Source: a virus
Strand: one strand, 5' to 3'
IMG/VR virus record: IMGVR_UViG_3300023227_000002
Span: 1 to 31,608 of that record
Length of the DNA stretch: 31,608 bases
The notes beneath the pieces are model-generated. The model did no database searches. It had not been told where the DNA came from and saw only the letters and a program-made list of their open reading frames with translations. Numbering within the stretch: the first letter of the stretch is position 1; every line of letters starts with the position of its first letter. The position numbers and the translations under genes are program-made. Below are positions 1-31,608 of the stretch, piece by piece.

Positions 1-127
1 TTGTAGGAGAACTAAATCTTGTCTGAGTGGTTAATGGTTTTAAGTAATCAATCATATATCCAAGTGCGTCATTCATATGGTCGAATCCATCTTCCTTATC
101 AGGAATATTTGTATTCTCTTTGTATAT
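1..127. repeat. Terminal overlap, left copy (contig circularity)
   Basis: Bases 1-127 are identical to 31482-31608. Reading the terminase frame across the join gives one uninterrupted gene, so the two ends are the same stretch of a circular map. An overlap of exactly 127 fits the k-mer size of common de Bruijn assemblers rather than a biological direct terminal repeat (inference). Confidence 0.95.
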
Positions 128-1219
128 TTGTCTTTGTAAACCTTTTATCAATGTTTTGCAAGATTGTGAAACAAAAATATGCCTTACTCCTGTAGAATCT
201 TTTAATCTACTATTGACAGCATTGACTCTATCTCTAATTGCTGGGTGTTTGTTTTTAACCTTAACTTTAAATCCAGCATTTTGTAAGATACTTAAATCAG
301 TTCTACCACCAGCAGATGTCTTTCTTTGTTTAGAAGCTGGGTCAGGATATATGAATATTGGTATTTTAGTACCATATCTATCTCTTAATTCTTGCACCAT
401 TTCATCTGTATTACTTCCATAAATGATTACTTCATCAAGAAAGAATATTTTATCCTTATCTAATTGTGCAACACAAGCTGACATTGGGTCTACGTTAAAG
501 TCCATTCCAATATGTAAAGGCTTCTCCCAATCAATCTCTTTTTTAACTACATTCTCAACAGGGTGAAAGTTGTAATAAACACTTCCAGCATAGTTCTCAA
601 ATGTACCCTCAAACTCTTGTCTAAAAGTTCTAATATCAATATCTTGTTTAGCCTGTTCTATTTCATCTGCTGAAACTATACCACCCTCTAAAGTAGTATA
701 TTGGTAACTATCCCATTCTTCATCTTGCTTACCTTTTAAATATAATTCATATGACCAATTCCCATAACCTTTAGGAGTACCACAAAATAAGACTCTACCT
801 AATGTATCAGAAACAGAAGCCCTTAATACTTCGTACCATGCTCGTTTATCTATATCTGCAAACTCATCTAATATAAGAAAGTTTAATCCACTACCTCTTA
901 ACGCATCATAATTATCAGCACCCTTTAATGAGATCGTACTATTAGTTTTCCTGATAGTAATAGTCATAGTAGTTTCGTTAATATCTTCTATCCAGTTAAA
1001 CTGATTAAGCATTTCTTTTAGATTAGCCCATACGATCTCTTTAGCCATTTTAAATGTTGGTGCTACATACCAGATTTTCTGATTAGGTTTTGTGGCGTAC
1101 TTCATCATTTCAGTAATACAAAGAAAAGTCTTACCAAACCTACGACCTGATATTAATATTCTGAATCTAGCTTTAGAACTACTTACTTTAAGTTGAGGTT
1201 TGGTGAGGGATATTTTCAT
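1..1219 (-). CDS. terL: Terminase large subunit (most of gene; last codons lie at 31465-31481)
   Basis: This is the ATPase/nuclease motor that packages DNA through the portal. The ATG is at 1219-1217. The frame runs leftward through base 1 and continues at 31481, stopping with TAA at 31467-31465, giving 411 residues in the circular genome. Visible motifs are Walker A SGRRFGKT (residues 24-31), Walker B LNFLILDEFAD (about 112-122), and nuclease-type acidic residues in GMDFNVDP (D240), YPDP (D293) and DGFDHMNDALGY (D380, D384). Its length is normal for phage TerL. The portal ATG follows three bases after the stop. No strong Shine-Dalgarno is seen before the ATG. The family call is firm; the packaging strategy cannot be read from the sequence. 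Confidence 0.95.
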   Translation of the reverse strand, partial: MKISLTKPQLKVSSSKARFRILISGRRFGKTFLCITEMMKYATKPNQKIWYVAPTFKMAKEIVWANLKEMLNQFNWIEDINETTMTITIRKTNSTISLKGADNYDALRGSGLNFLILDEFADIDKRAWYEVLRASVSDTLGRVLFCGTPKGYGNWSYELYLKGKQDEEWDSYQYTTLEGGIVSADEIEQAKQDIDIRTFRQEFEGTFENYAGSVYYNFHPVENVVKKEIDWEKPLHIGMDFNVDPMSACVAQLDKDKIFFLDEVIIYGSNTDEMVQELRDRYGTKIPIFIYPDPASKQRKTSAGGRTDLSILQNAGFKVKVKNKHPAIRDRVNAVNSRLKDSTGVRHIFVSQSCKTLIKGLQRQIYKENTNIPDKEDGFDHMNDALGYMIDYLKPLTTQTRFSSPT

Positions 1220-1237
1220 TAATTTTATTATATCTCA

Positions 1238-1450
1238 TTAGACTTGTTCTGCTTCTTTACATATAAATTTCGTTGCTACTTTGTTATTATTAACAAAATT
1301 ATCTTCTTGTGCAATTATTATTTCTTTAGATATTTCTAGTGCAGCAATCGTACATTCTTTCCATGAATTATATTCTTGTTTTATTTCTACTGGCTCTAAG
1401 CATTGGTCATTTATAAAGGAACATAAAAATATTATTAATATAAATTTCAT
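1238..1450 (-). CDS. Small secreted or membrane-anchored protein
   Basis: The 70-residue product starts MKFILIIFLCSFIN, a short hydrophobic leader resembling a signal peptide, followed by a soluble part with Cys residues (QCLEPVE, KECTIAA, FICKEAEQ). An in-frame start 51 bases upstream exists, but the ATG at 1450 overlaps the stop of the 24-residue gene before it (ATGA), the usual coupling in this genome, so I prefer it. Size and layout resemble the protein at 1667-1852. Function unknown; it may act on or in the host envelope (inference). Confidence 0.6.
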   Translation of the reverse strand: MKFILIIFLCSFINDQCLEPVEIKQEYNSWKECTIAALEISKEIIIAQEDNFVNNNKVATKFICKEAEQV

Positions 1451-1521
1451 GGGTAATGACTTACAAGTAATGTAAATAGAATTAATGCAATAATTAAACA
1501 ACCAGTAAAGTAATAGTTCAT
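1447..1521 (-). CDS. 24-residue single-span membrane peptide
   Basis: ATG at 1521, TGA at 1449-1447. The product, MNYYFTGCLIIALILFTLLV then SHYP, is almost entirely one hydrophobic span. A GGGG-containing stretch precedes the start, and its stop overlaps the next ATG (ATGA). Translational coupling on both sides argues that it is real, but its size keeps confidence moderate. Confidence 0.45.
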   Translation of the reverse strand: MNYYFTGCLIIALILFTLLVSHYP

Positions 1522-1536
1522 ATTTAACCCCATAAA

Positions 1537-1644
1537 TTATTTCTTCTTTTTCTTTTTACATTTACATCTAGGTGCTGATAGGTTTGCAACCCAAGATATA
1601 TAATTATCTAAAGCAGAAAAGAATTTTAAAAAGTATTTGTCCAT
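1537..1644 (-). CDS. 35-residue basic-tailed small protein
   Basis: ATG at 1644, TAA at 1539-1537. The product begins MDKYFLKFFSALDNYISWVA and ends with RCKCKKKKKK, giving an aromatic N-terminal helix and a poly-lysine tail with two Cys. It fills an otherwise empty gap in a tightly packed leftward operon. Function unknown. Confidence 0.45.
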   Translation of the reverse strand: MDKYFLKFFSALDNYISWVANLSAPRCKCKKKKKK

Positions 1645-1666
1645 AAAGAACATTTATCATAAAGGC

Positions 1667-1852
1667 TTAACAATATCCACCAATTACGCTTATGTTCTTA
1701 TTTACGAACCATATATTATGTTTAGCTGAATATATACTGATTTGCTCTATCCTATCTTGAATAAGATCAAAGCAATTCTTGTTAGATATTTCATAATATT
1801 TCTGATGAGTTAATTCTCCATTGATGAGTAGCAATAGAATTATTGTTTTCAT
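1667..1852 (-). CDS. Small protein with hydrophobic leader
   Basis: 61 residues starting MKTIILLLLINGELTHQKYY, with a signal-like start, one internal Cys (NKNCFDLIQ) and a terminal Cys. Its start overlaps the stop of the upstream zinc-ribbon-like gene at 1852 (TAATG). It looks like a distant size-mate of 1238-1450, possibly a duplicated small envelope protein, though sequence identity is low. Function unknown. Confidence 0.55.
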   Translation of the reverse strand: MKTIILLLLINGELTHQKYYEISNKNCFDLIQDRIEQISIYSAKHNIWFVNKNISVIGGYC

Positions 1853-2064
1853 TATCTATTAAAAAATCTCTTTCTCCATTCATGGCAAACGTAAGTATCT
1901 TTAACAGCTTTACTTCCCCATCTACCACAGAATGATCTTCGGTTTGAGTACAAGCCACAATTTCCGCAGGCTTCTTTTGTTTTACTCAATTCAAATGATT
2001 GAGGTAGAGAATAATCTATTATCTCTCCATTAGGATAGAAGTTAGGTCGTTTAATGATGTCCAC
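1852..2064 (-). CDS. Small Cys-rich, putative zinc-binding protein
   Basis: 70 residues with a Cys set CGNCG...FCGRWG...VCHEW, resembling a zinc ribbon or knuckle. The start is GTG at 2064-2062, preceded by AAGGAG at good spacing and lying inside the 3' end of the coiled-coil gene at 2051-2197 in another frame. No family recognised. Such proteins often bind nucleic acid or a protein partner (inference). Confidence 0.6.
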   Translation of the reverse strand: MDIIKRPNFYPNGEIIDYSLPQSFELSKTKEACGNCGLYSNRRSFCGRWGSKAVKDTYVCHEWRKRFFNR

Positions 2065-2197
2065 TTGCCATCTCCTTTATTTTTTTGAGTTTTCTTAAAG
2101 CCATATCTCTTTGTAATTTAACTTGCTCTAGTTCTTCTTTGAGTCTTAATTTTTCTTCTCTTAATTTAAGAAAAGTATTCTCTCCAACTTGTTCCAT
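2051..2197 (-). CDS. 48-residue coiled-coil protein
   Basis: ATG at 2197, TAA at 2053-2051. The sequence is highly charged and heptad-like (LKLREEKLRLKEELEQVKLQ), predicting one long helix. GGAGAG lies just upstream of the ATG. It overlaps the GTG start of the next gene by 14 bases. Function unknown; a small adaptor or terminase accessory is conceivable from its location only. Confidence 0.55.
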   Translation of the reverse strand: MEQVGENTFLKLREEKLRLKEELEQVKLQRDMALRKLKKIKEMASGHH

Positions 2198-2209
2198 ATT
2201 TCTCTCCAT

Positions 2210-2377
2210 TTACTTATTAACTTTTTTACCCTTATTAACACCTTGCTTAATAACATATCCTAGTGTTCCATTGGCACCTATTTGAACTTCTTTTCTAAGA
2301 TTCTTAAATAACAACATTTCTTTAATCTTTTTGTAATGCTTTTTTAAATAGCTTTCCATAGCTTTATTATCTCTCAT
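2210..2377 (-). CDS. 55-residue basic protein
   Basis: ATG at 2377, TAA at 2212-2210. Lys/Arg-rich, with an N-terminal helix (MRDNKAMESYLKKHYKKIKE) and a Gly-containing C-terminal half (QIGANGTLGYVIKQ). Its start overlaps the TGA of the previous gene (ATGA). Function unknown; the basic charge suggests nucleic acid contact (inference). Confidence 0.55.
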   Translation of the reverse strand: MRDNKAMESYLKKHYKKIKEMLLFKNLRKEVQIGANGTLGYVIKQGVNKGKKVNK

Positions 2378-2508
2378 TTTCCACCACCTCTATATCTAGT
2401 GGTTTTCTGTTGCCTTTTTTCAGACTTATTTAAAGATTTCTTATGAGTTTGAGGTCGCTTTTTATTCTGATCTCTTTTAACATAAAATGAAAAGTTTTGT
2501 TTAGCCAT
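2374..2508 (-). CDS. 44-residue very basic protein
   Basis: ATG at 2508 overlaps the small-terminase stop (TAATG); TGA at 2376-2374 overlaps the next start. The product is rich in Lys, Arg and Gln and ends RYRGGGK. Probably a disordered nucleic-acid-binding peptide; function unknown. Confidence 0.5.
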   Translation of the reverse strand: MAKQNFSFYVKRDQNKKRPQTHKKSLNKSEKRQQKTTRYRGGGK

Positions 2509-2894
2509 TATACATCTTCTATTTTAGCATCTATAATTAATGGTAAAGGTTCAACAACAGTTTCTTGAACAGTACGATCTTTCATTCCTAGATAATTTTT
2601 AGATAACCAGATCATCATATTAGGATTACCTTTTAAAGCTGATTGCCACATTCTTTTTCTTAAACTGGCTTTTCCCTTGTTTTTATTATCCTCTATTAAA
2701 TCAGCAAATCTTCTCTGTAAGGTTCTAGCAGATATTCCTACAACACTTCCTATTTCTTCTTGTGTACAACCTATTTGACTTAAATTTGCTATCACTTCTG
2801 CATCTAGTTCTTTTTTAGGTCTGCCCATAGATTTAGGCTTAACTGTGTTTTGTGCCTTATTTATGTCGTTTTTCATTTTATTGTTTATATCCAA
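2508..2894 (-). CDS. terS: Probable terminase small subunit (helix-turn-helix DNA-binding protein)
   Basis: 128 residues. After a disordered basic N-terminus comes GRPKKELDAEVIANLSQIGC, then a helix-turn-helix TQEEIGSVVGISARTLQRRF (about residues 44-63), then a helical region with WQSALKGNPNMMIWLSKNYLGMKD (about 87-110) of the kind seen in phage TerS/HTH proteins. TerS recognises the packaging site and hands DNA to TerL. It lies upstream of terL in the same leftward operon, separated by small genes. It overlaps the methyltransferase stop by 10 bases. The HTH is clear; the TerS role is by family resemblance and context. Confidence 0.75.
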   Translation of the reverse strand: MDINNKMKNDINKAQNTVKPKSMGRPKKELDAEVIANLSQIGCTQEEIGSVVGISARTLQRRFADLIEDNKNKGKASLRKRMWQSALKGNPNMMIWLSKNYLGMKDRTVQETVVEPLPLIIDAKIEDV

Positions 2895-3421
2895 TCTAAT
2901 GTAGGTTTTCCATTATAATTTTTATCAAAAATAAACCAAGCAAATGCCATTAATCCATTGCCACCAAATTTAACTCTTTTAGAAAATACTAAAATGTTTT
3001 TAAGTTTGTTTTGTATAAATATCTTATTTTTTCTATTTATACCTTCTAAAAATGATAATTTGTTTAACATAGCAACATTTTTATTAGCAAGTTGTAATGC
3101 TTGTAATGTAAATTCAGTTGATAAATTAAATGGTGGATTAGTAACAATATTATCAAATTTTTTAAATGTTTTAAGAAAATCAACACCAGATTCTCCATAT
3201 CCTCTATCAATCAAATCTGAACTATAAACATCATATTTATTTTCTTTTAATACTTTAGACATTGATCCATCTCCACAAGCACACTCCCAAATATTACCAT
3301 TAAATTTATACCTTTCTAATAAGGATTGTGTAGCTTCTGGTGGTGTAGGGTAAAAATCGTTTTTAACTCTATTATCTTTTTGATTAAAACCAACATATGC
3401 TAGTGCATTAGATTTTTTCAT
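2885..3421 (-). CDS. DNA adenine-specific methyltransferase
   Basis: 178 residues of a compact Rossmann-type methyltransferase. Visible are FYPTPPEAT (23-31), a SAM-binding motif I ECACGDGSM (46-54), an acidic end of beta-2 (YSSDL, about 66-70), and catalytic motif IV TNPPFN (94-99), the [ND]PP[FYW] signature of amino-methylating enzymes, most often N6-adenine. There is no obvious separate target-recognition domain and no cognate nuclease beside it, so it is a solitary phage methylase. Likely roles are protection from host restriction or marking phage DNA for packaging or replication (inference). Specificity cannot be read from the sequence. Confidence 0.85.
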   Translation of the reverse strand: MKKSNALAYVGFNQKDNRVKNDFYPTPPEATQSLLERYKFNGNIWECACGDGSMSKVLKENKYDVYSSDLIDRGYGESGVDFLKTFKKFDNIVTNPPFNLSTEFTLQALQLANKNVAMLNKLSFLEGINRKNKIFIQNKLKNILVFSKRVKFGGNGLMAFAWFIFDKNYNGKPTLDWI

Positions 3422-3425
3422 AATC

Positions 3426-3710
3426 TTATATTTCTATCTTTTTCATATGTTTAATACAACCAATAGGAAAGACATTTCTATCACTAAAAGATTCTTCGTT
3501 CTGATCGTAAGAAGCAAATGTTTTTATATTGTCTTTATCCTTACTAAATATATATGCATTAGTTATCATTATAGCTGGTTGCATAGATTCAAATTCTTTT
3601 ATAGTAGCATGACCAGAATCTCCAAGTATATCCCACCACTTAATTTCATAAAAATAATACTTTTTAGTATTTATTGAAATATGTCTAAACTGTGTCTTTT
3701 TCTTAACCAT
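3426..3710 (-). CDS. Conserved-looking hypothetical protein
   Basis: 94 residues, soluble, with a motif-like core WWDILGDSGHATIKEFESM (about 25-43) and a second segment SYDQNEESFSDRNVFPIGCI (about 68-87). I know no function; it resembles small proteins seen in other AT-rich marine phages, from memory only. Its start is 1 bp from the stop of the 44-residue gene upstream. Confidence 0.65.
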   Translation of the reverse strand: MVKKKTQFRHISINTKKYYFYEIKWWDILGDSGHATIKEFESMQPAIMITNAYIFSKDKDNIKTFASYDQNEESFSDRNVFPIGCIKHMKKIEI

Positions 3711-3845
3711 TTAATGTTTTGTATTATCGTCTTGATTTAATACTGCTCTTAAATATTCAATTTGCATTTTAAGTTGTCTATTTTCAATACTTAAATCAAT
3801 TATACGTTTTCTGCAATATTTAAAAATTCGGAGTATTGCTTTCAT
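3711..3845 (-). CDS. 44-residue small helical protein
   Basis: ATG at 3845 overlaps the previous stop (TAATGA); TAA at 3713-3711. The sequence is a basic segment (MKAILRIFKYCRKRIIDL) followed by a heptad-like helix (IENRQLKMQIEYLRAVLN). Probably a short coiled coil. Function unknown. Confidence 0.5.
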   Translation of the reverse strand: MKAILRIFKYCRKRIIDLSIENRQLKMQIEYLRAVLNQDDNTKH

Positions 3846-4411
3846 TAGTAGGCTTTCAAAGGTTCGTCTTTGAATTTATGTTTCAAATACTTCTTATTGT
3901 CTTTTCGGAGTATAACGTAATGACCTTCTTCTCCTACTTTTTCGTAATCTCCCTTGATAGACTTTTTAATCTTACTATTTAGTATATGTGTATTAGTACT
4001 GTGTATTGACACTTGTTGCGATAGGTGGGCTGTAGGTGGTTTTTCTGATTCTACATACTGATATAAGTCGTAATTTATAAGGTTTATTATCGTTACTTTT
4101 CGGCTAGGGTGGTTGTTGCTGGGCTGTAGGTGGGTCGTTCTAGTGTCTATCATTTTTTTACGCACAAGCCGTAGTATAAAAGACCTCATTTCAGAGTAAG
4201 TCATACCAAATCTTTTAGCTGTTACCCTTAAAGGCATAATAGCTTCTCCTCTTTTAATAGAAACTTCTGTATCTAAAAATTTTAAAGTTTTATCTTGGTG
4301 TGATGCTGAACTTATAAAATATATCCAACAACTCGCTTGTAATAAATTCTTAAAAATAGGATTTGAATACAAATCGCGATATAGAATAAAGTAGCCTCTC
4401 TTTTTAGACAT
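3845..4411 (-). CDS. Winged-helix protein, replication-initiator-like
   Basis: 188 residues. The N-terminal 110 or so look like the winged-helix region of phage replisome organisers/gpO-type proteins: RGYFILYRDLYSNPIFKN, WIYFISSASH, then LRVTAKRFGMTYSEMRSFILRL with a following wing. The rest is polar and basic with no visible helicase-loader domain, so the protein is shorter than full initiators. With no polymerase or helicase gene present, such a protein would plausibly recruit the host replisome (inference). An alternative is a generic transcriptional regulator. Confidence 0.6.
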   Translation of the reverse strand: MSKKRGYFILYRDLYSNPIFKNLLQASCWIYFISSASHQDKTLKFLDTEVSIKRGEAIMPLRVTAKRFGMTYSEMRSFILRLVRKKMIDTRTTHLQPSNNHPSRKVTIINLINYDLYQYVESEKPPTAHLSQQVSIHSTNTHILNSKIKKSIKGDYEKVGEEGHYVILRKDNKKYLKHKFKDEPLKAY

Positions 4412-4566
4412 TATTTGCTCTCCTTTTCAATTATCTCTATTAGTTCTCTTTTAGAATGATTAATCAATAGTTCTTTAATTGTATTGATTACTTTTTTCTT
4501 TTCCTCAAATGCTTTATGTTTATTAGCATCTATTGTTTCAAAGTGTTCTTCATTCATTTCGGCCAT
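4411..4566 (-). CDS. 51-residue acidic helical protein
   Basis: ATG at 4566 overlaps the upstream stop, with GGAGAGATATA before it; TAA at 4413-4411 overlaps the next ATG. The sequence is helical and charged (EEKKKVINTIKELLINHSKR). It sits between a nuclease and the initiator-like gene. Function unknown. Confidence 0.55.
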   Translation of the reverse strand: MAEMNEEHFETIDANKHKAFEEKKKVINTIKELLINHSKRELIEIIEKESK

Positions 4567-4913
4567 TATATCTCTCCTTTTTTAGTGTTATAAAAATTAA
4601 ACAAGTCGTTAGCTTGTTCCATATTCTCAATCTCTTTTAAAGTTCTATATAGTAATTCTCTTTCAGTTCCATACATAGATTCAAATTGTTGTTTGCAACT
4701 ATGAATACTAAAACTTCCTACATGGTGGTCAGGACATAATGGGATTGTTTCATAATGAGTTGCTCGGTTTCCAAATCCAAGATTTCCTTTACCATCTCCA
4801 CGATTTCTTATGTGATGACAGATAGCTGGACTACCACAAATTAAACAACCTAGAGAAGCTACTTTTGATAAATGTTCTTTCTCTTTAGCAGTTGCTACTT
4901 TTTTCTTTGCCAT
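4566..4913 (-). CDS. HNH/Ref-like nuclease
   Basis: 115 residues with a zinc-binding and catalytic pattern CLICGSPAICHHIR (C23, C26, H33, H34), YETIPLCPDHH (C60, H63, H64) and SIHSCKQQFE (H71). This arrangement resembles the P1 Ref-type RecA-dependent nucleases and related HNH proteins of phage recombination regions. A role in recombination or DNA processing is likely (family knowledge). It overlaps the winged-helix gene upstream by 19 bases and is probably co-translated with it. Confidence 0.75.
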   Translation of the reverse strand: MAKKKVATAKEKEHLSKVASLGCLICGSPAICHHIRNRGDGKGNLGFGNRATHYETIPLCPDHHVGSFSIHSCKQQFESMYGTERELLYRTLKEIENMEQANDLFNFYNTKKGEI

Positions 4914-5194
4914 ACTATCGCTTGTTTTCCATATTTAGTTTTTCTAGTCAGGCCAGAATTTTCTACCAAGTTTAATTCCTGTAGTTCATGGACTCTACCA
5001 CAAACAGAACTTAAAGGCATATCTAACTCATCTGATATTTCATAATTAGTTAGTGCTTTTAATTTTATAAGATCATAAACCATTTCTCTTTTAGTTTTTA
5101 TTTTAGGTTTTATTGTGGCAAGTGCTTCTTGGCTTGTGTCAGTATAATTTGCTGATTGGTAATCAGTATCAAATATATCTAGCTGTTCTTTCAT
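4895..5194 (-). CDS. Winged-helix DNA-binding protein
   Basis: 99 residues. The N-terminal third is polar; residues about 35-99 form a winged helix: REMVYDLIKLKALTNYEISD, recognition helix PLSSVCGRVHELQELN, wing LVENSGLTRKTKYGKQAIVW. This is the first gene of the leftward transcript from the 5195-5514 control region, so it may be a regulator or DNA metabolism factor. The exact role is unknown. Confidence 0.65.
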   Translation of the reverse strand: MKEQLDIFDTDYQSANYTDTSQEALATIKPKIKTKREMVYDLIKLKALTNYEISDELDMPLSSVCGRVHELQELNLVENSGLTRKTKYGKQAIVWQRKK

Positions 5195-5514
5195 ATCTTT
5201 CTCCCTATTATGATTAACCCAAATGAGAGAGAGTCCATCTGGGCTAATCTAGTATATATGATATGAAATATAAATACTTGTCTTTCGACTCTCTCAATAT
5301 ATATTTTTTTACTTATATTCATATCTTTAATTGATTCGTTAATATTTATATTTAATTTTAAAATAAAACAAGAAATAAAACCTAAATGCGAATAATAACT
5401 TTAAATAAGTCAAAAAAGCTATATTTTATGCGATAAATTAGCTATTGCACTATTCAACCCATTTGATAGTTTATTTGTATGTTAAATAAATTAACAATTA
5501 AAGGAGAGAGCATA
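5195..5514. promoter_or_regulatory. Divergent control region between leftward and rightward genes
   Basis: About 320 bases without a convincing gene, strongly AT-rich, separating the leftward start at 5194 from the rightward start at 5515. It holds an imperfect hairpin CCCAAATG...CATCTGGG (5219-5244), an inverted pair GAGAGAGTC (5227-5235)/GACTCTCTC (5287-5295), and a rightward promoter-like element at 5464-5492. A leftward promoter may use TTGAGA (5297-5292), with AT-rich -10 candidates near 5274-5267. Promoter assignments are by eye. Confidence 0.7.
5461..5496 (+). promoter_or_regulatory. Putative early promoter with inverted-repeat operator
   Basis: A -35-like TTGATA (5464-5469), 17-bp spacer and -10-like TAAATT (5487-5492) lead to a short leader containing AAAGGAGAG before the ATG at 5515. 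Overlapping the -10 is the inverted repeat TGTTAA-5 nt-TTAACA (5480-5496). The 11-mer ATTTGATAGTT (5461-5471) recurs on the minus strand at 11282-11272 next to a near-identical inverted repeat, which supports a shared operator. Confidence 0.55.
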
Positions 5515-5760
5515 ATGAATAATACACAAAAAAAAATTGACGACATAGCTTTTAAAGTTGGAGTAGATCGTTTGCAAGATTTACTTAATAAAAATGGTTT
5601 ATTCGTTGATAAAAATAGAGTTGAATTATTATGTAACAATATTGTTAATAATACAATTAAACTTAATAAAATGGATAAAAATGAACCTAAAGGTATTTTA
5701 TTAAATTACATTTTAATGAAAGAAGATAAAAATACTTTAATAAAAAAGGAGAGAGTATAA
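5515..5760 (+). CDS. Hypothetical protein, first early gene
   Basis: 81 residues from the ATG at 5515, chosen because AAAGGAGAGAGCATA stands directly before it; the upstream in-frame ATG at 5479 lies inside the promoter/operator. The product is basic and helical (MNNTQKKIDDIAFKVGVDRL, about residues 1-20), with a repeated asparagine-rich stretch in the middle. It overlaps the next ATG by one base (TAATG). Function unknown. First genes of early phage operons often act on host functions (inference). Confidence 0.65.
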   Translation: MNNTQKKIDDIAFKVGVDRLQDLLNKNGLFVDKNRVELLCNNIVNNTIKLNKMDKNEPKGILLNYILMKEDKNTLIKKERV

Positions 5761-6056
5761 TGAGAATACCAATCAACTCTACATTCACTAAAGAAATCTC
5801 TAAAAAGTTTAAGAGAATCTTTAATCCTCAAACACCTTTAGAGGAACTAAAAAATTTACAGGAAGAATCCATAATGGGTTCTCATGTAGATAGCTTCTTA
5901 AATGAAGTTTTAAACAAGGAAAATAACAATGGCAAAAGTTATGAAACTGCAAGAGCAGTACGACAAGAGTATTCTCAAAGAGAAGAAATTGTTGGACAAG
6001 TTACAAGCAGTAAAATACAAAAAAAAAGCGATTGCGTGGAAACTACATTTAGTTAA
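5760..6056 (+). CDS. Hypothetical protein; 3' part overlaps another frame
   Basis: 98 residues, with the RBS AAAAAGGAGAGAGTATA before the start. The first 57 or so residues look like an ordinary charged helical protein (FTKEISKKFKRIFNPQTPLE). The last 42 codons share DNA with the start of the 49-residue gene at 5929 in another frame and have less natural composition. The 5' part is probably under selection and the tail a tolerated overlap. Function unknown. Confidence 0.5.
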   Translation: MRIPINSTFTKEISKKFKRIFNPQTPLEELKNLQEESIMGSHVDSFLNEVLNKENNNGKSYETARAVRQEYSQREEIVGQVTSSKIQKKSDCVETTFS

Positions 6057-6078
6057 ATACCACCAAGCAACTTTATAA
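5929..6078 (+). CDS. 49-residue basic helical protein
   Basis: ATG at 5929-5931 preceded by AAGGA at 8-base spacing; TAA at 6076-6078. The product (KLQEQYDKSILKEKKLLDKL, then KKKAIAWKLHLVKYHQATL) is amphipathic, basic and coiled-coil-like. It overlaps the previous gene by 128 bases in another frame; the RBS and regular heptad composition make it credible. Function unknown. Confidence 0.55.
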   Translation: MAKVMKLQEQYDKSILKEKKLLDKLQAVKYKKKAIAWKLHLVKYHQATL

Positions 6079-6097
6079 CGAGAGAAAGAAAATAGAT

Positions 6098-6376
6098 ATG
6101 AAAAAAACGATACTTACCCTAGCGATCTCTTGCACCCTATTATCTGCGTGTGCGTATAAACCTTTAATAGATACTGCTGGAAAGTCAGGAACATTTAATA
6201 CAGACCAAGCTAAAGAAATAACAAACGATATGCAGCATTGTAAAACACTAGCAAAGAATAATACTACTTTTGTTGGTAACATTCTGTATTGGACTTTGAG
6301 TCCTACTATGGACACTAAAAAAGAATCATTAACCAGAAAATGCTTAACCAATCGAGGTCATAGTGTCCTTAACTAA
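6098..6376 (+). CDS. Predicted small lipoprotein
   Basis: 92 residues. MKKTILTLAISCTLLSACAYK is a textbook lipoprotein signal: positively charged start, hydrophobic core, lipobox LSAC with the lipidated Cys at residue 18. The mature part has two further Cys (QHCKTLAK, RKCLTNRG). It should be anchored in the host membrane by Lgt/Lsp processing. Expressed with early genes, it could block superinfection or modify the envelope (inference). No family recognised. Confidence 0.7.
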   Translation: MKKTILTLAISCTLLSACAYKPLIDTAGKSGTFNTDQAKEITNDMQHCKTLAKNNTTFVGNILYWTLSPTMDTKKESLTRKCLTNRGHSVLN

Positions 6377-6596
6377 AAGACACCAATATAAATATTTAAT
6401 GGAGAAGTTAAAATTTAAATACTTAGACCTTAAATACAGAGAAGAAATATCTACCAATACAAACCCTGATCTTATTAAAGATGAAGTTAGTTTCTATAAT
6501 GAATACTATTATAGATTAGATTTCTATTCTGATTGGCTAGAACGAATCAATAACAAATATAACTATATAGGAGAGAATAATGCAACTCAATCTTAA
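6363..6596 (+). CDS. Hypothetical tyrosine-rich protein
   Basis: 77 residues from a GTG at 6363-6365 with GAGG five bases upstream; it overlaps the lipoprotein end by 14 bases. An ATG at 6399 is an alternative start. The sequence is rich in Tyr, Lys and Glu (SFYNEYYYRLDFYSDWLERI), mostly helical. Function unknown. Confidence 0.6.
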   Translation: MSLTKRHQYKYLMEKLKFKYLDLKYREEISTNTNPDLIKDEVSFYNEYYYRLDFYSDWLERINNKYNYIGENNATQS

Positions 6597-6747
6597 AGAA
6601 ACAAGTGAAGTTCAATTATATGCTTACAAAATTATTCTATTAACTCAAATTAATGAAAATAATAGATTGATAGAAGAAATAGATAAAAAACTAACCAGAC
6701 TACATAAAATAAAAGAAAAGGAACGTAATGCACAAACCAAGAACTAA
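6580..6747 (+). CDS. 55-residue coiled-coil protein
   Basis: ATG at 6580 with TAGGAGAGAATA before it; TAA at 6745-6747. The sequence is helical with heptad-like leucines (LIEEIDKKLTRLHKIKEKER). It overlaps its neighbours on both sides by 17-20 bases. Function unknown. Confidence 0.55.
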   Translation: MQLNLKETSEVQLYAYKIILLTQINENNRLIEEIDKKLTRLHKIKEKERNAQTKN

Positions 6748-7108
6748 TACCAATGTACTAGAGATTAACCAATCGCTTATAGAGTTAATGGCAGAATGGA
6801 GAATAAGTGAAAAAGATGATGAGTTAATCTTTACTAAAATTGTAGGATTGCAGCTAAAGAAGATTAGGCTAATAAAAGGTTACACGCAGACTAGAGTGGC
6901 CAAAGCAATTAATATAACCTTTCAACAAATTCAGAAATATGAAAGAGGAACTAACGAGGTTAAGAGTATAAATCTTAAAAAATTATCTGAATATTTTGAT
7001 GTTTCATTTGACTATTGGATTAAACCGATATTAGATGCTAACTTAACATTTTTAACAAAAAGGAGAGAGAATGTATATCCGTTCAAACAAGACTTCGTGG
7101 CAAGATAA
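6728..7108 (+). CDS. XRE-family (Cro/CI-type) transcriptional regulator
   Basis: 126 residues. The HTH_3 domain spans about residues 35-98: GLQLKKIRLIKGYTQTRVAK, AINITFQQIQKYERGTNEV, INLKKLSEYFDVSFDYWI. The recognition helix TFQQIQKYERG is typical of alphaproteobacterial XRE proteins, which is one hint to the host. There is no peptidase or large dimerisation domain, so it is not a CI-like cleavable repressor. It lies mid-way in the early operon rather than divergently transcribed. It is a plausible binder of the TGTTAA/TTAACA inverted repeats (inference). Confidence 0.85.
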   Translation: MHKPRTNTNVLEINQSLIELMAEWRISEKDDELIFTKIVGLQLKKIRLIKGYTQTRVAKAINITFQQIQKYERGTNEVKSINLKKLSEYFDVSFDYWIKPILDANLTFLTKRRENVYPFKQDFVAR

Positions 7109-7259
7109 AAGAATCCAAGCCATGAATAAAATAATCAAACAAAACGATTATAAGACAGAAATGTTTATTGAAGAATATAACAGAGTATGTGTTTCAAAAG
7201 CAGAAAACAAAAAACAATATAAGGGAGAGAAAAATGTCAGTAATAACAAGAGAAGATAA
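7071..7259 (+). CDS. Small basic hypothetical protein
   Basis: 62 residues, with AAAAAGGAGAGAGA immediately before the ATG. The start lies 38 bases inside the XRE gene and the end 26 bases inside the nuclease gene. Charged and basic (TSWQDKRIQAMNKIIKQNDY). Function unknown. Confidence 0.55.
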   Translation: MYIRSNKTSWQDKRIQAMNKIIKQNDYKTEMFIEEYNRVCVSKAENKKQYKGEKNVSNNKRR

Positions 7260-8013
7260 ACACAAAAACGTAATAGAGTTTAGACCTTTAGATAAAAGGT
7301 ATAGATACAAAGTTAATGGAGAAGTTAAAAGAGGTGTAACGACCTTGATAGGTGCTAGATTTGGTAAAGCACCACTTATGTTATGGGCTAAAAAATTACC
7401 TCTAACTGCTTTAGAATGGCAATTAGAAAGTGAAGGTAAGTCTAAAGATTATATCTATAACTTCATTGATAGTCTTAAAAAGAAAATCGCAGAACTTGAA
7501 ATCAAAGATGCTACAACAGGAACATTAATGCACTCTTATTGTGAAGATTATGTTAATGAAAAAAAAGTTGTGCCACCTACAACAGAACCTTTAATGACTA
7601 TGTTTGCTAAGTTCACTAATTGGTGGGATAGCAAAGGTTATAAAGTTCTAGCAACAGAACAGACTTGCTACTCACAAGAATTAGATGTGTGTGGTACTTT
7701 TGATGTTATCGTTGAAGATAAAAATGGTAAGACTCTGTTATTAGATTTTAAAACATCTAAGGCATTTTACCCAGATCAACCAATACAAATTGCTACCTAT
7801 AAAAAGCTAATAGAAGATTCTAGTAACTTAAAAATTGATAGTTATGGAATAATCAAGATACCTAAAGACCCAACAGAGGAAATATCTTTACGTATGTATG
7901 AGCCTAAACCAAGTTATTTAAAAGGGTTTAAGGCTTGTAAATTTCTCGATACTTTTGAACGAGATTTTTTGAAAAGAAACAATGAGTACAACAAACTAAA
8001 AAAAAGGAAATAA
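7234..8013 (+). CDS. PD-(D/E)XK nuclease, RecB/Cas4-like exonuclease
   Basis: 259 residues from the ATG at 7234, chosen because AAGGGAGAGAAAA precedes it; a longer in-frame start at 7168 has no such signal. Motifs run in order: GTLMHSYCED with H100 and E104, D157 in CGTFDVIVED, the core LLLDFKTSK with D171 and K173, and QIATY (185-189), the Q-x3-Y of RecB-type nucleases. It probably resects DNA ends to make single strands for recombination. It is followed two bases later by an SSB-like gene, matching the exonuclease/SSB pairs of phage recombination modules. No RecT/Beta-type annealase was recognised. Confidence 0.85.
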   Translation: MSVITREDKHKNVIEFRPLDKRYRYKVNGEVKRGVTTLIGARFGKAPLMLWAKKLPLTALEWQLESEGKSKDYIYNFIDSLKKKIAELEIKDATTGTLMHSYCEDYVNEKKVVPPTTEPLMTMFAKFTNWWDSKGYKVLATEQTCYSQELDVCGTFDVIVEDKNGKTLLLDFKTSKAFYPDQPIQIATYKKLIEDSSNLKIDSYGIIKIPKDPTEEISLRMYEPKPSYLKGFKACKFLDTFERDFLKRNNEYNKLKKRK

Positions 8014-8015
8014 AC

Positions 8016-8480
8016 ATGTATCAAAATAATAAATCAAGTTATTCAATGCCATTCTGTGGTCTTACATTAAAGCTGTATGAAACAGGAAAGAAATCACCAA
8101 GCTATGAATATTCTGCTTCATCAACTAAAGCTAAATTTATGTGTAGCTTAACGCAAAAATTATATTCAATTAGCGAAGTGATGGATTGGTATAATACTCC
8201 AGAAGTTCAGGCTTATGCTAAAGCTGGTTACAATCTTAAATGGGGTTCTAAAATTCAACAAGCTAAAGAAACTAAATATGGTGCTGACACCGAGCAAGTT
8301 GTTTGTCTTTACATGGTTAAGCCATATCAAGGTGGCCAGAATGTTGATGGTATGAAACCTATTGGTCAAACTGTTCCACAGTACACAGCACAACCAATGA
8401 CACAGGCTCAACCCTCTGCACCAGATAATGCACATCCTGTTAATAATATATCTGATATGGACGACGAGATTCCATTTTAA
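8016..8480 (+). CDS. ssb: SSB-like single-stranded DNA-binding protein
   Basis: 154 residues. The N-terminal 105 or so could form a beta-rich OB-like domain (SYSMPFCGLTLKLYE, EQVVCLYMVKPYQGG). A disordered Gln/Pro-rich linker (QTVPQYTAQPMTQAQPSAP) follows, and the C-terminus is DMDDEIPF, the classic acidic SSB tail that docks partner proteins. The tail and linker make the call; the fold itself is diverged. It probably works with the nuclease at 7234. Confidence 0.75.
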   Translation: MYQNNKSSYSMPFCGLTLKLYETGKKSPSYEYSASSTKAKFMCSLTQKLYSISEVMDWYNTPEVQAYAKAGYNLKWGSKIQQAKETKYGADTEQVVCLYMVKPYQGGQNVDGMKPIGQTVPQYTAQPMTQAQPSAPDNAHPVNNISDMDDEIPF

Positions 8481-8482
8481 TT

Positions 8483-8701
8483 ATGGTCGATAAAGTAAGC
8501 GATACACACTATAAACTTGTTAGCGAGGTCTATGAATTAAAAAAAGACTTCGCTATTAAGTTAGAGGAAATACAGGCATTGTATTTAGAAGTTAAACAAC
8601 AAAGAAATTTAGCTGAAAAATACGAGTTAGAAAACAAACATTTAAAACAACAAATAAAACAACTAGAGGAAGAACAAGAGGACTTGTTAAACTACCCATG
8701 A
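8483..8701 (+). CDS. 72-residue coiled-coil protein
   Basis: Nearly all heptad-like helix (YLEVKQQRNLAEKYELENKH, LKQQIKQLEEEQEDLL). It starts two bases after the SSB-like stop and overlaps the next ATG (ATGA). Role unknown. Confidence 0.6.
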   Translation: MVDKVSDTHYKLVSEVYELKKDFAIKLEEIQALYLEVKQQRNLAEKYELENKHLKQQIKQLEEEQEDLLNYP

Positions 8702-8874
8702 TTATCTTTGGAAAGCCAATACATAGAAAATGGAATAGACTTGTAGTAAAAACAGTTGCTATAATATTTGTGATTGTTATATCAATAGGGTTAATGTCTT
8801 GTGATAAACTAGAATTTGACCCTACTACAAGTGCTGTTAAATATTTAATTAAGAATAAAAATAAAGGAGAGTAA
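8698..8874 (+). CDS. 58-residue predicted lipoprotein
   Basis: ATG at 8698-8700 overlaps the previous TGA; TAA at 8872-8874. A basic N-terminus (PIHRKWNRLVVK) precedes a hydrophobic stretch (TVAIIFVIVISIGLMSC) ending in a lipobox-like LMSC with Cys35. The mature peptide is only 24 residues. It could be a lipoprotein or a single-span protein. The size recalls o-spanins, but it lies in the early block away from the endolysin, so the role is open. Confidence 0.5.
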   Translation: MIIFGKPIHRKWNRLVVKTVAIIFVIVISIGLMSCDKLEFDPTTSAVKYLIKNKNKGE

Positions 8875-8877
8875 ATA

Positions 8878-9081
8878 ATGAGTAATGTAATAGAAAATGA
8901 AGTTTTAACAAAAATAGAAACAAAATTAGATAAATCAATATCTGATTTAGAAAATATTAAAGACAATAAATTATTAAAAATTATTGATGATTTAGAGGGT
9001 ATAAAACAAATAATAATTCTTAATGATTTGGAAAGAATGTCTGGTCAAATAAAATGGCTTAATAAAAAGGAGAGTAAATAA
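8878..9081 (+). CDS. Small helical hypothetical protein
   Basis: 67 residues, with AAAGGAGAGTAAATA before the ATG. Acidic, heptad-like (TKIETKLDKSISDLENIKDN). It overlaps the next start by one base. Function unknown. Confidence 0.6.
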   Translation: MSNVIENEVLTKIETKLDKSISDLENIKDNKLLKIIDDLEGIKQIIILNDLERMSGQIKWLNKKESK

Positions 9082-9299
9082 TGAGTTTTGATCTTATAAC
9101 TGATCTTGAATTTAATGGACAATTAACTATTAAATCAACTGATAGTAAAAATAAAACAATAGATATAAATTTTGAGTTTGGTACACAAAATCTTAATGGT
9201 CAGATTATATCTTTTTCAGGAACAAGAGGTAAAATTTATATTGAAGAAATACTTAAATCAATGTGTGAAGCTGGTTTAGAAACAATAAAGAGGCAATAA
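9081..9299 (+). CDS. Small hypothetical protein
   Basis: 72 residues, with AAAAAGGAGAGTAAATA before the ATG. It looks beta-rich in the first two thirds (LEFNGQLTIKSTDSKNKTID) with a C-terminal helix (YIEEILKSMCEAGLETIKRQ). It overlaps the next ATG by one base. No family recognised. Confidence 0.6.
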   Translation: MSFDLITDLEFNGQLTIKSTDSKNKTIDINFEFGTQNLNGQIISFSGTRGKIYIEEILKSMCEAGLETIKRQ

Positions 9300-9637
9300 T
9301 GAGTAATCAATTAAGTAATAAATCATATGAAGAACTAGAAAAGGCATCTAATGAATGGAGTATAGCACATGGTAAAGTTATAATTCTAAATGAAGGTCTT
9401 AAAGCTACTTATTCTAAATGTTTCTTAAAACATAAATTAGATTCAAAAACAAATTTAGAAGCTGAACATAAAGCTAGAACAGATGATGATTATAAAAAAA
9501 TTGTTGAAGTTTATGCAGAAGCTGAAATGGTATTAGTTAAGGCCAGATACCATTATAATAATTTGGATAAGTATGTGAGTCTTAAACAATCTGAATTAAA
9601 AAGAGATTTAGCTTTAAATGGAAAACAACCGACTTAA
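9299..9637 (+). CDS. Helical hypothetical protein
   Basis: 112 residues, all helix by eye, with heptad-like and Ala-rich segments (SYEELEKASNEWSIAHGKVI; VEVYAEAEMVLVKARYHYNN). Starts and stops overlap neighbours by one base. It resembles small conserved helical proteins of phage recombination blocks, but this is only an impression. Confidence 0.6.
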   Translation: MSNQLSNKSYEELEKASNEWSIAHGKVIILNEGLKATYSKCFLKHKLDSKTNLEAEHKARTDDDYKKIVEVYAEAEMVLVKARYHYNNLDKYVSLKQSELKRDLALNGKQPT

Positions 9638-9960
9638 TGCAAATATTATATAATCAAGATATTCAGGTAATGCCAGACCCTCAAAGTAGAAGTAAAAAAG
9701 TTATTCATATTATCGCTAATACTATTCAATTTTCAAAAGATACCCCAGTATATGTAGTAGAAAAAAATTTAACTTTAAAAAAATTGCGATCTTCTGTTAC
9801 AAATTTATATAAAAAATATCTTTTAGAAAAAAGACTTAACGAAATAATGGAAACAGAACAAAAAAAGTATAGTAATCATGCTTGTAATTATTGTGATTAT
9901 TGTACCTTTAATGTTAATTATATAAATTATATAAAAAAGAAATTTAATGAATTTCACTAA
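9637..9960 (+). CDS. Hypothetical protein with C-terminal Cys cluster
   Basis: 107 residues, last gene of the rightward block. The N-terminal half is mixed; near the end is NHACNYCDYCTFNVNY, with three Cys in CxxCxxC spacing and a nearby His, which could bind a metal. Function unknown. Confidence 0.6.
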   Translation: MQILYNQDIQVMPDPQSRSKKVIHIIANTIQFSKDTPVYVVEKNLTLKKLRSSVTNLYKKYLLEKRLNEIMETEQKKYSNHACNYCDYCTFNVNYINYIKKKFNEFH

Positions 9961-10064
9961 CAAGAATTGGATTGCTCCCTTGTTTATCAGTTAGTGAATA
10001 GAGTTATTAGCGAGAGTTAATAATTTGGTCTATGGGTGGTTTGCTCTCTTTCTCCACCCTAGAT
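9961..10064. terminator. Convergent intergenic region; weak terminator candidate
   Basis: 104 bases where rightward and leftward transcripts meet. It contains the inverted repeat GGGTGG (10034-10039)/CCACCC (10054-10059) with a 14-nt loop. No run of T follows on either strand, so a factor-independent terminator is not convincing; Rho-dependent or bidirectional termination is possible. Confidence 0.35.
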
Positions 10065-10304
10065 TTAATGTCTAGTTATTTCAAAATACTTTAAGCTAGT
10101 TTTAGATGTAATGGGAGTTTCTGTATAATTATAATCTATCAGATCAACTTCAGGATTCTTTTGTATATCATAAATCATTCTAAGAAGTTTAGTTTTGTTT
10201 GGAACAACATCTATAAATCTAAAATTTACAAAATGACCATAAGGATTGTAAGCAGTTTCTAATCTAAATTCTAAATCTATAATTACTGCGTCTGGTAATT
10301 TCAT
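10065..10304 (-). CDS. Hypothetical protein, last leftward gene
   Basis: 79 residues, mixed alpha/beta by eye (PDAVIIDLEFRLETAYNPYG; LLRMIYDIQKNPEVDLIDYN). No recognised family or membrane segment. It lies 12 bases after the holin-like gene. Function unknown. Confidence 0.6.
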   Translation of the reverse strand: MKLPDAVIIDLEFRLETAYNPYGHFVNFRFIDVVPNKTKLLRMIYDIQKNPEVDLIDYNYTETPITSKTSLKYFEITRH

Positions 10305-10316
10305 TTAAAGACTATA

Positions 10317-10694
10317 CTATTTTTTTTTAAATGCTGAAACACCTTTAATACCTAAAATAGAAGAATATCCACCTATTATTAAGCCTTGTAACCATAATGG
10401 AAATTTATTTACCTGTTCAAAGAAAGCATCAAGTTTAATTATAATTTCAGGGTCATTTGAAAAAATTCCCCAAGCAGCTACCAATAAAGGAATTGAAATC
10501 AAGATTAATACGATTTCGTCTTTTAGATCGTTTGCTTGATGTTGTTTGACAGTTTTAACCATCTCAATCTCTCCATCAATAACTCTCTGCATTTGTTTCT
10601 TTTCAGCAATAGATTCTAATACTTTAGTTTCTTTTCTGTTTTTATAAATAGTTCCAGCAGTTGATATTCCGAATTTTATTAATGATAACCACAT
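10317..10694 (-). CDS. Putative holin (GTA/3TM-like membrane protein)
   Basis: 125 residues. An amphipathic N-terminal region (LIKFGISTAGTIYKNRKETK), a charged middle, then two hydrophobic segments at about 63-78 (IVLILISIPLLVAAWG) and 100-118 (LWLQGLIIGGYSSILGIKG), ending in a lysine-rich tail. Layout and composition match holins of the three-TM/gene-transfer-agent type as I recall them. A holin would form the inner-membrane lesion that frees the endolysin at 12641-13126, about 2 kb upstream in the same transcript. Confidence 0.6.
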   Translation of the reverse strand: MWLSLIKFGISTAGTIYKNRKETKVLESIAEKKQMQRVIDGEIEMVKTVKQHQANDLKDEIVLILISIPLLVAAWGIFSNDPEIIIKLDAFFEQVNKFPLWLQGLIIGGYSSILGIKGVSAFKKK

Positions 10695-10695
10695 A

Positions 10696-10773
10696 TTATA
10701 TACTTCCTGTTACAAATATTATTGTTGCCCAATATAACACAAGAATAGAATAAATTAAATAAGTGAAGTTCAT
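10696..10773 (-). CDS. 25-residue single-span membrane peptide
   Basis: ATG at 10773, TAA at 10698-10696. MNFTYLIYSILVLYWATIIF then VTGSI is one hydrophobic helix, two bases before the holin-like start. AAGAG precedes the ATG. It might assist lysis (inference). Its shortness keeps confidence low. Confidence 0.35.
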   Translation of the reverse strand: MNFTYLIYSILVLYWATIIFVTGSI

Positions 10774-10812
10774 TCACTCTTAATATTCTTTATTTTTTAT
10801 TTTGCAATTAAA

Positions 10813-11226
10813 TTACAAACCATATTCTATAATTTCTCTAATTTCATGGTAAGTTAAATTGCTTTGTGCGTTACTTAACAATTCATTTAATCTTTCTAAA
10901 TGTATTTTCTTTCTTGATAAACTTGCTTTTATTTGTCTTTTTAAATGACCAGCAAGTTCATTTAATTCTTCTTCGTCCCATTCAGGCATAGAAATTATAT
11001 CTTTATGTCTTTGGCTAACTTTGTCATATAAAATATAACAACATTCTATAAATTCAGGATTTACAGTTCCTAGTAAAGAATTACATTCTCTACAAGTTGG
11101 TAAAACTTCATTTCTTTTATAACTTCTTTTTTTACCAGAATTAGCTACAGATTCTTTATAATGGTGTCTTTCTTTTCCAATATCTCCACAATAGATACAA
11201 ATGCTTATATTAAATTTATTTGACAT
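10813..11226 (-). CDS. HNH-like endonuclease
   Basis: 137 residues. Zinc and catalytic pattern near the N-terminus: CIYCGDIGKERHHYKE (about residues 10-25) and VLPTCRECNSLLG (about 41-53), giving paired CxxC and a HH. This is the shape of HNH homing or packaging-associated nucleases. The C-terminal half is helical and charged. It stands immediately after its own promoter-like region (11250-11282). It could be a mobile free-standing HNH gene or a phage DNA-processing nuclease. Confidence 0.65.
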   Translation of the reverse strand: MSNKFNISICIYCGDIGKERHHYKESVANSGKKRSYKRNEVLPTCRECNSLLGTVNPEFIECCYILYDKVSQRHKDIISMPEWDEEELNELAGHLKRQIKASLSRKKIHLERLNELLSNAQSNLTYHEIREIIEYGL

Positions 11227-11249
11227 TTACGATTTAAAGCCTTTTATTT

Positions 11250-11282
11250 ATTATATATGTTAAATTAACATAACTATCAAAT
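11250..11282 (-). promoter_or_regulatory. Putative leftward promoter with palindromic operator in the spacer
   Basis: Minus-strand TTGATA (11280-11275), then TATATA (11257-11252) at 17-bp spacing or TATAAT (11255-11250) at 19. Between them is the palindrome TATGTTAA-A-TTAACATA (11256-11272). The flanking 11-mer ATTTGATAGTT (11282-11272) is identical to that of the early promoter at 5461. The ATG at 11226 follows after a short leader. Confidence 0.55.
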
Positions 11283-11293
11283 TTTAAAATAGG

Positions 11294-11349
11294 CACTACT
11301 CTAAGAGCCTCTATGGACGTTTAAATGATATATTAGAGCAGATTTAGTG
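11294..11349. other. Long imperfect inverted repeat in an intergenic region
   Basis: CACTACTCTAA (11294-11304) pairs with TTAGAG (11333-11338) and TAGTG (11345-11349) across a 6-nt bulge, leaving a 28-nt loop. In the leftward transcript the stem is followed shortly by TATTTT. It may be an attenuator or terminator placed just before the promoter at 11250-11282. There is no gene here. Confidence 0.4.
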
Positions 11350-11360
11350 TTCAATTTGTA

Positions 11361-11606
11361 TTATTTGTTTTCTTTTAACTTATCTATTAAAAGTTGTGCA
11401 TAATGAATAGCTTTTTCAATATCTTGAATTTGTAAATCTGTATTTTGATTTTTCTTATTATATCTTGAAATATATTTAACTATATTACCTTGATACCAAT
11501 TAAAATTATTAGAATATACATAATCAGATACTTGAATAGGCATATCTTTATAATGTGAACCACCTATCTGCTTTAAAATGGCTCTATGAGGCTTTAACCT
11601 ATACAA
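11361..11606 (-). CDS. DUF3310-family protein
   Basis: 81 residues. QIGGSHYKDMPIQVSDYVYS, then FNWYQGNIVKYISRY and DIEKAIHYAQLLIDKL are the conserved blocks of DUF3310, a small family common in phages and sometimes labelled nucleotide-kinase-like without proof. The start is probably TTG at 11606-11604, since no ATG precedes the conserved block; it overlaps the phosphoesterase end by 8 bases. Confidence 0.75.
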   Translation of the reverse strand: MYRLKPHRAILKQIGGSHYKDMPIQVSDYVYSNNFNWYQGNIVKYISRYNKKNQNTDLQIQDIEKAIHYAQLLIDKLKENK

Positions 11607-12300
11607 TTTTACCTATCCAGTTACCCTTTTTATCTAAAACCATTGGAAGTAGTCTTGGAATACCCTCTAGGATAATTCCACACCCAATAATGAATCTTGT
11701 TCTAAAATTTTTAGCATATTCAAATGCCATTGATTTTTGATTAGTTAAACAACCTACATTCATTCCAAAAAATAAATTATCTGGGTTGGCCCACCAACTG
11801 ATAACAAATTTTGTATGATAATGACCTTGTACTGCACTCATTCCCATAGATTGTGAAACTTTTAAAATATCAGCACTCATACCATGAGTAAAAAAGCACC
11901 TTTGACCATTAGACATAGTTAAAGTTAAGTTATCTACCCACTTCCATTTTTTAGTACCTAAAAAATCTCCATAAGATTTAATAAATTGTTTAGACATTCC
12001 ATATTTTAATGCTCGTCTAAATACTAAACTACTATGGTTACTATCTACTTCTGTAACTTCTGGGAATATTGTTTCTAGTTCTTTAATATATTTTCTTGCT
12101 AAATTAAGTTCGTCTCCAGCACTAGGTAAATCTGGGTTAGAGTCGTGCATAGATATTGCGTGAAAGTCTAAGCTATCGCCTATGTTAATTATTCTATCTG
12201 GCTTAAATTGTTTTTTGATTTCTTTTAAAAATTTGATTGAGTCCTTATGATGATAAGGAATGTGCATATCTGAAATAACAAGTATTCTTTTATTCTTCAT
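11599..12300 (-). CDS. Calcineurin-like metallophosphoesterase
   Basis: 233 residues with the metal-binding signature in order: SDMH (D11, H13), GDSLDFH (D42), DSNHSS (Asn-His about 88-89), FTHGMSAD, and GHYHT. These are the five blocks of the calcineurin-like fold, which uses two metals to hydrolyse phosphoesters. The substrate is unknown; phage members may act on DNA ends, nucleotides or host signals (inference). It is upstream of DUF3310 in the same transcript. Confidence 0.85.
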   Translation of the reverse strand: MKNKRILVISDMHIPYHHKDSIKFLKEIKKQFKPDRIINIGDSLDFHAISMHDSNPDLPSAGDELNLARKYIKELETIFPEVTEVDSNHSSLVFRRALKYGMSKQFIKSYGDFLGTKKWKWVDNLTLTMSNGQRCFFTHGMSADILKVSQSMGMSAVQGHYHTKFVISWWANPDNLFFGMNVGCLTNQKSMAFEYAKNFRTRFIIGCGIILEGIPRLLPMVLDKKGNWIGKIV

Positions 12301-12340
12301 ACAGTTATAAGTTGTACTAATTTCTAGCTATTTGTAAAGA

Positions 12341-12532
12341 CTATAAACCTGATAGGGTTATAATTAAATACCCCATAGCACTAATTAATGAACCAGTACA
12401 AATTAGTAAAATCTTTTCTACTCGTTTTACTCTTTCTTCTATTGAATTAATTTTATCGTGAGTTAATTTTTGCATTATTCGACATAGTTTTTCGTGAGAT
12501 TCTATTTTTTGTAATGCGTTTGATTTAACCAT
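12341..12532 (-). CDS. Coiled-coil plus C-terminal membrane span; possible lysis accessory
   Basis: 63 residues: a charged helix (THDKINSIEERVKRVEKILL) then a hydrophobic segment to the C-terminus (ICTGSLISAMGYLIITLSGL). This is the XhlA-type layout, a small membrane-associated partner of lysis proteins. It lies downstream of the endolysin with one tiny gene between. A role in lysis is inferred from layout and position. Confidence 0.5.
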   Translation of the reverse strand: MVKSNALQKIESHEKLCRIMQKLTHDKINSIEERVKRVEKILLICTGSLISAMGYLIITLSGL

Positions 12533-12639
12533 TAGTATTTTTTGTTTCTTTTTTTCATAGCTGAATCTTTCATCAGTTTGCCATTTGGCATTCTATGATA
12601 ACCTTTAGGAACTTTTTTAGTTTTAGTTTTTTTAGCCAT
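12532..12639 (-). CDS. 35-residue Lys-rich small protein
   Basis: ATG at 12639, one base after the endolysin stop; TAA at 12534-12532 overlaps the next ATG. The product contains KVPKGYHRMPNGKLMKDSAM, a pattern I recall from other marine phages, with Lys-rich ends. Function unknown. Confidence 0.55.
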   Translation of the reverse strand: MAKKTKTKKVPKGYHRMPNGKLMKDSAMKKRNKKY

Positions 12640-12640
12640 A

Positions 12641-13126
12641 TTAATTACTTAATTTTCCACCAGACCATTTAGCCTCTGGTAATCCATTAATATAGTTTTT
12701 TCCATCAAATGTCAAAACTTGCTTTCTATTTGAGTCTTGATTGAAACTACAATGAACCCAACCTGAATTAGCACCCTCATCTTCTTTCCAATACTCTAAA
12801 ATTAATTGGTCAAAGTCTGTATTGTTTTGAATCCATAAAGCTAGTTCTAAATTACTTACACCAGCTATTTCAAAATCAACAGCTTGTCCTTTTGTATGTT
12901 GTGAGGTTTTAGAAGAATTAATTGCTACACATAATTCCTCACTACGATAGCCACTTGTAACTATAATTGGTTTGTCAAATTTTGCTCGTACTAATTCTAA
13001 TACTCCATAACATAAATCAGTAAGGTTTTTAATTTCTCCACTACCAGCTTTGTTTTTTATACCCAATCTAATTGCAGTAGAGGACTTTTCAAATTCTTCT
13101 AATTTAAAGTGTTTTGAAAGTTGCAT
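12641..13126 (-). CDS. Endolysin, peptidase M15-type (VanY/DD-peptidase-like)
   Basis: 161 residues. The zinc site of Peptidase_M15_3 is intact: SGYRSEELCVAIN, SQHTKGQAVDFEI with H77 and D84, and GWVHCSF with H125. The N-terminus (LSKHFKLEEFEKSS) is the usual start of this family. It should cut peptidoglycan cross-links at lysis; with no signal peptide it needs a holin. AGGAG precedes the start (gagtttt spacing). No separate wall-binding domain, as usual for phages of Gram-negative hosts. Confidence 0.88.
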   Translation of the reverse strand: MQLSKHFKLEEFEKSSTAIRLGIKNKAGSGEIKNLTDLCYGVLELVRAKFDKPIIVTSGYRSEELCVAINSSKTSQHTKGQAVDFEIAGVSNLELALWIQNNTDFDQLILEYWKEDEGANSGWVHCSFNQDSNRKQVLTFDGKNYINGLPEAKWSGGKLSN

Positions 13127-13158
13127 TTAAAACTCCTTATGAAAGTTGTTTAATTTTA

Positions 13159-13302
13159 TTATTTAGGATTATCTAATTTAACTTTAGCTACTGTGTCTTT
13201 CCAAGTAGTAGTACCATTCAGTAAGTCTTTGTATTGCATATCCATTTGGTCTTGAATTAATAAATAATCATATGCTCTTTTATTTATTGTTGTTATTGCC
13301 AT
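13159..13302 (-). CDS. 47-residue small hypothetical protein
   Basis: ATG at 13302 overlaps the previous stop (TAATG); TAA at 13161-13159. Sequence: helical N-terminus (KRAYDYLLIQDQMDMQYKDL) then TTTWKDTVAKVK. Between tail/DGR genes and the endolysin. Function unknown. Confidence 0.55.
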   Translation of the reverse strand: MAITTINKRAYDYLLIQDQMDMQYKDLLNGTTTWKDTVAKVKLDNPK

Positions 13303-13538
13303 TATTCAAAATCTTCTTTAGTAAATTCAAATCTTTCAATAGTAGATAAATCTTCTATATCAGTCCAAATAGGTTCTAATTTTTCACCATCATAATTAGG
13401 TTCATTATAGTTATCAGGATAGGTTTGAGTATCTTGTTTTCTTGTAATACTTCCTTTTAATAAATTCATAAACTCTGTGTGTTCAGTAGTTCCTTGAATT
13501 TTATCTAAATCTTTTCTTGTGTTAATATTGTATTTCAT
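13302..13538 (-). CDS. Acidic small hypothetical protein
   Basis: 78 residues; N-terminal helix (NTRKDLDKIQGTTEHTEFMN) and an acidic, aromatic C-terminal half (IWTDIEDLSTIERFEFTKED). It starts three bases after the reverse transcriptase stop. It could be a tail-associated or chaperone-type protein by position, without further evidence. Confidence 0.6.
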   Translation of the reverse strand: MKYNINTRKDLDKIQGTTEHTEFMNLLKGSITRKQDTQTYPDNYNEPNYDGEKLEPIWTDIEDLSTIERFEFTKEDFE

Positions 13539-13541
13539 AAA

Positions 13542-14528
13542 TTATACTTTAAATCTTTTGATTATATTGTCAATATAACATTTAATATTATAGCTATTGC
13601 TCCATTGAATATGACCATGCCAACTAGCTAAAAATCTAGTTAATTTTTGATTATCATTATTTAATAGATATTTATTAATTTTTCTTTTTGCACGAACTAC
13701 ACTTTGTTTTCTTAATAATTTATAATCTTTCCATATTCTATAACCTAAAAAATTTATACCTTGATGGGTAGAAGAAACATGCCATTTCCCCATATTTAAT
13801 TTTAAATGAATACGACAATATTCTTCTAATTGAACAAATATATTTCTTAATAATTTTTTATTATTATCAAGAATAACAATATCGTCCATGTATCTAGCAA
13901 AATATTTTACTTTTAATTTGTGCTTTATAAAATGATCTATGTCATTACCATATATATTAGCAAATAATTGACTTGTTAAATTTCCAATAGGTATGCCTGT
14001 TTGATTGGTGGGTGTTATTAATTTAATTAAGTTAAATGTTTTATTGCATTTAATCTTTTTTCTAATCATTTCTAATAACATATTTGTATCTATGCTAGGA
14101 AAGTATTTTCTAAAATCTGTTTTTAAGAAATATGTAAAGTCATGTTTTCTTAAATTAGACTGAATATATTTAACTCCAGTATGTGTTCCGTATCCTTTTC
14201 TACACGCAAAAGAATTAGGTAAAAATGTTTTTTCAAATATAGGTGTTATAATATTACATAAAGCATGTTGGACTATTCTATCTTTAAAAGATAATGCAGA
14301 TATAAGTCTTTTTTTAGGTTCATAAACATAAAAATTTCTATATTGACCTATTTGGTATTTATTATTGATTAGTTCATTTCTTAATTGAATTAAATTATAT
14401 TGATCAAATTCTTTAAATTCCAAGTAAGAAAATGTTTCCTTTTTACCTTTACAGGTATTTTTATAAGCTAATTGTAAATTATTAATATCTACAATTTTTT
14501 CAAATAAGTTTCTATATTTTAAACCCAT
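13542..14528 (-). CDS. DGR reverse transcriptase
   Basis: 328 residues. Finger/palm motifs in order: LISALSFKDRIVQHAL (75-90), LKTDFRKYFPSID with catalytic D138, GIPIGNLTSQLFANIY (178-193) carrying the GxxxSQ signature that marks DGR enzymes and separates them from group II intron and retron RTs, YFARYMDDIVIL with the YMDD catalytic pair (213-216), and INFLGYRIW (258-266). It has no maturase or nuclease extension, as expected. The family copies the template RNA into cDNA while misincorporating at adenines. Together with avd, TR and VR next to it the set is complete. All catalytic residues are present. Confidence 0.96.
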   Translation of the reverse strand: MGLKYRNLFEKIVDINNLQLAYKNTCKGKKETFSYLEFKEFDQYNLIQLRNELINNKYQIGQYRNFYVYEPKKRLISALSFKDRIVQHALCNIITPIFEKTFLPNSFACRKGYGTHTGVKYIQSNLRKHDFTYFLKTDFRKYFPSIDTNMLLEMIRKKIKCNKTFNLIKLITPTNQTGIPIGNLTSQLFANIYGNDIDHFIKHKLKVKYFARYMDDIVILDNNKKLLRNIFVQLEEYCRIHLKLNMGKWHVSSTHQGINFLGYRIWKDYKLLRKQSVVRAKRKINKYLLNNDNQKLTRFLASWHGHIQWSNSYNIKCYIDNIIKRFKV

Positions 14529-14668
14529 ATTATTGACAATGCGTTTCTATATTTCAATACTCTGCAATACATCAAATCTAAGTTTTGTATTTGCCGAAGC
14601 AGGATAAGAAAGCTGATCGTAAAGATCAAACATAGTAGGCTTGTGGCGTTACTATAGTTTAAATTCAT
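14529..14668 (-). ncRNA. DGR spacer (Sp) RNA region between TR and RT
   Basis: Exactly 140 bases lie between the 3' end of TR and the RT start codon. In Bordetella phage BPP-1 a spacer of about this size is part of the DGR RNA and carries the priming site for cDNA synthesis. Small stems are visible on the coding strand: TGATC-TTTAC-GATCA and AATACA...TGTATT. No convincing coding content. The ncRNA role is inferred from homology of layout. Confidence 0.6.
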
Positions 14669-14787
14669 ATCACAGACGCCACGAGACCCAATATTGTTAT
14701 TAGAATTAGTTGGAGCATTATTCCATTTAGAATTACGTGATCCAGAGTTAGAAGTATTATTCCAATTACCACCGAGTTTCACGACGT
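14669..14787 (-). repeat. DGR template repeat (TR)
   Basis: 119 bases aligning without gap to the VR at 15189-15307, with 16 mismatches. Every mismatch is at a TR adenine (coding strand), 16 of 36 adenines, and none at the other 83 positions. In the VR reading frame TR carries many AAT/AAC codons, typical of a template whose Asn codons can turn into many residues. The 3' 20 bases (14671-14690) are unchanged and GC-rich. Its 5' end overlaps the avd stop codon by 9 bases. Confidence 0.96.
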
Positions 14788-15171
14788 GACTATATCTCTC
14801 TTACCCTTTTTATAACTAATCCACGAATCCATACAAAGAATACAATCAGACAATAATTGCTGAGAATAACCTTGTTGTTTAAGTGTTAATGCTTTCACAT
14901 TTTTATTAGTCATAAATCTTAAATAAAATCTTAATAACGACATGCCTGAATCTACTAAATACATCTTAGATATTTGATTAGATTTACCAGCATCATTAAT
15001 AAGTTGAACTTGTTTTAATAAACATTCTAATATTTGTTTTTTTAATATACCATGTTTTCTAGGTATGTTTTGTATGATTGGATATAAGTAATTTATAACC
15101 TTTTCATATTTTTCCACAATATTCATTTGTTTGTGATTAATCGTTAAATCTTTAATAATGGTTTTCACCAT
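14779..15171 (-). CDS. avd: DGR accessory protein Avd
   Basis: 130 residues, basic, entirely helical by eye, as expected for the four-helix-bundle Avd that pentamerises and binds RT and template RNA. Segments: VEKYEKVINYLYPIIQNIPR, HGILKKQILECLLKQVQLIN, LRFYLRFMTNKNVKALTLKQ and a C-terminal helix. It starts inside the target-gene stop (TAATG) and ends inside TR. Position between VR and TR is the classic order VR-avd-TR-RT. Confidence 0.88.
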   Translation of the reverse strand: MVKTIIKDLTINHKQMNIVEKYEKVINYLYPIIQNIPRKHGILKKQILECLLKQVQLINDAGKSNQISKMYLVDSGMSLLRFYLRFMTNKNVKALTLKQQGYSQQLLSDCILCMDSWISYKKGKRDIVTS

Positions 15172-15175
15172 TATT
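15154..15175. other. DGR target-site hairpin (9-bp stem, GAAA loop)
   Basis: Perfect inverted repeat AATAATGGT (15154-15162)/ACCATTATT (15167-15175) with a 4-nt loop reading GAAA on the coding strand, 13 bases after the VR. BPP-1-type DGRs need a hairpin or cruciform with a GRNA-type loop just downstream of the VR for efficient homing. Here it also contains the TAATG joining the tail-fibre stop and avd start. Confidence 0.85.
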
Positions 15176-16637
15176 CGTTTGTTTTATGATCACAGACGCC
15201 ACGAGACCCAAAATAGTTAAGAGAATTAGTTGGAGCATAAAACCATAAAGAACTACGAGATCCAGAGTAAGAAGTAGTACTCCAATAACCACCGAGTATC
15301 ACGACGTTAGATAGATTATAAGTTGAACCACGACCTTCAGTATTAGCAGTGTAAGCCGTAGAACCATTTGGTCCACCAAAATCATTACCCCAAATCCACA
15401 TACAACCAGTTGATTGGATAACACCCCATTTAGAAGTAAAATTATCGTCTGTTGCACTCATTTGTGTTGTAGTTGGGTCACTTCCTCTTGAACTTGCTTC
15501 TGTAGTTCCATAAGCTAATGCAGAAAATTCTTGATAAGTAGGTGGTCTTTTCCCATGAGAAGATAATAGTTCAGCTTGTTCCCACCAAGTATAAGAACCA
15601 TAAGTTGTTGAACCATTACCACCAAATAAACTTGGTACTTTAGGTGGTGAACTTCCATCTGCTATTGTAACATTATAATAAGATGTTCCATTAGTATGAT
15701 GGTCAACTCCTGTTAAATAAATATCTGACCAAAAATGTCCACCCACTAAAGTCATTCCTCTTGGGTCTGGACAATTAGGTTTCCATTTTAAATCCCATAA
15801 TGAATATTCGTTAATTGATGCAGTAGTATCTCCACCTGATGTTCCTGTTGCGTTTCCACCAGGAGCATAATGAAATCCACCTACTTTTCTAGCATTTGCT
15901 GATGGTGGACTAACATGGTCTGTAGTTGCTTCTAAAGCACCAGCAGTTGTACACCAAATAGCATAATCTGTTCCAGCTGTAGCTGATGGCATAGTAATAG
16001 AAGTTGCTGAAGCTATAGTTTTAACATCACCATTAACTTCAATGTATAATCCTGTGTTAGTCTCCATTGTGAAAGCACCTGTTTTATCCCAAGCAACAAC
16101 TGTTGGGTCAATTTTAGAAAATAATCCATATGCTATACTTCCAGAAGAAGCATCACCCCAAGAAATATCAGTACCATCTGTTGTTAAAAATTGACCAACA
16201 GTACCAGTTGTTAAAATTGATGTAACAGCACTAGCATTTCCATAAAGAATACTTCCTCTACTTAATGCGTCTAATTTATTTAATTCTGTTGCAGTAGAAG
16301 TTACTACTACATCTTCATTTATTTTAGGTGAAGTTAAAGTTTTGTTTGTAAGCGTTTCTACTCCAGCAAGTGAAACTTCTGATGCACTATCTGCCCAATC
16401 TATTGTGTTAGCTGTAAAATTAATAGTTCCTAAAAGAATATCATCAGCACCATCATACATTTTTAAAAGTTGTGCAGTTGCGTCACCCGATGTATCTAGC
16501 CAAACTGTTCCAGCTACTGCTGAACTAGGTCTTGATGTACCTGAATTAGATGTATTAATAGCCTCTAAAGTGTCATTAAGATCACTACGAAAAGAGGGAA
16601 AAGATTGGTTCTGAATTAAATAATCGCCTTGTGCCAT
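15171..16637 (-). CDS. DGR-targeted tail fibre / receptor-binding protein
   Basis: 488 residues. The N-terminus (DYLIQNQSFPSFRSDLNDTL; GTVWLDTSG) and the middle (VETLTNKTLTSPKINEDVVV) resemble phage tail-fibre shafts. From about residue 280 onward the sequence (CPDPRGMTLVGGHFWSDIYL; GKRPPTYQEFSALAYG; TGCMWIWGNDFGGP) is the C-type-lectin/formylglycine-enzyme-like fold used by DGR targets such as Mtd. The VR encodes about residues 444-483 (GGYWSTTSYSGSRSSLWFYA), exposing Tyr, Ser, Thr, Phe and Leu at template Asn/Lys positions. The protein should sit at the tail tip and contact the host surface. It follows the gpJ-like gene. A distant AAAAGGAG (12-base spacing) is the RBS. Confidence 0.92.
   Translation of the reverse strand: MAQGDYLIQNQSFPSFRSDLNDTLEAINTSNSGTSRPSSAVAGTVWLDTSGDATAQLLKMYDGADDILLGTINFTANTIDWADSASEVSLAGVETLTNKTLTSPKINEDVVVTSTATELNKLDALSRGSILYGNASAVTSILTTGTVGQFLTTDGTDISWGDASSGSIAYGLFSKIDPTVVAWDKTGAFTMETNTGLYIEVNGDVKTIASATSITMPSATAGTDYAIWCTTAGALEATTDHVSPPSANARKVGGFHYAPGGNATGTSGGDTTASINEYSLWDLKWKPNCPDPRGMTLVGGHFWSDIYLTGVDHHTNGTSYYNVTIADGSSPPKVPSLFGGNGSTTYGSYTWWEQAELLSSHGKRPPTYQEFSALAYGTTEASSRGSDPTTTQMSATDDNFTSKWGVIQSTGCMWIWGNDFGGPNGSTAYTANTEGRGSTYNLSNVVILGGYWSTTSYSGSRSSLWFYAPTNSLNYFGSRGVCDHKTNE
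15189..15307 (-). repeat. DGR variable repeat (VR)
   Basis: 119 bases ending shortly before the tail-fibre stop codon. Relative to TR it carries 12 amino-acid replacements, including AAT to TAT, AGT, ACT, TTT and CTT, and AAA to ATA or TTA, plus one silent change. The 3' invariant segment (15191-15210 on the plus strand) is the likely initiation-of-mutagenic-homing site. Homology stops at 15189 and at 15307. Confidence 0.96.
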
Positions 16638-16655
16638 AATTGTTTTATACTCCTT

Positions 16656-19529
16656 TTAAAAGCCTTTTGCAATATAATCAAATGTTCTTGATATTGCTGT
16701 TCCACCTGAATTTTTAAATGTTAAATCAAATGAATCTATTGCTTTATTTTCTACTACAAAGAAATCTCCCGTAGCTAAATCTTCGCCTGTAATTCCTACA
16801 GCATAATTAACAGATTTAAATGGGTTTGTAAATGTTACTGTGTAAGTTCCAGCACCAGAAGTTATATCATTTCCACTAAATATTCTATCAGGCATATCTA
16901 TTGTAACTGTTACCTCATTAACAACAGGAGTAGATGATAAATCTCTTGAAGTTAAAAACACTCTAAACTTGTAGTATCTGGCAGTATAGTTACCAATTAC
17001 AAAATTTTGGAAAGCTGTATAAGTTACATCATCATCAGAAGTTGCAATTTCTAAATGAGCATCACAGTTTGCTGGTGTATCTCCGTCAAAGTTTGAGGGT
17101 GCAACATCAAATAATCCTGATCTATTATCAAATAAATCATCTGGGTTATCTGAAGTTTGAGATAATGTTGCTGTAATTCTTGCTGTGTGTTTAGCACCAA
17201 TATCAATAACATCTGCAAATTCATAATTACCTGTTGCAAAGAAGTCAGCATTAGTAACTCCTGAATCAAAAAATCTAGTTGTTTCATCATCAAAATCTCC
17301 TGAACCACTATCAAACAATTCTGAAGAATCTAATCTAATTGAATCATTTGCTATAATTGTATTTGTATTTGTTCCTAAAAAGTCAGGGTGTTCTGATTGA
17401 GTTGCTACTGCATTATGATTAATAACATCAGTTACATTTGAAATAATAGCAGTTGCGTTTGAACTGAAGTTTCCAAGTTTATCTACAGCTTTAATTAAGT
17501 AAGTTCCAGCCCTAGCTGGTACAGAAATTGAAGTTGCTGGTCTTGATACTTTTGTTACTAAAGATACAGAGTTTGCCCAATCTCCTGTTCCATCTGTTAC
17601 TGTTGAATATCTAATTTGATAATAAGCTAAATCTAAATCACTAACTTGCGACCAACTTAAATGTGCTTCTTGTCCTACAATATTACAAGAAAAATCTGTA
17701 ACATCTTCTGGTGGCTCAATCGCACCAATGATTGTTCTTTGTGCTGTTACATAAGTTGAACTAGAACCAATACTTGAAACTGCTTTAACTCTTACATCAT
17801 AAACATTTTGGTCAATTACATTTAAGACTCTGTGATTTAATCCTGACCCTTGTGCATAGATAATATAATCGCTATCAGAAGCTAGTTTATATTCCACTTG
17901 GTAGTAATCAACAAAACTATCAGGAGAAGCACCTATTGTTACATTTAAAGCAACGATAACTGTGCCGTCATTGTATTCAATTAATTGGTCATCTAGTGTT
18001 ACACTTGCTGGTGGTTGAACATTAAATGGATTAGGTAAGTTAGTTGTTGGTATTGTTGTCGCTTGTGTTTTAGTAGCCCAAGTATAATGTGATGCTTGGT
18101 ACTCCACTAAAGATAATCCTACAGTTAAATCTTGATTAAAAGTAATTCCAAGAACTCTAAAAGGTTTAGCAGAAAATCCAATACTAGAATGTGTAATATT
18201 TACAATATCTCCTATGGCTAAATCATAACCATTAAAATCAACACTAATACCTAAAGATAATGCTTCTCTACTTCTTCTAAGTATTACCTCTGCCATTTCT
18301 TCAGCTTGATATTGAGAAGTGATAGTTGAAAATGAAAATCTACCCTCTAAAAGAAAATCATTATCATCAGCTTTCATTGTTGCGTGTTGATCTGCGCTTA
18401 TTAAACCTGAATCATCTATCGGTGGAAATTGTACTTCATCAACTTGATAATTACGTTCTGGATTAACATAACCAACTATAACTCTATTGTATCTATCATT
18501 CTTTGTTGGTGTTGATAATGAATAACCACCTATAATATTATCTTCTGTTAAAGTAATAGATGCTGTTCCTGTTGTTTCTATAATTAAATTATACTTACCA
18601 GCATTATATGGAAGATAACCTCTGCAACCTTTTAAAAACTCTCTAACATTATCTAAAATACTTCTTGATGTATCTATTGCAGTATTAATATCAAATATAT
18701 TTATATCACTACCACCTGAATATGGTGTTACTTGTGTTTCACAAACTAATGAAGCATCATAAAAACTTTGTAAGTCTATTTCAGTTACTGCTAATCCTTT
18801 TCCATATCTAGCATTAGTTAAATAATCTAATAAGCACCATGATGGATTAGTAGAGTAAGCAGCAGTTTGTGCAACTAAACCTGAATTGTATGCTACAACT
18901 TTTTTACCTTGAATCTTTGCTTGTACTTTTGGTATTCCTGTAAATGCGTCTTGATTCCATTTAAAACGAAGTGCAAGATAACATAAACCAGATAGTTTAT
19001 GATTACTTCCCCAATTACTTAATGTTGATAATAATGTTGATGCTGATTGACCATCTGTTCCATAATGAGGCTCTACTCTAATAAGACTTTCTGAATCTTT
19101 ATAAAAATTACTATCTCCACTACCTACTTCAACTGCTGTATTATCTGAAAAACTAGATGCAAATGTAACCACTTTATCATCTACTAATATTTCCTCTATA
19201 TCGTTTATCTCTCCCTCTGCCATAACGATAGCCATATAAAGATAAGTATTATCTGTTCCAGAAGTTTCCATAAACACTCTAGTTCCACCTGTAAGTCTTT
19301 CTCCATAAATTACAGGAATGTTTGCGTCATTGGATTGTTTGTTTAATAATATACCTCTTTCAAAATCATCAAATTCATTAGTTCCAAAGTCAGGTATTTC
19401 AGGAACTTTTGGTCTTAATGCCCAAGATATAAATAAAGTTATACCTAAAGACACCAAAGGATTCATGTTTCCAAAAAACTTTGATGCTTTGGCTACTGTG
19501 CCTATAACTTTTCCTACAAATCCACCCAT
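16656..19529 (-). CDS. Tail tip attachment protein, lambda gpJ-like, with fibronectin-III domains
   Basis: 957 residues, the largest gene. N-terminal glycine/hydrophobic segment (about 1-40), then NIPVIYGERLTGGTRVFMET (71-90) and following beta domains typical of gpJ/GTA-type tail hub proteins, including TSRSILDNVREFLKGCRGYL (287-306). Two fibronectin type III-like domains lie at about 501-600 and 604-700. The C-terminal 250 residues are beta-rich with Asp/Phe-rich patches (ELFDSGSGDFDDETTRFFDS) and look like a carbohydrate-binding region. It sits directly before the diversified fibre, which it probably anchors. It starts inside the previous stop (TAATG) with AAGG upstream. Confidence 0.85.
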   Translation of the reverse strand: MGGFVGKVIGTVAKASKFFGNMNPLVSLGITLFISWALRPKVPEIPDFGTNEFDDFERGILLNKQSNDANIPVIYGERLTGGTRVFMETSGTDNTYLYMAIVMAEGEINDIEEILVDDKVVTFASSFSDNTAVEVGSGDSNFYKDSESLIRVEPHYGTDGQSASTLLSTLSNWGSNHKLSGLCYLALRFKWNQDAFTGIPKVQAKIQGKKVVAYNSGLVAQTAAYSTNPSWCLLDYLTNARYGKGLAVTEIDLQSFYDASLVCETQVTPYSGGSDINIFDINTAIDTSRSILDNVREFLKGCRGYLPYNAGKYNLIIETTGTASITLTEDNIIGGYSLSTPTKNDRYNRVIVGYVNPERNYQVDEVQFPPIDDSGLISADQHATMKADDNDFLLEGRFSFSTITSQYQAEEMAEVILRRSREALSLGISVDFNGYDLAIGDIVNITHSSIGFSAKPFRVLGITFNQDLTVGLSLVEYQASHYTWATKTQATTIPTTNLPNPFNVQPPASVTLDDQLIEYNDGTVIVALNVTIGASPDSFVDYYQVEYKLASDSDYIIYAQGSGLNHRVLNVIDQNVYDVRVKAVSSIGSSSTYVTAQRTIIGAIEPPEDVTDFSCNIVGQEAHLSWSQVSDLDLAYYQIRYSTVTDGTGDWANSVSLVTKVSRPATSISVPARAGTYLIKAVDKLGNFSSNATAIISNVTDVINHNAVATQSEHPDFLGTNTNTIIANDSIRLDSSELFDSGSGDFDDETTRFFDSGVTNADFFATGNYEFADVIDIGAKHTARITATLSQTSDNPDDLFDNRSGLFDVAPSNFDGDTPANCDAHLEIATSDDDVTYTAFQNFVIGNYTARYYKFRVFLTSRDLSSTPVVNEVTVTIDMPDRIFSGNDITSGAGTYTVTFTNPFKSVNYAVGITGEDLATGDFFVVENKAIDSFDLTFKNSGGTAISRTFDYIAKGF

Positions 19530-19915
19530 TATATTTCCTTAACTATCATTCTTTTAATTTGATTATCTTCTACTCTTAACCAAGTAAAATTATCTTTAAT
19601 GCCTTTAAATTTATTAGCCATATTAACACACCATTTAAAAATATTTCTGACATTCTTAATAGCAATAAATTCTACAAATACTAAATGATCTCCAGAGTTC
19701 CATTCCTTGTAATTTATAATAGCTGTTTTTTTAAAATGATTAAAAGCATAATCAGATAGATAAGCCCAATTAGTAAAACCAACCAAAGTATCGTTGTGAT
19801 AATGTTTTTTATATTGGTTTAAAAATATACTAGGCTTGATGTGATGTTGTAAATCAAGATCGTGTAAATCGTCATATTTAGAATAATTTCTGTATAGAGA
19901 TATAATATCTTGCAT
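19529..19915 (-). CDS. HlyC-like (toxin-activating acyltransferase fold) tail-module protein
   Basis: 128 residues. FLNQYKKHYHNDTLVGFTNW, AYLSDYAFNHF, EWNSGDHLVFVEFIA and FTWLRVED align by eye with HlyC blocks (NQYVLL, VAYCSWANLS, DWTSGDRKWFIDWIAPFG, FRAIRVD). HlyC acylates lysines of RTX toxins. Here the HlyC catalytic Asp position reads Glu (VFVEF), and the catalytic His of LHRNW may be Tyr (LYRNY), so activity is uncertain. It lies between the DUF2163-like gene and the gpJ-like gene, the place where many related tail modules encode an NlpC/P60 peptidase. It might modify or chaperone a tail protein (inference). Confidence 0.6.
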   Translation of the reverse strand: MQDIISLYRNYSKYDDLHDLDLQHHIKPSIFLNQYKKHYHNDTLVGFTNWAYLSDYAFNHFKKTAIINYKEWNSGDHLVFVEFIAIKNVRNIFKWCVNMANKFKGIKDNFTWLRVEDNQIKRMIVKEI

Positions 19916-20481
19916 TACTCTCTACCCCATTTAATATCTTGTACTGTTTGAGAACTAAAATCCATTCCAACATCTGTACTAAAGAATCTTTGCTGTGATG
20001 TATTATTAGTCTTTCGACCATTCTTTTTATTAAAGTCTGCCCAATGAGATACAATAGATAATGATAGTGTGCTTGATTTCTCTTGTTCTTGTATTTCAAA
20101 ATTTTCTATACTTCCTTTATAAAGTAAAAAAGGGTCAGCAAATATTGTGTTATCATCATCTAGCAATCCTCTATAAATAGTTACAGTATTATTAATAACA
20201 TTCTCATTTAAAACTACTGAAATATATGTTTGGTCTGCACCTGATAAAGTTAAAGTAATACTAGATTTACTTACATCTGTTTGTTCTGAAAAATCTGATA
20301 TGCCTAATAAATGATCTGACGCTAGATAAGTAACTGATGAACCAGATATTGATGAAGTTAATGGAAAAGAACAATCAGTAATGTTAATAGGAGTATCGAA
20401 CCCAAGAGTGATAAGATGGAATGGTCTAATATCATTTGTTGCTAGTTCGTTCTTTATCGCTGTTGTCAGGCTTCTCGTCAT
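19915..20481 (-). CDS. Minor/distal tail protein (DUF2163/GTA-like)
   Basis: 188 residues from the ATG at 20481, chosen for its GAGG; a TTG nine bases upstream is also in frame. Beta-rich sequence: RPFHLITLGFDTPINITDCS, SVTYLASDHLLGISDF, VSKSSITLTLSGADQTYISV, then VTIYRGLLDDD...LLYKGSIENFEI. This follows the pattern of DUF2163-type proteins next to the tail hub in gene-transfer-agent-like tails. A role in the baseplate hub is likely. It overlaps the previous small gene by 50 bases. Confidence 0.7.
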   Translation of the reverse strand: MTRSLTTAIKNELATNDIRPFHLITLGFDTPINITDCSFPLTSSISGSSVTYLASDHLLGISDFSEQTDVSKSSITLTLSGADQTYISVVLNENVINNTVTIYRGLLDDDNTIFADPFLLYKGSIENFEIQEQEKSSTLSLSIVSHWADFNKKNGRKTNNTSQQRFFSTDVGMDFSSQTVQDIKWGRE

Positions 20482-20656
20482 ATTCCTCAAATGTTCTTCT
20501 GGTTACTTTTATTGAATCATTGACAGTATAATTAGCATTTTTAGATGGTTCACTATACTTTCCGTGATTCAAAGATTGAGAATTAAAATCATCAGCTTCA
20601 ATTATTTCTTCAGCCAAGAAATCAACACTAATCCAATACTTGACTTTATATTTCAT
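20432..20656 (-). CDS. Small hypothetical tail-region protein
   Basis: 74 residues, starting immediately after the previous stop (TAG then ATG). N-terminal beta-like segment KYKVKYWISVDFLAEEIIEA followed by a polar, probably disordered tail. The last 50 bases overlap the next gene. Function unknown. Confidence 0.5.
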   Translation of the reverse strand: MKYKVKYWISVDFLAEEIIEADDFNSQSLNHGKYSEPSKNANYTVNDSIKVTRRTFEEYDEKPDNSDKERTSNK

Positions 20657-21277
20657 CTATAAGGCTTCTTCAACATCAAATTGGTACTCATAATATAAAT
20701 TACCATCTTTATCTACACCTGATACTCCAAACTCTTGAATATCATTTGTTAAGTGTACTGTGAAAGATACATTATCATAAGTAACTATTGAATCATCTGC
20801 AAGTGCCACAAGTAAAGGTGGCTCTATTGTAACTGTTGCTGCATTACTTGAACTTGTTACATCTGCTACAACCATATAAACTTTATCATGTGAAGCAAAC
20901 TTTATAAAATCTCCAGCTTTAAATCTTCCAGCACCATCTCCAGCAAATGCGTCCATATCAATCGTTGTATCTCCAACTGCGTGAACTCCATTAACTAAAA
21001 CTGTTCCTGATTCATTACCTCTAGCATCTTCTATTTCTGGTGGGATAATTGTAAAGTTTTCTTTGCCTGATCTTTGTTTAACTATAAAAGCCATTAACTC
21101 TCCATAAACATCTGATCTTTTAGCAGTAATAATTTGAACTGAAAATGCCCATCTTTGATTATCTATTTGTCTAGCAAGTTTCTTACCAGATACAGTTTTT
21201 GAGATAATAGTATTTTGAATTGACTTTATTCCTAAAGTTCCAAATTTAGCAGTTGATATAGGAAAAGCACCTGACAT
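20657..21277 (-). CDS. Distal tail / minor tail protein
   Basis: 206 residues; beta-rich N-terminus with conserved-looking KLARQIDNQRWAFSVQIITA and YGELMAFIVKQRSGKENFTI (about 32-75), an inserted beta domain (GTVLVNGVHAVGDTTIDMDA, then AGDFIKFASHDKVYMVV), and a C-terminal strand pair. It directly follows the tape measure gene, the position of distal tail proteins. One-base overlap with the upstream stop. Confidence 0.7.
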   Translation of the reverse strand: MSGAFPISTAKFGTLGIKSIQNTIISKTVSGKKLARQIDNQRWAFSVQIITAKRSDVYGELMAFIVKQRSGKENFTIIPPEIEDARGNESGTVLVNGVHAVGDTTIDMDAFAGDGAGRFKAGDFIKFASHDKVYMVVADVTSSSNAATVTIEPPLLVALADDSIVTYDNVSFTVHLTNDIQEFGVSGVDKDGNLYYEYQFDVEEAL

Positions 21278-23064
21278 TAGATTAAGTTTTTACTCCCTCT
21301 TTCATTTACTGCGTTATTAATTAATTGAGTGATAGTTCCTCTTGATCTAACTAATAAATCTTCAAAGCCTGAAGCATCTACTGTGTTGATATTAAAATTA
21401 ACTGTTGTACTTCCACCACCTGAACCACCTCTAGCATTTTGTGTAATTTGTCCTGTTTGATTAGGTACAAACATTTCTGGCCCGTTTTCTCCAACTAAAA
21501 TTGGATTACCTTTAGATACTGCACCACCTTTTGCAAAACCAAATAATTTACCTATAGACCCAAATATATTTCCACCACCTATATCTGCACCACCACCCAT
21601 TGATGAATAAGCCATTTGTTTTCTTTTTTCAGCAGTAATTAATTTTTCAATAGCAAGTTCAACACCTTTTCTTGCAACTATTTCAATTAAAGCACTTAAA
21701 ACATTGACTGCTAATGTTCGAGCCATATTTTTTAATACATCAGTTAATTTTTGACCTGAAACAAATGCTACAGCTAAACCTCTAGACATATTTGTAATAC
21801 CACTATCAACTGTATCTATAATAATATTTCTAATATCTGATGTTTTGTTTTTTAACTTTTCTAAAGCACCAGAATTTAAGTCTTTAAATCTTTCTAATGC
21901 TTTTTGTGTTGCTGATGGTATAGAAACTGACATCTCATGTTCAAATTCTCTCATCATCATATTAGTATATTCTAATTCTTCATTTACTTTTTTAATTGCT
22001 TTTTGTTCTATTGGTATAGATAGTTCATTTTCAAATGGTGCTATTTCAGGAAATACTAAAGGTTTATCTCCATATTTTTCTCCAAACTCATCTGCTTTTT
22101 CTATTGCTTTTAATATTAAACCTAATCCTAAAATACCTTTTTTACCAAGCATCAAAGCACCAATAATACCAGCCTGTTTCATTACTGCTGGTAAAGTATC
22201 AAATGTTTCTTTAAGTCCTATTAATTGATCTTTTACTTTAGATAGAAATGGAACTAAATCTTTCCCTAGTTTTACTGCACCCACAACTGCACCAGCTAAA
22301 TTTTTTCCAACTGCTGTTGCTATCTCATCTATTTTTTGAGAGTTATTTTCTAAGAATTTATCTAAATCCCCAAATTGATTTTTTAGTTCTTCAAAGAATC
22401 CAGCTTCTAATAATACTTTTTTAAAATTAAATATTTTATCTCCAATCATTGATAAAGTTCCCTCAAATGTGTTAGCTAATTCATCAGTTGCACTTCCAAA
22501 TCTTCCACCTTTACCAAATACTTTTTCAAATGCTTTTACAGTTTCTTCAATAGATACTTTTGCACCGGCTTGGAAACCAAGCATATTTCTAACACCTTTT
22601 TCTCTAAATAAATCTGCTGCACCTATACCAGCACTAAATGATCTTTGTATTTGTTCTGAAGCTGTTCTAAAATCTAATCCTGTTACTGCTGCAACATTAC
22701 CTGTTATTTCTAACATTTCTTGTAAGTCTTTAGCATTATCTGTTACTGTTGCAAGAATACCAGCACCTGATTGAATTTGCTCTAATGAAAAAGGAACTTT
22801 AGATGCAAATTTAGTCATATTATCAAATGCCTTTGCACCCTCGTTTGTATCTTTTAATAAGAATTTTAATCTAACTCTTAAATTCTCTAATTCTTTTCCT
22901 GTATTAACTAAATTTCTAACAACAAGACCAGCACCTAAACCTAGAAAAGCATTTCTGAGATTAAATACAGACTGCTTTAATCTACCTAAAGATTTTTGAA
23001 CACCATTTAAAGCCTGTGTAGATTTATCTTTTGCTACAATGTCTATCTTTAATTTTTGTGCCAT
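21277..23064 (-). CDS. Tape measure protein
   Basis: 595 residues. The N-terminus (LKIDIVAKDKSTQALNGVQK) and the TMP-type block (GKELENLRVRLKFLLKDTNE; AAVTGLDFRTASEQIQRSFS) are followed by hydrophobic segments around residues 240-320 and a Gly-rich end GFAKGGAVSKGNPILVGENG with GPEMFVPNQTG, a hallmark of lambda-like tape measures. It sets tail length; 595 residues at about 0.15 nm each suggests a tail near 90 nm (estimate). It starts inside the stop of the frameshifted chaperone (TAATG). Confidence 0.9.
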   Translation of the reverse strand: MAQKLKIDIVAKDKSTQALNGVQKSLGRLKQSVFNLRNAFLGLGAGLVVRNLVNTGKELENLRVRLKFLLKDTNEGAKAFDNMTKFASKVPFSLEQIQSGAGILATVTDNAKDLQEMLEITGNVAAVTGLDFRTASEQIQRSFSAGIGAADLFREKGVRNMLGFQAGAKVSIEETVKAFEKVFGKGGRFGSATDELANTFEGTLSMIGDKIFNFKKVLLEAGFFEELKNQFGDLDKFLENNSQKIDEIATAVGKNLAGAVVGAVKLGKDLVPFLSKVKDQLIGLKETFDTLPAVMKQAGIIGALMLGKKGILGLGLILKAIEKADEFGEKYGDKPLVFPEIAPFENELSIPIEQKAIKKVNEELEYTNMMMREFEHEMSVSIPSATQKALERFKDLNSGALEKLKNKTSDIRNIIIDTVDSGITNMSRGLAVAFVSGQKLTDVLKNMARTLAVNVLSALIEIVARKGVELAIEKLITAEKRKQMAYSSMGGGADIGGGNIFGSIGKLFGFAKGGAVSKGNPILVGENGPEMFVPNQTGQITQNARGGSGGGSTTVNFNINTVDASGFEDLLVRSRGTITQLINNAVNERGSKNLI

Positions 23065-23593
23065 TATTTTAAATTCCTTGCATCAGCTAATGATTGATTT
23101 GTTTTATACTGTTCTTGTTCTTTTTTCAAGTAAGCTAACCAAAGATTATAATGGCTCATTGGCATATCAAGAACTTGCTGGATTGTCAGATGTAATCGTT
23201 CGGCAATAACTAAAAGCGACCTAACATCTGGGTCGCTATCTACTTTTTTTCTGCGTCCTCGTAATTAGTATCTAAAAGGATTTGATTGGCAACATTAGAT
23301 ATAACATTAGAGTCTGCTTTTTTTCTTAAAGCAAATTTATCTTCTGGACTAAAGGCTTTAATCATATCGCCTTTATCATTCTTAACTTGAAGTTTCATTA
23401 TAAGTAAATCTACAAGAATAGTTAAGTCTTGAAAATTATTAGACTTCTTAAAGATAATGTTTTTTTCTTCAAGGGTTAATGGCTCTGAATAGAATACACT
23501 AGCATTTCCATGCTCGTCTTTCCATTCTTCTACCTCAATAGTGATAGTTTTAAGAGTTTCAAAATGAGTTTTTACTCTATCAATAACTGACAT
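23064..23593 (-). CDS. Tail assembly chaperone, -1 frameshift fusion (gpGT-like)
   Basis: If ribosomes slip -1 at A AAA AAG (23249-23243), the 117-residue chaperone gains 59 residues (VDSDPDVRSLLVIAERLHLT...SLADARNLK) and ends at TAA 23066-23064, overlapping the tape-measure ATG. The extension has no start or RBS of its own but is open throughout and protein-like, as in lambda G/GT. Such fusions recruit the tape measure to the tail tube during assembly. Total about 176 residues. Confidence 0.82.
23215..23249 (-). promoter_or_regulatory. Programmed -1 frameshift signal (slippery heptamer plus hairpin)
   Basis: The dnaX-type heptamer A AAA AAG (23249-23243) is in the zero frame, directly before the TAG stop (23242-23240). 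Five bases after the heptamer begins a 7-bp stem, AGCGACC/GGTCGCT (23237-23215), with a 9-nt loop. Confidence 0.85.
23240..23593 (-). CDS. Tail assembly chaperone, short form (gpG-like)
   Basis: 117 residues, helical after an N-terminal beta part: HFETLKTITIEVEEWKDEHG, SEPLTLEEKNIIFKKSNNFQ, LTILVDLLIMKLQVKNDKGD, ending EDAEKK at the slippery site. Position between the tail tube and tape measure genes, and the frameshift at its end, identify it. It would coat the tape measure during tail assembly. Confidence 0.85.
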   Translation of the reverse strand: MSVIDRVKTHFETLKTITIEVEEWKDEHGNASVFYSEPLTLEEKNIIFKKSNNFQDLTILVDLLIMKLQVKNDKGDMIKAFSPEDKFALRKKADSNVISNVANQILLDTNYEDAEKK

Positions 23594-23601
23594 AAATTAG
23601 A

Positions 23602-23988
23602 TTATACAGTTCCTATTGTAAGTGTGCCTGTGCCTTGAAAAGTAACAGTTCTTGAAATAATTGCGTCCATTGCATTATTGATACTCATACCAGTTACAAT
23701 ACCTGTTCCTGTGTAACTTGCATCTCCTGATTCATTACCCTCTGGTAATAAAACAAATGAGATAGAAGCACCAGCAAGTAAAGTTTCTTGTGGAGTATCA
23801 GTTTCGTCAAAGTGCATTTCTAAAGTACCAGAGAATGAAGTTCTACCTGTTACAAATGATTTAGTTGCATCTGTTAAAGCAGTATCTTCAACCACATCTC
23901 CTGTAGTTTCAAGTGTGAAGCTAGTTAGTTCCCCAACTGCTGTTCCACCAGCTGTTACAACTCCTTCTTTTCCGTGATGTGTTGCCAT
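23602..23988 (-). CDS. Major tail (tube) protein
   Basis: 128 residues, beta-rich, with the tube-protein pattern: VTAGGTAVGELTSFTLETTG, TSFSGTLEMHFDETDTPQET, SISFVLLPEG, and SYTGTGIVTGMSINNAMDAI before a final strand TGTLTIGTV. It resembles TP901-1/lambda-type tube proteins forming stacked hexameric rings. Directly precedes the chaperone gene. Confidence 0.82.
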   Translation of the reverse strand: MATHHGKEGVVTAGGTAVGELTSFTLETTGDVVEDTALTDATKSFVTGRTSFSGTLEMHFDETDTPQETLLAGASISFVLLPEGNESGDASYTGTGIVTGMSINNAMDAIISRTVTFQGTGTLTIGTV

Positions 23989-24125
23989 GTCTTTTTGTCC
24001 TTGTTAGATTTAGTTTGTTTAGTTTCTTTTTCTTGCTTATAGCCTAGTCTTAAATAATGTTCAAGGTTAGTTTCATTAATTTTAATCTCTGAATTACCTT
24101 TATATAATTTAATGTCTTTAGCCAT
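23955..24125 (-). CDS. 56-residue small basic protein
   Basis: ATG at 24125 with AAAGGA three bases upstream; TAA at 23957-23955. The first half (MAKDIKLYKGNSEIKINETN, LEHYLRLGYKQEK) looks structured, the tail is Lys/Thr-rich. It overlaps the tail-tube start by 34 bases. Function unknown, possibly a head-tail accessory. Confidence 0.55.
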   Translation of the reverse strand: MAKDIKLYKGNSEIKINETNLEHYLRLGYKQEKETKQTKSNKDKKTWQHITEKKEL

Positions 24126-24133
24126 AAGTCCTT

Positions 24134-24355
24134 TTACAGTTTATCGTCTTCTTCGTCAATATCTTCTTCATCAAAGTCTTCATCATCTAAGGTATCTTTA
24201 TCTTCTTCCCAAGTACCATCATCTTCTTCTAAAGAGTTTTCTTTAATTTCATCAATTAAGTCTTTAACTTCTTCACAAAGCATAGATTCTTTATCGTGCA
24301 TCTTTTCTATTTGATCTATTTTCTTTGTTATTTTATCTAATAATTTATTGCTCAT
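24134..24355 (-). CDS. Strongly acidic small protein
   Basis: 73 residues: a helix (KITKKIDQIEKMHDKESMLC) then a run dominated by Glu and Asp to the end (DDEDFDEEDIDEEDDK). Acidic proteins of this kind near capsid/tail genes may act as DNA mimics or assembly factors (inference); no family recognised. Confidence 0.6.
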   Translation of the reverse strand: MSNKLLDKITKKIDQIEKMHDKESMLCEEVKDLIDEIKENSLEEDDGTWEEDKDTLDDEDFDEEDIDEEDDKL

Positions 24356-24363
24356 AAGTTATC

Positions 24364-24801
24364 CTATGGTGTTCCTGATTGATATTCGTACATACATCTG
24401 ATTGTCATTTTTATTCCACCAACAGGAAATAAACTTCCCTCGTCAGTTTCTACTTGTATAACTTCCGAATCAAGTGCGTTACCATTTCTAGTAATATCAT
24501 TTTCTATCGCAGTTTCAATAGCTGTAATTAAAGCATTTCTAGCAGTATCTATATTAGCTTCTGCACCTTTAACAAATCCTAGTATTACAAAATCAATAGT
24601 TCCATGCCTTGTTTTAGCACCACTTCCAAGTTCGCTATCATCTCTATTTTCTTCTGATGTTTGAATTATAACTGCTGGGTATTGTTGCATGGATAATTCG
24701 TCTAACAAGAAAGGTTGTCTAGTAACTTTTTTAATTACTGGACTAGATATATCTGAAATAACTGTAAGTAAGTTTGATGCTATATCTTCTCTTATACTCA
24801 T
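24364..24801 (-). CDS. Tail terminator / tail completion protein
   Basis: 145 residues with the layout of gpU-like tail terminators: N-terminal helix (REDIASNLLTVISDI), strand YPAVIIQTSEENRDD, then GTIDFVILGFVKGAEANIDT, helix ARNALITAIETAIE, and a final strand GGIKMTIRCMYEYQ. It caps the tail for head joining. It overlaps the previous gene by four bases. Judged by secondary structure and position. Confidence 0.7.
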   Translation of the reverse strand: MSIREDIASNLLTVISDISSPVIKKVTRQPFLLDELSMQQYPAVIIQTSEENRDDSELGSGAKTRHGTIDFVILGFVKGAEANIDTARNALITAIETAIENDITRNGNALDSEVIQVETDEGSLFPVGGIKMTIRCMYEYQSGTP

Positions 24802-25280
24802 ATTCTTGCCTTTCTAAATTCTTTGGCTACAAATTTATTAAATTGTCTGCCTATTATATTAGCAGTTCTATCATTAAATCCAAAAAATTCACGTTTTGTT
24901 TTACCTAACACTTGATTAAATACTGCTCTTTTAAGCATTTGACTATTACTGAATCCTACTGATACTTTATTTGTTCCTGTTTTTTTAATTGTTTTTCCAC
25001 TCGGAGTTAAAGCACCCAACATACGACCAGAGTAAAATAAATCTACTTTAGTTGGATAGCCTTTTTTCTGTAGATGTTTTAAGTAGCCTTGTGAGTAAGG
25101 TGCAAAAGGTCTATCTCTAAAATCTATTCCTTTAGCAGTTTTAGTTCTGATAATATCCAGTAATTGAAAACCACCTTGTAGTATTCCTTTTTCTATAATG
25201 CTTTTAAATTTTCTCTCTATTCTTTTGAATCGTTTTTTAATGAACTCTGCATTAGTTTTGATTTTTACTTCTAAAGCCAT
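24798..25280 (-). CDS. Head-tail joining / virion morphogenesis protein (HK97 gp10 / Mu gpG-like)
   Basis: 160 residues, very basic. Typical blocks: LQGGFQLLDIIRTKTAKGID, FRDRPFAPYSQGYLKHLQKK, YSGRMLGALTP, and GFNDRTANIIGRQFNKFVAK near the end, the REFFG-N plus C-terminal helix pattern of this family. It takes part in head completion or neck assembly. Confidence 0.78.
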   Translation of the reverse strand: MALEVKIKTNAEFIKKRFKRIERKFKSIIEKGILQGGFQLLDIIRTKTAKGIDFRDRPFAPYSQGYLKHLQKKGYPTKVDLFYSGRMLGALTPSGKTIKKTGTNKVSVGFSNSQMLKRAVFNQVLGKTKREFFGFNDRTANIIGRQFNKFVAKEFRKARI

Positions 25281-25766
25281 TTATCTAATCAATCTTCTAA
25301 ATCCATGTAAAGGCTCTCTTTCGTTAGATACAATAGTTCCATCTGCATCTACATCATATTCAACACCATCTTCTAAGATCATTCTCCATTCCATGTTGTA
25401 TTGGCTCATGTAATATTCTGCCATTCTTTCAAATCTATCTTTTTCTGTTTCTGGTCTAAATTTAGTTAATGCTGGTAAAAAGAATCTTCCTAAAAATAGA
25501 TAAACACCAGCACGTTCAAACTGATCTAAATTAACTTTTGTATTAACCATTTCAGCAGTATTAAGAACTGTAATGTCTGTGAATATATTAGTCTTATATA
25601 CAGGCCACCATTCTACTCTTAATGCTCTGAATATATCATTGGTAGTTTGTGCAAAGAAATTAACTGCTTCTGTTGCATCTGATGCTATACCAAAATCAAA
25701 CGCATCTGGTTGATACTTAGTTACATCACTTGCTGTTATTACATCTGCACCTGTATAATTAGCCAT
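25281..25766 (-). CDS. Head-tail connector/adaptor protein
   Basis: 161 residues, with helical segments ATEAVNFFAQTTNDIFRALR and ERAGVYLFLGRFFLPALTKF, and a C-terminal strand region ending EPLHGFRRLIR. Its location between the capsid block and the gp10-like gene is that of the adaptor that attaches below the portal. No clear sequence signature, so the call is contextual. Confidence 0.6.
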   Translation of the reverse strand: MANYTGADVITASDVTKYQPDAFDFGIASDATEAVNFFAQTTNDIFRALRVEWWPVYKTNIFTDITVLNTAEMVNTKVNLDQFERAGVYLFLGRFFLPALTKFRPETEKDRFERMAEYYMSQYNMEWRMILEDGVEYDVDADGTIVSNEREPLHGFRRLIR

Positions 25767-25767
25767 A

Positions 25768-25890
25768 TTACTTTACCAATAGATAAATTATTAAAACAGC
25801 TAAAGGGATTGAGTACATAGGATTATTTTTAGCTTTAATCCACACCCATTTACACCATTTCTTTAATTTAAGTTTAATTAATTGATTCAT
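25768..25890 (-). CDS. 40-residue single-span membrane protein
   Basis: ATG at 25890, inside the 3' end of the previous gene (17-base overlap); TAA at 25770-25768. Basic, Trp-rich N-terminus (LKLKKWCKWVWIKAKNN) and a hydrophobic C-terminal span (SIPLAVLIIYLLVK). Function unknown. Confidence 0.5.
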   Translation of the reverse strand: MNQLIKLKLKKWCKWVWIKAKNNPMYSIPLAVLIIYLLVK

Positions 25891-26137
25891 CTTTTTTCTT
25901 CTTTGCTTTTTTCTTCTTAGGTTTAAGCATTATTACTTTTGATTCATTTTCAAAAGTTTGATCTACTTCTTTAACATTTTCTTGTTTAACTTCTTTTACA
26001 ACATCTTGTGCTTGTTTAAAACCTCTAAAATCATACATAACTTTATTTGTTTGATAATCTAATTCACTTCTAGTGATTGTCTTGTTACCTCTTGTAAGGG
26101 TAACCATTTTCTCATTTGATAATACTAATTTAACCAT
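25874..26137 (-). CDS. Small capsid-region protein with Lys-rich tail
   Basis: 87 residues: a beta-like start (MVKLVLSNEKMVTLTRGNKT), a helix-prone acidic middle, and a tail PKKKKAKKKKDESIN. Next gene after the major capsid and its hairpin, preceded by AGGAG. Head accessory role possible; unproven. Confidence 0.6.
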   Translation of the reverse strand: MVKLVLSNEKMVTLTRGNKTITRSELDYQTNKVMYDFRGFKQAQDVVKEVKQENVKEVDQTFENESKVIMLKPKKKKAKKKKDESIN

Positions 26138-26161
26138 TGTTTCTCCTGTGTAGTTTAATGT

Positions 26162-26181
26162 AAGGGGGATTTACCCCCCTC
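26162..26181 (-). terminator. GC-rich hairpin after the major capsid gene
   Basis: The leftward RNA would form GAGGGGG-GTAAAT-CCCCCTT, seven pairs including one G-U wobble, 17 bases after the capsid stop. An all-GC core in an AT-rich genome is striking. There is no T run after it, so it is more likely an attenuator or mRNA-stabilising 3' structure than a full terminator. Confidence 0.55.
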
Positions 26182-26197
26182 ACAAAGTAAGCAATTA

Positions 26198-27043
26198 TTA
26201 TGCTTGGATAGATGAATCGTAGTGTAGTTCAACACCATATGAATCATGGATTTCTCCAACACCATATACTGAAGTCGCTACAATCTCGTCTGCTCTTAGA
26301 GAAGCATCTCTTTGAGTTTCGATTTTAACGTCTTGCATCATTGCGATTGCTAGTGCATCTTTATGGAACGCACCACCTTTGTAATCACCAGCAGTACCTG
26401 TGTTAGCCATATTTGAAGTTTCAAATACGTTCATTCCAGCGATTTTACCAATGTGTCCTGATCTTAATGCTTCGTTAGATAATTCAGTATCTAAACCAGC
26501 AAAAGTATTAGTAAAGCCAGACTTAAGGTCATAAGCGATTTTAGGGTGTAGTACAACTTGACAACCATCAGTAGGTAATGCGTTTTCTTTCAAAGTTGAA
26601 AGAGCATTAAATAATACTGCTGGAGTTATCGCTGCTGAACCATCTCCTAGTGCAACACTAAAGCCATTAAACAAAGCTGTTAAATCTAAGTCTTGTTTTC
26701 TTGCTAGTGCTTCCCCAAATAACTTACCAACATCTGCTGCAACATTTCTTGGTGCAGAGTTTCTTGCTAGGTCAGTTAGAGTAGTCATAACACCAACTTC
26801 AGAAGCTGTAATAGTTACTGAACTTGGGTCGATTGCTGTGTTTGCTAGATCAGTTGCTTCAGCTACTGCTGCTGCACTTACTGCTGCATAGACAGGAACT
26901 TCAACTGCTTTTCCACCACCAGAGATCGCATAGTTTTTAACTAAGTTTCTCATAATGGATTTTTCAGATGCTACAAATTGAGCCTCTGCTACTATCTCTG
27001 TGTATAGTTCCGATAGTGTAGAACTTGTGCTTTCGTTAGCCAT
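26198..27043 (-). CDS. Major capsid protein
   Basis: 281 residues, Ala-rich with long helices and few Cys: LSELYTEIVAEAQFVASEKS, KAVEVPVYAAVSAAAVAEAT, VTITASEVGVMTTLTDLARN, then CQVVLHPKIAYDLKSGF and DGGAFHKDALAIAMMQDVKI-like segments (AFHKDALAIAMMQDVKIETQ). This is the pattern of HK97-fold coat proteins. Preceded by scaffold and followed by a strong hairpin. Codon use is visibly GC-richer than in its neighbours, common for highly expressed coat genes. Confidence 0.9.
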   Translation of the reverse strand: MANESTSSTLSELYTEIVAEAQFVASEKSIMRNLVKNYAISGGGKAVEVPVYAAVSAAAVAEATDLANTAIDPSSVTITASEVGVMTTLTDLARNSAPRNVAADVGKLFGEALARKQDLDLTALFNGFSVALGDGSAAITPAVLFNALSTLKENALPTDGCQVVLHPKIAYDLKSGFTNTFAGLDTELSNEALRSGHIGKIAGMNVFETSNMANTGTAGDYKGGAFHKDALAIAMMQDVKIETQRDASLRADEIVATSVYGVGEIHDSYGVELHYDSSIQA

Positions 27044-27061
27044 GATATTATCCTATTATTA

Positions 27062-27760
27062 TTATTTGTTTAAGTTAATCTCAACAGCACCTGAATCTCG
27101 TTTCTTCCTATATTCTTGATAGGCTTTACGATCTTCTGGTCTTGTTAAGTCCAAGTCCTGTAGATTAAAAGGTTTAACAGTTTTACCACCGACAGCACTC
27201 TGGCTTCCTGAACCAGACAAAGACCCTTGACGGAAGTGTGGGTTACTATCTAAAAACTCTTTAACTCGATCTTCGATTGTAAAAAGTTCTCCGTTTGAGT
27301 TATATCTTACATTAGAATTATTATCAACTACTTCTATTCTACCATCATCATTGTATTTAACTTCGCTTTTTAACAAAGCTACAACTTGCTGTGCATTGAT
27401 AGATTTTTCTTTATTAGCAATAGATAATATAGAGTTATCAACTTTTTCTTTTTTGATTTGATCTTTATATTTATTAAGTTCTGTATCTTTTTCAGACAAT
27501 CTATCTTGCATAATCTTTTCAATATCAGCTTTAGATTTAGCTTCTTTTAATTGCTGTTCTTTTAGAAGTTCTGTCTTTTTGTTTTCTTCTTCTTGAAGTA
27601 ACTTTTGAACTTTACTTTTTTCAGCATCTAATCTTGTTTTGATTATGTTATCTAATTGTTCTTGTGTAAAAGTTTGTTGCTTTGGTGCATCTACTTTTAC
27701 TTCTTCTTTTATTTCTGCTTGTTCAGTTATCGGTTGAACGACCTCGTTTTCTTGCGTCAT
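27062..27760 (-). CDS. Scaffolding protein
   Basis: 232 residues, hydrophilic, with a long coiled coil (about 30-110: TFTQEQLDNIIKTRLDAEKS, LQEEENKKTELLKEQQLKEA, DIEKIMQDRLSEKDTELNKY), then a conserved-looking PHFRQGSLSGSG and a C-terminal LTRPEDRKAYQEYRKKRDSG. The coil and position just upstream of the coat gene are typical of internal scaffolds that direct procapsid assembly. Confidence 0.85.
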   Translation of the reverse strand: MTQENEVVQPITEQAEIKEEVKVDAPKQQTFTQEQLDNIIKTRLDAEKSKVQKLLQEEENKKTELLKEQQLKEAKSKADIEKIMQDRLSEKDTELNKYKDQIKKEKVDNSILSIANKEKSINAQQVVALLKSEVKYNDDGRIEVVDNNSNVRYNSNGELFTIEDRVKEFLDSNPHFRQGSLSGSGSQSAVGGKTVKPFNLQDLDLTRPEDRKAYQEYRKKRDSGAVEINLNK

Positions 27761-27806
27761 TTTAAGACTCCTATTGGTTAATTATTATGCTTTATCAATA
27801 TTATGA

Positions 27807-28049
27807 TTAAATTACAATACCCTTAGTTGTAGGGTAAAATTTTTCTATATCTTGTTTATCTATATCTTTTTTATTTTTAACAGATAATTCCAATATATTG
27901 ATTAATTTTTGTTCTAAAATTTCATTACCGATAATGTGAATAGTTGATATATTTAAAGGTTTTTTAAAAGTATCGTAATATTGTTCAAATAATTCATTTA
28001 ATTTAAACTTATTTGTATTTGTGTTATTATATAAGTATTCTTTATTCAT
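27807..28049 (-). CDS. Orphan small protein after MuF-zincin; candidate immunity partner
   Basis: 80 residues; very AT-rich even for this genome, with 8 bases overlapping the MuF gene end. N-terminal Asn/Tyr/Lys-rich stretch (EYLYNNTNTNKFKLNELFEQ), helices (IHIIGNEILEQKLINILELS) and a C-terminal KFYPTTKGIVI. No structural homologue recognised. It is the only gene between the MuF-fusion and the scaffold. Small genes directly after polymorphic toxins commonly encode immunity proteins, so that is a testable possibility, not a finding. Confidence 0.6.
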   Translation of the reverse strand: MNKEYLYNNTNTNKFKLNELFEQYYDTFKKPLNISTIHIIGNEILEQKLINILELSVKNKKDIDKQDIEKFYPTTKGIVI

Positions 28050-30051
28050 TTATTTCTCCTATTCTTTTAGTTAATGTATCAAATCCTTTTGTGGTGCTGG
28101 GTGCATAGTGTTCAGCTAATTTTCGTTCAATATTTCCTATTTCTTTAATAGGGTGTTTATTAAAAGTAGTATGTTCTGCCCATGCTTCTAGTGTATTTCC
28201 TTTTGTAAATATTTTAGTGCCTGAAGATTCAAGAAATGGAAATTCGTCATAATAAGCCTTACCATGCCCCCACCCATTAGATTCTTTTGTAATAGCACCT
28301 ATGTAATCATTAAATGTTGATGAAAATTGATTATCCGGAGTTATGCCATTAATACCACTATTGTCCATCAATTTATTATCAATTTTGAGTTTAAAATTTA
28401 ATACCGATCTAGGAGATTCATTCATGTCGTTATAGTTTAAATATTTTACAACTTCTTCATCTGTTAAAATGTTTGATTTGTAATTATTGTTAATTTTTGT
28501 ATAATATTTATCAAATTCATCAGGCTTGTATCGACCATCTATAAGATCAGAGGGTGCATTGTTTTCAATTTGGTTAAATTTAGTTTGGTATAGTTTTTTT
28601 CTTTTACTATATGTTCTGCTTAAAATTTTATCGTCATCTATAATATTAGATACTAGATGAGAAGATAATAAATCATCTTTAGTATTGCCATTTGCTATTC
28701 CAGTTGGTGTTTTAAATCCATTTAAAACTTTCTTTCTTGCGTTAGGATTAGCTACTAAGTAATCGTTTAATCTATAATCTATTCTGTGTGTATATTCGTG
28801 CATTACAGTTAGTTGTTTTCTAATTTTATCTTTATGATCTCCTATTTCAAGTATATCAAGATCGGTTGCTGGATTATAATATGCACCCTTACCTTTGGTT
28901 TGTCTTATACTCTTAACTGGTCTAAGTAAAGATATAGCACTTGAATAAGATGTTTTAGTTTTACCAAAACTTTCTTCCACTAAATTTCTTTCTAATTCTC
29001 CAAGTTCTCCATAAATATCTTTAGATTCTTTTTTAATTATAGGTGTTACTTCTTTTAATATATCTGACTCATCTCCATCTTCTTCGTACCAATCAGGATT
29101 AACATAAGAGAATTGGTGTCTGCAATTATAACCACCTCTACTTACCATTGGAGTTCCACCTTTTTTACCACTCCATGAATTGCTATTCCATATTCTAGTT
29201 ATATCAGCGATAGTATAAATACCTTTACCACTTCTATCAAAAACACCATTAATCATATTTCTACAATGCGATCTAGTAGTTGGTATTACATCTCCATAGT
29301 ATTTAACATAAGTTAAACCAGCATCTTTAGCTTTATTAAAGTTTAAAGTTGCATCAAAATCTCTTAATGAATCGTTTAATATTTGACCAGCATATCGTTT
29401 CATGTTATCACCAACTCTTGTACTGGCGTATTTACTTTGAAGTATCTTAACTGCTTCATCTACTCTTGATGCTAGTGCTGGGTTATCTTTATTGTTCTTA
29501 ACATAATCAACTAATCTATTAACTGCTGGGTCGCTTGATGTAGCATAAATTCCATTAATGGATTCTCTTAATTCTTTTTCTAATACAGTAAATTCAGTAC
29601 CAAGTAATGTATTTTGATATACTTTATCTGATAGTATTCTTGTAAAGTTATTAGATACATCTTTAAACTGTGTGTAATATTGTTGTTTAAGATTCTGAAC
29701 TAATGCTAAATCTCCCTTTGTTAGTTCTTGAAATTCAGGTGGTATAAGTCCAATAATTTTAAACTGTCTTTCAACTCTTTTAGCTTGTTCTCCAAATCCC
29801 TTTCTAACTACTCTATCTGCAAATGGTAAATATTCTTTATCAAGTATAGCTTTAATTTGAGGTCTTATTGCAACAGCACTTTGTAGTTCAATTAACTTAC
29901 CAGCAGTTCTAGGAAGTGATGTATCAGCTAAAGATACTATCTGTGCTTCTATTCTATCTAGTGTTTGAGTAAGTTGTTTGTAATATTCAATCTCGGCTTT
30001 TTCAATACCCTTGATTCTGTAGTTTGTTAAATCTTTTATTATATCTGACAT
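28042..30051 (-). CDS. MuF-type head protein fused to a zincin-like (HExxH) domain
   Basis: 669 residues. The N-terminal 320 are the minor head/MuF part: helical stretch, then DVIPTTRSHCRNMINGVFDR (254-273) and PMVSRGGYNCRHQFSYVNPD (301-320) with the Cys/His pattern of Phage_Mu_F. The C-terminal 340 carry VMHEYTHRID with HEYTH (418-422), an HExxH zinc-protease motif, and LEAWAEHTTF (621-630) with Glu candidates for the third ligand. MuF fusions with effector domains are known as phage-borne polymorphic toxins, packaged in the head and injected. Here it follows the portal by three bases. Proteolytic activity, self-processing or a toxin role are all possible. Confidence 0.85.
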   Translation of the reverse strand: MSDIIKDLTNYRIKGIEKAEIEYYKQLTQTLDRIEAQIVSLADTSLPRTAGKLIELQSAVAIRPQIKAILDKEYLPFADRVVRKGFGEQAKRVERQFKIIGLIPPEFQELTKGDLALVQNLKQQYYTQFKDVSNNFTRILSDKVYQNTLLGTEFTVLEKELRESINGIYATSSDPAVNRLVDYVKNNKDNPALASRVDEAVKILQSKYASTRVGDNMKRYAGQILNDSLRDFDATLNFNKAKDAGLTYVKYYGDVIPTTRSHCRNMINGVFDRSGKGIYTIADITRIWNSNSWSGKKGGTPMVSRGGYNCRHQFSYVNPDWYEEDGDESDILKEVTPIIKKESKDIYGELGELERNLVEESFGKTKTSYSSAISLLRPVKSIRQTKGKGAYYNPATDLDILEIGDHKDKIRKQLTVMHEYTHRIDYRLNDYLVANPNARKKVLNGFKTPTGIANGNTKDDLLSSHLVSNIIDDDKILSRTYSKRKKLYQTKFNQIENNAPSDLIDGRYKPDEFDKYYTKINNNYKSNILTDEEVVKYLNYNDMNESPRSVLNFKLKIDNKLMDNSGINGITPDNQFSSTFNDYIGAITKESNGWGHGKAYYDEFPFLESSGTKIFTKGNTLEAWAEHTTFNKHPIKEIGNIERKLAEHYAPSTTKGFDTLTKRIGEINE

Positions 30052-30054
30052 TCA

Positions 30055-31461
30055 TTAAATAGTTTCTTCTGCTACTGTTTCTTGTTGAACTTCGTCTTGT
30101 GTAAAATCTCCAACTTCTGATTTAATATCTATTTCATTAAAGATTAGATTTAACTTCTCATCATCATCAACTACTGCTCTAGCTATTTCTTTATCAATTT
30201 CTTTTGATAGTGTAGGTGATTGAACATTGATTGCTTTTGCTTGTTGATAGAAAGCAAGGTCTGTTGCGTAATCTCTAATGTTAAATGAATCAGGGTAATT
30301 AATCTCTCCATCAAATGTAACTTTTTGAAACATTGCGTATAGTTTAAATAACTGTTCTTCTGCTAATTGTAAGTTATCTGCTTTTTCAGATAGTCTAGCA
30401 TTAAGTAATTCAAATTCAGTTTGTAAAGCTACACCAGAACTAATCCCTGACTTTGTAGTTCTAATAGCACCAGTATGTGCAATTCTATTTATAGATTCTA
30501 CTTTGTTATTAATTGAATCCATAATTGATTGTAAGCTAGAACCAGATGGTTGTAGTAAGTAAGGTTTTAAATTAGGTTCTAATTCATCAGGCATTTCTAT
30601 AATAGCACCAGCACCAGCACTAGCATTGACACTGGGAGTCTTAACTAAACTAGGGTGGTTTGTTAATCTGATTAATTGTTCCATTTCAGAGTATTCATTG
30701 TAAATAGATTTTTGAAGATCGGCTATATCAGTTAAATCTGATTGACCAATTCCTCTCTTATGTGATTTAGCATTATATAAAATAACTGCTGGTATCTTAC
30801 CAATCATATTAGGGACAGTTTCTACAAGTCTTGGTTCTTCTCTATTAGGAATATAGATTGTATCAATTTTATCTCTATACCAAAGTTTAAGATATTGACC
30901 ATTATCTCTATCAACTTCTTCTCTTACTTTTAAATAGTTTAGTTCGTATTTACCATTAGGTAATCTTTCGTAATTCCAATCAAAAACATTTTCAGGTGTA
31001 AGTATTGAAACATAAGGTCTAATGTCTTGTTCTAATTCATCAGCTTTTGTACTTGTTAATATATTAGGCTTATCTAAAATCATAAAACAATGACCATAAA
31101 TAGATGCATAATTCTGTGCTTGTTTAACTACTGAATTTAAGTTGTTACCCTCTAAATCAGCATCTCTTAAAAATGATTGTAAAGATGTTTCATCTTCCAT
31201 TGAACCAAAGTCTCTACTCGGTCTAACTCTAAATAAAAATGATGAGTATATTTGAATAATGTTTTTACAATGATTGTCGCAAGGAGTGTTATCAATTCTT
31301 TGATTAAATTCGTTATCTAGTTCAAGATTATATCTTGATAAATACCTACCTGTTGCATAGTCATATCCACCATTATAAGATCGAATGTAGTATTCCCAAT
31401 TATTAATTGTTTCTGAATAGTCTTTATGGGTTTCTTGTGCTTGATCTCTAGTGTATGCCAT
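30055..31461 (-). CDS. Portal protein
   Basis: 468 residues. Pattern of SPP1/HK97-type portals: N-terminal RIDNTPCDNHCKNIIQIYSS, wing strands (VSILTPENVFDWNYERLPNG, IPAVILYNAKSHKRGIGQSD), the stem/crown helices with DIADLQKSIYNEYSEMEQLI (about 246-265), then TKSGISSGVALQTEFELLNA and a long helix ARLSEKADNLQLAEEQLFKL. Acidic C-terminal tail. It forms the dodecameric DNA channel to which TerL docks. ATG at 31461, three bases after the terL stop. Confidence 0.92.
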   Translation of the reverse strand: MAYTRDQAQETHKDYSETINNWEYYIRSYNGGYDYATGRYLSRYNLELDNEFNQRIDNTPCDNHCKNIIQIYSSFLFRVRPSRDFGSMEDETSLQSFLRDADLEGNNLNSVVKQAQNYASIYGHCFMILDKPNILTSTKADELEQDIRPYVSILTPENVFDWNYERLPNGKYELNYLKVREEVDRDNGQYLKLWYRDKIDTIYIPNREEPRLVETVPNMIGKIPAVILYNAKSHKRGIGQSDLTDIADLQKSIYNEYSEMEQLIRLTNHPSLVKTPSVNASAGAGAIIEMPDELEPNLKPYLLQPSGSSLQSIMDSINNKVESINRIAHTGAIRTTKSGISSGVALQTEFELLNARLSEKADNLQLAEEQLFKLYAMFQKVTFDGEINYPDSFNIRDYATDLAFYQQAKAINVQSPTLSKEIDKEIARAVVDDDEKLNLIFNEIDIKSEVGDFTQDEVQQETVAEETI

Positions 31462-31464
31462 ATT

Positions 31465-31608
31465 TTATTTCATTGTCCATCTTGTAGGAGAACTAAATCT
31501 TGTCTGAGTGGTTAATGGTTTTAAGTAATCAATCATATATCCAAGTGCGTCATTCATATGGTCGAATCCATCTTCCTTATCAGGAATATTTGTATTCTCT
31601 TTGTATAT
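31465..31608 (-). CDS. terL: Terminase large subunit, 3' end (second copy of part of the gene)
   Basis: The last 47 codons and TAA of terL (ending SSPTRWTMK). Bases 31482-31608 duplicate 1-127; only 31465-31481 are unique to this end. On the closed circle this is not a separate gene. Confidence 0.95.
   Translation of the reverse strand: MYKENTNIPDKEDGFDHMNDALGYMIDYLKPLTTQTRFSSPTRWTMK
31482..31608. repeat. Terminal overlap, right copy
   Basis: Identical to 1-127. See the left copy: it closes the circle at 31,481 bp. Confidence 0.95.

What the first reader, a model, noticed from the sequence alone, without database searches (positions are those of the whole stretch)
28042..30051. MuF head protein with a C-terminal zincin domain: candidate head-carried effector
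The 669-residue gene joins a MuF domain (Cys/His blocks at 254-320) to a 340-residue region with HEYTH (418-422) and EAWAEH (622-627). Established: MuF proteins fused to varied C-terminal effectors are a family of phage polymorphic toxins, mostly described in temperate phages of Firmicutes. Here one appears in an AT-rich, probably alphaproteobacterial phage with no visible integrase. It could be injected with the DNA, or process head proteins, since no separate prohead protease was recognised.
Basis: partly seen in the sequence, partly recalled or inferred. Interest (0 to 1): 0.7.

Follow-up and report, generated by a model that had tools for sequence, protein, structure and literature searches.

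The report
Swappable protease tails on phage heads
Viruses of the ocean bacterium Pelagibacter and their relatives carry, on a minor head protein, a protein-cutting domain that is swapped as a cassette with a matching small neighbour gene, which looks like an injected weapon packaged with its own safety catch.

Summary
The gene (minus strand, 28042-30051, 669 aa) joins a MuF-like head domain (1-342) to a zincin-type C-terminal domain (CTD). HExxH occurs in all homologous CTDs checked. The AF2 model of the CTD is confident and best matches lethal-factor/PPEP-class gluzincins. The CTD is one of at least four interchangeable zincin types (A here, B, C, D, or none) on the same head domain. Each type travels with its own small gene directly downstream (here 27807-28049, 80 aa). 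Head domains 98-99% identical carry type A, type B or nothing; at least 33 type changes are needed on a tree of 142 head domains. No mismatched CTD/small-gene pair was seen. Type B plus its small gene also sits behind a different, Pfam-recognised MuF domain in pelagiphage Kolga. Head proteins without a CTD lack the small gene yet go with the same capsid protein, so the CTD is not a prohead protease. Nearest isolates are Pelagibacter phages HTVC111P/026P; no integrase was found in 27 records. Best reading: a MuF-type polymorphic effector with cognate inhibitor, in marine phages without signs of integration. Injection, toxicity and inhibition are inferred, not shown.

The parts
29026..30051 (-). 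N-terminal MuF-like head domain, residues 1-342 (C263, C310, H312 invariant)
   Evidence: Sequence; alignments A1 and A10; between portal and scaffold genes; PF06152 E 0.0024
28045..29025 (-). C-terminal zincin domain (type A), residues 343-669
   Evidence: Alignment A2; AF2 pLDDT about 90; VIA-align Z 8.7 to lethal-factor protease domain
28786..28800 (-). HEYTH, residues 418-422
   Evidence: Invariant in alignment; HExxH in all CTDs checked
28249..28275 (-). GWGHGKAYY, residues 593-601; motif shared with type C and with zincin MuF proteins of Firmicutes phages
28171..28188 (-). EAWAEH, residues 622-627 (candidate third metal ligand E622)
   Evidence: E622, A623, A625 invariant
27807..28049 (-). 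80-aa small ORF overlapping the end of the effector gene; candidate inhibitor (immunity-type) gene, family A
   Evidence: co-inherited with CTD type A
27817..29018 (-). Swapped cassette (CTD plus most of the small ORF) relative to L010
   Evidence: blastn breakpoints: 98.3% identity up to window 29019, homology resumes at 27817
30055..31461 (-). Portal protein
   Evidence: SPP1_portal E 2.3e-10; phrog_145 E 4.7e-56
27062..27760 (-). Scaffolding protein
   Evidence: phrog_2303 E 3.4e-9
26198..27043 (-). Major capsid protein
   Evidence: phrog_267 E 4.9e-24

Best explanation
The gene encodes a MuF-type polymorphic effector. The N-terminal 342 residues are a minor head protein that probably docks inside the head near the portal (inferred from gene position and from SPP1 gp7). 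The C-terminal 327 residues are a lethal-factor/PPEP-like zinc protease domain (fold and motif supported by prediction and conservation). A few copies are packaged and delivered into the next host cell with the DNA, where the protease cuts one or more host or competitor proteins (inferred). The overlapping 80-aa gene encodes a cognate inhibitor that keeps the protease off in the cell that makes the virions (inferred from strict co-inheritance). Protease and inhibitor genes are exchanged together as a 1.2-kb cassette between otherwise near-identical phages (shown).
For: Head domains 98-99% identical carry CTD A (window, L002), CTD B (L010) or none (L016), with a sharp breakpoint. At least 14-15 label changes are forced by well-supported branches on the DNA tree, and 33 changes are needed on a tree of 142 head domains. 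A small ORF follows every intact CTD gene that could be checked; short forms go straight to the scaffold gene, usually within 7-16 nt, with few exceptions. ORF families match CTD type: A 32/32, B 32/32, C 3/3, D 1/1. In 292 loci no mismatched pair was found. The ORF families share no detectable profile similarity, so they are CTD-specific. ORF divergence follows the CTD, not the head domain (partial r 0.90 in A, 0.77 in B). Kolga EXVC016S carries CTD B (E 3e-65) plus ORF B (E 3e-7) behind a PF04233 MuF domain that our N-domain profile does not match. Type C CTD matches Listeria B054 and Streptococcus Javan202 minor capsid proteins, which are also followed by small (56-71 aa) ORFs. ORFs are mostly acidic and CTDs basic. 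Precedent: MuF toxin Apk2 is inhibited by the adjacent IapK through active-site occlusion (PMC12226406).
Against: No experiment here shows packaging, ejection, protease activity, toxicity or inhibition. The window's own CTD (+2) and ORF (+1) lack the opposite charges typical of the other members, and within-type charge correlation is not significant by rank. PF04233 does not match the N domain. Co-inheritance of adjacent genes shows one module but does not by itself prove physical binding.
Confidence: 0.66

Rival explanations
1. Same protease-inhibitor module, but the target is competing phages or host anti-phage defence rather than general host physiology. The resident phage's small protein protects against kin, so the module sorts co-infecting phages.
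For: Rapid swapping among close relatives is the pattern expected under frequency-dependent competition; no sign of integration, so lysogen protection does not explain the small gene.
Against: No target known; no orphan small genes without a CTD were recognised in the scans made.
Confidence: 0.2
2. Processing peptidase of virion assembly: the CTD cleaves MuF, scaffold or capsid, and the small ORF is an assembly chaperone.
For: Lies between portal and scaffold; no separate prohead protease recognised; some N domains hit phrog_595, labelled head maturation protease, though the match lies in the head domain, not the CTD.
Against: Many relatives have no CTD but the same scaffold and capsid; MCP of HTVC111P (no CTD) is 85% and of L016 90% identical to the window's. 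Dissimilar CTDs replace each other behind one head domain.
Confidence: 0.08
3. Autoproteolytic release domain: the CTD only cuts itself free or trims MuF during ejection, with no effect on the host.
For: Polyvalent-protein zincins have been proposed to self-process (PMC5512222).
Against: No further effector domain lies beyond the CTD to be released; diversification and a type-specific partner gene are not needed for self-cleavage.
Confidence: 0.06

Closest known systems
MuF polymorphic toxins (Zhang et al. 2012, PMC3482391; Jamet et al. 2017, PMC5576092)
   Same: Head-module gene, variable C-terminal effector, small ORF downstream mainly when an effector is present, metallopeptidase CTDs in about 20% of known cases.
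   Different: Described as confined to temperate phages (mostly Firmicutes); here in Pelagibacter-type phages with no integrase, with PF04233 not recognisable in the N domain, and with all observed CTDs being zincins.
Apk2/IapK of Streptococcus pneumoniae and Pasteurellaceae prophages (PMC12226406)
   Same: MuF protein plus adjacent, largely type-specific inhibitor gene.
   Different: CTD there is a (p)ppApp synthetase; host is a lysogen.
MuF-VIP2 ADP-ribosyltransferase fusions of Microbacterium phages Percival, Goodman and Johann (PMC7302621)
   Same: MuF effector fusion in phages without temperate features (cluster EJ); presence/absence between relatives (Percival versus Floof).
   Different: ADP-ribosyltransferase; no partner gene or cassette swapping in the passages read.
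Zincin MuF proteins of Listeria phage B054 and Streptococcus phage Javan202 (phrog_4728)
   Same: Related zincin CTD (GHxxxYW and E-x-FA motifs) and small ORF directly downstream.
   Different: PF04233-positive MuF domain, Firmicutes phages, remote similarity only.
Polyvalent-protein zincins, MPTase-PolyVal (PMC5512222)
   Same: Virion- or element-delivered zincin domains; PF18818 sub-threshold hits in 6 of 18 type A CTDs.
   Different: Below curated cut-off; the polyvalent proteins described there are multidomain proteins, often much larger.
Lethal-factor-like / PPEP gluzincins (PF07737)
   Same: Best structural match of the CTD model (Z 8.7 and 6.0).
   Different: 14-16% identity; about 200 residues between HExxH and the Glu motif; no accepted Pfam match.

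Membership tests
MuF polymorphic toxin | N-terminal MuF domain | tested here: inconclusive
   PF04233 no hit. Weak support: PF06152 E 0.0024; profile alignment over the MuF Cys motif, E 2.9e-4 but probability 40%; position between portal and scaffold.
MuF polymorphic toxin | Conserved N domain with interchangeable C-terminal domains | tested here: met
   Four CTD types or none on one N domain; at least 33 changes on the tree.
MuF polymorphic toxin | Small immunity-type ORF downstream when an effector is present | tested here: met
   Present and type-specific for intact carriers checked, largely absent in short forms. Immunity function itself not tested.
MuF polymorphic toxin | C-terminal domain is a toxin | not testable with these tools
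   Predicted zincin only.
MuF polymorphic toxin | Carried by temperate phages (reported association, not strictly defining) | tested here: inconclusive
   No tyrosine recombinase in 27 records and no serine recombinase in 9. A Cro/CI-type HTH gene is present and records may be incomplete.
Zincin metallopeptidase (gluzincin) | HExxH plus downstream Glu, conserved | tested here: met
Zincin metallopeptidase (gluzincin) | Zincin fold | tested here: met
   AF2 CTD pLDDT about 90; the eleven best VIA-align rows are all zincins aligned to the CTD. Foldseek alone not significant. Metal-site geometry not measured.
Lethal-factor family PF07737 | Match to family profile | tested here: inconclusive
   No hit for type A; sub-threshold hits for type B.
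Prohead maturation protease | Required wherever the capsid is conserved | tested here: not met
   Same capsid gene with and without CTD.

The most novel reading that the evidence does not exclude
Non-integrating phages of the most abundant ocean bacteria carry a polymorphic, virion-delivered protease with a cognate inhibitor that works between phages: the incoming protease disables cells or co-infecting phages that lack the matching inhibitor, making it a kin-discrimination system of viruses rather than of lysogens.
Probability: 0.2. Interest if true: 0.85.

Novelty: new variant of a known kind. Interest (0 to 1): 0.63.

Why it matters
MuF toxins have been tied to temperate phages, with the small downstream gene read as protecting the bacterium that makes the toxin (PMC5576092). 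Here a lineage with no sign of integration swaps protease-plus-small-gene cassettes at high frequency, so the small gene must serve another purpose: protecting the producing cell or virion during assembly, or sorting co-infecting phages. Cultured phages with CTD B (HTVC026P, Kolga) and without a CTD (HTVC111P) exist with Pelagibacter hosts, so the question is directly testable. It would also give a function to 'hypothetical' genes (gp30/gp31 of HTVC026P) in marine viruses.

Tried and rejected
Whole-protein Pfam, PHROG, NCBIfam and PDB sequence searches gave nothing useful for the window protein. Foldseek on the full model found no significant PDB match; only the second-look aligner did. The BFVD search found two close homologues without a name and nothing else significant. 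A single-sequence fold of CTD B had pLDDT 37 and was discarded; submitting it without an alignment was my mistake. The N domain was modelled poorly (pLDDT under 50 for most of it), so its fold was not compared. Scans of one genome per bacterial or archaeal species found neither the N domain nor CTD A: no sign of prophages, but only relatives that carry the scanned patterns would be seen. Charge complementarity between CTD and ORF holds on average but not by rank correlation within types, so I do not use it as evidence of co-adaptation. A Pfam AAA_30 search was uninformative. Literature search found no paper joining pelagiphages with MuF toxins; the library lacks most subscription journals. A prohead protease role was considered and rejected (second rival).

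Full report
Observation. The 669-aa ORF is present at 28042-30051 on the minus strand, directly downstream of the portal gene and upstream of scaffold and capsid genes. Their reality rests on conservation: H418, E419, H422, D425 and E622 are invariant in 18 homologues as distant as 22-24% identity in the CTD, HExxH is present in all 141 distinct CTDs checked, and the second Glu in all except two genes with disrupted frames. The AF2 model of the CTD is confident (pLDDT about 90); the second-look aligner ranks lethal-factor protease domains first (Z up to 8.7 over 157 residues, rmsd 3.8) and PPEP-3 next (Z 6.0). Foldseek alone gave no significant match, and metal-site geometry was not measured.

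Where it comes from. The window is a whole 31,608-base virus record. Its head genes match only Pelagibacter phages among 50,697 phage records: HTVC111P at 79.9% nucleotide identity, then HTVC112P, HTVC202P and HTVC026P. No tyrosine recombinase was found in 27 records of this group, nor a serine recombinase in 9. A Cro/CI-type HTH gene is present (6728-7108), so lysogeny without an integrase is not excluded.

The C-terminal domain is a swappable cassette. Relatives share residues 1-342 at up to 100% identity but end differently. Four CTD types, all with HExxH, and a form with no CTD were found. Window, L010 and L016 share 98% nucleotide identity through portal and head domain, then carry CTD A, CTD B and no CTD; homology to L010 resumes at window position 27817, inside the end of the small ORF. 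On a DNA tree of 105 head domains, the labels A and B each need at least 14-15 changes forced by well-supported branches. On a protein tree of 142 distinct head domains, down to about 32% identity, at least 33 changes are needed (quick tree with some long branches). A large clade that includes HTVC111P has only the short form.

A partner gene travels with it. Directly after every intact CTD gene lies one ORF of about 51-80 aa, overlapping or within about 11 nt in the first set; short-form genes lack it and are usually followed by the scaffold gene within 7-16 nt. In the window this ORF overlaps the end of the effector gene, with an AGGAG sequence just upstream of its ATG (sequence printed). 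ORF family and CTD type match without exception: A 32/32, B 32/32, C 3/3, D 1/1, and in the enlarged set of 292 loci no mismatch was seen; a few divergent carriers have an ORF below the profile threshold. The families are not detectably related to each other. Within types A and B, ORF divergence tracks CTD divergence (r 0.91 and 0.77) and not head-domain divergence (r 0.26 and 0.21). Part of this is expected from physical linkage; the point is that the ORF belongs to the cassette, not to the backbone.

The module also crosses backbones. Pelagibacter phage Kolga gp59 has a standard PF04233 MuF domain (E 4.4e-15) not matched by our N-domain profile, followed by CTD B (E 3e-65), and gp60 is a family-B small ORF (E 3e-7). 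Type C CTDs match minor capsid proteins of Listeria and Streptococcus phages, which also have small ORFs directly downstream; the Javan202 ORF is the top match of the family-A ORF profile among 643 ORFs (E 1.8e-4). Type A and the Javan202 protein align by profile over HExxH, GWGHGK-YY and the Glu motif, with modest probability.

Mechanism. By analogy with SPP1 gp7 (one or two copies bound to the portal; PMC5576092) and with Apk2/IapK, where the neighbouring protein occludes the active site (PMC12226406), the most likely mechanism is a head-packaged protease delivered with the DNA and held inactive in the producing cell by its small partner. Supported here: fold class, motif conservation, cassette exchange, strict pairing, dispensability for the head. 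Inferred: packaging, injection, proteolysis of a host or competitor target, inhibition.

Against a maturation role: HTVC111P and L016 lack the CTD but have the same scaffold and capsid genes (MCP 85% and 90% identical to the window's).

Membership. Modular architecture and the partner ORF meet the MuF polymorphic-toxin description. Formal MuF homology of this N domain is only weakly supported: PF04233 fails; PF06152 gives E 0.0024; the profile alignment over the Cys motif gives 40% probability. It works like a MuF polymorphic toxin; membership is likely but not proven. Jamet et al. reported no MuF toxin in virulent phages. Microbacterium cluster EJ phages, described as without temperate features, already have MuF-VIP2 fusions (PMC7302621), so the lifestyle point is an extension rather than a first.

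Verdict. A new, unusually dynamic variant of a known kind, in Pelagibacter phages with cultured representatives, and directly testable.

Noticed in passing
window 13542-16637 (minus strand): Complete diversity-generating retroelement: reverse transcriptase (PF00078 E 1e-21), bAvd (E 3.4e-23), Mtd-like tail protein; template repeat 14669-14787 and variable repeat 15189-15307 differ at 16 sites, all adenines in the template.
   Followed up: yes
window 6728-7108 (+): Cro/CI-type HTH regulator in a phage with no integrase; HTVC026P and HTVC111P also have an annotated HTH gene. Lifestyle unresolved.
   Followed up: partly
L005 and L028: CTD A split over two reading frames although the downstream small ORF is still recognisable; sequencing error or an inactivated effector with retained partner gene.
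   Followed up: no
L056:1621-3420: A fourth CTD type (D, HELGH...EYYAE) with its own 51-aa downstream ORF, seen once.
   Followed up: partly
HTVC026P gp47 (L082:21400-21813) and HTVC111P gp50 (L083:21239-21646): Genes annotated as toxin-activating lysine acyltransferase among the tail genes of these phages.
   Followed up: no
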